Assembly: GCF_002160915.1 (NCBI RefSeq)
Contig: NZ_NFLM01000021.1
Location: 1 to 42,623 of the forward strand
Source: Faecalibacterium sp. An121
Lineage (GTDB): Bacteria > Bacillota > Clostridia > Oscillospirales > Ruminococcaceae
DNA length: 42,623 nt
Reading direction: 5' to 3'
In this document: positions 1 to 42,623 of the stretch, in pieces
Layout: the number at the start of each line of letters is the position of its first letter
How positions within the stretch are numbered: the stretch's first letter is position 1
Notes under the pieces: generated by a model
Database searches by the model: none
What the model was told of the DNA's origin: nothing
The model's input: the letters and a program-made list of their open reading frames with translations, nothing else
Made by a program: the position numbers and the translations under genes

Positions 1-125
1 TGTTCCTCAGCACGCAATCGCTTGCGTCCTGTGAATTACTTTTTTGGAATTTTAAGTGTTTCCAACACTTTAAAGGTTCCGTTACAAGTATTCGATATTG
101 TTCAATTTTCAAGGTCCTGTGTCGC
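1..125 (-). other. Leader of an rRNA operon (16S gene beyond left edge)
   Basis: Read on the minus strand this stretch has the look of a Firmicute rRNA leader. It contains CCTTGAAAATTGAACAATA, close to the CTTGAAAACTGAATA-type sequence found in rrn leaders and spacers, followed by a hairpin with arms AAGTGTT and AACACTT. No protein-coding signal is seen. It is preceded by two tandem strong promoters (143-275). The 16S gene itself is not in the window, so the assignment is inference from leader plus promoter architecture. Confidence 0.7.
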
Positions 126-153
126 GCTGTCTTTCGACCGGCGACCTGTTTAT

Positions 154-182
154 TTTACCACATCCGCCTTTGCTTGTCAAGC
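154..182 (-). promoter_or_regulatory. rRNA operon promoter P2
   Basis: Minus strand: -35 TTGACA, 17-bp spacer, -10 TAAAAT. It lies downstream of a second promoter facing the same way, the usual tandem arrangement for rrn operons. Confidence 0.75.
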
Positions 183-246
183 TCTTTTTTGAAGCTTTTC
201 GCAAGCTCTTTTGCGTTTTGTGGGCGCCCCGCTGGGCGCTCATGTA

Positions 247-275
247 TAGTACTACTCTTTCCTCCTTTTGTCAAC
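247..275 (-). promoter_or_regulatory. rRNA operon promoter P1
   Basis: Minus strand: consensus -35 TTGACA, 17-bp spacer, -10 TACTAT. It is the upstream one of two tandem promoters and diverges from the aroD promoter about 35 bp away. Confidence 0.75.
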
Positions 276-309
276 CCCTTTTTTCAACTTTTTGGAAGTT
301 TCTTGGCCC

Positions 310-339
310 TTGACATTTCCGCCCCCTTCCCGGTATGAT
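310..339 (+). promoter_or_regulatory. aroD promoter
   Basis: -35 TTGACA at 310-315, 18-bp spacer, -10 TATGAT at 334-339. It faces aroD, which starts about 35 bp downstream. Confidence 0.7.
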
Positions 340-374
340 ACAGATACCTATAATAAGGGAAGGAAGTGGATCGT

Positions 375-1142
375 ATGCCCTGCGTTACTGTACGGGGATG
401 CCGGATCGGGGAAGGGCGGCCCAAAGTCATCCTGCCCATCGTAGAACAGGACCTGGCGGACATCCTTGCCCGCGGACGGACCTTTGCCGGCCTGGAGGCC
501 GACTGTGTGGAATTCCGGGCCGACTGGTTCAGCGGCTGGCGGGATGCGGACGCCCTGGCCCGGTGCCTGACCGGACTGCGGCAGGCCGTGGGAGAAAAGC
601 TGCTTTTGGTCACCCTGCGCACCCGGCCGGAGGGCGGCCAGGCGGATGCCGCGCCAAAGGAATACGACGCATTCTGCCGCCGGGTGTGCGCCGGCGGCTG
701 CGCCGACCTGCTGGACATCGAGTTCCTGCCCGCCGGGGAGAGGCTGCCCGGCCTGATCGCCGCCGCCCATGCCCGGGGGGTGGCGGTCGTCTGCTCCAGC
801 CACGATTTTTCCGGGACGCCGTCCTGCCGGGAAATGGTGGACCGTCTGTGCGCCATGCAGCGGGCCGGAGCCGACCTGCCCAAGCTGGCGGTCATGCCCC
901 AGAGCCGCCGGGACCTCCTTGCCCTGTTGGCCGCCACCGCCGAGATGGCCGAACAGCACCCGGCCACCCCCGTCATCACCATGAGCATGGGGGCGCTGGG
1001 CGGCATCAGCCGGCTCTGCGGCGAGGCGATGGGCTCCGCCATGACCTTTGCCTGCGCGGGCAAGGCCAGCGCGCCCGGCCAGATCGAGCTGGATGTCCTG
1101 AACCCCGTGCTGGACCGGCTGCGTCTGGAATCGCTGTCCTAA
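375..1142 (+). CDS. aroD: Type I 3-dehydroquinate dehydratase
   Basis: Converts 3-dehydroquinate to 3-dehydroshikimate in the shikimate pathway through a Schiff-base intermediate; cytoplasmic. The 255-residue protein has the type I family length. It shows the EFRADWF and LRTRPEGG motifs, the catalytic base His143 in SSHDFSG, the Schiff-base Lys170 in DLPKLAVM, and the C-terminal substrate-closing segment around SAPGQIELD. ATG at 375 is chosen because AGGAAG lies 9 nt upstream and homologues begin at this point; an in-frame GTG at 366 is the alternative. It is monocistronic, with its own promoter and a GC-rich hairpin behind it. The family and catalytic residues are clear. Confidence 0.96.
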   Translation: MPCVTVRGCRIGEGRPKVILPIVEQDLADILARGRTFAGLEADCVEFRADWFSGWRDADALARCLTGLRQAVGEKLLLVTLRTRPEGGQADAAPKEYDAFCRRVCAGGCADLLDIEFLPAGERLPGLIAAAHARGVAVVCSSHDFSGTPSCREMVDRLCAMQRAGADLPKLAVMPQSRRDLLALLAATAEMAEQHPATPVITMSMGALGGISRLCGEAMGSAMTFACAGKASAPGQIELDVLNPVLDRLRLESLS

Positions 1143-1145
1143 AAG

Positions 1146-1182
1146 CAAAACGCGGCGCCGCCTTTGCGCCGCGCCGTGTTTC
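1146..1182. terminator. GC-rich hairpin between convergent genes
   Basis: GCGGCGC/GCGCCGC stem with a 7-nt loop between the convergent aroD and the 142-aa gene. The T tract is short (GTGTTT), so termination strength is uncertain. Confidence 0.5.
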
Positions 1183-1213
1183 GGTCTGTGTCCGGATGGC
1201 CGCCGCCCTCCGT

Positions 1214-1642
1214 TTATTTCCGGCCCTTGCCGGTCAGTTTGCCCAGGGCCACCTTCCAGCGGGGGTAGCCCCAGCGCGGGTCGTCGGTGAAATCGTCGGC
1301 CAGCTTCCAGGGAAAGATGCCGTCGTCGAAGTAGAGGCTCCCGTCCTCCCCCACCCGGGTCAGCTTTTTGGGCAGGTACTGCTCATCGTAGTAGCCTCTC
1401 TTGGGGCGGGACCAGTGCAGGGTGCCGTCGGGGTCCATCCCGTCGCACCACACCCCAAAGACAAAGGTGGCCGCCTCGCCGTAGCAGTGCTGCTCAAAGC
1501 GGATCTTCCCGTCGTAGTAGAACTTCATGACTTCCAGCGTGCCCGATTCCTTTTTGCCGTCCCGGCCCAGCACCGGACGGTAATCCTGCTGATAGCGGCA
1601 GCCGCAGTGCCTGCCGGCAAAGTCTTTGGCATCGTATCCCAT
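1214..1642 (-). CDS. Hypothetical protein, 142 aa
   Basis: I do not recognise the family. The predicted soluble protein is rich in aromatic residues (several W, Y and F) and has no signal peptide or membrane segment. A Cys/His cluster, HCGCRY, lies near residues 12-17. The ATG is well supported: GGGAGG precedes it by a normal distance, and a plausible minus-strand promoter (TTGTGA, 17 bp, TATCAT at 1689-1717) lies upstream. GC content and codon usage match the core genome. It converges on aroD and shares no obvious operon partner. It is a real gene by RBS, promoter and codon use; function unknown. Confidence 0.75.
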   Translation of the reverse strand: MGYDAKDFAGRHCGCRYQQDYRPVLGRDGKKESGTLEVMKFYYDGKIRFEQHCYGEAATFVFGVWCDGMDPDGTLHWSRPKRGYYDEQYLPKKLTRVGEDGSLYFDDGIFPWKLADDFTDDPRWGYPRWKVALGKLTGKGRK

Positions 1643-1753
1643 ATGAATCCTCCCTTGTGTTCGCTGCGCCTGTGATCCTGTTTCTTTTATGATAACAGAC
1701 CTTTTTTGTTTTCACAAGGGCCAAAATGGCGCTATAAACAAATCAAAACGATC

Positions 1754-1788
1754 GTCCCGACCGGACGACATGCGCGTACGGTCGGGAC
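1754..1788. repeat. Covarying 35-nt hairpin, copy 1
   Basis: GTCCCGACCG pairs perfectly with CGGTCGGGAC. Inside are a G/A mismatch, a 3-bp ACG/CGT stem and a 7-nt loop ACATGCG. The same architecture recurs at 21927-21961 with compensatory changes at three base pairs and a matching loop. No adjacent gene obviously needs a terminator here; the minus-strand side is followed by GATCGTTTTGATTTG. Confidence 0.7.
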
Positions 1789-1795
1789 ACATACA

Positions 1796-1931
1796 GGGAA
1801 ATTTGACGGAGAGAGTGTGCGAGCCGCTTTGCGGTGAGTGCGCGGTTCGACGGCAAATTTTGTCTAAAAGGGGGATATTAGGGGGAAAGGATTTCTGTCG
1901 CGCGACTGCGCGCAGAAATGGGTTCCCCCTA
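1796..1931. other. Intergenic foldback region upstream of the Rrf2 gene
   Basis: Two further palindromic structures fill the gap before the Rrf2 promoter. An outer AAATTTG/CAAATTT pair encloses 1799-1860. A 53-bp foldback at 1879-1931 has outer arms TAGGGGGAA/TTCCCCCTA and inner arms ATTTCTG/CAGAAAT around a CGCG-rich tip. I see no ORF. It could be a structured RNA, a miniature inverted-repeat element or an operator region. Confidence 0.55.
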
Positions 1932-1943
1932 AAGACGAGAGTC

Positions 1944-1972
1944 TTTTCAAATCCCCGTTCCCGTGCTATACT
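1944..1972 (+). promoter_or_regulatory. Rrf2-family gene promoter
   Basis: -10 TATACT at 1967-1972 with a weak -35 (TTTTCA at 1944-1949) and a 17-bp spacer. It lies about 30 bp before the start codon and just downstream of the 53-bp foldback. Confidence 0.5.
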
Positions 1973-2002
1973 GTTTGCATATCCAGACGAGGAGGTAAAA
2001 GG

Positions 2003-2473
2003 ATGCGGTTTTCTACCAAGAGCCGGTACGGCCTGCGCCTGATGGCCGAGCTGGCCTGTTCCACTTCCGGGCGTGCTATGCCCTTGAAGGAGATCAGTGA
2101 GCGGCAGCATCTCAGCCTGAAATATCTCGAACAGCTGGTCACGCCCCTGGCCAAGGCGGGTCTGGTCAAGAGCGAGCGGGGCAGCCAGGGCGGATACCGC
2201 CTGGCCCGGGACCCCGCCCGGATCACCGCGGGGGAGATCATCGCCGTGATGGAGGGCAGCGTCGCCCCCATCCCCTGCCTGGAGAGCGAGATCAACGAGT
2301 GCCCTCTCTCGGACCAGTGCGCCACGCTGCCCTTCTGGGCCGGGCTGGACGAGGTGATCAACCAGTATCTCGAGAGCGTCAGCCTGGCCGACATCGCCAA
2401 AAGCATGATGGAAAAACCGGGCGGCGCCTGCGCCTGTGCAAAAAATCGGGCTTTGGGCGAAAAAACACCTTGA
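2003..2473 (+). CDS. Rrf2-family transcriptional regulator (IscR-like)
   Basis: A 156-residue DNA-binding regulator. The N-terminal winged helix-turn-helix runs from MRFSTKSRYGLRLM to about residue 75, with recognition-region sequence LSLKYLEQL and wing RGSQGGY. Cysteines at 92, 100 and 106 fall where IscR-type proteins bind a [2Fe-2S] cluster. The spacing here is C-x7-C-x5-C, not the C-x5-C-x5-C of E. coli IscR. More Cys (C-A-C-A-C) sit near the C-terminus. AGGAGG precedes the ATG at a normal distance. No isc/suf genes are adjacent, so the target regulon is unknown; iron-sulfur or redox sensing is inferred from the cysteines. Confidence 0.9.
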   Translation: MRFSTKSRYGLRLMAELACSTSGRAMPLKEISERQHLSLKYLEQLVTPLAKAGLVKSERGSQGGYRLARDPARITAGEIIAVMEGSVAPIPCLESEINECPLSDQCATLPFWAGLDEVINQYLESVSLADIAKSMMEKPGGACACAKNRALGEKTP

Positions 2474-2498
2474 CATTTCCCGCCAAATCAAGTATAAT
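2470..2498 (+). promoter_or_regulatory. tRNA-Trp promoter
   Basis: Consensus -35 TTGACA (2470-2475), 17-bp spacer, consensus -10 TATAAT (2493-2498). The -35 overlaps the stop codon region of the Rrf2 gene. Confidence 0.85.
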
Positions 2499-2529
2499 AA
2501 GCAGGCATTCGACGGAATGCCGGGTGTAT

Positions 2530-2605
2530 AGGGGTATAGCTCAGTTGGTAGAGCAGCGGTCTCCAAAACCGCGTGCCGTGAGTTCGAGACTTACTACCCC
2601 TGCCA
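2530..2605 (+). tRNA. tRNA-Trp (anticodon CCA)
   Basis: Full cloverleaf: acceptor AGGGGTA/TACCCCT, D arm with AGCTCAGTTGGTAGAGC, anticodon stem GCGGT/ACCGC with loop CTCCAAA (anticodon CCA), T arm with GTTCGAG, encoded CCA end. It is a single-gene transcript with its own promoter and terminator. Confidence 0.97.
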
Positions 2606-2607
2606 AG

Positions 2608-2643
2608 AGCACAGTGCCAGCCGGCGCTGTGCTTTTTCTTTTT
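2608..2643 (+). terminator. Terminator of tRNA-Trp
   Basis: AGCACAG/CTGTGCT stem with an inner GC extension, followed by TTTTCTTTTT. Confidence 0.85.
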
Positions 2644-2712
2644 GTGCCGCCGGGCCGGACCCTATCCCGCGGCCCTGCATAGAATGAGGCACAGACGGAA
2701 GGAGCTGCTGGT

Positions 2713-3666
2713 ATGGATCTTGAATATCTGCTGCTGTTGCAGCGCCTGCGGGAAAGCGCGGGCGCGGTGCTGACGCCCCTGATGGAGCTTGTCAGCGATC
2801 TGGCCGCCAGTCCGGCGACGGTGGCGGCGGCGGCCTTTGTCTTTTGGGCGGTGGACCGGCATTTCGGCAATTTCCTGATGATGAACTATGTGGGCAGCAG
2901 TCTGCTGACCCAGGTCATCAAGCTGACCGCCTGCGTCTACCGTCCCTGGGTGCGCGACGCGCGGCTCCATCCGGCGCCGGGCGCCCTGGATACCGCCACC
3001 GGCTATTCCTTTCCCTCGGGGCACACCCAGAGCGCCATGGCCATCTACCGCAGCATCGGCCTGTGGTACGGCAAAAACCGGCCCTGGCTGGCGCGGCTGA
3101 TGGGGGCCATGGTTTTGCTGACCGCCTTTTCCCGCAACTATCTGGGGGTGCACACCTTCCAGGACGTGGCGGCCAGCATCCTGCTGTGCGGGGCGTATCT
3201 GTGGCTGAACGGCCGTCTCATGGAGCGTGTGGAGCGGCAGCCCGGCCTGGACGCGGCGGTGGCCGCCGGCGGGATGGCGGCCGCCTTGCTGGCGGTGGTC
3301 TGGTTTTTGTGCAAGAGCTATCCCATGGACTATGTAGACGGCGTGCTGCTGGTGGACCCCCTCGCCATGATGGAGGACGGCTTTATGGCGGCGGGGATGG
3401 TGTTCGGCTTTTACCCCGGCTGGCTGATCGAGCGGCGCCGGCTGCGCTTTTCCACCCGGGAGCACCGGCCCTGGCAGTTCGCCCTGGCGGGGGCGGCGCT
3501 GATCCCCATGCTGGGGCTGTATCTGCTTTTGCCCCGCGCCCTGGCGCCGGTCTGCGGCGCTCTGTGGGCCGAGTTTATCAGCTGCGCGCTGCTGGCTTTC
3601 TACGTCATGGCCGCCGTCCCCGCCCTCATCTGCCGCATCCAGCGCGGCGCGCGCCGGGCCGGCTGA
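2713..3666 (+). CDS. PAP2-family membrane phosphatase
   Basis: A 317-residue integral membrane phosphatase. All three PAP2/acid-phosphatase motifs are present: KLTACVYRP (K70-x6-R77P78), PSGH (101-104) and SR-x5-H-x3-D (S140 R141, H147, D151). Family members dephosphorylate lipid phosphates such as phosphatidic acid, PG-phosphate or undecaprenyl pyrophosphate at the outer membrane face; the substrate here is unknown. The second half adds several hydrophobic helices, giving roughly eight in all. AAGGAG lies 9 nt before the ATG. A short GCCCC-ttcg-GGGGC terminator follows. It stands between two tRNA units with no operon partner. Confidence 0.9.
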   Translation: MDLEYLLLLQRLRESAGAVLTPLMELVSDLAASPATVAAAAFVFWAVDRHFGNFLMMNYVGSSLLTQVIKLTACVYRPWVRDARLHPAPGALDTATGYSFPSGHTQSAMAIYRSIGLWYGKNRPWLARLMGAMVLLTAFSRNYLGVHTFQDVAASILLCGAYLWLNGRLMERVERQPGLDAAVAAGGMAAALLAVVWFLCKSYPMDYVDGVLLVDPLAMMEDGFMAAGMVFGFYPGWLIERRRLRFSTREHRPWQFALAGAALIPMLGLYLLLPRALAPVCGALWAEFISCALLAFYVMAAVPALICRIQRGARRAG

Positions 3667-3670
3667 CCTT

Positions 3671-3690
3671 GCCCCTTCGGGGGCTTTTTT
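3671..3690 (+). terminator. Terminator of PAP2 gene
   Basis: GCCCC, TTCG tetraloop, GGGGC, then T6. Confidence 0.9.
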
Positions 3691-3728
3691 CGTATCCGCG
3701 TCCTTTTAAAAAAATCGAAAATTGGCCC

Positions 3729-3757
3729 TTGACAACGCCGCCCCCGGCTGGTATAAT
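3729..3757 (+). promoter_or_regulatory. tRNA-Asp/tRNA-Thr promoter
   Basis: TTGACA (3729-3734), 17-bp spacer, TATAAT (3752-3757); full consensus. Confidence 0.88.
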
Positions 3758-3801
3758 AAAGCACGTTCCGGCGGTCAGACGCCGGCGGCCATCGCAAGTA
3801 T

Positions 3802-3878
3802 GGCCCGGTAGCTCAGTTGGTTAGAGCACCAGCCTGTCACGCTGGGGGTCGTCGGTTCGAGCCCGATCCGGGTCGCCA
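3802..3878 (+). tRNA. tRNA-Asp (anticodon GTC)
   Basis: Acceptor GGCCCGG pairs with CCGGGTC (one G-U). The D arm has AGCTCAGTTGGTTAGAGC, anticodon stem CCAGC/GCTGG encloses CTGTCAC (anticodon GTC), and the T arm has GGTTCGAGCC. CCA is encoded. It is first of a two-tRNA transcript. Confidence 0.97.
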
Positions 3879-3881
3879 TAT

Positions 3882-3957
<76 letters not shown>

Positions 3958-3962
3958 GGCAC

Positions 3963-3998
3963 AGCCCTTCCAAAGCGGTCTGCTTTGGAGGGGCTTTT
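3963..3998 (+). terminator. Terminator of tRNA-Asp/Thr unit
   Basis: Long stem AGCCCTTCCAAAGC/GCTTTGGAGGGGCT with a 5-nt loop, followed by a T run. Confidence 0.9.
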
Positions 3999-4093
3999 TT
4001 GTTTGCCCTCCGGCCCCGTATGGGCGCATCTGCCGGTTTTGGGCCGCGGCGGCCCCGGCTTTTGTCCCAAAGCGCCAAAAAACGCCGGCTTTA

Positions 4094-4122
4094 TTGACGA
4101 ACGGCCTTCGGAGGGCTAATAT
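4094..4122 (+). promoter_or_regulatory. feoAB promoter
   Basis: -35 TTGACG (4094-4099), 17-bp spacer, -10 TAATAT (4117-4122), about 50 bp upstream of feoA. No classical Fur box palindrome is evident by eye. Confidence 0.65.
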
Positions 4123-4128
4123 AAAAAG

Positions 4129-4154
4129 GGGAAGTTAACGGTATGCAACTTCCC
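4129..4154 (+). promoter_or_regulatory. feoA leader hairpin
   Basis: GGGAAGTT (4129-4136) and AACTTCCC (4147-4154) form an 8-bp stem with a 10-nt loop in the transcribed leader, ending 5 nt before the GGAGG ribosome-binding site. It could modulate initiation or be an operator; function is inferred only from position. Confidence 0.45.
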
Positions 4155-4172
4155 GGTTTGGAGGTGTGAAAG

Positions 4173-4406
4173 ATGTATTTGAAGGACGCACAGATCGGGC
4201 GGACCTACATTGTGGAAAAGATCGGCCTGCCCTTCCAGCTCGAACGCCGGCTGGAGGCGCTGGGCATGACCAACGAGACCCCTGTCTCGGTGCTCAACCG
4301 CAAGGGCAAGGGCATCCTGATCATCAAGCTGCGGGGCACCCGCTTCGCGCTGGGGTATAACATTACCAAAAACATCGAAGTAAAGGAGGGTGAGCCCCAT
4401 GCCTGA
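4173..4406 (+). CDS. feoA: Ferrous iron transport protein A
   Basis: A 77-residue SH3-like FeoA domain protein, the small cytoplasmic partner of the FeoB iron permease. It shows the family pattern: the LPFQLERRLEALGM segment that precedes the core, and C-terminal GTRFALGYNITKNIEV. GGAGG precedes the ATG by 8 nt. The stop codon overlaps feoB by 8 bp, indicating translational coupling. First gene of the operon feoA-feoB-small Cys-rich protein, behind its own promoter and a leader hairpin. Confidence 0.94.
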   Translation: MYLKDAQIGRTYIVEKIGLPFQLERRLEALGMTNETPVSVLNRKGKGILIIKLRGTRFALGYNITKNIEVKEGEPHA

Positions 4407-6453
4407 GCGCAGCGGACACGACATGACCATCGGCTTCATCGGCAATCCCAACTGCGGCAAGACCACCCTGTTCAACGCCTACACCGGCGCCAACCTCAAG
4501 GTGGCCAACTGGCCGGGGGTCACGGTGGAAAAGGTGGAGGGCGCCGTCCGGCACCACGGCCTGAACATCCATCTGGTGGACCTGCCCGGCACCTACAGCC
4601 TGACTTCCTACACCATGGAGGAGACGGTGTCCCGGCAGTTCATCCTCAGCGGGGAGGTGGACGTCATCATCAACGTGGTGGACGCCTCGGCCCTGGAGCG
4701 CAGCCTCTACCTGACCTTGCAGCTGCTGGAGCTGGGCAAGCCGGTGGTGATGGCCCTGAACATGATGGACATTGTGGAAAAGCGCGGGATGGAGATCGAC
4801 CTGCACCGCCTGCCCGAGATGCTGGGCATCCCGGTCATCCCGGTGTCGGCCCGGCAGCGCCGCGGCCTGGACGCGCTGCTCCACGCCGCCGCCCACCACA
4901 AGGACAGCACCGGGCCCGACCCCCTGGTGCACCAGCACAAGACCGTCTCCCATCACCGGCACGACCACCACGCCGAGTACACCATGGTCTATTCGGACCC
5001 GATCGAGGACAAGATCGACCAGATCATCCCCGCGCTGCACGCGCGCTACCCCGGCCTGACCAACGAGCGCTGGCACGCCCTCAAGCTGCTGGAGGGGGAC
5101 AAGGAGATCTGCGAGAAATACCCGGTGGACCTGCCCCAGGTGCTGGACCGCAGCTATGAGTCGGACATCATCAACCAGAAATACGACTTCATCGGGGAGA
5201 TCCTGGACGAGGTGCTGATCCACAAGGAGCGGCAGGATATCCTCACCGAGCGGGCCGACCGGCTCCTGACCAGCAAGGTGTGGAGCATCCCCATCTTCCT
5301 TGTCATCATGGCGGCCATCTTCTTCTTGACCTTCACCATCGGCGACTGGCTCAAGGGCTATCTGGAGCTGCTGATCGGCTGGCTGTCCGACGGGGCCGCC
5401 GCCGCCCTGGCCGCCATCCATGCCGGGGACGTGCTGTCCTCCCTGATCGTGGACGGCATCATCGCGGGCGTGGGCACCATCGTCACCTTCCTGCCCAACA
5501 TCCTGATCCTGTTCCTCTGCCTGGCTCTGCTGGAGGACAGCGGCTACATGGCCCGGGTGGCCTATGTGATGGAGGGCATCATGAGCAAGCTGGGGCTGTC
5601 GGGCAAGGCCTTCATCCCCATGCTGCTGGGCTTCGGGTGCACGGTGCCGGCCGTCATGGCCTCCCGCGCGCTGGAAAACAAGCACGACCGGCTCAAGGTG
5701 ATGCTGGTGACCCCCTTCATGAGCTGCAACGCCCGGCTGACCATCTACATCCTCTTCTCCGAGATGTTCTTCGGGGACAACGCCATGGTGGTGGCCTACT
5801 CCATGTACCTGATCGGCATTCTGGTGGCCATCCTGGTCACGGCGCTGCTCCATCTGATGGACCGGAAAAAGAGCGTCAACTACCTGCTCATCGAGCTGCC
5901 CGAATACAAGCTCCCCGACGCCCGCACGGTGGCCATCTATGTCTGGGAAAAGGTCAAGGATTACCTGGAAAAGGCCGGCACCACCATCTTCATCGCCACC
6001 CTGCTCATCTGGGTGGTGCTGAACTTCGGCCCCGCCGGCTACACTCCCGCCATGTCGGACAGCTTCGGCGCCCTCATCGGCAAGGCCCTGACCCCCTTCT
6101 TTGCCCCCATCGGCCTGGGCTTCTGGCAGATCGCGGTGGCCCTCATCGCGGGCATCTCCGCCAAGGAAGTGGTGGTCTCCAGCTGCGCGGTGCTGTTCGG
6201 CATCGTCAACGCCAGCTCGGAGGCCGGGATGGCCGCCTTTGCCGCCGCCCTCGAGGGGATCGGCTTCGGGCCCTTCAACGCCCTCTGCCTGATGATCTTC
6301 TGCCTGCTGTACATCCCCTGTGCCGCCGCCCTGGCCACCATCCAGAAGGAATCGGGCAGCTGGGGCTGGACCGTCTTTACCGCCGCCTTCCAGCTGGCGG
6401 TGGCCTGGCTGGTCACCTTCGCGGTCTATCAGACCGGTATGCTGCTGCTGTGA
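4399..6453 (+). CDS. feoB: Ferrous iron transport protein B
   Basis: Fe(II) permease of 684 residues with an N-terminal G-protein domain: G1 GNPNCGKTT (15-23), G3 DLPG (61-64), G4 NMMD (121-124). The C-terminal half carries the Gate and FeoB core membrane segments, including the conserved GFGCTVPA and SCNARL motifs. A histidine-rich stretch (about residues 162-191, with HHKD, HQHK and HHRHDHH) sits between the G domain and the helical/TM region and may bind metal. The start is the ATG at 4399, 9 nt after AAAGGAGG and overlapping feoA; a GTG at 4390 is possible but lies on the ribosome-binding site. Inner-membrane protein. Confidence 0.96.
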   Translation: MPERSGHDMTIGFIGNPNCGKTTLFNAYTGANLKVANWPGVTVEKVEGAVRHHGLNIHLVDLPGTYSLTSYTMEETVSRQFILSGEVDVIINVVDASALERSLYLTLQLLELGKPVVMALNMMDIVEKRGMEIDLHRLPEMLGIPVIPVSARQRRGLDALLHAAAHHKDSTGPDPLVHQHKTVSHHRHDHHAEYTMVYSDPIEDKIDQIIPALHARYPGLTNERWHALKLLEGDKEICEKYPVDLPQVLDRSYESDIINQKYDFIGEILDEVLIHKERQDILTERADRLLTSKVWSIPIFLVIMAAIFFLTFTIGDWLKGYLELLIGWLSDGAAAALAAIHAGDVLSSLIVDGIIAGVGTIVTFLPNILILFLCLALLEDSGYMARVAYVMEGIMSKLGLSGKAFIPMLLGFGCTVPAVMASRALENKHDRLKVMLVTPFMSCNARLTIYILFSEMFFGDNAMVVAYSMYLIGILVAILVTALLHLMDRKKSVNYLLIELPEYKLPDARTVAIYVWEKVKDYLEKAGTTIFIATLLIWVVLNFGPAGYTPAMSDSFGALIGKALTPFFAPIGLGFWQIAVALIAGISAKEVVVSSCAVLFGIVNASSEAGMAAFAAALEGIGFGPFNALCLMIFCLLYIPCAAALATIQKESGSWGWTVFTAAFQLAVAWLVTFAVYQTGMLLL

Positions 6454-6469
6454 GAAAGGAGGCGCGGGC

Positions 6470-6616
6470 ATGAGCACCCTCTTTGCGGGCCTGCTGATCC
6501 TGGCGGCCCTGGCGGCCTGGACCTTCTGGGCCCTGCGGCGTCTGCGGCGGCGCAAAACGCACGGCGGATGCAGCTGCTGCTCCGGCCGCTGTCCCTGGCG
6601 CGGCCGCTGCCGCTGA
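6470..6616 (+). CDS. FeoB-associated Cys-rich membrane protein
   Basis: A 48-residue protein: one N-terminal transmembrane helix (about residues 4-21), a basic LRRLRRRK stretch, then a Cys-rich tail GGCSCCSGRCPWRGRC with five cysteines. This matches the small FeoB-associated family often encoded after feoB in Firmicutes. It starts 16 bp after feoB behind AAAGGAGG. It probably helps FeoB at the membrane, perhaps through a metal or Fe-S site; the molecular role is not established. Confidence 0.85.
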   Translation: MSTLFAGLLILAALAAWTFWALRRLRRRKTHGGCSCCSGRCPWRGRCR

Positions 6617-6635
6617 GGCCGGTCCCCCCTATACA

Positions 6636-6677
6636 ACAAAAAAGCACTGCCCCCGGCCGGAGGCGGTGCTTTTTCTT
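6636..6677. terminator. Bidirectional terminator (feo operon / ROK gene)
   Basis: AAGCACTGCC/GGCGGTGCTT stem with an A run on the left and a T run on the right, so it can serve both the plus-strand feo operon and the minus-strand ROK gene. Confidence 0.88.
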
Positions 6678-6680
6678 GTT

Positions 6681-7613
6681 TCAGCGCATCTTCTCCCGTT
6701 CCAGGAAAAACCGGAGGGCGCCCAGGAGGTTGGCGTCGTTGCCGTACTTGCAGCGCACCACTTCGGGCTTGCCGAAGGGGGTGAAGAAGATGGCGTCGTA
6801 CAGCTGCCCGAGCTTTTCCCGGATGATGCCGGTGACCTCGGGCCGGGCGCTGATCCCGCCGCCGATGGCGTAGCGCTCCAGGTCCAGCACCGACTGGACC
6901 GCATAGATGCCGGCGGCGGTCATCTCGCCAAAGGTATCCAGCGCTTCCACGGCCTCCTTCTCCCCGGCGTCGTAGGCCGCAAAGAACTGCAGGCCGTCCA
7001 GCCCCGCCGGGTCCACCCCCTTGCGGATGGCGTACTGGTGCAGCAGGCCGGTGGCCGAGGCATAGTGGGCCCACAGCAGGTCGGTGTCCAGGTCATGGGA
7101 GCCCTTGCCCATCCCCGCCAGCCCCGCAAACCGCACCGGCAGCACCGACAGCTCCCCGGCCGCAAAGGTGGTCCCCATCCAGACCTTGCCGTCCAGCACC
7201 ACGCCGCCGCCGGTGCCGGTGCCCAGCACCACCACCGCGCCGTTGGACACCCCCTGCAGCGCGCCGCTCCACAGCTCTGCGCTGGCGGCGCACTTGGCGT
7301 CGTTGGCCGCGCACACCGGCTGGCCCAGACACGCGGCAAACAGCTGTCCCACCGGCGTATCCCGGATGTAGGTGAACATCCCGCCGGTGTGGGCGATGCC
7401 GCGCTTTGTATCGATCCGGCCCGGCATCGAGACGGCCACGCCCGCATACGCCCCCTGGAACTGCTGTCCGATGCCGCGCAGCACCTCCAGCAGATGCTCC
7501 ATGCTGTCCAGGGGGGAGGGGACCTTCCCGCTGGCTGCGATCTCGCCCTGGGGCTCCATCAGGGCATACTTGATGAAGGTGCCCCCCATATCCAGCGCCA
7601 AATACCGCTTCAT
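6681..7613 (-). CDS. ROK-family sugar kinase or regulator
   Basis: A 310-residue ROK protein with the actin-like ATPase fold: phosphate-1 loop LDMGGTFIKYA (residues 7-17), catalytic Asp in CAANDAKCAA, phosphate-2 loop LGTGTGGGVV, and adenosine motif AIGGGIS. There is no N-terminal DNA-binding domain, so it is more likely a kinase than a repressor. The Cys-rich zinc motif typical of bacterial glucokinases and fructokinases of this family (CxCGxxGC) is absent, so the substrate cannot be assigned. It follows an aldo/keto reductase gene by 30 bp on the same strand and is probably co-transcribed. Confidence 0.88.
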   Translation of the reverse strand: MKRYLALDMGGTFIKYALMEPQGEIAASGKVPSPLDSMEHLLEVLRGIGQQFQGAYAGVAVSMPGRIDTKRGIAHTGGMFTYIRDTPVGQLFAACLGQPVCAANDAKCAASAELWSGALQGVSNGAVVVLGTGTGGGVVLDGKVWMGTTFAAGELSVLPVRFAGLAGMGKGSHDLDTDLLWAHYASATGLLHQYAIRKGVDPAGLDGLQFFAAYDAGEKEAVEALDTFGEMTAAGIYAVQSVLDLERYAIGGGISARPEVTGIIREKLGQLYDAIFFTPFGKPEVVRCKYGNDANLLGALRFFLEREKMR

Positions 7614-7643
7614 ACCCTTGTTCCTTTCTGCAAATACGCTGCC

Positions 7644-8444
7644 TCAATACCAGCCAAACAGGGACTGCCCGCCATCCAGGGCGCGGATCCGTTCCATCTC
7701 CTGTTCGGTGAGGGCAAAGTCGAAGATGGCAAAGTTTTCCTCCATCCGCTGCCGGTGCACCGTCTTGGGGATCACCCCGATCCCGTTCTGCACCAGATAC
7801 CGCAGGGCCGCCTGGGCAGCCGTCTTGCGGTGGGCCGCGCCGGCCTGCACCAGCTCGGGCTGCGCAAAAATGTCCCGCCGCCCCTCGGTGAAGGGGGCCC
7901 AGGACTGCATCCGGATGCCGCGCGCCGCCAGCCACTTCTGCAGCTCCAGCCGGGGATGGTAGACGTGGGACTCGATCTGGTCCACCGCCGGCGTCACCCG
8001 GCAGCAGGCCAGCAGCCGCTCCAGGGCCGCCTGGTCAAAGTTGGACACCCCGATGGCCCGTATCCTGCCGGCGTCATAGGCCTCCTCCAGGGCGCGGTAC
8101 ATGGCGGGCGCCTCCGGATAGGGCTCATGGATCAGCATCAGGTCGATGTAATCCACCCCCAGCGCCCGCAGGGAATCCTCCACCCCCTGCCAGGCCTTTT
8201 CATAGCTGGCGCTGGGGCGGTAGAGCTTGGTGGTGAGGAAGATCTCCTCCCGGGGCAGGCCGCTCTGGCGCACCGCCCGCCCCACCATCTCCTCGTTGCC
8301 GTACATCTGGGCGGTGTCCAGCAGGCGGTAACCCACCTCCAGGGCCTGGCGGATGCAGCGGCAGCCCTCCTCGCCCCGCACCTCCCAGGTGCCATAGCCC
8401 AGCAGGGGCATCCGTACCCCGTTGTTCAGCGTCGTATACTCCAT
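7644..8444 (-). CDS. Aldo/keto reductase
   Basis: A 266-residue NADPH-dependent aldo/keto reductase. The catalytic tetrad is visible: Asp in LLDTAQMYGNE, Tyr in the same motif, Lys in LTTKLY and His in LMLIHEP. The family segments AIGVSNFD and GVIPKTVHRQRMEENFAIFDF are also present. AGGAGG lies upstream of the ATG chosen here; an upstream in-frame extension lacks homology. A promoter (AGTCGA/ATTGTA on the plus strand, 17-bp spacer, 8478-8506) lies upstream. It is first of a probable two-gene unit with the ROK gene; the substrate is unknown. Confidence 0.92.
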   Translation of the reverse strand: MEYTTLNNGVRMPLLGYGTWEVRGEEGCRCIRQALEVGYRLLDTAQMYGNEEMVGRAVRQSGLPREEIFLTTKLYRPSASYEKAWQGVEDSLRALGVDYIDLMLIHEPYPEAPAMYRALEEAYDAGRIRAIGVSNFDQAALERLLACCRVTPAVDQIESHVYHPRLELQKWLAARGIRMQSWAPFTEGRRDIFAQPELVQAGAAHRKTAAQAALRYLVQNGIGVIPKTVHRQRMEENFAIFDFALTEQEMERIRALDGGQSLFGWY

Positions 8445-8477
8445 GACCTGCCCTCCTGCACGTTCCGCTTTTGGACC

Positions 8478-8506
8478 ATTGTACCACACCGCCGCGGCCA
8501 AGTCGA
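8478..8506 (-). promoter_or_regulatory. Aldo/keto reductase-ROK promoter
   Basis: Minus strand: -35 TCGACT, 17-bp spacer, -10 TACAAT with an upstream TGG (extended -10). Confidence 0.55.
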
Positions 8507-8522
8507 GGGCGCCGGGCCCTTT

Positions 8523-9791
8523 TCAGGCCGCCGGGACGGGCACCGTGAAGGTAAAGCAGAACCAGCGGTCCTTGCAGCTGATGGCGTACTCGCCGCCATA
8601 GCGGACCAGCACGCTGCGCACGTTGGCCAGGCCCACCCCGTGGCCCGGCTCCTGCTTGGTGGAGGCGGGCAGCTCGTCCCCGTGAAGGGGCACATCCTCC
8701 CGGACGCGGTTGCGCACCGACACCACATATTCCCCGTCCATCTGTTTGATGCGGACGTTGATCTGGGGCGGGTCGGCCTGGGCGGCCGCGCGGATGGCGT
8801 TGTCCAGCAGGTTGCTGATCACCGTCACCATGTCGGTGTTGCTGAGGGGGAACTGCCTGAGGTCGCACAGATCGAAGTTCATCATGATCTCTTTTTCCGA
8901 GGCGCTGTGATAGGCCCGGCTGAGCAGCGCGTCCAGCAGGGGGTTGTGGGTGTTGACCACCGACGTTCCCGCCGAGATGCGCTGGGCCACGCTGGCCAGG
9001 TACTCCCTGGCCCCGGCGGCGTCCCCCTTGTTCAGGTAGAAGTTGACCGCGTCCATGTGGTTGGTGAACTCATGGGTCAGGCGGCGCTGGGCCTGGTAGG
9101 ATTCCATCAGGGCGTCGGCCCGCTCCTGCTCCATCTTCATCTGCAGGGCGGTCTGGTTGGCCTGGGCCAGCCGGGCGTTGAAGATGGCCAGCAGCGCAAA
9201 GTAGATCATCACCGAGATGACCAGGCCCAGGCAGATCAAAAACAGAAACTCATATTGCAGCGACATCTGCCCAAACGCCGTCAGGATGACGCTCAGCAGC
9301 GTCAGCACGGTCAGGTACAGGCCGCTGAGCCGCCGCTGCACCGGCTCCTCCACCCAGGACTGCTTTTTCAGCACCCGGATGCCCAGGTAGACGAACAGGT
9401 TGAGCAGAAGGTACAGCACCATGATCTCGGGCGTCAGCCAGACCTGGGCCAGCCGGATCTGGCGGAACCGGGCCACCAGCGACCCCAGCAGGTTGCCATA
9501 GAACAGGGTGATCCCGCCGCAGGCCACCACCGAAAACGCCTTTTTGGTCAGCGTGCCCCCAAAGAACATCGAGGCCATCAGCATCCGCAGCGCGTTGAAA
9601 AACAGCGCCCAGAACGAAAAGGCGGTGTAATGCCCCCACAGCCCCTGGGTGGCGGCCCACAGGGCCAGCGAGCCAGCCACCGACGCCCACAGGGGCAGCC
9701 GGCCCTTGCCCAGCAGGGCGTACTGGATCTGCAGTGCAGCCAAAAACTCCCCCAGGCAGGGCAGCGCCAGCGATTGCAGCGCATCAGACAT
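8523..9791 (-). CDS. AgrC/ComD-like sensor histidine kinase
   Basis: About 422 residues: six or so N-terminal transmembrane helices to about residue 205, a dimerisation/phosphoacceptor helix with RRLTHEFTNHMDAVNFYL (His followed by E-F-x-N-H, HPK10 style), and a GHKL ATPase domain with NLLDNAIRAA and GHGVGLANV. HPK10 kinases usually sense extracellular peptides. The start overlaps the end of the response regulator gene. ATG at 9791 is used; a TTG at 9797 is also possible, with AAGGGG upstream of both. No AgrB or AgrD homologue is nearby, so the ligand is unknown. Confidence 0.88.
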   Translation of the reverse strand: MSDALQSLALPCLGEFLAALQIQYALLGKGRLPLWASVAGSLALWAATQGLWGHYTAFSFWALFFNALRMLMASMFFGGTLTKKAFSVVACGGITLFYGNLLGSLVARFRQIRLAQVWLTPEIMVLYLLLNLFVYLGIRVLKKQSWVEEPVQRRLSGLYLTVLTLLSVILTAFGQMSLQYEFLFLICLGLVISVMIYFALLAIFNARLAQANQTALQMKMEQERADALMESYQAQRRLTHEFTNHMDAVNFYLNKGDAAGAREYLASVAQRISAGTSVVNTHNPLLDALLSRAYHSASEKEIMMNFDLCDLRQFPLSNTDMVTVISNLLDNAIRAAAQADPPQINVRIKQMDGEYVVSVRNRVREDVPLHGDELPASTKQEPGHGVGLANVRSVLVRYGGEYAISCKDRWFCFTFTVPVPAA

Positions 9792-10506
9792 CTCCAAACC
9801 GCCCCTTCCATTCCAGATAGATGCTCCGCACTTGGGCGTAGCTGGTGCGGCTGACGCTCAGCTCCACGCCGTTGTCCATCCACACCTTGTACCCGATGAT
9901 CCGCCGGACATACCGCATATTGACCACCGCGCTGCGCCCTATGCGCAAAAAGCCGCTCTCAAACAGGGCGTTTGGCAGCTCGGACAGCTTGCCGTAGAAG
10001 ATGCACAGGGGCTGGCGGGGCACCCGGCCCAGCACCTGGATCCTGCGCCCCGCGCTCTCCAGCGAAAAGATGTCGTCGTAGGGCACCCGCACCATCTCCC
10101 GGTTGACTTCCGCCAGCAGCACCTTCTGTTTTTTGAACATCTCGGCGTACAGGTCCTCCAGGCAGGCCGGCAGCGCCCGGCGGATATCCCCTTTCAGGAT
10201 GTAGCGGAACGCGCTGACCGTGTATCCCTGGGGCGCAAACTCCAGATAGGCCGATATGTACACCAGCATGATGGACGGGTTTTTCTGCTTGAGGATGCGC
10301 CCCAGCTCGATGCCGTTGGCGGTGACCAGGTCCACATCCAGAAACGCCAGCTGGTACAGCTCCAGCCCTTCCAGGGCCATCATCTCCCCCGCGCTGATGC
10401 AGATCCTGCACTCCGCCGGCAGATGCCGGGCCGCAAAAAAGGGCTGCACCATCTTCTGCACCCGCTGGCAAAATCCGAGGTCGTCATCGCAAATCAAGAT
10501 CTTCAT
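9784..10506 (-). CDS. LytTR-family response regulator
   Basis: A 240-residue regulator. The N-terminal CheY-like receiver (MKILICDDD acidic cluster, phosphoacceptor Asp in LAFLDVDL) is followed by a C-terminal LytTR DNA-binding domain, with YDDIFSLESAGRRIQVLG and GFLRIGRSAVVNMRYV as family hallmarks. It pairs with the overlapping kinase gene downstream. Translation starts at the ATG at 10506, with GAGGGGA upstream, so the longer in-frame extension is not used. A consensus TTGACA/TATTTT promoter is at 10582-10610. Such pairs often control peptide-sensing or cell-surface genes; the targets here are unknown. Confidence 0.92.
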   Translation of the reverse strand: MKILICDDDLGFCQRVQKMVQPFFAARHLPAECRICISAGEMMALEGLELYQLAFLDVDLVTANGIELGRILKQKNPSIMLVYISAYLEFAPQGYTVSAFRYILKGDIRRALPACLEDLYAEMFKKQKVLLAEVNREMVRVPYDDIFSLESAGRRIQVLGRVPRQPLCIFYGKLSELPNALFESGFLRIGRSAVVNMRYVRRIIGYKVWMDNGVELSVSRTSYAQVRSIYLEWKGRFGDV

Positions 10507-10581
10507 ACACCCTGTTCCCCTCTGTCCCAAAGCCCGCCCGGGTCCGCGCCGGGCCGGCATCCTGCACCTTTATTATCATAA

Positions 10582-10610
10582 AAAATACACAATTTTACAG
10601 GGCTTGTCAA
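10582..10610 (-). promoter_or_regulatory. Promoter of the LytTR two-component pair
   Basis: Minus strand: TTGACA, 17-bp spacer, TATTTT. A TATGAT follows shortly downstream. The untranslated leader is about 75 nt. Confidence 0.65.
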
Positions 10611-10635
10611 GCCGGGCGGGCGGGGCCGGACCCCA

Positions 10636-10677
10636 AAAAGCAGCCCCCGCCTTCCTGGCCGGAGAGCGGGGGCTTTG
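10636..10677 (-). terminator. Terminator of gpsA
   Basis: Minus strand: AGCCCCCGC/GCGGGGGCT stem, loop of about 15 nt, then CTGCTTTTTGG. Confidence 0.8.
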
Positions 10678-10705
10678 GTTCTGTCGATGGATCGCCGCGG
10701 CTTTC

Positions 10706-11722
10706 TCAGCCGGGCAGCTCGTCTTTGGGGTCGCGGTTCATCAGGGTGTCCACCGCGTCGGCGGCGCTCATCCCCTGGTTGACCACAGCGTTCACCGTCT
10801 GGACGATGGGCATATCCACCCGGTAGCGCCGGGCCAGCTCCAGGGCGGCGGGCAGGGCGTTCATCCCTTCCACCACCATGCCCACTTCCTGCACGGCCTG
10901 GGAGGGGGTGCGGCCCTTGCCGATCAGCTGGCCGGCCCGGTTGTTGCGGCTGTGCTGGCTGGTGGCGGTGACGATCAGGTCGCCGATGCCGGCCAGGCCC
11001 GCAAAGGTATGGACGTTGCAGCCCATGGCCACACCCAGCCGGGCGATCTCGGCGATGCCGCGGGTGATGAGGGCCGCCCGGGCATTGTCGCCATAGCCCA
11101 GGCCGGTGGAGATGCCCACCCCCAGGGCGATGACGTTTTTGAGGGCGCCGCTCAGCTCCACCCCCTTGATGTCGGGGTTGGTGTACACCCGCATACACTG
11201 GTTGGTAAACGCCTCCTGGATGATGGCTGCGGCCTCGGCGTCCGGAGAGGCCGACACGATGGTGGTGGGCAGGTCCAGGGCCACCTCCTCGGCGTGGGTG
11301 GGGCCGGACAGGGCCACCAGGCGGATGCCGCGGGGACCGTCCTCCTTGCCCAGCTCGTCGGCCAGCACCTCGGTCATGGTGAACAGGGTCTCGGGCTCGA
11401 TGCCCTTGGCCACATCCACGATCAGCTGGCCATAGCGGATATAGGGGCGCGCCTTGGCCGCCGTGGAGCGGACGAACACCGAAGGCACCGCAAACACCAG
11501 GATATCCTGGCCGCTGCACACCTCGGCGATCTCCTTGGTAAAGCGCAGCGACTCGGGCAGCACCATACCGGGCAGGTTGGGATGGACCCGCGTGCGGGCC
11601 AGGTCCTCCACCTCTTTGGGGATGGCCGACCAGACCAGCACGTCGCTGCCGTTGACCGCCAGCATCCGGGCCAGGGCGATGCCCCAGGTGCCTGCACCCA
11701 AAATACCAATTTTTCGTGCCAT
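10706..11722 (-). CDS. gpsA: Glycerol-3-phosphate dehydrogenase [NAD(P)+]
   Basis: Reduces dihydroxyacetone phosphate to sn-glycerol 3-phosphate for phospholipid synthesis; cytoplasmic. The protein has 338 residues. The Rossmann motif GILGAGTWG (6-14) is followed by DVAKGIE, LSGPTHAEEVA, the catalytic-Lys region SGALKNVIALGVG, and GLGYGDNARAALITRG. The start is the ATG at 11722 behind GGAGGT; the long in-frame upstream extension is not family-like. The promoter (TTGACG, 18 bp, TACAAT at 11777-11806) overlaps the end of the upstream gene. Confidence 0.96.
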   Translation of the reverse strand: MARKIGILGAGTWGIALARMLAVNGSDVLVWSAIPKEVEDLARTRVHPNLPGMVLPESLRFTKEIAEVCSGQDILVFAVPSVFVRSTAAKARPYIRYGQLIVDVAKGIEPETLFTMTEVLADELGKEDGPRGIRLVALSGPTHAEEVALDLPTTIVSASPDAEAAAIIQEAFTNQCMRVYTNPDIKGVELSGALKNVIALGVGISTGLGYGDNARAALITRGIAEIARLGVAMGCNVHTFAGLAGIGDLIVTATSQHSRNNRAGQLIGKGRTPSQAVQEVGMVVEGMNALPAALELARRYRVDMPIVQTVNAVVNQGMSAADAVDTLMNRDPKDELPG

Positions 11723-11776
11723 TGCTCGCAACCTCCGTATTCTCACCCCGGCTGTGCGGGGCGAATTTCTTCTTCT

Positions 11777-11806
11777 ATTGTACCCCAAAACCGCAGGGCC
11801 CGTCAA
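11777..11806 (-). promoter_or_regulatory. gpsA promoter
   Basis: Minus strand: TTGACG, 18-bp spacer, TACAAT; it overlaps the stop codon of the Pr6Pr-like gene. Confidence 0.6.
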
Positions 11807-12438
11807 GACGCCCGCCGGCCGCCGCCCAGCTTCCACACCGCCAGGGCGATGAGGGCGTTGCCCCCCAGGATGGTCACCATCCACAGCGCCGAGACCCACA
11901 CCGGCTGCTCGTAAACATACAGGAACGGATAGGGTCCTTTATACACTTTGGCAATGTTGGCGGCCAGCACCACACTGCCGTACAGCAGCGTAGGCACCAG
12001 GGCATACCGCACCGTGCGCCGGGGCAGGGCCGGGGCGCGTTCCAGCAGGGTAAAGGACAGGAAGGCGAGCACCGGATTGAGGAAGTGATTGTACAGCATC
12101 GAGCTGGTCAGCAGCATGACATAATGGCCGTCGGGGCCATACATGGGGGCCAGCACAAACACCACCGTCAAAAAGGTCAGCATCAGGCAGCAGGTGACGA
12201 CATACTTGAGGGTGCGGGCCCAGGCCGGCATCTCGCCCCCGGTGCACAGCGCCCGCAGCTGGCACAGGGCCACCGCCAGGCAGACCGCCATCGCAAAGAG
12301 GTTGGACAGCTCGGTGTAAAAAAGAAACATCTGTTCCCGGACCCCGCTCCAGCTCAGGGGGATGGCAACGGTCTCCATCCCAAAAACAGCCAGGTTGGCC
12401 AGGATCGAAAGCGCCTTCTGCAGGCGGCTGGTATGCAT
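11803..12438 (-). CDS. Pr6Pr-like integral membrane protein
   Basis: About 211 residues with six hydrophobic helices. It carries the motifs FLFYTELSNLFAM and LYNHFLNPVLAFLSF, which resemble the Pr6Pr family of small six-helix membrane proteins of unknown function. GGGAG lies 8 nt before the ATG. It lies between pgsA (50 bp upstream) and gpsA on the same strand. Both neighbours act in phospholipid synthesis, so a membrane-related role is possible, but this is only context. Confidence 0.75.
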   Translation of the reverse strand: MHTSRLQKALSILANLAVFGMETVAIPLSWSGVREQMFLFYTELSNLFAMAVCLAVALCQLRALCTGGEMPAWARTLKYVVTCCLMLTFLTVVFVLAPMYGPDGHYVMLLTSSMLYNHFLNPVLAFLSFTLLERAPALPRRTVRYALVPTLLYGSVVLAANIAKVYKGPYPFLYVYEQPVWVSALWMVTILGGNALIALAVWKLGGGRRAS

Positions 12439-12489
12439 CAATCGGTCTCCCTCCCAGCAGAAAGAGCGGGCCCGACAGCCCGCCCCCTT

Positions 12490-13071
12490 TTATTTTGCCG
12501 TGTTGATGAAATGGCGGTTGTCCACCAGGTACTTGATGCCCGAAATGGCGGTGACCGCGGCCACCAGCCAGCACAGGGCGCTGGAGATCAGGCAGACCGC
12601 CATGGTATCGGTGGGCCCGGCCAGGGCGGCGGCAAAGTAATAGAAGATGATGCTCAGCATTTGCAGCACCGTCTTGACCTTGCCCCACATGTTGGCCGCG
12701 ATCACCTTGCCGTCCTTGGCGCCGGCCGCCACCATCCGCAGGCCCGACACCGCAAACTCCCGGGCCAGGATGACCGCCAGCACCACCGGCGAACACACCC
12801 CGTCCCGCATCATATACAAAAAGGCGACCGTGGTCAGCAGCTTGTCGGCCAGCGGGTCGGCAAACTTGCCAAAGTCGGTGATCAAATGCCACTTGCGGGC
12901 CAGGTGTCCGTCCAGATAGTCGGTGAAGCTGGCCACCGCAAACACCACGCCCGCCGCCAGATACCAGGCGGCTGTATACCCTTCCGTGTTGTACCGGGTC
13001 ATGGACGCAAACACCATGAACACCGGCACCAGCAGGATGCGGGCCATTGTCAATTTGTTGGGCAGGTTCAT
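12490..13071 (-). CDS. pgsA: CDP-diacylglycerol-glycerol-3-phosphate 3-phosphatidyltransferase
   Basis: Membrane enzyme that makes phosphatidylglycerol phosphate. It has 193 residues and several transmembrane helices. The complete CDP-alcohol phosphotransferase signature D-x2-D-G-x2-A-R-x8-G-x3-D-x3-D is present: D51, D54 G55, A58 R59, G68, D72, D76. AGGAGG lies 8 nt before the ATG. gpsA, which makes its glycerol-3-phosphate substrate, lies two genes downstream. A nested inverted repeat (13101-13137) sits in its leader. Confidence 0.94.
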   Translation of the reverse strand: MNLPNKLTMARILLVPVFMVFASMTRYNTEGYTAAWYLAAGVVFAVASFTDYLDGHLARKWHLITDFGKFADPLADKLLTTVAFLYMMRDGVCSPVVLAVILAREFAVSGLRMVAAGAKDGKVIAANMWGKVKTVLQMLSIIFYYFAAALAGPTDTMAVCLISSALCWLVAAVTAISGIKYLVDNRHFINTAK

Positions 13072-13100
13072 CACAGATCCCTCCTGATTCGTTCCATTCC

Positions 13101-13137
13101 GGCATATACGCGGCGTTTACGCCTTTTTGTATATGCC
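13101..13137. other. Nested inverted repeat in the rimO-pgsA gap
   Basis: GGCATATAC (13101-13109) and GTATATGCC (13129-13137) form the outer stem; GGCG/CGCC around TTTA forms an inner stem. A second small hairpin, CCGGA/TCCGG, follows at 13148-13165. It may be a processing or attenuation structure between two same-strand genes. Confidence 0.45.
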
Positions 13138-13175
13138 TTCTGCCCTGCCGGAGCTTACGTTCCGGAATAGCTCAG

Positions 13176-14546
13176 TCATGCATTCCCCTCTGTATTTTCC
13201 CCGTCCAGCCGGCCGTACAGGTCGTACAGGTCGCTCTCCTCGATATGGACGTCGTAGAACCGGCCGGGGTAAAGGGGTTCCTCGCTGGCGACGCACACCG
13301 CCCCGTCGATCTCGGGGGCGTCTGCGGCGGTGCGGCAGATGTACAGCCCGCTCTCATCGTCCAGGCCGTCGCACAGCACCCGCAGCGTCTGGCCCACCTT
13401 GCCGGCCTGCTTGCGGGACATGATGCCGGTCTGGATCTCCATGATGAGGTCGGCGCGGCGCTTTTTGGTCTCCTCGTCGATCTGGCCTTCCATCGAGGCG
13501 GCCCGGGTGTTCTCCTCCGCCGAATAGGCAAAGCAGCCCAGCCGGTCGAACTGCACCTCCTTGACGAACGCGCACAGCTCCTCGAACTGGGCCTCGGTCT
13601 CCCCGGGGAAACCCGCGATGAGGGTGGTGCGCAGGGTGATGCCGGGGATGGCCGCACGCAGCCTGGCGATCACATCCAGCAGCTCCTGCCGGGTGGAACG
13701 GCGGTTCATGTTGTGCAGGATCTCGTCGTTGCAGTGCTGGATGGGCAGATCCAGGTAGGGCAGCACCTTGGGGTTGCGCTGCATGGCCGCGATGAAGTCG
13801 TCGGTGATCCGCTCGGGGTAGGCGTAGAGGATGCGGATCCACTCGATCCCCTCGATCTCGTTCAGGCGGTCCAGCAATGCGCAGATGCTGCCGGGTCTGC
13901 CCCAGTCCTCGCCATAGGCGGTGGGGTCCTGCGCCACCACCACCAGCTCCTTGACCCCTTCGCTGGCCAGCCACCGGGCCTCCGCCACACAGTCATCCAT
14001 TTCCCGGCTGCGCAGCGGCCCCCGGATCAGCGGGATGGCGCAGTAGTGGCAGCGGTTGTTGCAGCCCTCCGCGATCTTGAGGTAGGCGTAGTGGGCCGGC
14101 GTACCGATCACCCGCTTGCCTCCCAGGGGGAAGTCCCGCTTGGGGCCGTAGCTCTCCAGCTGCTCGCCCTCCGCCACACGGGCGGCGATCCGATCGATCA
14201 TCTGGTTGGAGGCGCAGCCCACCACCGCGTCCACCTCGGGGATCTCGGCGCGGATCTGGCTGCGGTAGCGCTCGGCCAGGCAGCCGGTCACCACCACCTT
14301 GAGGCCGGGGTTTTGCTCCTTATAGCTGCACGCCTCCAGGATATTCTCGATGGCCTCCTCCTTTGCGCTCTCGATAAAGCCGCAGGTATTGACCAGCACC
14401 ATGTCGGCGTCCTGGATGTCGGCCACCGTCTCGTGCCCTGCGGCCAGCAGGGTGTAGACCATCCCATCCAGGTCCACCTGGTTTTTGGGACAGCCCAGGG
14501 ATATACAGGCAATTTTCATGTTGTCGCTCGTCTTTCTTGTTTTCAT
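13176..14546 (-). CDS. rimO: Ribosomal protein S12 methylthiotransferase RimO
   Basis: Radical-SAM methylthiotransferase that modifies the aspartate of ribosomal protein S12. The N-terminal MTTase domain has ISLGCPKNQVD, NTCGFIESAK and VTGCLAERY, supplying cluster cysteines. The radical-SAM motif CNNRCHYC and the AEGC and PIQH motifs follow, then a TRAM-like C-terminus. ATG at 14546 overlaps recX by 4 nt (ATGA). A second ATG at 14519, directly before KIACISLGC, is also plausible because homologues often begin there. It is third in recA-recX-rimO. Confidence 0.94.
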   Translation of the reverse strand: MKTRKTSDNMKIACISLGCPKNQVDLDGMVYTLLAAGHETVADIQDADMVLVNTCGFIESAKEEAIENILEACSYKEQNPGLKVVVTGCLAERYRSQIRAEIPEVDAVVGCASNQMIDRIAARVAEGEQLESYGPKRDFPLGGKRVIGTPAHYAYLKIAEGCNNRCHYCAIPLIRGPLRSREMDDCVAEARWLASEGVKELVVVAQDPTAYGEDWGRPGSICALLDRLNEIEGIEWIRILYAYPERITDDFIAAMQRNPKVLPYLDLPIQHCNDEILHNMNRRSTRQELLDVIARLRAAIPGITLRTTLIAGFPGETEAQFEELCAFVKEVQFDRLGCFAYSAEENTRAASMEGQIDEETKKRRADLIMEIQTGIMSRKQAGKVGQTLRVLCDGLDDESGLYICRTAADAPEIDGAVCVASEEPLYPGRFYDVHIEESDLYDLYGRLDGENTEGNA

Positions 14547-15043
14547 TCCTCGCCGGCCCCGTCCAGCGCCTGCCGGATCACCCGGTGGGGAAAGCCCCGC
14601 CGGGCCAGCGCGGCGGCCACCAGGTCCCGCCGGCCCGCGGCCAGCTTGGACCGGTACGGCCCCGCCACCAGGGCGCAGGCGGCCTCCAGCTCGGGGTCCG
14701 CGTCCTCCCGGGGGGCATAGGCCTCCTCCAGGGCGGCGTCGATCTGCTCGTCGGTCAGTCCTTTGCCCCGCAGGGCCATGGCGGCTGCCAGCCGGCTTTT
14801 GCGCGCCCGCTGCAGGCTGCGCGCCTTGAGAAGGGCGTAGCGCGCATCGTCCAGCAGCCCCGCCTGGACCAGGCCGGCCACCGCCTGTGCGGCGGCCTCG
14901 GGGGTGTGATGGGCGCACAGCTTTTCATACAGCTCGGCGGAAGCATAGTCCCGCCCGGCCAGCAGGGCCAGAGCCCGGTTGCGGGCCTCGGCCGGGTCGG
15001 CGGACAGCTCCCGGGGCTTTCGGGGACCGCGCTGCCACGCCAT
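14543..15043 (-). CDS. recX: Regulatory protein RecX
   Basis: A 166-residue, Arg/Ala-rich helical protein of the RecX family, which modulates RecA filaments. Family-like repeats are visible: ALALLAGRDYASAELYEKL (first helical repeat), then GLLDDARYA and a C-terminal ARRGFPHRVIRQAL. It starts 3 nt after the recA stop codon and uses the GGAGG at the end of recA as its ribosome-binding site. Its stop overlaps rimO. The length and the position behind recA support the call. Confidence 0.9.
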   Translation of the reverse strand: MAWQRGPRKPRELSADPAEARNRALALLAGRDYASAELYEKLCAHHTPEAAAQAVAGLVQAGLLDDARYALLKARSLQRARKSRLAAAMALRGKGLTDEQIDAALEEAYAPREDADPELEAACALVAGPYRSKLAAGRRDLVAAALARRGFPHRVIRQALDGAGEE

Positions 15044-15046
15044 GGC

Positions 15047-16237
15047 TTAATCCTCCACCATGATGTCCAGCTCGCTCTCGCTGCTGGGGGCGGGCGCCTT
15101 GACCACCGGGCCCTCGGCGGCGGCCTTGGGGGCGGCCTCCTGGGCGGCTACCGCGGCGCTGCCCTTGGCCATGGCGCCCCGGCGGCCGGTGGAATAGAGC
15201 TTGTCCGCGTTGGCGCGGATCTGCCCTTCGATGTCGTTTGCGATCTCGGGGTTGTCCGTCAGGAACTGCTTGGCGTTCTCACGGCCCTGGCCCAGGCGGA
15301 TGTCCCCATAGTTGAACCAGGCGCCGCTCTTTTGGAGGATGCCCAGCTTGACGCCCACGTCGATCAGCTCGCTGGTCTTGGAGATGCCCTTGCCGAACAT
15401 GATATCGAACTCGGCCTCACGGAAGGGGGGCGCCACCTTGTTCTTGACCACCTTGGCCCGGGTATGGTTGCCGATGAACTGGCCGGAGGAATCCTTCAGG
15501 CCCTCCACCCGGCGCACGTCGATCCGCACCGAGGCATAGTATTTCAGCGCCCGGCCGCCGGTGGTGACCTCGGGGTTGCCGTACATGACGCCCACCTTTT
15601 CGCGCAGCTGGTTGATAAAGACACAGACCGTGTTGGTCTTGCCGATCACCGACGTCAGCTTGCGCATGGCCTGGCTCATCAGGCGGGCCTGCAGGCCCAC
15701 ATGGCTGTCGCCCATCTCGCCCTCGATCTCGGCCCGGGGCACCATGGCCGCCACCGAGTCGATGACGATGGCGTCGATGGCGCCGGAGCGCACCAGGGCT
15801 TCACAGATCTCCATGGCCTGTTCACCGGTGTCGGGCTGGCTGACCAGCAGGCTGTTGATATCCACTCCCAGCGCGGCGGCGTAGTTGGGGTCCAGGGCGT
15901 GCTCCACGTCGATGAAGGCCACCTCGCCCCCCTTTTTCTGGGCTTCCGCCAGGATGTGCAGCGCCAGGGTGGTCTTGCCGCTGGATTCAGGCCCGTAGAT
16001 CTCGATGATCCGCCCTCTGGGCACGCCGCCCACGCCCAGCGCCAGATCCAGCCCCAGACTGCCGGTGGAGATGGCCTCCACCTGCAAGGCGGCGTTGTCC
16101 CCCAGCTTCATGATCGCACCCTTGCCGAACTGCTTTTCGATCTGGGCCAGCGCGGTGGAAAGCGCTTCCTTCCGGGCGTCCGGCTCGGTCTTTTTGACCG
16201 CCGTGGCCGCCGCTGCGTTGTTCTGATTTTTAGCCAT
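15047..16237 (-). CDS. recA: Recombinase RecA
   Basis: DNA-dependent ATPase for homologous recombination and SOS activation. The protein has 396 residues with Walker [10 protein letters not shown], Walker [11 protein letters not shown], and the family signatures [16 protein letters not shown] and ALKYYASVR. The C-terminal tail (last ~50 residues) is unusually Ala/Pro-rich before an acidic end. It is first in recA-recX-rimO. A palindrome overlaps the presumed -35 of its promoter (16321-16339). Confidence 0.98.
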
Positions 16238-16296
16238 ACCCTGATGCTCCTTTGCCGGTTTTCCAATACAGGACCATGTCCCGATCTCTTTCCTTT

Positions 16297-16326
16297 ATAG
16301 TATAGCACAAATCGGCAGAATTACAA
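16297..16326 (-). promoter_or_regulatory. recA promoter
   Basis: Minus strand: -10 TATACT about 16 bp after a TTGTAA -35. The -35 is the right arm of the palindrome TTACAAC-n5-GTTGTAA. Exact -10 placement is uncertain because TATAAA follows closely. Confidence 0.5.
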
Positions 16327-16339
16327 CAGTAAGTTGTAA
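16321..16339. promoter_or_regulatory. Palindromic candidate operator of recA
   Basis: TTACAAC and GTTGTAA form a perfect 7+7 bp inverted repeat with a 5-bp centre, immediately after the prmC stop codon and overlapping the recA -35 region. It is not the Bacillus-type CGAAC-n4-GTTCG SOS box, but is placed where LexA would act. Confidence 0.5.
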
Positions 16340-16341
16340 AG

Positions 16342-17316
16342 TCAGCGCACATCCTCCGCTCCGCCGGGGGCCCGGGCCGTGATGCAGCGGTCGTTGCCGC
16401 CGTAGTCCCTGCGGCAGGCGACGGCGGTCCAGCCCGCATCCTCCAGCAGGGCGGTGACGGCCCGGCGCTGCTGCCAGCCGATCTCCAGCACCAGCGCCCC
16501 GCCCGGGCGCAGCGCGGCCCGGTAATCCGCCGCGATGGCGCGGTAAAAATCCAGACCGTCCTCCCCTGCGGCCAGGGCCATGGCGGGCTCCCGGGCCGTT
16601 TCGGGCTGCAGGTGTTCCATCTCGCCGGCGGTGAGGTAGGGGGGATTGGACACGATCAGGTCCAGCTGTCCCGCCGGAAGCTGCCGCCAGTAATCAAAGA
16701 GGTCTCCCTCCTCCACCCGGACGGCCGGCGTCTCCAGGCCGGGCAGGCCCAGCCGGGCCAGAGCCTCCGCCTCCGCAAAGGCGTCCGGCTCCAGCAGGTC
16801 CTCCATGCCGCCGGGGGCCTCCGGCTGGCCGGCCAGAGCGCACCGGGCGTTCAGCCGCAGATAGGCCAAAGCCTCGGGGCTTTTCTCCAGGCAGGTCACC
16901 TGGGCGTCGGGGCGCAGGGCCTTGACCCCCAGCCCCAGACAGCCGGTGCCGGCGCAGAGGTCCAGCACCCGGGGGCAGTCCACCCCTTCCAGCAGGCGGA
17001 CCGCTTCTTCGGCCACCACCTCGGTGTCGGGGCGGGGGCAGAGCACCCCCGGCCCTACCGCCAGTTCAAAGGTCAGGAACGGCCACCGCCCGCAGATGTA
17101 TTGCAGCGGTTCCCGGCCGGCCCGGCGCCGGGCCGCCTCCTCCAGGCGCCCGGCCTCTTCCGGGCTGAGGGGACGGTCGGACAGCCGGGGGTCCCGGCCT
17201 GTGGCCAGGCGGAACAGTTCCCGGGCGTCGCAGGCGGCGTCGGGACAGCCCGCGGCCTCCAGACAGCGCTCCACCGCGGCCAGGGCCTCCCGGGGCGGCT
17301 GGCCGGCGGTCACCAT
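16342..17316 (-). CDS. prmC: Peptide chain release factor N(5)-glutamine methyltransferase
   Basis: SAM-dependent methylation of the GGQ glutamine in RF1/RF2. The protein has 324 residues: N-terminal helical substrate-binding domain, then a Rossmann methyltransferase with VLDLCAGTGCLGLGV and the diagnostic NPPYLTAGEM. It is longer than typical (~280) because of an Ala/Glu/Leu-rich insertion between the ALAYLRLNARCAL and VRVEEGDLFDYW strands. The start overlaps the DUF1385 gene by 7 bp, so the two are co-translated. Expression with a membrane-protein gene is common in Firmicutes. Confidence 0.94.
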   Translation of the reverse strand: MVTAGQPPREALAAVERCLEAAGCPDAACDARELFRLATGRDPRLSDRPLSPEEAGRLEEAARRRAGREPLQYICGRWPFLTFELAVGPGVLCPRPDTEVVAEEAVRLLEGVDCPRVLDLCAGTGCLGLGVKALRPDAQVTCLEKSPEALAYLRLNARCALAGQPEAPGGMEDLLEPDAFAEAEALARLGLPGLETPAVRVEEGDLFDYWRQLPAGQLDLIVSNPPYLTAGEMEHLQPETAREPAMALAAGEDGLDFYRAIAADYRAALRPGGALVLEIGWQQRRAVTALLEDAGWTAVACRRDYGGNDRCITARAPGGAEDVR

Positions 17317-18257
17317 CTGCCCTCCTCGGGGCGCTCGGGCAGCACCGGCGTCACCGCGCGGATGGCCACCTCGATCATGCTGTCATCCGGCTCAAAGACG
17401 GTCAGCCGCTGGACCCACAGGCCGGGCTGGCGCACGATGCGGCTGAGCAGGCCGTCCGACCGGCCGCACCATTTGAGCAGCTCGTAGCTGATCCCCATGA
17501 CCAGGGGCAGCAGCAGCAGCTTGAGCAGGACCCGCAGGCCGGTGCTGCTCCAGGGCAGCACGCTGTAAAGGAACACGCTGATGATGACCACCAGGATCAG
17601 AAAGCTGGTGCCGCACCGGGGATGGAACCGGGTGTATTTGCGGACGTTCTCCACCGTCAGGGGGTCGCCGGCCTCGTAGCAGGCGATGGTCTTGTGCTCC
17701 GCCCCGTGGTAGCGGAACACCCGCTCGATCTCCTTCATCCGGGAGATCAGGAACATATAGCCCAGGAAGATGCAGACCTTCAGCACCCCCTCGATGATCA
17801 CCCGGGGCCAGCGGCCCAGCTCCACAAAATGGCCGATGCCCGCCACCACCAGGGTGGGCAGCACGGTGAACAGCAGGATGGCCCCCAGGCCGCCCACCAC
17901 CGCCGCGCCGGTGAGCAGCACCTTTTCGGCCTTTTCGCCCAGATGCTCCCCCACCCATTTTTCAAAGGCGGTCTCCTCCTCTTCCTCGTCGTACTCGTCC
18001 CCCATGCTCACCTGGGCCGAGTACATCATGTAGCGGTATCCCACCACCAGGCTCTCGATCATGGACACGGCCCCCCGCAGAATGGGGACCTTCATCCACG
18101 GTTTGCGCGCCGGCACCGGGTCGGTCTTGGTCTCGATCTCCCCGTCCGGCCGGCGGACCGCACAGCAGATCAGCCGGGGGCCCCGCATCATGATGCCTTC
18201 CATCAGGGCCTGGCCCCCCACACTGGTCTTGAAACATTCTTTTTTGGGCTCGTTCAT
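17310..18257 (-). CDS. DUF1385 membrane protein
   Basis: A 315-residue protein with the DUF1385 (YqhQ-like) hallmarks: GGQALMEGIMMRGP near the N-terminus, VFRYHGAEHKTI mid-protein and FHPRCGTSFL before a hydrophobic segment. About four transmembrane helices follow an acidic stretch (DEYDEEEEE). The conserved His, Cys and Glu residues suggest an enzymatic or metal-binding role, but the function is not established. It is transcribed with prmC, a pairing often seen in Clostridia. Confidence 0.92.
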   Translation of the reverse strand: MNEPKKECFKTSVGGQALMEGIMMRGPRLICCAVRRPDGEIETKTDPVPARKPWMKVPILRGAVSMIESLVVGYRYMMYSAQVSMGDEYDEEEEETAFEKWVGEHLGEKAEKVLLTGAAVVGGLGAILLFTVLPTLVVAGIGHFVELGRWPRVIIEGVLKVCIFLGYMFLISRMKEIERVFRYHGAEHKTIACYEAGDPLTVENVRKYTRFHPRCGTSFLILVVIISVFLYSVLPWSSTGLRVLLKLLLLPLVMGISYELLKWCGRSDGLLSRIVRQPGLWVQRLTVFEPDDSMIEVAIRAVTPVLPERPEEGRW

Positions 18258-18289
18258 TGGTCTTTTTACTCCTACGTTCGCTTTCTTTT

Positions 18290-19756
18290 TTATTGCCGGT
18301 AGAGCGGCAGGCCCAGGGTCACCACCGTGCCCCTGCCCAGGGTGCTGCGCAGGTCCAGGGTGCCGTCCAGGGCCGTCATGATGGAATCCACCAGTGCCAG
18401 CCCGATGCCGCTGCCCCGCACCGCGTTGCTGCCCTTGACGAACTTGGACTTGACGCTGCCGATATCCTCCGGCGGGATGCCCCGGCCCTGGTCGATGATC
18501 TCCACAAAGGCTTTATACTCCCCGGCCCACAGCTTGACGGTGATCCGCCCGCCGGGGGCCGAATATTTGATGGCGTTGTCCAGCACATTGATGAACACCT
18601 GCCGCAGCCGGTCGGGGTCGGCGTAGACCGGGATCATCTCCTCCGGCTCGGCGTAGGAGAGTTCCAGCCCCTCCTGCTGGATCCGGGGCTCGCAGAACAG
18701 CAGCGCGTCGGTCAGCTCGGCCACCAGGTCCAGCGGACGGCACTCCATGTGGATGCCGCCGTTTTGCAGCCGGCTGAAATCCAGCAGCTCCTCCACCATA
18801 TTGTACAGGCGCCCCGTCTCGCTGTGGATGATGTCCAGCCCCTTGCGGTAGTTGGCGTCCTGGGGGTCGTCCAGGGTCTCCAGGGTCTCCACCCAGCCCC
18901 GGATGGAGGTCAGGGGGGTGCGCAGCTCATGGGACACCGAGGAGATGAACTCGTTTTTCATCTTTTCGGTCTCGGCCAGGCCCCGGGCCATCCGGTTGAT
19001 GCTGCCCCGCAGCCGGTCCATCTCGTCCCGCGGAGGATCGGTCTCGGGCAGGCGGACCCCCAGGTCCCCCCGGGCGATGTCGGCGGCGGCCCGCTCCACC
19101 TGGCCCAGCGGCACCACGATGCTGCGCACGAAGTACAGGCCCGAGGTCACCGCAAAGCCCAGCGCCGCCCCCGCCACCAGCAGGCTCAGCAGAACGGTGT
19201 TGAGCAGCTGCTGGCGCACCAGGGACAGGCTGGTCACCATCCGCATGGCCGATATCTCCTCGGCAGCATAGGGCACCAGACAGCACACCGACATCACCAG
19301 CTCCCCGGTGGAGGTGGTGTAGACCGCGGTGCCGTAGCCGTCGGCGGAGGTCTGGGCCTCCTCAAAGTCCCGGGCGCTGATGATGCCGGCGGCGCTGGTG
19401 CCGCTGGTACTGGCGATCACGCTGCCCTGGCCGTCCAGCAGCATGAACTCGTATTTGTCTTTGTCCGAAAACTGCTCCACCATCCGGCGCAGAGCCAGGC
19501 TGCGGTTGGCCGCCATCCGGCGGGCGGTGTCCCCGCCATAGACCTTCAGCTGGCCGCTGATGGAGGAAAAGCGCTGGTACATGCTCTGCTGCACCCCGTC
19601 GTAATAGCTGCGGGTGGTGCTGTACAGGAACATCCCCTCGATCACCACCAGCAGCAGCACGGTCACCAGCAGGCTGCCCCGGATCCAGCGGCGGGTGATG
19701 CCGCTGTGCAGGCCGGCGGTCCCGGGGTGTCGTTTGTGTTTCAGGCGTTTCATCAT
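18290..19756 (-). CDS. PhoR-like sensor histidine kinase
   Basis: A 488-residue membrane kinase. TM1 is at about residues 28-46, followed by an extracytoplasmic sensor region, TM2 near residues 190-212 and HAMP. The HisKA has the phosphoacceptor His in FISSVSHELRTPLTSIRGW. The HATPase_c has FINVLDNAIKYS, DQGRGIPPED and GSGIGLALV. It is encoded 9 bp after its response regulator and is last of the three-gene unit lipoprotein-regulator-kinase. It probably phosphorylates that regulator in response to an envelope signal; the signal is unknown. Confidence 0.94.
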   Translation of the reverse strand: MMKRLKHKRHPGTAGLHSGITRRWIRGSLLVTVLLLVVIEGMFLYSTTRSYYDGVQQSMYQRFSSISGQLKVYGGDTARRMAANRSLALRRMVEQFSDKDKYEFMLLDGQGSVIASTSGTSAAGIISARDFEEAQTSADGYGTAVYTTSTGELVMSVCCLVPYAAEEISAMRMVTSLSLVRQQLLNTVLLSLLVAGAALGFAVTSGLYFVRSIVVPLGQVERAAADIARGDLGVRLPETDPPRDEMDRLRGSINRMARGLAETEKMKNEFISSVSHELRTPLTSIRGWVETLETLDDPQDANYRKGLDIIHSETGRLYNMVEELLDFSRLQNGGIHMECRPLDLVAELTDALLFCEPRIQQEGLELSYAEPEEMIPVYADPDRLRQVFINVLDNAIKYSAPGGRITVKLWAGEYKAFVEIIDQGRGIPPEDIGSVKSKFVKGSNAVRGSGIGLALVDSIMTALDGTLDLRSTLGRGTVVTLGLPLYRQ

Positions 19757-19765
19757 CCGGGCGCG

Positions 19766-20461
19766 TCACTCCTCCCAGCGGTAGCCATAGCCCCACACCG
19801 TCAGGATATGGGCCGGATGGGAGGGCTCGTCCTCGATCTTCATCCGCAGGCGGCGGATGTTCACATCCACGATCTTGACGTCCCCGAAGTAGTTCTCCCC
19901 CCACACCCCTTTCAGGATCCGCTCCCGGCTGAGGGCGGTGCCGGGGCTGCGGAAAAACAGCTCCATGATCTGGAACTCCACCTGGGTCAATTCGATGGGC
20001 CGGCCCGCCTTGAGCAGCAGGCGGCGGTTCTCGTCCAGGATAAAATCGCCGCTGACCAGGGTGGTGGGACCGTCGTTTGGTTCGCCGGCGCTGCGCCCCA
20101 CCCGGCGGCAGAGGGCTTCCACCCGGGCCAGCAGTTCGCTGACCGAGAAGGGTTTGGTCATATAGTCGTCCGCCCCGATGGACAGGCCCCGGATCTTGTC
20201 CTGTTCCTGCCCCTTGGCGCTGAGGATGATGATGCCGATCTTCTGGTTGGAGCGGCGGATGGTCTCACAGAGGGAAAAACCGTTCATCCCCGGCAGCATC
20301 ACATCCAGGATGGCCGTGCTGCACCCGGGGTCCTGCTCCAGCAGGGCCAGGGCTTCCTCGGCGCTGCCCGCCTCCAGCACTTCCATGCCGGCGCGGCGCA
20401 GGTTCAGGGCGATCATTTCGCGGATGCTGGCCTCGTCCTCCACAACTAGCACTTTTACCAT
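19766..20461 (-). CDS. OmpR/PhoB-family response regulator
   Basis: A 231-residue regulator. The receiver domain has acidic cluster VVEDE, phosphoacceptor Asp in AILDVMLPGMNGF and Lys in YMTKPF. The C-terminal winged helix has LTQVEFQIMELFFRSPG, VDVNIRRLRMKIE and VWGYGYRWE. The start is the ATG at 20461 with GGAGGG upstream, 17 bp after the lipoprotein gene; the longer in-frame extension is antisense noise. Cognate partner of the kinase that follows. Confidence 0.95.
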   Translation of the reverse strand: MVKVLVVEDEASIREMIALNLRRAGMEVLEAGSAEEALALLEQDPGCSTAILDVMLPGMNGFSLCETIRRSNQKIGIIILSAKGQEQDKIRGLSIGADDYMTKPFSVSELLARVEALCRRVGRSAGEPNDGPTTLVSGDFILDENRRLLLKAGRPIELTQVEFQIMELFFRSPGTALSRERILKGVWGENYFGDVKIVDVNIRRLRMKIEDEPSHPAHILTVWGYGYRWEE

Positions 20462-20478
20462 CGGTGTTACCCTCCATA

Positions 20479-21777
20479 TCACAACAGATAGAACGAGCGG
20501 GACAGCCGGTACAGCGGGTCTGCCACGGCGGTATCGGGGCCGAACTGGGCCTGCACCAGGTGGTTGGACACCACGCCCAGCCTCGTCCAGCCGGCGGTGC
20601 GGTCGGACAGGCTGGTGATGCGCAGGGTGAGATACAGCTGCTGGCCGTCCTGGCTGCGCAGCTCCACCTCGTCCCGGCCGCCGGCCCCGTCGGTGAGCAT
20701 CAGGCTGCCGTACCACTCCATCGGCAGCTCCAGGTAAAAGCCCAGTTCCTCATCCAGGATGCCGAAGCTCTTGCGGGGCTGGGCGCTGGTGTAGTCCATC
20801 CAGAGGATAAAATCCATCCGGCGGCCCTGGCTCATATTGATCAGGCCCGCCCCCTCGGGCTGGGTGGGGATCTCCACCACCCCGTCCCGGTCCAAATCGC
20901 GGCTGGTCAGGTCGGGCACATTGCGCAGCGACGCCTCATACAGCGCGTCGGCCCCGATCTGGCGGGCGGGCTCCATCTGCTGGGTCAGCTCGTTGTAGCG
21001 CAGCAGCACCGAGGCCAGGTTGGAGCCGGACACCCCGGTCCAGCCGTCCAGCACCAGGTACTGGCCCCCATAGGCCCCCATGCCGGCGGCCAGGGAGGCG
21101 CAGCCGGTGAATTTGTCGGGCGAGAGGCCCATCACCGACGCCTGCCGGAAGCCGCCCTCCCGGTCCGAGATCAGCAGCTTGATCTGGTCGGCCCCCTGCT
21201 CGTCGGTGCCCATCAGCACCAGATCCTCATACCCGGTGCCGGTGATGTCCTCGATCAGGTACTGGTCGTAGGGCTCCGCCAGGATGGCCTGGATCCTGCC
21301 CTCCGTATAGGCGTACACCGCCAGATAGCTGACCTCCTGGGAGGCGTTGTAGCCCACCACGATCTGGTTGGCGCCCCCCTCCTGCAGGCGGGCAAAGCGG
21401 ACGGTGTCCACCGTCTCGGTCAGGCCCTCCACCGCGTCCTGCACCTGCCATACGCCCTCGGCGTCCTTTTGGAGCACCGCCAGACAGATGTTGGGGGTAT
21501 CGGCCGTGGAATAGAGCACCGCGGCGTCCTGCTGGCCGTCCCCGTCAAAGTCGCTCATCAAAAAGGGGGACAACAGCTCCCCGTTCATGGGATATTTCAG
21601 CTGGGCGCTCTCCTCCAGCCACTGGTTCAAAGCGGACTGGATCTCGCCGTAGTCCCCTTCCAGCCGGGGCGCGCGCAGCAGCTCCTCCACGCCGGCCCGT
21701 TCGGTCCCGGGCAGGGCGCACCCTGCCAGCAGCGCCGCGGCGCACACGGCCGCCGCCAGCCGTTTCGGCAGCTTCAT
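20479..21777 (-). CDS. FG-GAP/VCBS-like lipoprotein
   Basis: A 432-residue predicted lipoprotein: basic N-terminus MKLPKRL, hydrophobic signal and lipobox LLAGC. The mature part has Asp-rich, calcium-site-like repeats, DFDGDGQQDAAVL, ITGTGYEDLVLMG and DLDRDGVVEIP, as in FG-GAP/VCBS beta-propeller blades. It is probably displayed outside the membrane. It heads an operon with a response regulator and sensor kinase, so it may be an accessory sensor or a target of that system; this is inference. The ATG at 21777 is used, with GGGGGGATAGGG upstream. Confidence 0.82.
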   Translation of the reverse strand: MKLPKRLAAAVCAAALLAGCALPGTERAGVEELLRAPRLEGDYGEIQSALNQWLEESAQLKYPMNGELLSPFLMSDFDGDGQQDAAVLYSTADTPNICLAVLQKDAEGVWQVQDAVEGLTETVDTVRFARLQEGGANQIVVGYNASQEVSYLAVYAYTEGRIQAILAEPYDQYLIEDITGTGYEDLVLMGTDEQGADQIKLLISDREGGFRQASVMGLSPDKFTGCASLAAGMGAYGGQYLVLDGWTGVSGSNLASVLLRYNELTQQMEPARQIGADALYEASLRNVPDLTSRDLDRDGVVEIPTQPEGAGLINMSQGRRMDFILWMDYTSAQPRKSFGILDEELGFYLELPMEWYGSLMLTDGAGGRDEVELRSQDGQQLYLTLRITSLSDRTAGWTRLGVVSNHLVQAQFGPDTAVADPLYRLSRSFYLL

Positions 21778-21813
21778 CCCTATCCCCCCTTGCAAACCAA
21801 GCGATACAGTATG

Positions 21814-21842
21814 AGTATATCATGCCCTTTTCTCAAAGGCAA
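21814..21842 (-). promoter_or_regulatory. Promoter of lipoprotein-two-component operon
   Basis: Minus strand: TTGCCT, 17-bp spacer, TATACT. A second possible start is an extended -10 (TGGTATAAT) about 50 bp upstream. Confidence 0.55.
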
Positions 21843-21920
21843 CGCCGGAATGGCCGTTTTAGGGTGTATTATACCATCCAAATGTGACGATTTTTATAAC
21901 AAAGTCCCTCCCCTCCGATC

Positions 21921-21961
21921 AAAAAAGTCCCGTCCAGCCGACATGTGCGGATGGACGGGAC
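21921..21961 (-). terminator. Covarying hairpin copy 2, acting as terminator
   Basis: GTCCCGTCCA/TGGACGGGAC outer stem, G/A mismatch, CCG/CGG inner stem and loop ACATGTG. On the minus strand it is followed by T6, and it lies 11 bp after the Fe-S aldo/keto reductase stop codon. It therefore looks like that gene's intrinsic terminator. The same 35-nt architecture occurs at 1754-1788. Confidence 0.8.
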
Positions 21962-21972
21962 ACACATAAAAT

Positions 21973-23079
21973 TCACTCCAGGATCTCAGCGCACTTGCGC
22001 AGCCACTGGATCACCGGCAGGTGCTGGGGGCAGGCAGCCTCGCACTGACCGCAGGCGATGCAGTCGGAAGCCTTGCCGCGGTCCTGGATGGCACGGGCAT
22101 AGGCCTCTTTTGCCGGACCGGGGTCCTCCTGGGCCAGCTGCTTGTTGGCGGCCGCAAAGATCCTGGGGATCAAGATCTGCCGGGGACAGCCCTCCACGCA
22201 GTAGCCGCAGCCGGTGCAGGGAATGGCCGCCGAGCGGGCCAGGATCTGCTGGGCCTGGGCGATGACCGCCCGCTCCTCCGGACCCATGGGCGCGAACCGG
22301 GTGAAGGTGGCCAGGTTATCCTGCATCTGGGCCAGGTCGGACATACCGGACAGCACCGCCAGCACGCCGTCCAGGCTGGCTGCAAACCGCAGCGCCCAGG
22401 ACGCATACGAAGCGCCGGGGCGGGCCGCATCGAACAGGTCCTTGACCGGCCGGGGCGGGTCCGCCAGGGCGCCGCCCTTGACCGGCTCCATGATGACCAC
22501 CTGCTTGCCGTGGCGGCGGGCAATGCGGTAGTTTTCCCCCGCCGTCACCTCGGGGTTATCCCAGTCGGCATAGTTGATCTGCAGCTGGACGAAATCCACG
22601 TCGGGATGCAGCGTCAGCAGGCGGTCCAGCAGCGCCGGGGTGCCATGGAACGAGAAGCCATAGTGCCGGATCAGCCCCTTCGACTTCTGTTCCCGGGCAA
22701 AATCCCACAGATCCCACTTGTCGTAGTCCCCGGCATTGGAGTCCTGCACGGCGTGCAGCAGGTAATAGTCAAAATAGCCTGCGCCGGTGCGGGCCAGGCT
22801 CTGTTCCAGCTGGCTCTTTGCATCCTGCTCGCTCCGGGCCACCCGTGCGTTCAGCTTGGTGGCCAGAGTATAGCTGTCCCGGGGATGCCGCTCCACCAGC
22901 GCCCGGCGGGCCGCCTCCTCGCTGCCGTTGTAGACATAGGCCGTGTCAAAATAGGTGAACCCCGCCTCCAGAAATGCGTCCACCATCCGGCTGGTCTGGT
23001 CCACGTCGATCTGATCTCCCTGCTTGGGCAGCCGCATCAGGCCAAAACCCAGCGGCGCGTGCCTGGTTTCTGTGCTCAT
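21973..23079 (-). CDS. Aldo/keto reductase with C-terminal 4Fe-4S domain
   Basis: A 368-residue fusion: an aldo/keto reductase TIM barrel (LGFGLMRLP, TYFDTAYVYNGSEE, LATKLN, YYLLHAVQD) followed by a ferredoxin-like region with CTGCGYCVEGCP and CIACGQCEAACPQH. Such Fe-S aldo/keto reductases are common in anaerobes and may take electrons from ferredoxin; the substrate is unknown. The start follows AAAGGATGAGAGACG. The promoter is an extended -10 TGCTATACT at 23133-23141. A terminator hairpin follows the stop. Confidence 0.93.
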   Translation of the reverse strand: MSTETRHAPLGFGLMRLPKQGDQIDVDQTSRMVDAFLEAGFTYFDTAYVYNGSEEAARRALVERHPRDSYTLATKLNARVARSEQDAKSQLEQSLARTGAGYFDYYLLHAVQDSNAGDYDKWDLWDFAREQKSKGLIRHYGFSFHGTPALLDRLLTLHPDVDFVQLQINYADWDNPEVTAGENYRIARRHGKQVVIMEPVKGGALADPPRPVKDLFDAARPGASYASWALRFAASLDGVLAVLSGMSDLAQMQDNLATFTRFAPMGPEERAVIAQAQQILARSAAIPCTGCGYCVEGCPRQILIPRIFAAANKQLAQEDPGPAKEAYARAIQDRGKASDCIACGQCEAACPQHLPVIQWLRKCAEILE

Positions 23080-23132
23080 CGTCTCTCATCCTTTCCATTC
23101 TCCGCCGGATGCCCGGCTTGTTGGTTGGCTCA

Positions 23133-23141
23133 AGTATAGCA
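23133..23141 (-). promoter_or_regulatory. Extended -10 promoter of Fe-S aldo/keto reductase
   Basis: Minus strand TGC-TATACT about 55 bp before the start codon; no good -35 is seen. Confidence 0.45.
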
Positions 23142-23188
23142 CAGATGGAAAGGGAGGGGAAGGATACAAATCCCTATCATTTGTCAGG

Positions 23189-24544
23189 TCATACTCTTTT
23201 GTACCGCCGAACCCTGTGCTCCGGCGGGCTTTTCTTGAGCGCAAGCTGCCGGTCGATCACAATCGGCACAGAAAGCAGGAAGTAAACCATATAGCCGGCG
23301 TCTGTGTGCAGCGACGAATTATAAACGGAAACAAAAATGGACATCAGAGCAACAACGCTTGCCACCTGTACCATTGTTTCTATGGCGGCTTGGTTTGGCA
23401 GCTCCGTCCATAACGCTTTGTTTTTCCGCAGTTTTCTGCAAGCAAAAAATACGCCCACAAAAAAGGATTCAAACAAAACCAAACCAATGGCTCCCGTCTC
23501 AATGTAAACGAGTGCATCCGAAAACCACTGATAATGCAGATCCCGATAAGTCAGATAAAAGCTGCTGTTGAAAAAAGAAAACGCATCGGAATAGCTGGCA
23601 TTTCCCAGTCCTATCCCAAAAAGCATCCCTCCCACATTTTCAGAAAGAAACCTTCTGTAAAGTTCCGGGACTGCATTGAACCGGTTGAGGTCGCCGGAGC
23701 CAGTATAGCCTCTATCGCCCAGATAATCGAAAATCTCTCCCGAAAAGAAGAAATCGAAGCCAAAATTCTCAAAGAAATAACCCAGCATTGCAATCCCCCC
23801 CAAAAAACCAGCAACTCCCAGCACCACCAGTACGATGTCTCTGGCACTGTATTTTGAATGGAGGATGGCCAAAATCGAGATCGCCGCCAATTCAAACACA
23901 AACACCTTGAGTTCCGCTATTGCCATCATATAAAAAGATCCCAGCAGAATAAACACCAGTTCCCCTATGCTTCTCGTTTTATTGAGATATTCTATCATGC
24001 TGATGGCAACAATGATGATCAAAAAAAGGTTCAAGTAGCCGTTGCATCCAGATGCCGTTCCAAACATTCCCCCAATGTTATCGCCGCGGTATCCCATTGC
24101 ATACTCAATGGTACATAAGACCAGATTTATAACGAACGCCATCTTGAAATAGGACAGCATCCGAGGGATATCTGTCAAATCCAAAAAGATCGAGCAGGCC
24201 CAGACAAGGATATAATAGCGAAATGTATTTCTGAGCCCCCATAGATAGAGCAGCGGCGAGCCGTACACAACAAACAGTCCCGCCAGCGTTGAGGCAAAAA
24301 GGATACCAGTCCACATCAGAAAAATCGTATAATACCGTCCCGAGAAATCGTATATCCTCCTGGATATAAGGGAAAAGAACAAAATAAACAACAAAATAAA
24401 ATCTATCCCATATGAAACAGCAGAGGGCAAACCCAAAACGTCTATGCAAAAGCTGCAGAAAAACAAATAATACATACAAAACCATAGCAATGATTTTATA
24501 AATGATCTTTTGTTTGACTCTATCTGCTTCATCGTCTTCATCAT
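23189..24544 (-). CDS. Wzy-like polysaccharide polymerase (O-antigen ligase family-like)
   Basis: A 451-residue very hydrophobic protein with roughly ten transmembrane helices and a large external loop (about residues 255-330) containing YRRFLSENVGGMLFGIGLGN. This is the arrangement of Wzy-type polymerases and O-antigen-ligase-like proteins that join lipid-linked repeat units outside the membrane. Sequence identity in this family is low, so the call rests on topology and neighbours. It is last of the three genes after the c-di-GMP riboswitch, 12 bp after the glycosyltransferase gene. AT-rich compared with flanking genes. Confidence 0.75.
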   Translation of the reverse strand: MMKTMKQIESNKRSFIKSLLWFCMYYLFFCSFCIDVLGLPSAVSYGIDFILLFILFFSLISRRIYDFSGRYYTIFLMWTGILFASTLAGLFVVYGSPLLYLWGLRNTFRYYILVWACSIFLDLTDIPRMLSYFKMAFVINLVLCTIEYAMGYRGDNIGGMFGTASGCNGYLNLFLIIIVAISMIEYLNKTRSIGELVFILLGSFYMMAIAELKVFVFELAAISILAILHSKYSARDIVLVVLGVAGFLGGIAMLGYFFENFGFDFFFSGEIFDYLGDRGYTGSGDLNRFNAVPELYRRFLSENVGGMLFGIGLGNASYSDAFSFFNSSFYLTYRDLHYQWFSDALVYIETGAIGLVLFESFFVGVFFACRKLRKNKALWTELPNQAAIETMVQVASVVALMSIFVSVYNSSLHTDAGYMVYFLLSVPIVIDRQLALKKSPPEHRVRRYKRV

Positions 24545-24556
24545 CCATCCACCGAA

Positions 24557-25597
24557 TCAAATCGTTTTCGCCTTAACCATGATATAACAGGCCGCATACC
24601 ATTTTTTCTTCATTGCAGTACATAAAATTCTTCTCTGCAGATATTCCTTTTTGAGATCAGCATCTTTCAGTGCTCTCTGCAGATGTTCATCGTCTATGAT
24701 CTGTTTAAATGCACTCCATGTATCACGTCTGCTCTGGTCGGATACTACGATCGACTTCAATGATGCAATCACGCTCGAGATATACGCTTCAAACACCGCA
24801 GATCGAATCGCATTCGAATAGCCAAGCTCCTTACATTTTGCAATCGACGCATCGTAAAAATATTTCACTTTTTCATATCGGTCATATCTATATGTGTGCG
24901 TCAGCGACTTGGGATTTTCGCAATAATAATAGAGCGCTTCCCGAATAAATGCAACATTTTTAACATATCTATACAGGATCATCAGAGAAAACCAGTCTTC
25001 TGATATGATGTCCCGCTCCGAAACCATTCTCCATCCAGTCTTTTTTATCAAGTCAAAAGAGAACAGACCGCCGCTCATACTCATAAAAAAGTTGGTTTTG
25101 CTTTTTGCAAGCATATTGGGGAGCACATAGGACAGGATCTCATCCCCTTCATAATAGCATTTGTCTGGATTTGGACAAACCTCTCCGCAAATCTTACCGG
25201 CTTGATCGACTTTAAAAAAGCCATACAGCACAATATCCACATTTTTTTCTTTTGCCGCAGCATAAGTCTTCTCTACCAGATCCAAAGCAATGTAGTCATC
25301 CGAATCCACAAAGCAAATGTATTCCCCTGACGCATGATCTATGCCGGTGTTTCTGGCATATCCCAGCCCTTCATTCTTTTTATGGACCACTTTGATCCTG
25401 GCATCCCTTTTTGCCCACGCATCGCACATTTCCGGGCAGCGGTCCGGGGAACCATCATCCACCAGAATGATTTCAAGGTTTGTATAGGTTTGATTAACAA
25501 CACTATTTATGCATCGATCCAGATATTTTTCCACATTATAGACCGGGATCACAACAGTGACAAGCGCCTTTTCTGTTTTATTCGTATCATTTTGCAT
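24557..25597 (-). CDS. Family 2 glycosyltransferase
   Basis: A GT-A fold glycosyltransferase of about 346 residues with VTVVIPVYNVEKYLDRC, the nucleotide-binding VDDGSPDRCPEMCD, GLGYARNTGID and the metal-binding DxD region ICFVDSDDYI. It adds a sugar to the lipid-linked repeat unit at the cytoplasmic membrane face. ATG at 25597 starts just before the domain; an upstream ATG at 25666, overlapping the sugar transferase gene by 11 bp, would add 23 residues and cannot be excluded. Middle gene of the riboswitch-controlled operon. Confidence 0.88.
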   Translation of the reverse strand: MQNDTNKTEKALVTVVIPVYNVEKYLDRCINSVVNQTYTNLEIILVDDGSPDRCPEMCDAWAKRDARIKVVHKKNEGLGYARNTGIDHASGEYICFVDSDDYIALDLVEKTYAAAKEKNVDIVLYGFFKVDQAGKICGEVCPNPDKCYYEGDEILSYVLPNMLAKSKTNFFMSMSGGLFSFDLIKKTGWRMVSERDIISEDWFSLMILYRYVKNVAFIREALYYYCENPKSLTHTYRYDRYEKVKYFYDASIAKCKELGYSNAIRSAVFEAYISSVIASLKSIVVSDQSRRDTWSAFKQIIDDEHLQRALKDADLKKEYLQRRILCTAMKKKWYAACYIMVKAKTI

Positions 25598-25655
25598 ATC
25601 TTCAACCTGTATTTCCAAAGCACCGAAATCATTTATAATTGAACAGCCACTCAGA

Positions 25656-26384
25656 TCATACCCCATACATTCCCAAAATGGTCCATATGGTTTGAAAAAT
25701 AAGCTTCCAATCCAGCCAGAAATTGCGCTCATTTATGTATTTCAGATCCAGCTCGATCCATTCATCGAAGCTCATTTCATTGCGGTTTGGCTGGACCTGC
25801 CAGTAACAGGTCAACCCCGGCGTCACATAAAGCCGCTGCTTCTGGTAGGGGGTATATTGCGCAACCTCCCGGGGCAGGGGCGGACGCGGGCCAACGATGC
25901 TCATTTCACCGCGCAAAATATTGATCAGCTGCGGCAATTCATCCAGCCCTGTTTTGCGGAGGAACTTACCCACGCGTGTGATTCGCGGGTCATCTTTGAT
26001 TTTAAAGACCGGACCATCCATCTCATTTTGCGATATAAATTCATTCAGTTTATCCTCTGCATGCGGTACCATCGTACGAAACTTGTAAAGCTTGAATATC
26101 TTTTCATCTCGCCCCACCCGATCCTGCACAAAAACCGGACTAGCACCGGGGCTGTCGATCCAGATGGCCAGCGCAATGAGCAGCATCACCGGCCAAAGGA
26201 CCAGTAACGCCAACAGGGAGAAAAAGACATCCTGCACCCGGCGCCCTGTCCAATAATGCCGGTCCCGGTACAGCAGCTGGTCCTGGTCAAACCAGTAAGT
26301 TGGGATCTCCTTCAAGCCGCTGACCGTCTCGAATTCGCCATATTCATCCGGCTCCTGCACGGCACTCTTCTCAGATGCACTCAT
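25656..26384 (-). CDS. Polyprenyl-phosphate sugar-1-phosphate transferase
   Basis: Initiating transferase that loads the first sugar phosphate onto undecaprenyl phosphate. The 242-residue protein has one transmembrane helix (about residues 52-74) and the catalytic domain of the WbaP/RfbP type: KLYKFRTM, DDPRITRVGKFLRKTGLDELPQ (split by one loop from the preceding segment) and MSIVGPRPPLP. It lacks the four extra N-terminal helices of full-length WbaP. AGGGGGTG lies before the ATG. First gene after the c-di-GMP riboswitch and terminator, so it should respond most directly to it. Confidence 0.92.
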   Translation of the reverse strand: MSASEKSAVQEPDEYGEFETVSGLKEIPTYWFDQDQLLYRDRHYWTGRRVQDVFFSLLALLVLWPVMLLIALAIWIDSPGASPVFVQDRVGRDEKIFKLYKFRTMVPHAEDKLNEFISQNEMDGPVFKIKDDPRITRVGKFLRKTGLDELPQLINILRGEMSIVGPRPPLPREVAQYTPYQKQRLYVTPGLTCYWQVQPNRNEMSFDEWIELDLKYINERNFWLDWKLIFQTIWTILGMYGV

Positions 26385-26420
26385 TCTGTTTCACCCCCTG
26401 TCACCTCTGCCAAGACAAAC

Positions 26421-26464
26421 AAAAAAGGCTGCAATTATACAATTTACATTGAATAATTGCAGCC
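26421..26464 (-). terminator. Riboswitch expression-platform terminator
   Basis: Minus strand: GGCTGCAATTAT and ATAATTGCAGCC form a perfect 12-bp stem followed by T6. It lies between the aptamer and the sugar transferase ribosome-binding site. Its 5' arm overlaps bases that could close the aptamer P1 stem (GGTTCGGCT). Confidence 0.88.
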
Positions 26465-26560
26465 GAACCACCTTGTGCTGCGCTTTCGATCCGCGCACGT
26501 AAGGCTTCATGCTTTGCGCCCCTGCATTTCTGCAGGTTTGCCAAATGATTCACTTTTGCT
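26458..26560 (-). ncRNA. Cyclic-di-GMP-I (GEMM) riboswitch aptamer
   Basis: On the minus strand the leader contains the GEMM core: GGCAAACC (26535-26542), stem CCTGCA-GAAA-TGCAGG with the conserved GAAA tetraloop (26527-26530), then GGGGCGCAAAGC (26511-26522). A second irregular stem with GTGC/GCAC and CCTT/AAGG follows (26468-26505). The conserved G just before CAAACC is retained, which favours c-di-GMP over cGAMP. A possible P1, AGTGAATC with GGTTC(G)GCT, reaches into the terminator stem, suggesting that ligand binding prevents termination. Aptamer identity is clear; the ON direction is inferred. Confidence 0.87.
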
Positions 26561-26591
26561 GTATAAACCCAAACCCATATAGGTTTTATTG

Positions 26592-26620
26592 ATTGTACTG
26601 GAACAGCCAGCGGATGTCAA
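26592..26620 (-). promoter_or_regulatory. Promoter of the riboswitch-controlled EPS operon
   Basis: Minus strand: TTGACA (26615-26620), 17-bp spacer, TACAAT (26592-26597). A second promoter (TTGAAT, 17 bp, TAAAAT at 26677-26705) lies upstream. Both would transcribe through the aptamer. Confidence 0.82.
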
Positions 26621-26676
26621 GCGACATTTATTCGCCCGCCCGCGCTCACCCCGCCGTCACCTTTACTTTCATCATC

Positions 26677-26705
26677 ATTTTATCACATTTTAACGTAAGA
26701 TTCAA
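26677..26705 (-). promoter_or_regulatory. Possible second EPS operon promoter
   Basis: Minus strand TTGAAT, 17-bp spacer, TAAAAT, upstream of the main EPS promoter. The stretch from here to the flippase stop (26706-26780) is AT-rich with no gene seen. Confidence 0.5.
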
Positions 26706-26780
26706 TAGTTAATGTATCTAATAAATAGTTTCATTTTTTGTGTTTATAGAAGCCCTCACTTGTATCATTTCTTATCTTTT

Positions 26781-28217
26781 TTAAATGCATAAAAGGTTTT
26801 TTGCCAATTTTACAATTGTCTTTAGCGTTTCTACTCTCAAAATGACGGAACCCGTCAAGTAAACAATCACTCCTGTCATCACTTGAGCGATAAGCAGCGG
26901 AATCGTCTCCAGTGGCAGAAGTCCGACACACCATACAATCACACCCATTAAACCATTTAAGAGTATGATGCTTTTTAGTTCTTTTACCTCTTCAACAAAC
27001 CCGTAGCCTATCAGCTTTTTGCATGGAGCCGCATTGATATACCAATGAATCGGACGCTCCAAAACAGACAGTGCCAGCATCGGTAATACGCCAAAAGGCA
27101 GTGTCACCAAAATACTAACGACTGTAAGGATCTCTTTGATGATCTCCAGTTTTAAAAAAATATCACTGCGCCCCAACGATTGAATTACTTGTAAGTTGGC
27201 CGAATCAACTAAATAGGTTATAAAAAACAGACACCAGAGCTGGAGAAAAGGAACCATATCCAGCCACTTCTCTGTGAACAAAACGATAGTGATCGGTTTT
27301 GCGCAGGCTGCGATCCCGATCAAGCAGGGAAAGATACAGTAAGCAGATATCGCAAGTGATTGTCTTAAGATTTTGCAAACACTTTCCTTATTTTTTTGTT
27401 GCTCGGCCATAACAGGGAATAAGACTTCCTGCACCACCGAATATACGTTACCGACCATCAGATTGGGAATTTGTCTTCCCTTTTCATAATATGCCAGGGC
27501 AGATGCAGAAAAGACCTTGCCAATCACGAGGCTCATCAAATTATTTGTACCGGAATAAAGAAAGCCAGAACCCATTAATTTGATTCCATATGACGCCAAT
27601 GGCTTTAACTTTTTCAAAGAAAAATATAAAGATGGCCTCCATCGAACTGTAAACCACAGAATCGCCGTATCGATGAATTTGTCTATCAAATTGCGCGCAA
27701 TCAAAGCCCACACACCAAATCCAGACAATGCCATCGCAATTCCAATAACCGCAGAAAGTAATGTACCTCCAAGTGAAGAATAGAAAAATTTTCTATACTC
27801 CAGCCTCTTTGCTACCAGCGACCTCTGAACAACATTAAACCCTCCGATGATCAGTGTGACCGAAAGCACTCGAATGTACGGGATCATGTAGCTTCGGCCA
27901 TAAAAATCGGCAATTACAGGCGCCAAACCGTACATTCCGGCATAAAATACCGTTCCCAACCCAACATTAAAGAAAAATACCGAGGAATATTCTTTTTGTC
28001 CAACTTCCTGCTTTTGGATCAAAGCATTGCTAAAGCCGCTATCCACGAAAATATCCAGAATATTCGTCAAAACCGTAATCAGTGAAATCACACCAAATTC
28101 TTCCGGCGCCAGGAGTCGTGCAAGAATGATTGAAACCACAAAAGATACGATCTGCGATCCGCCGCGTTCCGCAAACTTCCATAACATATTTGATAAAATC
28201 ACTTTACTCTTTATCAC
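26781..28217 (-). CDS. Wzx/WzxC-like polysaccharide flippase
   Basis: About 478 residues with 12-14 transmembrane helices. The N-terminal NMLWKFAERGGSQIVSFVVSI (read as two adjoining segments) and ARLLAPEEFGVISL are typical of the MOP-superfamily polysaccharide exporters that flip lipid-linked repeat units. The start codon is not settled: GTG at 28217 fits the family N-terminus but has a poor ribosome-binding site, and a TTG at 28244 is upstream. It follows a glycosyltransferase gene on the same strand by about 56 bp, and lies upstream of, and outside, the riboswitch-controlled unit. Confidence 0.88.
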   Translation of the reverse strand: MIKSKVILSNMLWKFAERGGSQIVSFVVSIILARLLAPEEFGVISLITVLTNILDIFVDSGFSNALIQKQEVGQKEYSSVFFFNVGLGTVFYAGMYGLAPVIADFYGRSYMIPYIRVLSVTLIIGGFNVVQRSLVAKRLEYRKFFYSSLGGTLLSAVIGIAMALSGFGVWALIARNLIDKFIDTAILWFTVRWRPSLYFSLKKLKPLASYGIKLMGSGFLYSGTNNLMSLVIGKVFSASALAYYEKGRQIPNLMVGNVYSVVQEVLFPVMAEQQKNKESVCKILRQSLAISAYCIFPCLIGIAACAKPITIVLFTEKWLDMVPFLQLWCLFFITYLVDSANLQVIQSLGRSDIFLKLEIIKEILTVVSILVTLPFGVLPMLALSVLERPIHWYINAAPCKKLIGYGFVEEVKELKSIILLNGLMGVIVWCVGLLPLETIPLLIAQVMTGVIVYLTGSVILRVETLKTIVKLAKNLLCI

Positions 28218-28273
28218 AACACCTAGCAGTTCCTTTCCCAGCAAGTAGCAACTATAACATTATCTTTCGCAAT

Positions 28274-29389
28274 TTATTTTATTATGCTTTTCACGCTGTG
28301 TTTTATATGTTTTAAGGTCAAATATACTGTCGGGAAATTTTTTCGGCATTTCCGAAGGAGGCTTCCATACAGCACTTCAAGTGATGCCTCAGCATAAAAC
28401 AGTATTCTCCGCCTTATGTATGTCATTATGGAGATATAGTTTTTTTCAAGCAGTCCTTGTTCAATTGAAATATACTCTTTTCGAATTTCTTTTCGATTCT
28501 TTTGGTCTCCATATATCCATCGTTGACGCATATATGCGCTCCAATCATTTTCACAACTTCGCACCATTTCCGCATCATTTTGTTGAGCAAAATACTCACA
28601 CTGGTTTCTAAAAGCTTCACATACATGGATTTCATTTCCTCCAGTAGATATTATTCCGTTTTTCTGCACACAATAACTCATGATGCTGTTTTTTCGCAAA
28701 CGATAATGGTATCCGATATACGGAACACAGACTATCCGATGACACGGATACACAATTTTGTGAAAGACAAACTCGTCCTCATGAATTTTCCCCTTTGGGA
28801 ATCGAACGTTTTTCCATACTTCTTTCTGATACAGTTTATTCCATGCTACAACGCAAATACTATGTTTGCTCTGTTTGAGACGTATAAATTCTCGACCTGT
28901 CAAAATGATTTCTTCTTCCAGATCTCTTTTCTTACTCATCGGATTTTCCAGGCAATCTTCCAGCTCATCACACGCATACTCATAATCGCAAACCGCTATG
29001 GACGCCGATGTTTTTTTGATTTCCTGATATAGAACTTCCAGCATCGCAGGCTCAATATAATCGTCGGAATCTACAAAGCAAATATATTCTCCGCCAGCCA
29101 GATCCAAGCCGCAATTTCGCGCATCTGAAAGTCCACCATTTTCCTTATGGATCACTCTGATCCTGGGATCCTTCCGGGCAAATCGATCACAGATTTCACC
29201 GCATCGATCGGGGGAACCGTCATCTACAAGAATGATCTCCAAATTCTGATAGGTCTGATTTTGAACACTTTCGACACATTGTTCCAGCCATTTTTCCACC
29301 TTATAAACAGGAATGATAACTGAAATCAGTGGGTTCTCCATTTTCTCACTCATACATTCATTCCCCATGTTCATTCCAGAACGCACCAT
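28274..29389 (-). CDS. Family 2 glycosyltransferase
   Basis: A 371-residue GT-A enzyme with ISVIIPVYKVEKWLEQC, LVDDGSPDRCGEICD, GGLSDARNCGLD and ICFVDSDDYIEP. It is a paralogue of the glycosyltransferase at 24557-25597: the DDGSPDRC and SDDYI motif blocks are nearly identical, while the acceptor-binding halves differ. The ATG at 29389 has a strong AGGAGGGAG upstream. It heads the glycosyltransferase-flippase unit behind a TTGGCA/TATAAT promoter. AT-rich compared with the core genome. Confidence 0.9.
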   Translation of the reverse strand: MVRSGMNMGNECMSEKMENPLISVIIPVYKVEKWLEQCVESVQNQTYQNLEIILVDDGSPDRCGEICDRFARKDPRIRVIHKENGGLSDARNCGLDLAGGEYICFVDSDDYIEPAMLEVLYQEIKKTSASIAVCDYEYACDELEDCLENPMSKKRDLEEEIILTGREFIRLKQSKHSICVVAWNKLYQKEVWKNVRFPKGKIHEDEFVFHKIVYPCHRIVCVPYIGYHYRLRKNSIMSYCVQKNGIISTGGNEIHVCEAFRNQCEYFAQQNDAEMVRSCENDWSAYMRQRWIYGDQKNRKEIRKEYISIEQGLLEKNYISIMTYIRRRILFYAEASLEVLYGSLLRKCRKNFPTVYLTLKHIKHSVKSIIK

Positions 29390-29462
29390 GCGCTCCCTCC
29401 TCTGCCTGTCCTACGGAATCCCCCACCTCCAGGCGGGCAAATCCATCCTCTTTTCAACATTT

Positions 29463-29491
29463 ATTATATCGTATCCAGACCTGTCTGCCAA
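29463..29491 (-). promoter_or_regulatory. Promoter of glycosyltransferase-flippase unit
   Basis: Minus strand: TTGGCA, 17-bp spacer, TATAAT. Confidence 0.75.
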
Positions 29492-29525
29492 TACCAATTT
29501 TCCGTTTCCGTGCGTCTGAACGTCC

Positions 29526-29566
29526 AAACAGGCCGTCGCATTCCGGATGCGGCGGCCTGTTTTTGC
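29526..29566. terminator. Terminator after rsgI
   Basis: AAACAGGCCG/CGGCCTGTTT stem with an inner GCAT/ATGC stem. The stronger T run is on the plus side, but the position is downstream of the minus-strand sigI-rsgI operon; it may act both ways. The stretch 29567-29714 shows no gene. Confidence 0.65.
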
Positions 29567-29714
29567 TTTACGGTCCGGAGCGCCCGGCGGCGCGCCGGAC
29601 GCTGCCCTCCCAATGCCAAAACCGTTTTTACTTTTCACATGGCCGGAGGTCCATTCGTCCGAAAGATCCCCATGCAGCGCGTCGCATCGCTTATGCCCGG
29701 GCGGTTTCCGTCAC

Positions 29715-30590
29715 TCACTCGTCCCAGCGGTCGTCGCCGTCATCGTCGTCGTTCCAGTGGTCCTCGCCGTCCCAATCGTCGTCGTCATCATCGTCGTCGT
29801 CATCATCGTCATCATCGTCATCATCCCAGTCGTCGCTGTCATAGGGGGCATCCGAGCCGGTGGGGTCATCGTACCAGTCATCGTCATCTCTGGGAGCATC
29901 CGAACCGGTGGGGTCATAGTCGTCAGGGAGCTGCACCGGGGGCGCCGTGTTCGAGGCAGGCGGGGCGCTCTGCGCAGGCGTCTGAGCGGGCGTGCTCTGG
30001 GCAGCCTGCTGGGGAACGTCGTCAGGCGCCGCCTCTCCCATCCGGATCCGGATGGTGCTGCCGTAGTGCTCGTCCAGTTCTTCCCAGATCTCCTCGGCCT
30101 CGTGGGCCTGCCAGTCCGCATCCTCACTGGCCACCGATACCGACACCGTCCCCCCGTCGGTCAAATATCCCATCACGATGGCCCGGGCCACCAGCTCGCT
30201 GGCCGCGTCTTCCCGGTCCATCCTCTGGTACGCAAACCCCGAGACCAGGGCCGCGCCGTCCGCGTTCAGACCCTTCAGGTCCAGCACCCGTCCGCTCCGG
30301 CTGAGCGTCATCTCCACATCCGGGTTGATCTGGAGGCGCAGGGTGCCATAGGGGGTGAAGTTGGGCCGGTAATAGCCGAAAAAGCCCAGGCACAGGCAGG
30401 CGGCCAAAGCAGCCGCGGCCACCGCGGCCTGCAGCCAGACCGGACGCCGGGCGGGGGGCAGGCGCAGCTCCACCACATCCTGCACCGTCTGGCCCACCTG
30501 ATAGTGCAGGTTGGCCGTCTTTAGAAAGCGGCCCCTCTCGTCCAGCACCACCGCATAGGCCGGGTGGGTCTCCATCACAAGATATTTCAT
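29715..30590 (-). CDS. RsgI-like anti-sigma factor with poly-Asp tail
   Basis: A 291-residue membrane protein. The N-terminal cytoplasmic RsgI_N-like domain (about 1-48, MKYLVMETHPAYAVVLDERG) would bind SigI. One transmembrane helix is at about 51-73. The extracytoplasmic domain resembles the RsgI periplasmic region (LRLQINPDVEMTLSRSGRVLDLKGLN in two parts), followed by a low-complexity linker and a strongly acidic tail with 17 consecutive Asp between two Trp. The ATG overlaps the sigI stop by 4 nt. It probably holds SigI inactive until an external signal. Confidence 0.85.
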   Translation of the reverse strand: MKYLVMETHPAYAVVLDERGRFLKTANLHYQVGQTVQDVVELRLPPARRPVWLQAAVAAAALAACLCLGFFGYYRPNFTPYGTLRLQINPDVEMTLSRSGRVLDLKGLNADGAALVSGFAYQRMDREDAASELVARAIVMGYLTDGGTVSVSVASEDADWQAHEAEEIWEELDEHYGSTIRIRMGEAAPDDVPQQAAQSTPAQTPAQSAPPASNTAPPVQLPDDYDPTGSDAPRDDDDWYDDPTGSDAPYDSDDWDDDDDDDDDDDDDDDDDWDGEDHWNDDDDGDDRWDE

Positions 30591-31330
30591 TCCCGCACTC
30601 CTTCCTTCAGGGCCACCATCTGGCACAGATGCCCCCGAATGATCTCATATCCATTGGTAAAAGCCAGCAGCACCGCCACCAGATATTTCCGGTGCCGCTC
30701 GATGGTCTTTTTATCCACGCCGGAGCCTGCGGCCAGCTCCCCGATGGGCAGCCGCCCGGTCTGTGCCAGGCGGTCCAGCAGCGCGGGGTTTGCGCGGGCA
30801 TGATCCAGGACCCGGCGGCAGGCCGCCAGGGTGCGCTCCTGCCGGGGGCAGTTGTCGGCCACATCCGAAAAGGAAATGGCGAACTGCTCCCCCAGCTGGC
30901 GTCCAAATTCGGTGATCTCGCTCTGGCTGGCCACCCGCACCTCATATTGGGCCAGCTGGTCCTGAGTATCGGGCAGGGTCTCCAGCAGCATACGCCCGTC
31001 CTCCCCGTCCCCCGGGGCCGAGAGAGACAGCGCGCCCCGGTGCCGGCTCTCGGCCCGGTAGTAGTCGATCAGGCGGTTGCGGATGGCCCGGGCCGCATAG
31101 CCCAAAAAAGAGCCTCTGCCCTTGTCATAGGCCAGGGCCGCCTCATAAAAAGCCATCATGGCGATGCTCAGTTCGTCCTCATGGCCCGCCTCGGGGGCGC
31201 TGTGGGTGAATTTATAGGTCTCGCTGCGTATAAACCCCATATACTGCGCCACCAAGGCATCCGCAGCCGCCGGGTCCGTCCTGGCTGCCCGGACCTGGGC
31301 CACGATGCTGTGTTCGGTCTGTGATAACAT
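30587..31330 (-). CDS. sigI: SigI-family RNA polymerase sigma factor
   Basis: A 247-residue SigI-type alternative sigma factor. The region 2-like segment includes FIRSETYKFT, ELSIAMMAFYEAALAYDKGRG (in two halves) and FLGYAARAIRNRLIDYYR; the SigI-specific C-terminal domain has SFSDVADNCPRQERTLAACRRVL and a helix-turn-helix near KKTIERHRKYLVAVLLAFTNGYE. A strong AAGGAGGAG precedes the ATG. Translationally coupled to the RsgI-like anti-sigma gene (ATGA overlap). In other Clostridia such pairs control extracellular polysaccharide-related genes; here the targets are unknown. Confidence 0.92.
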   Translation of the reverse strand: MLSQTEHSIVAQVRAARTDPAAADALVAQYMGFIRSETYKFTHSAPEAGHEDELSIAMMAFYEAALAYDKGRGSFLGYAARAIRNRLIDYYRAESRHRGALSLSAPGDGEDGRMLLETLPDTQDQLAQYEVRVASQSEITEFGRQLGEQFAISFSDVADNCPRQERTLAACRRVLDHARANPALLDRLAQTGRLPIGELAAGSGVDKKTIERHRKYLVAVLLAFTNGYEIIRGHLCQMVALKEGVRE

Positions 31331-31472
31331 TCGGTCTCCTCCTTCCATCAGCAGGATACGGACGCCGCGCTCTGTTTTCGGGTACGCCCATCCCTTTTGT
31401 ACAAGATCCCACCCCCAGTGTACCAGATTACGGCCAAAGATGCGAGGGGGCAGACGCATTTTGCGGCGCGGC

Positions 31473-31841
31473 GTTCCAAACAAACGCAAAACGGCCGCAG
31501 TACTGATGAAGGAGTACGGCGTCCATCCCGAAGCATGGGGTCCCTTTGCCGAGGGCAGCCACGGCATCTTCACCCATCCCGTGCTGACCGCCATCGGCCA
31601 GAAATACGGCAAGAGCGCCGCCCAGGTGGCCCTGCGGTGGAACGTCCAGCGCGGCGTCACCGTCATCCCTAAGTCCATCCACAAGGAGCGCATGGAGCAG
31701 AACCTGGCCATCTGGGACTTCCAGCTCAGCGACGAGGATATGGCAGAGATCGCACAGCTCGACATCGGCCACAGCGAGATCGTGGACCACAGCGACCCCA
31801 AGTTTGTCCAGATGCTCCACCGGATGAAAGTCCACGAATGA
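31473..31841 (+). pseudogene. 3' remnant of an aldo/keto reductase gene
   Basis: The frame from about 31506 to the stop at 31841 encodes the last third of an aldo/keto reductase: EYGVHPEAWGPFAEG, KYGKSAAQVALRWNVQRGV, VIPKSIHKERMEQN and a complete C-terminus. The N-terminal two-thirds, including the Asp/Tyr/Lys/His catalytic residues, are missing. Residues further upstream (FQTNAK) suggest homology may continue in another frame. No ribosome-binding site suits the internal ATG. A perfect 15-bp terminator follows. It is a truncated gene between sigI and the mobile element. Confidence 0.85.
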
Positions 31842-31897
31842 TCCGCCCGCCCTTTGCGCGCCGGCGCCGCTCCAGAAAAGCAATGCATCCATCATCC

Positions 31898-31936
31898 AAG
31901 AAAGCCGCTCGACTCATCGAGCGGCTTTCTTTTTGC
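31898..31936 (+). terminator. Terminator of the aldo/keto reductase remnant
   Basis: Perfect 15-bp stem AAGAAAGCCGCTCGA with its complement, 4-nt loop, then CTTTTTG. Confidence 0.9.
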
Positions 31937-31943
31937 GACACGC

Positions 31944-31973
31944 TAAAACGGAGGCAGCTTTCGCTGCCTCCGT
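31944..31973 (-). terminator. Hairpin downstream of serine recombinase
   Basis: ACGGAGGCAGC/GCTGCCTCCGT, 11-bp perfect stem with a 4-nt loop. On the minus strand it is followed by TTTTAGC, so it may terminate the recombinase transcript. Between it and the recombinase stop (31974-32083) no gene is seen. Confidence 0.6.
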
Positions 31974-32083
31974 CTAAAGACTGATTCAGTTCAGGTCTAT
32001 GCAGGCCCTCACGGTCATATCCTTCCATGCACCCTTGCAAAACGCATATCCGGTCCGCTTGCAATAAGCGGCGTCATCCTGCG

Positions 32084-33910
32084 TCAGCAAAAGGCCGAAG
32101 GAAAGATATTTTTAACCCCTCGGGTTCTTGATGGCAGCCTGGGTAGCTGCTCCGATGGCAGGGAGCCTAAAATTTGATTCGCAGCCACGTCCGTTTTCAC
32201 TTCACCAGGGTTTAAGAACTCCCTGATACCGTTCACCGACGGCACACAATTCCCCTTTTTGCCCTCCACCAGAAGGCCCGCCTGGGCATCGGTTCCGGGC
32301 CCCAAATGGAGGTACCACTCGAAGTGGGTCTCAGACACCGGCGTCACCCGGTAGACGATCTGATCCACCAGGTCCCGGCTGACCCCCTTCCCTTTCAGGT
32401 GGACCAGCTCTTCCAGGGCCTGCTGAATCCGGTCCAGGTCCATGGCCTCCCGGCACTCCGCCGCCTCGGCTTCTTTCTGTGCCGCTTCCAGGCGGCTCTT
32501 CTCGGCCTCCAGCTGGTCCCGCAGCTTCTGGTATTCCTCCTTCCCGATCTCCCCGTCCGCCCGCATGACGGTCAGGTTCCGCAGCCGGGTCTCGATCCGC
32601 TCCAGCTGAATCTTCCGCTCACTGTTCCCCTGCTGGTCCTTCCGGCTGGTCTCCTTGTAGTATTTTTTCAGCAGCTCCAGGGCGGTCTGGATGATCTGGT
32701 GCTTGTCCCCCAGCAGCTGCTCAAAGAGGGTGTCGGCCATCATCTCCAGCTTCCAGTCCCCATACATCCGAATCCCGCAGTAGCCCTCGCTGTCCAGGCC
32801 CATCTCCTCCCGCTTCTGTTTGGAGCCGTTGTTGATCCGGTTGTAGCACTGGTACCCGTAGGAAATGCTGCCGTCCTTCCGGACGTGCCACTTGTCCCGG
32901 CGGCAGGCATAGCCGCAGCTGCACCGCAGCTTGTTGACCCAGATGTCCTCCGAACTCCGGTTGCTGATGGTCACCTTGCCGTCCCGCAGGGCCACCGCTT
33001 TTCGCCGGTTGATTCGGATGCTCTGAGCCTTGTTCCAAATCTCTTTGGAGACAATGGCCGGGAAGTCCCCTTCCTGATATAAATAGGTGGAGGCATCCAG
33101 GTTCAGCACCCGGTGCTGGTCCAGATAGTTGTTGTTCCGGGATTTGTTGTAGCACTTGGTGCCGGTGTAGGTGGCGTTTTTCAGCACCCGCACTACGCTG
33201 GAGGCGCTCCACCGCACCAAGCCCATGGCGCTTTTCCGGTGCCGGGCGTTGAGCTCGTTGGCAATCTGCAAAGAGCCTCTCCCCTGCAAATAGAGGTCGA
33301 AGATCAGCCGCACCGTCTCGGCCTGCTCCTCGTTGATCTTGTAGGTGTCCCCGTCCCGGTCGTAGCCCAGAATGTTGCCGTTGCCGTACAGAACCCCCTT
33401 TTCCCGACTCACCTTCTGGCCCGCCCGCGCCCGCTCGGAGGTCTTGCGGCTCTCCTCCTGGGCCAGGGTGGCCATCAGGGAAAGGCGAAGTTCGCCGTCC
33501 CCGTCCATGGTCCAGATGTTGTCCTCGATGAAGTAGACTTCCACCCTGATCCCTTTCAGCTCCCGGGTGATGACCAGGGTATCCACCACGTTCCGGGCGA
33601 ACCGGCAGACCTCACGGGTCACGATCAGGTCGAACCTGCCCTGCCGGGCGTCATCGATCATCCGCAGAAAGGAGGGCCGCTTTTTGGCCTGGGTGCCGGT
33701 AATGCCCTCGTCTATGTACCGGCCCTGAATCTCCCAGTTGGGATGATACCGCGCCTGATCGTCGTACCACTGCATCTGGTTTTCCAGGGCAGCAATCTGC
33801 GCCTCATGCTCGGTGGATACCCGGCCATAGACGGCCACTTTCCGCTTCCGGTTCCGGTCCAGCTGGGTGTAGTCCGTCAGCTTAAAGCGATAGTTGTAAT
33901 CGTCCCGCAT
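32084..33910 (-). CDS. Large serine recombinase
   Basis: A 608-residue site-specific recombinase. The N-terminal resolvase catalytic domain has the nucleophile Ser in YGRVSTE (about residue 32) and conserved Arg residues in TREVCRFARN. The recombinase domain follows (about 185-310), then a zinc-ribbon region (LRCSCGYACRR ... YGYQCYNR) and a long coiled coil (about 440-510), as in TnpX/phiC31-type enzymes. It catalyses integration and excision through a Ser-DNA intermediate. A strong AAGGAGG precedes MM. It lies at one end of the element, 21 bp after the small ORF. Confidence 0.95.
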   Translation of the reverse strand: MRDDYNYRFKLTDYTQLDRNRKRKVAVYGRVSTEHEAQIAALENQMQWYDDQARYHPNWEIQGRYIDEGITGTQAKKRPSFLRMIDDARQGRFDLIVTREVCRFARNVVDTLVITRELKGIRVEVYFIEDNIWTMDGDGELRLSLMATLAQEESRKTSERARAGQKVSREKGVLYGNGNILGYDRDGDTYKINEEQAETVRLIFDLYLQGRGSLQIANELNARHRKSAMGLVRWSASSVVRVLKNATYTGTKCYNKSRNNNYLDQHRVLNLDASTYLYQEGDFPAIVSKEIWNKAQSIRINRRKAVALRDGKVTISNRSSEDIWVNKLRCSCGYACRRDKWHVRKDGSISYGYQCYNRINNGSKQKREEMGLDSEGYCGIRMYGDWKLEMMADTLFEQLLGDKHQIIQTALELLKKYYKETSRKDQQGNSERKIQLERIETRLRNLTVMRADGEIGKEEYQKLRDQLEAEKSRLEAAQKEAEAAECREAMDLDRIQQALEELVHLKGKGVSRDLVDQIVYRVTPVSETHFEWYLHLGPGTDAQAGLLVEGKKGNCVPSVNGIREFLNPGEVKTDVAANQILGSLPSEQLPRLPSRTRGVKNIFPSAFC

Positions 33911-33933
33911 CATAATGCCGCCCTCCTTATTTC

Positions 33934-34077
33934 TTAAATGCTGTGCCCCTTGGCAGGGGCTTTGCTTGTGTTGCGAACCACGTTAGCATAGGTCTCCGGG
34001 TTGACCAGACCTTTCTTCATCAGAATTTCGATCAGGGCAACCGCTGCATAGCGTTCATCAATCTTGTTGTTCTTGAT
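33934..34077 (-). CDS. Small conserved-looking ORF with non-canonical start
   Basis: Minus-strand frame of 47 codons ending in TAA at 33934: it reads IKNNKIDERYAAVALIE, then ILMKKGLVNPETYANVV and a short basic tail. It lies between the ParB-like gene and the recombinase. A perfect GGAGGT (34084-34089) sits 6 nt before codon ATC, exactly where a start codon should be, but no ATG, GTG or TTG is available in frame. It may start at ATC, or be a copy whose ATG was lost. The helical, hydrophilic composition suits a small DNA-binding or excision accessory factor; this is inference. Confidence 0.55.
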   Translation of the reverse strand: MKNNKIDERYAAVALIEILMKKGLVNPETYANVVRNTSKAPAKGHSI

Positions 34078-34142
34078 TCTGGCACCTCCATCTTATCACA
34101 TACGTTTGGTTTCGTTGAGGATGTCGATTGGAATGTTTCAAA

Positions 34143-35108
34143 TCATCCGGCGTTGGCTTCACGGATGGATTGTTCAAAATTTTTAATAAAATCTATGCCC
34201 TGTTCACTGATCCGGCGGATATTCTCCAGCCCCGAGAGACAGAGCGCCGGGTTGTTCTGCAAACAGGTGTTCCAACGGAAGATCATGTTGTCCAGGGCAT
34301 CTCCCAATTCATAGCAGATATCGTCTGCGTCGGCTTCCCCGGTGGGCTGGAGCATCTTTTCTGACACTTCCCGGATGGCTTGCAGGGTTTCTGCAACGCT
34401 GCGCTTACGTTTCGGTTTTTCCTGGGGCTTCTCTTGGGGCTTTTCTTTGTCTTTGTGCTTTTCCTCGGGCTTTTCGGGTTCTTTGGTCTGCCGGAGCTGC
34501 TGGATCAGAGCGGGCCTTTCCTCCGGCGGGGCTTTGGCGATGGCCGCCACAGCCTTCTCTGTGGGTTTGATGCTGCCGGTCAGGATTTCCTGTTTGATGC
34601 CGGGAACGGCCTCCTCAGCGGCATCTACGCCGTTGGCGAATTGCTCTGCACGGATAACAGTATTTCTGGCTACGCCATTCTCGGCTGCAATGCGTTCACA
34701 GGTTTTTTCTTTCAAGATCAAGTTACCATTTTGGTAACTTGATTTTGGTGCATTGTTTTTACGATCTCCGCCATATGCAATCTTCTCCGCCTTGTACTGC
34801 TGTCCCATCAGATACTTGAATTGCTGGGACGTTAGGTTCCGCCGCCCCAGCTGGTTTTTGCAGATCCAGGCGATGACTGCGTACCGATCGGGAAACTCCT
34901 TCTCATAGATAGTGAACTGAATCTCCGGGTGCTGCTGAAGGATGCGGTAGCGGTTGTGACCATCCACGATGATGCCGTCCCAGACGATCAGCGGGTTGAT
35001 AACCACCCCATCTGCCAGGATGTTTTCCTCCAGCTGTTTCAGTTCTTCCTCACGAAGCGGAGGAATCTTGCTCTCAAACTCCGGGTCAATGCGCAAATTC
35101 TGTAGCAT
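34143..35108 (-). CDS. ParB-like nuclease-domain protein of mobile element
   Basis: A 321-residue protein with an N-terminal ParB/Srx-like domain (PPLREEELKQLEENI, GVVINPLIVWDGIIVDGHNRYRI), a central helix-turn-helix-like region (CERIAAENGVARNTVIRAEQF) and a Lys/Glu/Pro-rich linker (KEPEKPEEKHKDKEKPQEK) before a C-terminal helical part. The start is the ATG at 35108 behind AGGAGG. The same frame stays open for 62 codons upstream into repeat copy A. It is encoded with a serine recombinase and probably acts as the element's regulator or DNA-organising protein, not as the chromosomal ParB. Confidence 0.85.
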   Translation of the reverse strand: MLQNLRIDPEFESKIPPLREEELKQLEENILADGVVINPLIVWDGIIVDGHNRYRILQQHPEIQFTIYEKEFPDRYAVIAWICKNQLGRRNLTSQQFKYLMGQQYKAEKIAYGGDRKNNAPKSSYQNGNLILKEKTCERIAAENGVARNTVIRAEQFANGVDAAEEAVPGIKQEILTGSIKPTEKAVAAIAKAPPEERPALIQQLRQTKEPEKPEEKHKDKEKPQEKPQEKPKRKRSVAETLQAIREVSEKMLQPTGEADADDICYELGDALDNMIFRWNTCLQNNPALCLSGLENIRRISEQGIDFIKNFEQSIREANAG

Positions 35109-35231
35109 CTGCTTTCGCCTCCTCTCTTTTATCGGGTGTGAATTCCATTTCAGTCGGACTTTAAGGCCCACTGCCCTGGAGCTTTCCATTCCGGCCAGTG
35201 GTTTGAAATTGGTTTTGCGGGTTCCTCCCCC

Positions 35232-35395
35232 ATTTGTCCTCGACACCCCGGGGAGGGTTGGGAACCTTCTGGCGGCGGATTTGCACCGCTCCATCGGCCT
35301 TTCAGCCGCCCCGCCTTCTTTGTGGCCGGGCCGCGAGTTACGGAAGTATCATTATCTGGAAGTACCAGGAGGTTGAGCTATTCAGTTTTCAAGGT
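35232..35395 (-). repeat. Leader repeat core, copy A (closest to parB-like gene)
   Basis: 164-bp core. On the minus strand it begins ACCTTGAAAACTGAATAG and contains a CTGG-tactt-CCAG hairpin, GGCT-GAAA-GGCC hairpin and CCCCGGGG palindrome. It is nearly identical to copies B-D; the GAAA-loop stem has one changed base that still pairs as G-U. The frame starting MERCKSAARRFPTLPG in this copy continues in frame into the ParB-like protein. Confidence 0.9.
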
Positions 35396-35729
35396 ACTGC
35401 GTTGGTCTCTGGTAAAAGCATACCAGAAGTTTTTCCTCTCCGGGAGTGACTGGTTGTCACGGTACCGGGCTTGTTTGTCACGGTTGGACGTTCAAGTCGG
35501 ATTCCTGTAAACAAGATATCACACTTATTCAGCAAGCGGGACTCTCTCGTAGATAGCCTTTGGTTGTCTTGGAGACAACCCTTGGAATTTTCTCTTTCTT
35601 CGGTCTGGAGAAAAGATCCTTACACTTACGAGCCATCGAAAAGGGCCCTTTCGCAACCTCGATTTTGGGATTTCACAAAACAATCACATTTCGTCGTGTT
35701 TTACTTTTTATGATCCTGGGTTCTTCTCT
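35396..35729 (-). repeat. Spacer between cores A and B
   Basis: 334 bp. The outer parts (35404-35450 and about 35570-35729) are conserved with the other spacers; the middle is a longer unique insertion with GTCAC/GTGAC motifs and one CTACGAG on the minus strand. No protein gene is supported. Confidence 0.75.
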
Positions 35730-35893
35730 ATTTGTCCTCGACGCCCCGGGGAGGGTTGGGAACCTTCTGGCGGCGGATTTGCACCGCTCCATCGGCCTTT
35801 CGGCCGCCCCGCCTTCTTTGTGGCCGGGCCGCGAGTTACGGAAGTGTCATTGTCTGGAAGTACCAGGAGGCTGAACTATTCGGTTTTCAAGGT
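35730..35893 (-). repeat. Leader repeat core, copy B
   Basis: 164 bp, nearly identical to copies A, C and D, with CACCTTGAAAACCGAATAG at its minus-strand 5' end and GGCC-GAAA-GGCC hairpin inside. It encodes a possible 39-codon peptide beginning MERCKSAARRFPTLPG. Confidence 0.9.
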
Positions 35894-36169
35894 GCCGTGT
35901 GGTCTCTGGCAAAAGCATACCAGAAGGTTTTCCTCTTTGGGAGTGACTCGTAGTACCCCCTAAGAGCCCTTAAGGGGGTACTCGTAGTTCCCCCTGGGGC
36001 CCGTTTATCTTGGAGATACCCCTTGTAATTTCTCTTTCTCCTGTCCGGAGAAAAGATCCCTACACTTACGAGCCATCGAGAAGGGCCCTTTCGCAACCTC
36101 GATTTTAGGATTTCACAAAGCAATCACACTTCACCATGTTTTGCCTCTTATGATCTTAGGTTCTCCCCT
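35894..36169 (-). repeat. Spacer between cores B and C
   Basis: 276 bp. Minus strand carries two CTACGAG motifs, each between a G block and a C block (GGGGGAACTACGAGTACCCCC and a related second one), so alternative hairpins can form. Outer parts match the other spacers. Confidence 0.75.
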
Positions 36170-36333
36170 ATTTGTCCTCGACGCCCCGGGGAGGGTTGGG
36201 AACCTTCTGGCGGCGGACTTGCACCGCTCCATCGGCCTTTCGGCCGCCCCGCCTTCTTTGTGGCCGGGCCGCGAGTTACGGAAGTACCATTGTCTGGGAG
36301 TACCAGGAGGCTGAACTATTCGGTTTTCAAGGT
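36170..36333 (-). repeat. Leader repeat core, copy C
   Basis: 164 bp, nearly identical to copies A, B and D. It encodes a possible 33-codon peptide with the same MERCKSAARRFPTLPG N-terminus and a diverged end. Confidence 0.9.
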
Positions 36334-36600
36334 GCTGCGATGGTCTTTGGCAAAAGCATACCAGAAGGTTTTCCTCTTTGGGAGTGCCTCGTAGTACCCC
36401 TTAGGGGGATCTCGTAGACCCCCTGGGAGCCGTTTATCTTTGGAGACACCTCTTGGAATTTTCTCTTTCTTCGGTCTGGAGAAAAGATCCCTACACTTAC
36501 GAGCCATCGAGAAGGGCCTTTTTATAGCATCAATTTTAAGATTTCACGAAACAATCACATTTCGCCACGTTTTGCCTCTTATGATCCTGGGGTCTCCCCC
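36334..36600 (-). repeat. Spacer between cores C and D
   Basis: 267 bp. It contains two CTACGAG hairpins (GGGGGTCTACGAGATCCCCC and GGGGTACTACGAGG) and the conserved outer segments. A 63-codon frame here is not preserved in the other spacers. Confidence 0.75.
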
Positions 36601-36763
36601 ATTTGTCCTCGACGCCCCGGGGAGGGTTAGGAACCTTCTGGCGGCGGATTTGCACCGCTCCATCGGCCTTTCGGCCGCCCCGCCTTCTTCATGGCCGGGC
36701 CGCGAGTTACGGAAGTATCATTGTCTGGAAGTACCAGGAGGCTGCTTATTCACCTTTCAAGGT
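36601..36763 (-). repeat. Leader repeat core, copy D (promoter-distal from parB)
   Basis: 163 bp; the most diverged at its minus-strand 5' end (ACCTTGAAAGGTGAATAAG). The GAAA hairpin and the rest are conserved. A possible weak minus-strand -10 (TATAAT) lies upstream near 36820. Confidence 0.88.
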
Positions 36764-37009
36764 CCACCAGCTTCGGGCTTGTCCTCCCTTTTTGTGGGAG
36801 GCTCTTGCTGTGATAAAATTATACATTAAAACGATTCTTTTGGGGAGTAACCAGCTGTACCCATTTTCATCCAATTTGGGTACTCTTAGTACACATTTCT
36901 GTGAAAGTGCCCATTACAATGATAACTTAGGTTCCTCTTTGACGGGAGTAACTATCTGTCACAGTTTCCTGTGACGGGTTGTCACACCTTCCAAGTCTTT
37001 CATTTTTCA
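36764..37009. other. Non-coding region upstream of the repeat array
   Basis: No gene seen. It holds CCTCCC/GGGAGG (36783-36801), GTCAC/GTGAC palindromes (36958-36985) and short blocks of the form GGGAGTAAC-n-GTACCC that resemble the CTACGAG hairpins of the spacers. A minus-strand TATAAT near 36820 could start transcription through the array. Confidence 0.5.
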
Positions 37010-37076
37010 GGCACAAAAAATGCCGGCAGACAGTCGCAGTCTCATCCAAACTGCTTCTATCTGCCAGTATTCCATA
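37010..37076 (-). terminator. Terminator of sfsA
   Basis: Minus strand: CTGGCAGATAG pairs with CTGTCTGCCGG (with G-U pairs), enclosing a smaller GCAGT/ACTGC stem, followed by CATTTTTTG. Confidence 0.65.
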
Positions 37077-37103
37077 TGCTGCCTTACCGGGCAGCGTTTT
37101 GTT

Positions 37104-37769
37104 TTATCCTTCTCTCTGATCTACAATGTCCAGAGAATCTCTGCCTACCCGGCAGAGCAAAAAGAGAACCTTCACCCCAACCGCCTTTGCCTGTGCCAGA
37201 ACCTCACCGAAAGCCGGGTGCGTGTCCACATTGGGCCGCACCTCGGTGATTCCTTCCATCTGGATCACAAAGGCCACCCCGCAGCAGACCCCGGCCTGCT
37301 GAGCCCGGGTCAGTTCCTGCAGGTGCTTGACGCCCCGCTCGGTGGGGGCATCCGGGAAGTAGCCGATCCCGTTCACTTCCAGGGTGCAGCCCTTCACCTC
37401 CAGCAGATAAAGCTGGCCCGCCTTTTCCATAGCGAAATCAATCCGGGACTTTCCATAGGAGAACTCGGGGTGAATCGCATCGAAGTCCTTGGTTTCCAGC
37501 CACTCCTTCACCACCTTGTTGGGAGCCTGGCTGTCAATGTTGACCCAGCCCAGGCCTTCCTTCCGGACTGCTACCAGGTCATATTTTGTCTTGCGGGCAG
37601 GGTTATCCGACACTTCCAGTCGGACATCCGCCCCTGGCAGCAGCAATTCTTTGCAGCGGCCAGTGTTTTTGACATGGACGGTCTCCTCCCTGCCCTCCAG
37701 CAGCACCTTGGCGATGAAACGGTTGGGGCGGGAGAGAAAGGTGGCATCCAGGATGGTTTTGTATTGCAT
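37104..37769 (-). CDS. sfsA: SfsA family protein
   Basis: A 221-residue SfsA (sugar fermentation stimulation) protein. Family segments are visible: LLEGREETVHVKNTGRCKELLLPG, FAMEKAGQLYLLEVKGCTLE and YFPDAPTERGVKHLQEL (each read in parts). Family members are thought to be nucleic-acid-binding or nuclease-like proteins; the exact role is unsettled. ATG at 37769 starts directly at the domain with AAAGGAACC upstream. It lies 13 bp after the peptidase-E-like gene and is co-transcribed with it. Confidence 0.93.
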   Translation of the reverse strand: MQYKTILDATFLSRPNRFIAKVLLEGREETVHVKNTGRCKELLLPGADVRLEVSDNPARKTKYDLVAVRKEGLGWVNIDSQAPNKVVKEWLETKDFDAIHPEFSYGKSRIDFAMEKAGQLYLLEVKGCTLEVNGIGYFPDAPTERGVKHLQELTRAQQAGVCCGVAFVIQMEGITEVRPNVDTHPAFGEVLAQAKAVGVKVLFLLCRVGRDSLDIVDQREG

Positions 37770-37782
37770 AGAAGGTTCCTTT

Positions 37783-38469
37783 TCATTCAATAGTCTCAAG
37801 CTGAGGGGTGAACACATTTACCTCCCCCAGCAGCCTCACTTTTGATCCGTCAATAACGATGGCTGCGCGGTCTGTAACCATCGCATAGACAGTTTTCCTG
37901 CGTTCCTTCAGAACACGCTGGATCGCCTCATTTTGGGCATCGCTGCCCTCATAATGCACTTCCAAATAAAAATCTTTCAGAATCGGAAGTCCTTTGAAAT
38001 AACAGAATTCCGGGTAATCCTGATCTGGGGACAAATGATACTCCTCTAACTGAATGAGTGCACCGGCACTGTATCCCAGCACAACTCCCTGGAACTCAAG
38101 TAGCGTGCTTCTCAAATTGAACTCGTCGATCCGCTCCATCATCCGGTCCGGCAGGCCTCCCGGCAGATAAAGAATGTCCGCGCCACGAATGAGTTCTGCC
38201 GCCTTGGATTTTGAATCTGTATAATAATTGATCCACTTAATATGGTCCTCTGGAATCCCGTATCGTAAGAACGGGGACACCATATTCTGATAATAAAGCC
38301 CGTCTCTTTTTCTATAAAGCGCATTCCAGTCTGCAAGGCAGCTGACATCCCTGTCCCGATAGGAAAAAGCCAGAACAGCCACTTTGTCCTCTGGATGGAT
38401 GTAGCGCTTGAGCTGTTCATAGAGAAAATCGGCGGAAAAATCCAGTGTATCCAATAAAATATTGATCAT
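37783..38469 (-). CDS. Peptidase E-like (S51 family) protein
   Basis: A 228-residue class I glutamine-amidotransferase-like hydrolase. The nucleophile elbow GYSAGA (Ser134) follows LQ-type strand EFQGVVLGY, and DILYLPGGLPDRM matches the S51 dipeptidase E/cyanophycinase fold. It probably cleaves Asp-containing dipeptides or a related bond; the substrate is not certain. GGTGGAGG precedes the ATG at 38469. Upstream partner of sfsA and divergent from the McrBC operon. Confidence 0.87.
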   Translation of the reverse strand: MINILLDTLDFSADFLYEQLKRYIHPEDKVAVLAFSYRDRDVSCLADWNALYRKRDGLYYQNMVSPFLRYGIPEDHIKWINYYTDSKSKAAELIRGADILYLPGGLPDRMMERIDEFNLRSTLLEFQGVVLGYSAGALIQLEEYHLSPDQDYPEFCYFKGLPILKDFYLEVHYEGSDAQNEAIQRVLKERRKTVYAMVTDRAAIVIDGSKVRLLGEVNVFTPQLETIE

Positions 38470-38663
38470 GGCGGCCTCCACCAATTCGATGCAATCTTGA
38501 GCCGTCACCGATTTGTCCGGTCCTGTATAAAAACAGCATCATGCAAAACGGCCCTGTTTCCCAAATCATACCGAAAATCGGGAGACCATGCAAGCTATAT
38601 CACATTTTTCTTATATCCTTATCATCGAATTCTGCTCGTGTGTCTATTCTACCAGAGATTTTC

Positions 38664-38692
38664 TTGAAGGGATCATTAGGAAATAGTATAAT
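38664..38692 (+). promoter_or_regulatory. mcrBC operon promoter
   Basis: TTGAAG (38664-38669), 17-bp spacer, TATAAT (38687-38692); the leader before mcrB is about 45 nt. The remainder of the divergent gap (38470-38663) shows no gene. Confidence 0.75.
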
Positions 38693-38741
38693 AAAACCAT
38701 ATTTACATCTGGTTTCTTATTTCCTGTTAGGAGATGACACG

Positions 38742-41114
38742 ATGACAGACGAAAAGAACGCCGTTTCCTCCCCACGCGGCTCATCCGATCTGGTGAGCGA
38801 AAAAATCCGTTTTATTCTTCGCCATTATAAAGATCATTTTGCTGAGCTTGATTTACAGGAACATTATAAATGGAAAGCCATCGACTGGTACCGGCAAAAA
38901 TGGGATCTTAGCGTTCCTCTGTCCGAATTTCCAACAATGGTTGAAACTGCGCTGGGCGAATCCGGCAACCTGCTGGCAGCACGGATGTACTATGCTTATC
39001 CCATGGCAACCGAATTTGCCCGAGACATGACAGAGAAGGCCCGCGAAGCCTTTCTGGTGTTGTACGATGAGATCCGGCCTCTTGCCGAACGGTATGAAAT
39101 TTTTCGCAGAGGATTCGACAGCTATGTAAAACCACTAGGAAAAAACCACTACCAGGATCTTCATGCCATCTCCGTCTACCTTACATTTGAATATCCAAAC
39201 CGGTATTTCTTTTACAAATACAGCGTTTACACTGCATTCTGCGCCCGGGTTGGCTATCATGAAGAAAAGTCGAAGCGCAGTTCTTCCGTCTGGAGACTGG
39301 AAGCAAACAACCGCCTTCACCAGCGCATTTTGGAAGAGGTTCAAAAAGACCCGGAACTCCTTGCGCTCAACCAGAAACGCGCCGCAGAATTTCATACCTA
39401 CAACGATCCCGACCTGCACATTCTTGCCGCTGATATCGCATTTTATGGGGCGAACTATATGCAGGAGAGCGACTTTACCTTATTTGCTGCTTCCGATGAA
39501 CCGGAAGAGCTTGCAGTTGCAGCTGTACCTGAGAATTCTTTCGATGATACGGTCACATCCGGGACGGATATTCCCCTGAATACCATTCTGTACGGGCCGC
39601 CGGGTACCGGAAAAACCTATTATACAGTCATTTATGCTGTCGCAATCATTGAGGACAAGGAACTGGACACGGTTCGCTCCGAGCCTTACAGCGAGGTTAT
39701 CAAGCGCTACAACCGCTACAAAGAAAATCATCAAATCGCCTTTACAACCTTCCATCAGTCCTATGGGTATGAGGAATTTATCGAGGGAATCAAGCCTGAT
39801 GTTCTTGATGATGATTCCGATGGCAGCTCGTCAGAAATCCGCTACAAAGTGTCCTCCGGCATCTTTAAATCATTTTGTGAGCGCGCCTGTCAGGCAACTG
39901 CCGCTTCAGCCGTCCAGGTGAAAGATTTTGGAATGAATTCCCTCCCCAACATCTGGAAGGTTTCGCTCGAAGGAACCGGGGATAACCCCACCCGAACCGA
40001 GTGTCTGAAAAATGGGCACATCCGAATCGGATGGGATGAGTATAAAGAAAAAATCACAGACCAAACCGACTTTTCCGTATATGGCGGGAAAAATCCTCTG
40101 AATGCCTTTATCAACCGAATGCAGATCGGCGACGTGGTTCTCTCTTGCTACAGCGCTTCTACCATTGACGCCATCGGCGTTATAACCGGTGACTATGAAT
40201 GGCACAATGAATATAAACAATACAAGCGGCTGCGAAAGGTGAACTGGATCGTGAAAAACATCCAGGAAAACATTCTAGAGAGCAACGGCGGGGTATCCAT
40301 GACCCTGTCCACCGTCTACCGTATGTCCAACATCACGCTGGCAGACGTATATCGGATGATTGAAAAATATTCTCCCAAGGCCGTCCAGTCGGGCGGAACT
40401 TCCCACGCCTCGCCCGATGAAACCCGTTATGTGTTCATTATTGATGAAATCAACCGCGGAAATATCTCCAAGATTTTCGGCGAGCTAATCACCCTTATTG
40501 AGCCTTCCAAGCGGGAGGGACAGCCAGAGGGTATCCTCGCTCTTCTTCCCTATTCTCAGAAACCTTTCGGCGTACCCAAAAATGTTTATTTGATCGGCAC
40601 CATGAACACCGCAGACCGGTCTGTTACCGCTTTGGACACAGCGCTGCGCCGTCGTTTTTCCTTCCGGGAGATGCTTCCTGACCCAAAGCTTCTTTCCGGC
40701 ATCAGCGTAGAGGGAATGTCCATTCAGGAAATGCTGGCCACCATGAACCAGCGAATCGCCGTTCTGTACGACCGCGAGCACACCATCGGTCACTCCTATT
40801 TTATTCCTCTCAAAGACGACCCCAGTATGGATACCCTGGGGCGCATCTTTGAAGACAAAGTCTTTCCTCTACTGCAGGAATACTTCTTTGATGACTACCA
40901 AAAAATACGACTGATTTTGGGCGACAACCGCAAGCCGGATTCTGCAAAGCAATTTATCCAGGCCGAGCCTGTCAACTACACGGCCTTGTTTGGCAATGCG
41001 GAGCTCGGCACAGAAGAGGATTGCCTCTACCGCATCAATTCGGCCGCCTTCTATGACCCAGAAGCCTACCTTTCTATCTGTCTGTCCCAAGGGCAATCTG
41101 AGGATGAGCCATGA
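38742..41114 (+). CDS. mcrB: McrB-type AAA+ GTPase with inserted EVE-like domain
   Basis: A 790-residue McrB-like NTPase, the motor of a modification-dependent restriction system. A helical N-terminal region (1-260) that I cannot assign is followed by the AAA+ module: Walker A GPPGTGKT (285-292), Walker B IIDEINRGN (about 566-574), McrB signature MNTADRS (621-627) and ALRRRFSF. Between Walker A and B, about residues 403-540 form a separate domain (NIWKVSLEG, HIRIGWDEY, INRMQIGDVVLSCY) resembling EVE/PUA-type modified-base readers. ATG at 38742 follows AGGAG; the longer frame upstream is not used. Overlaps mcrC by 4 nt. Confidence 0.92.
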   Translation: MTDEKNAVSSPRGSSDLVSEKIRFILRHYKDHFAELDLQEHYKWKAIDWYRQKWDLSVPLSEFPTMVETALGESGNLLAARMYYAYPMATEFARDMTEKAREAFLVLYDEIRPLAERYEIFRRGFDSYVKPLGKNHYQDLHAISVYLTFEYPNRYFFYKYSVYTAFCARVGYHEEKSKRSSSVWRLEANNRLHQRILEEVQKDPELLALNQKRAAEFHTYNDPDLHILAADIAFYGANYMQESDFTLFAASDEPEELAVAAVPENSFDDTVTSGTDIPLNTILYGPPGTGKTYYTVIYAVAIIEDKELDTVRSEPYSEVIKRYNRYKENHQIAFTTFHQSYGYEEFIEGIKPDVLDDDSDGSSSEIRYKVSSGIFKSFCERACQATAASAVQVKDFGMNSLPNIWKVSLEGTGDNPTRTECLKNGHIRIGWDEYKEKITDQTDFSVYGGKNPLNAFINRMQIGDVVLSCYSASTIDAIGVITGDYEWHNEYKQYKRLRKVNWIVKNIQENILESNGGVSMTLSTVYRMSNITLADVYRMIEKYSPKAVQSGGTSHASPDETRYVFIIDEINRGNISKIFGELITLIEPSKREGQPEGILALLPYSQKPFGVPKNVYLIGTMNTADRSVTALDTALRRRFSFREMLPDPKLLSGISVEGMSIQEMLATMNQRIAVLYDREHTIGHSYFIPLKDDPSMDTLGRIFEDKVFPLLQEYFFDDYQKIRLILGDNRKPDSAKQFIQAEPVNYTALFGNAELGTEEDCLYRINSAAFYDPEAYLSICLSQGQSEDEP

Positions 41115-42412
41115 AAGCAAGGGTTTATCAAATCTGTGAATTTGAATCTTTTTTCTCAGAAGGCTCCGGCAGAGAAATGCCCGGATACCATGCCCTGCCC
41201 CCTGCTGTGTTTTCTCAGCTTGAACATTTTCTTTTGGAGCGCAGCTCTTCCGGGTCAGAGGAAACTTTTTGGATGACCTTATCCATTCGCAGAGGGTTCG
41301 GCAAAGTCATTACGGTCCAGAATTACGTCGGCGTCATCTTAATGGAGGATGGCACTCTGATAGAGATCCTTCCCAAAATTCACTCGGCCATGGACTGTGA
41401 CCCGGACGGGGCTCGGACCAAAAAACTCCTGATTGAGATGCTGAAGACCCTACGGGAGGCTCCCTTCAAGAGTTTTCAAATTTCCTCTGTTGGCTCCGCC
41501 CAAATGAATCTCTTCGAGATTTTTGTGCGGATGTTCCTGGATGAAGTGTTTCCGCTGGTCAAACGTGGGCTCCCCTGTGGATATGAGGTTGCAGAGGAAA
41601 ACTCCGCATTTTTTCGAGGAAAGCTAATGGTTTCCCAGCACATTCGACTCAATTTCGCCCATCAGGAGCGAAGTTACATCCAGCATGACCAGTTCACCGC
41701 CAATCGCCCAGAAAACCGTATTCTCAAGGCCACCCTTTTGTATTTATATCGCTATTCCCGCTCTCTGAAAAATCGCACCGATATCAAAGTTCTTCTTCAG
41801 TCCTTTTTGAACGTGTCCCCCTCCACTGATTTTATCTCCGACTTCGCCCTATGCAGTTCTGACCGGACAGCTCGTGAATATCAAAATTCTCTGTTGTGGA
41901 GCCGCGTTTTTCTGGAGGGCAAGAGTTTTACTTCTTATTCGGGGTCTCACTTGGCGTTAGCCCTTCTCTTCCCGATGGAAAAGCTTTTTGAAAGTTATAT
42001 CGCCGTGCTTCTTCAGAAGCAACTTGCTGGAAAACCCTATTCCCTTTCCATACAAGACACGACCCACCATCTCTTTGACAGCCCCCAAAAAGCATTCCAA
42101 TTACGGCCGGACCTTGTGATCCGAAGAAAAACGGACAATACCGTTTTTGTAGCAGATACCAAGTGGAAGCTGCTGGATGTAAGAAAACCGCACTATGGCG
42201 TCTCACAGTCCGATCTCTACCAAATGGCTGTCTATCAGTATAAGTACCACGCCCAAAATGTTACCCTTCTTTATCCAAGATCCAGCTCTGTTGATTTGTC
42301 TAAGCCTGTCTCCTTCACGTCTAAGGATGGGCTGACCGTCCACCTGAGGTGGATTGATCTATTGGATGCGAAGCAGAGCATCGCTGCTTTTGCAGAAACA
42401 TTTGCGCATTGA
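41111..42412 (+). CDS. mcrC: McrC-type nuclease subunit
   Basis: A 433-residue McrC family protein: N-terminal domain with the VQNYVGVILMEDGTLIEILPKI segment (in two parts) that contacts McrB, and a C-terminal PD-(D/E)xK nuclease with Asp334 in LRPDLVI and D349-T-K351 in VADTKWK. It is recruited to the McrB ring and cleaves DNA after GTP-driven translocation. The start overlaps mcrB (ATGA), as usual for the pair. A terminator follows. Confidence 0.93.
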   Translation: MKARVYQICEFESFFSEGSGREMPGYHALPPAVFSQLEHFLLERSSSGSEETFWMTLSIRRGFGKVITVQNYVGVILMEDGTLIEILPKIHSAMDCDPDGARTKKLLIEMLKTLREAPFKSFQISSVGSAQMNLFEIFVRMFLDEVFPLVKRGLPCGYEVAEENSAFFRGKLMVSQHIRLNFAHQERSYIQHDQFTANRPENRILKATLLYLYRYSRSLKNRTDIKVLLQSFLNVSPSTDFISDFALCSSDRTAREYQNSLLWSRVFLEGKSFTSYSGSHLALALLFPMEKLFESYIAVLLQKQLAGKPYSLSIQDTTHHLFDSPQKAFQLRPDLVIRRKTDNTVFVADTKWKLLDVRKPHYGVSQSDLYQMAVYQYKYHAQNVTLLYPRSSSVDLSKPVSFTSKDGLTVHLRWIDLLDAKQSIAAFAETFAH

Positions 42413-42451
42413 AAAAGGCTGTTGCGAAAACACATCGCAGCAGCCTTTTTG
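42412..42451 (+). terminator. Terminator of mcrBC
   Basis: AAAAAGGCTG/CAGCCTTTTT stem with inner GCGA/TCGC, ending in a T run. Confidence 0.88.
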
Positions 42452-42623
42452 TATTTAGGATGAAAAAATGGCCCGGTCAAAATCTCCTTGACGTTCTGTT
42501 GAATTGTAACCGCCCCATAATCCCCCGTCTAGCAAAGCGGCGGAAGAAGTGAGAGAATAAGAAAAAGAGACAAATGAGATCAGAGGTCTCAGAAGTCTAA
42601 GAAGTGCCGGAAGTCTCAAAAAT
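42452..42623. other. Right end of window, no gene seen
   Basis: No ORF with a ribosome-binding site, RNA gene or clear terminator. The last 80 bases are purine-rich with repeated GAAGTCT-like words. Confidence 0.5.

Follow-up and report, generated by a model that had tools for sequence, protein, structure and literature searches.

Four tandem boxA-led pemK RNAs in Faecalibacterium probably form an amplified array related to the canT antiterminator of Tn916

Why does a stretch of about 1.65 kb in a Faecalibacterium genome carry the same short sequence four times, directly ahead of a ParB-like gene and a serine recombinase gene? The locus lies in the window, by which we mean the whole 42,623-nt stretch of Faecalibacterium sp. 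An121 that was analysed. The original prediction, made from the letters alone, had described four near-identical cores in units of 431-498 bp, placed on the minus strand and lacking a common long ORF, and had suggested a cis-acting element that duplicated in place. The geometry was borne out: four direct repeats lie in register at 35.2-36.8 kb with spacings of 498, 440 and 431 bp, and their minus-strand cores of 163-164 nt each agree at 152-160 of 163-164 positions across the six pairs. For the 5' spacers the agreement is 202-224 of 265-276 aligned positions between copies A and B, A and C, and B and C, and only 56-67 positions could be aligned with copy D. Pairwise agreement is thus higher for the cores than for the spacers wherever the pairs are comparable. 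No minus-strand ORF of 80 aa lies within the array and, as predicted, the cores share no long ORF; a coding explanation was rejected, the conservation of the cores being accounted for by a known RNA family.

All four cores contain a full-length match to Rfam pemK RNA (RF02913) on the minus strand, scoring 57.6-68.2 bits against a cut-off of 34.8, which upholds the predicted strand. Read as RNA, each core starts at a boxA-like 16-mer whose 5' end lies 38-39 nt before that of the pemK RNA (Table 1).

Table 1. Positions of the array copies, of the structural elements assigned in copy A and of neighbouring features in the window
Feature	Position	Strand	Details
sfsA, flanking gene	37104-37817	-	common to the single-copy F. 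gallinarum site
TATAAT, -10-like element	36818-36823	-	5' of copy D boxA; without matching -35; not picked up by simple scan
Copy D, most 5' on transcript	36588-36762	-	boxA 36747-36762 (CCTTGAAAGGTGAATA); pemK RNA 36660-36724, 60.2 bits
Copy C	36157-36332	-	boxA 36317-36332 (CCTTGAAAACCGAATA); pemK RNA 36229-36293, 59.0 bits
Copy B	35717-35892	-	boxA 35877-35892 (CCTTGAAAACCGAATA); pemK RNA 35789-35853, 57.6 bits
Copy A, adjoins ParB-like gene	35219-35394	-	boxA 35379-35394 (CCTTGAAAACTGAATA); pemK RNA 35291-35355, 68.2 bits
Helix P1, 5' strand, copy A	35365-35372	-	CCTCCTGG; soon after boxA
Helix P1, partner strand, copy A	35265-35272	-	CCAGAAGG; one C-A mismatch
Extra hairpin, copy A	35275-35289	-	3' of Rfam pemK model; GCGG-loop-CCGC; two-sided changes in relatives
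ParB-like protein, first gene past array	34143-35108	-	321 aa; name by eye
Large serine recombinase	32084-33913	-	609 aa; Pfam Resolvase + Recombinase

A simple promoter scan gave nothing on the sense strand of the array. Downstream, the predicted ParB-like/serine recombinase operon held for its second gene, in which Pfam recognised both recombinase domains. The first gene gave no Pfam or NCBIfam match at 1e-3, so its ParB-like name remains a reading of the sequence by eye. Relatives of this protein were found in 15 of 245 genomes, with a pemK match at 3 of the 20 such loci scanned; pemK RNA is not tied to parB. Two further features of the region were noted. Copies B and C have operator-like repeats (GTACTACGAG.CACTCCC), possibly regulator sites, on the 5' side of boxA, at about 35893-35970 in B and 36333-36410 in C; they stand before an inverted repeat, and related forms precede copies A and D. 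Elsewhere in the window, a c-di-GMP-I riboswitch (26455-26552, minus strand, 53.1 bits) precedes minus-strand genes, one of which encodes a family 2 glycosyltransferase (24557-25732).

The boxA of rRNA operons is the NusB-S10 site, and the array boxA differs at only 2-3 letters of 16 from the rRNA-leader 16-mer of this genome, CCTTGAAAATTGAACA. At two contig ends (L014 and L015) this 16-mer comes after a TTGACA/TAAAAT promoter, and three more copies stand at contig starts. Since RF00177 detected no 16S in the assembly, the rRNA-leader label rests on the promoter, the place and the likeness to other genomes. Across 10 other genomes, a boxA-like element lies 100-189 nt before 16S in 20 of 20 loci examined (24 were listed), differing from the consensus at 2-4 positions; this count has no control. 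Within the genome of the window, all seven pemK RNAs have a boxA-like element on their 5' side with at most 2 mismatches to the search pattern, and an eighth boxA (C12) precedes an apparent pemK RNA that carries an insertion and gives no Rfam match above the cut-off.

We counted boxA in two surveys. The first, of leaders from the order and phylum, drew on 108 places, six of which were unused (the five weakest and G122:C31), and on 27 of the 47 rows of another scan, 129 in total; four leaders were incomplete, of which two were recovered and two lost (L178 and L185), and three with less than 100 nt upstream were left out, leaving 124 (121 distinct). With up to 3 mismatches allowed in the 16 letters and a search range of 300 nt on the 5' side of pemK, boxA was present in 74/124 leaders, compared with 0/124 downstream, 1/124 on the antisense strand and 0/124 for the reversed pattern; 300 permuted patterns gave a mean of 0.11% and a maximum of 3.2%. 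The second survey, gathered by a pemK pattern and with 4 short and 8 duplicate leaders removed, gave 91/113 among the matches listed, with controls on the same footing of 0/113 (reversed), 1/113 (antisense) and 0/107 (downstream). It is not fully independent, because some genomes are shared with the first (L264, L288 and L250 correspond to G098, G041 and G019). The short core YTTGAMAA occurred upstream in 101/123 leaders, on the antisense strand in 13/123 and downstream in 7/124; permuted 8-mers averaged 2.5%, the highest of 300 reaching 39%. The exact form is absent from 22/123 leaders, copy D among them, and by eye some of these lack boxA.

Several boxA-led leaders depart from the short type of the window. 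Long-type leaders, such as L171 and L145, have boxA and pemK separated by a conserved CGCCATGAC..GAGCGA-like domain, which is absent from the short type. One further leader, in the genome of the window, L018 (G000:C62:15211-15226, minus strand), has no pemK match above the cut-off and carries a CGCCAGGAC..GAGCGA segment as in the long-type leaders; it is perhaps a pemK-less relative. The sequence CTTTCAAAACTGAATA, which is boxA-like with one core difference, occurs at L019 (G000:C1:222951) and L026 (G000:C25:12289), whose surroundings are alike and by eye consist of mobilisation genes.

Beyond boxA, the RNA has a larger fold than its Rfam entry. The 61-nt model of RF02913 covers only the inner part; boxA, an extra 3' hairpin and a long-range helix, P1, in which a stretch soon after boxA pairs with one just past that hairpin, all lie outside it. 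Alignment of 28 of 33 Faecalibacterium-type leaders (left out were L142 and L289, which are interrupted, L217, whose boxA is a chance match, and the near-identical L294 and L326) showed the combined structure of Rfam core, P1 and 3' hairpin to be paired in 96.8% of cells, against 91.4% in shuffles and at most 60.1% when the structure was slid along the alignment. The covariation that the original prediction had proposed to look for was present: 8 pairs and 48 cells had changed on both sides, compared with 4.3 and 15.9 in shuffles. The count of further pair types did not exceed shuffles (13 versus 14.5). The Rfam core helices were fully paired, two of them holding a pair with two-sided changes, and RNAalifold recovered most of P1 unaided.

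P1 also covaries across the wider family. Of the 124 leaders, 53 had a boxA with at most 4 mismatches that was followed by a recognisable motif. In the 43 non-redundant ones among these, the mean helix score was 20.0, whereas 100 shuffles in which 3' halves were exchanged gave 12.36 (sd 0.37, maximum 13.37). The best unbroken helix in the three window rows was another helix; P1 was not picked there because of its mismatch. Extra covarying pairs in pemK RNA had been noted earlier, in the Rfam 15 paper (three more pairs) and in a CaCoFold paper, and the overlap of P1 with those pairs is undetermined. The presence of boxA 5' of pemK across the family, with a covarying long-range helix that starts just after it, looks new.

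Single-sequence folding of copy A was not unusually stable (z -0.90), and so not significant as evidence. A hairpin before boxA had a mean z of -1.28 versus -0.64 for a control stretch (83 leaders), an excess too weak to be relied upon. A second 3' helix, visible by eye, shifts register in the alignment and was not counted. RNAalifold additionally paired bases 1-5 of boxA with a CGAGG conserved on the 3' side (alignment columns 1-5 with 158-162; window 35390-35394 with 35238-35242 in copy A); such a predicted pairing could hide boxA, but it shows no two-sided pair change.

Of 197 genomes of the order surveyed, 65 have the RNA, that of the window among them. Downstream ORFs were called mechanically, and Pfam assignments were tallied for 64 of 67 large ones and 93 of 104 small ones. 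Among the large ORFs, serine recombinases (Resolvase, 34/64) and tyrosine integrases (Phage_integrase, 17/64) prevail, and the small ones include PemK toxins (31/93), ParA-type proteins (12/93) and HTH_17 proteins (12/93); pemK RNA therefore often heads modules for the excision, integration and maintenance of mobile elements. Earlier work, in the text accessible to us, lists it among RNAs near defence genes (PMC11061315), and the open-licence literature yielded no mechanism for it. A phage or plasmid origin of the window type was not adopted: the query matched five unannotated gut phage records over 59-99% of its length, and no plasmid match was found.

The prominence of recombinases among the large downstream genes would fit an RNA that acts in recombination rather than transcription, as a guide or scaffold for the recombinase. 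The same RNA, however, precedes unrelated recombinase classes as well as PemK toxins and ParA-type proteins, and Tn916 mutants of canT, the relative discussed below, excise normally in the accessible text of the published work (PMC11658703), which leaves this reading hardly tenable. The variety of downstream genes, together with the Rfam class Cis-reg, could mark a classical cis-regulator, that is, a riboswitch or protein-binding leader controlling the next gene through an attenuator or a hidden ribosome site. Yet three of the four array copies precede another copy and not a gene. No terminator-like site lies on the sense strand of the array, where all 11 sites are on the plus strand, and across the survey leaders the sense strand carries such sites at chance level (3/124, shuffled expectation 2.6; antisense 12/124), so that an attenuator built on an intrinsic terminator was rejected. 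Moreover, the Tn916 relative is reported, in the part of the study available, to read through foreign terminators without other Tn916 genes. We consider classical cis-regulation improbable.

What the RNA may do instead is indicated by Tn916. The Tn916 excisionase family PF09035 gave 9 hits in 7 of 249 genomes, and a pemK RNA lies directly 5' of the Tn916-type xis in four of the nine, the other five having no pemK match. One of these loci, L370, encodes an Xis whose 67 residues all match those of the solved Tn916 excisionase, 1y6u. Of 16 plasmid records that match the L370 leader, 10 do so without a difference over 460 nt; in one of them the leader is flanked by a helix-turn-helix gene and an excisionase-integrase pair and lies downstream of tet(M). 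Counted from the orf8 stop, L370 has boxA at +124..139, the pemK start at exactly +283 and xis at +461; in the close variant L369 the pemK start is at +282. As a separate observation, both loci carry a partial SQ2397 match (RF03532), below the family cut-off, 5' of the Tn916-type orf8/canT region.

This interval is occupied by canT. According to the accessible text of Wirachman and Grossman (2024, PMC11658703), canT lies between orf8 and xis of Tn916 and is a cis-acting, orientation-specific, processive antiterminator, most likely an RNA, that acts on intrinsic, foreign terminators in the absence of any other Tn916 gene. The same text places the inactivating change canT(S3) from nt 283 after the orf8 stop and an inactive 162-bp deletion at nt 229-390; in a 452-bp reporter both reduced readthrough to below 5% of wild type, and a 400-bp fragment was active, but S3 had little or no effect there. 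Since pemK starts at +283 in L370, S3 alters nucleotides 1-3 of the pemK RNA, and the deletion takes out the pemK core but spares boxA. It follows that boxA alone is insufficient; whether canT needs it is unknown. A text search of the canT paper found neither boxA nor Rfam. That canT, judged by these coordinates, contains a boxA and a pemK RNA looks new.

The window RNA resembles canT in its arrangement: in both, boxA is followed by P1 and pemK RNA, and the whole precedes an excision or recombination module, albeit with one P1 mismatch in the window copies. It differs in that canT is a single copy with 159 nt between the boxA and pemK 5' ends, whereas the window has four copies at 38-39 nt, followed by a ParB-like gene and a serine recombinase. 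Given this coincidence, the array is most likely a tandemly amplified processive antiterminator of the canT type, and we hold with good confidence that the four cores are tandem copies of a boxA-led pemK RNA of the same kind, although activity of the window copies is inferred. The RNA reading of the predicted cis-acting element thereby gains support from three sides: a known RNA family, two-sided pair changes and a Tn916 relative that is published to act in cis and in one orientation.

By this antitermination model, which we infer, the boxA of each transcribed leader would recruit the host Nus factors used on rRNA (NusB-S10; there are no binding data), and the RNA after it, closed by P1 and holding the pemK core, would fold and render the polymerase resistant to terminators. 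The ParB-like and recombinase genes would thereby be transcribed through terminators and, if the element circularises, transcription may also run across the joined ends, an inference from Tn916. The need for antitermination is not obvious here, because the downstream genes in the window span only about 3 kb.

It remains conceivable that boxA and pemK chiefly shield a long untranslated leader from Rho, or aid its folding, with any effect on intrinsic terminators being secondary. For CRISPR arrays and rRNA, accessible texts describe boxA roles of just this kind, protection of long untranslated RNA from Rho or help with folding, and one passage holds that Nus factors serve rRNA mainly through its folding, because rRNA resists Rho by itself. 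The boxA is common to rRNA leaders, and the array, with no internal 80-aa minus-strand ORF in its 1.65 kb, has a boxA every 431-498 nt. The published canT work, as far as its text was accessible, nevertheless has canT acting on intrinsic terminators, and deletion of pemK with boxA kept abolishes its activity (PMC11658703); protection from Rho or help with folding as the principal role is therefore rather unlikely in our estimation. Unlike an rRNA operon, the window has pemK RNA and mobile-element genes after boxA and no rRNA, and there are no data on factor binding.

Comparison with other known systems places the antiterminator reading in context. The dinG RNA (RF03082) shares a AAUGAUACUUC..GCGGCCCG core with the window RNA, and all four dinG RNA hits that we found have YTTGAMAA on their 5' side, two of them being nearly one leader. 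Three window copies scored 23.5-25.5 bits with the dinG model, below its cut-off of 46.9, and the fourth was not among the matches listed, so the copies cannot be called dinG RNAs. A 7.1-kb stretch of pLS20, which we take to be the start of its conjugation operon, contained neither a pemK RNA nor a boxA at up to 3 mismatches; YTTGAMAA occurs there twice, within an annotated coding stretch. As far as this stretch goes, the conAn system of pLS20 found no support as a relative of the array. Together with the put and EAR RNAs, conAn is described in partly accessible sources as promoter-proximal, RNA-based processive antitermination, for which conAn additionally requires a protein. A boxA before toxin genes had been reported earlier in gamma-proteobacteria, in the available text within 50 bp of the start codon (PMC5725501); here, by contrast, the first mechanically called ORF begins a median of 146.5 nt after the end of pemK (108 leaders).

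Finally, relatives of the locus bear on how the array arose. At the same sfsA-flanked site F. gallinarum JCM 17207 has a single leader, and similarity jumps from window position 36857 to 35453; no recombinase relative was found in about 3.3 kb after the ParB-like gene of that site. Another contig of F. gallinarum, 4.6 kb long, holds two leaders 705 bp apart, followed by a ParB-like gene and a recombinase that are 59% and 93% identical, respectively, to those of the window. The loci (L276 and L302) belong to the same genome, G637, and more than two copies are possible at the two-leader locus because the contig ends near the first copy. Copies less than 1 kb apart were seen only in the window and on this contig among the 108 + 47 + 76 places of three scans. 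These states speak for the proposed duplication in place, by which the array would have grown from a single leader. Similarity to the two-copy locus ends near the recombinase 3' end (blastn to window position 32122, tblastn to residue 608 of 609), which suggests outward transcription at an element edge, as in Tn916; this remains tentative, as only about 0.4 kb of the relative lies beyond and the inference is drawn from alignment ends.

The varying copy number, with one leader at the sfsA site and two at a second locus of F. gallinarum, against four here, also agrees with the extra copies being neutral by-products of tandem duplication without function beyond that of one copy, a reading compatible with canT-type antitermination. 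The better conservation of the cores than of the spacers in comparable pairs argues against it, as does the retention of boxA and a full pemK match in four of four copies, although recent duplication or gene conversion could also contribute to this. We regard neutrality as a real possibility that falls somewhat short of an even chance; any benefit or purpose of four copies is inferred.

Taken together, the match between pemK and canT gives an orphan RNA family a likely and testable job as an antiterminator. If this is true, mobile elements of gut Clostridia, conjugative ones included, would widely escape termination by means of an RNA led by an rRNA-type boxA, which would explain why pemK RNA stands before excision and recombinase genes. 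More broadly, pemK RNA, and probably dinG RNA too, may make up a single large superfamily, so far unrecognised, of antiterminators in mobile elements, which use boxA to borrow the rRNA machinery of the host; in this lineage the antiterminator would have become an array of variable copy number, so that dose or robustness could evolve; on present evidence we find this proposal evenly poised. The natural one-, two- and four-copy states offer material for asking whether the number of antiterminators matters.
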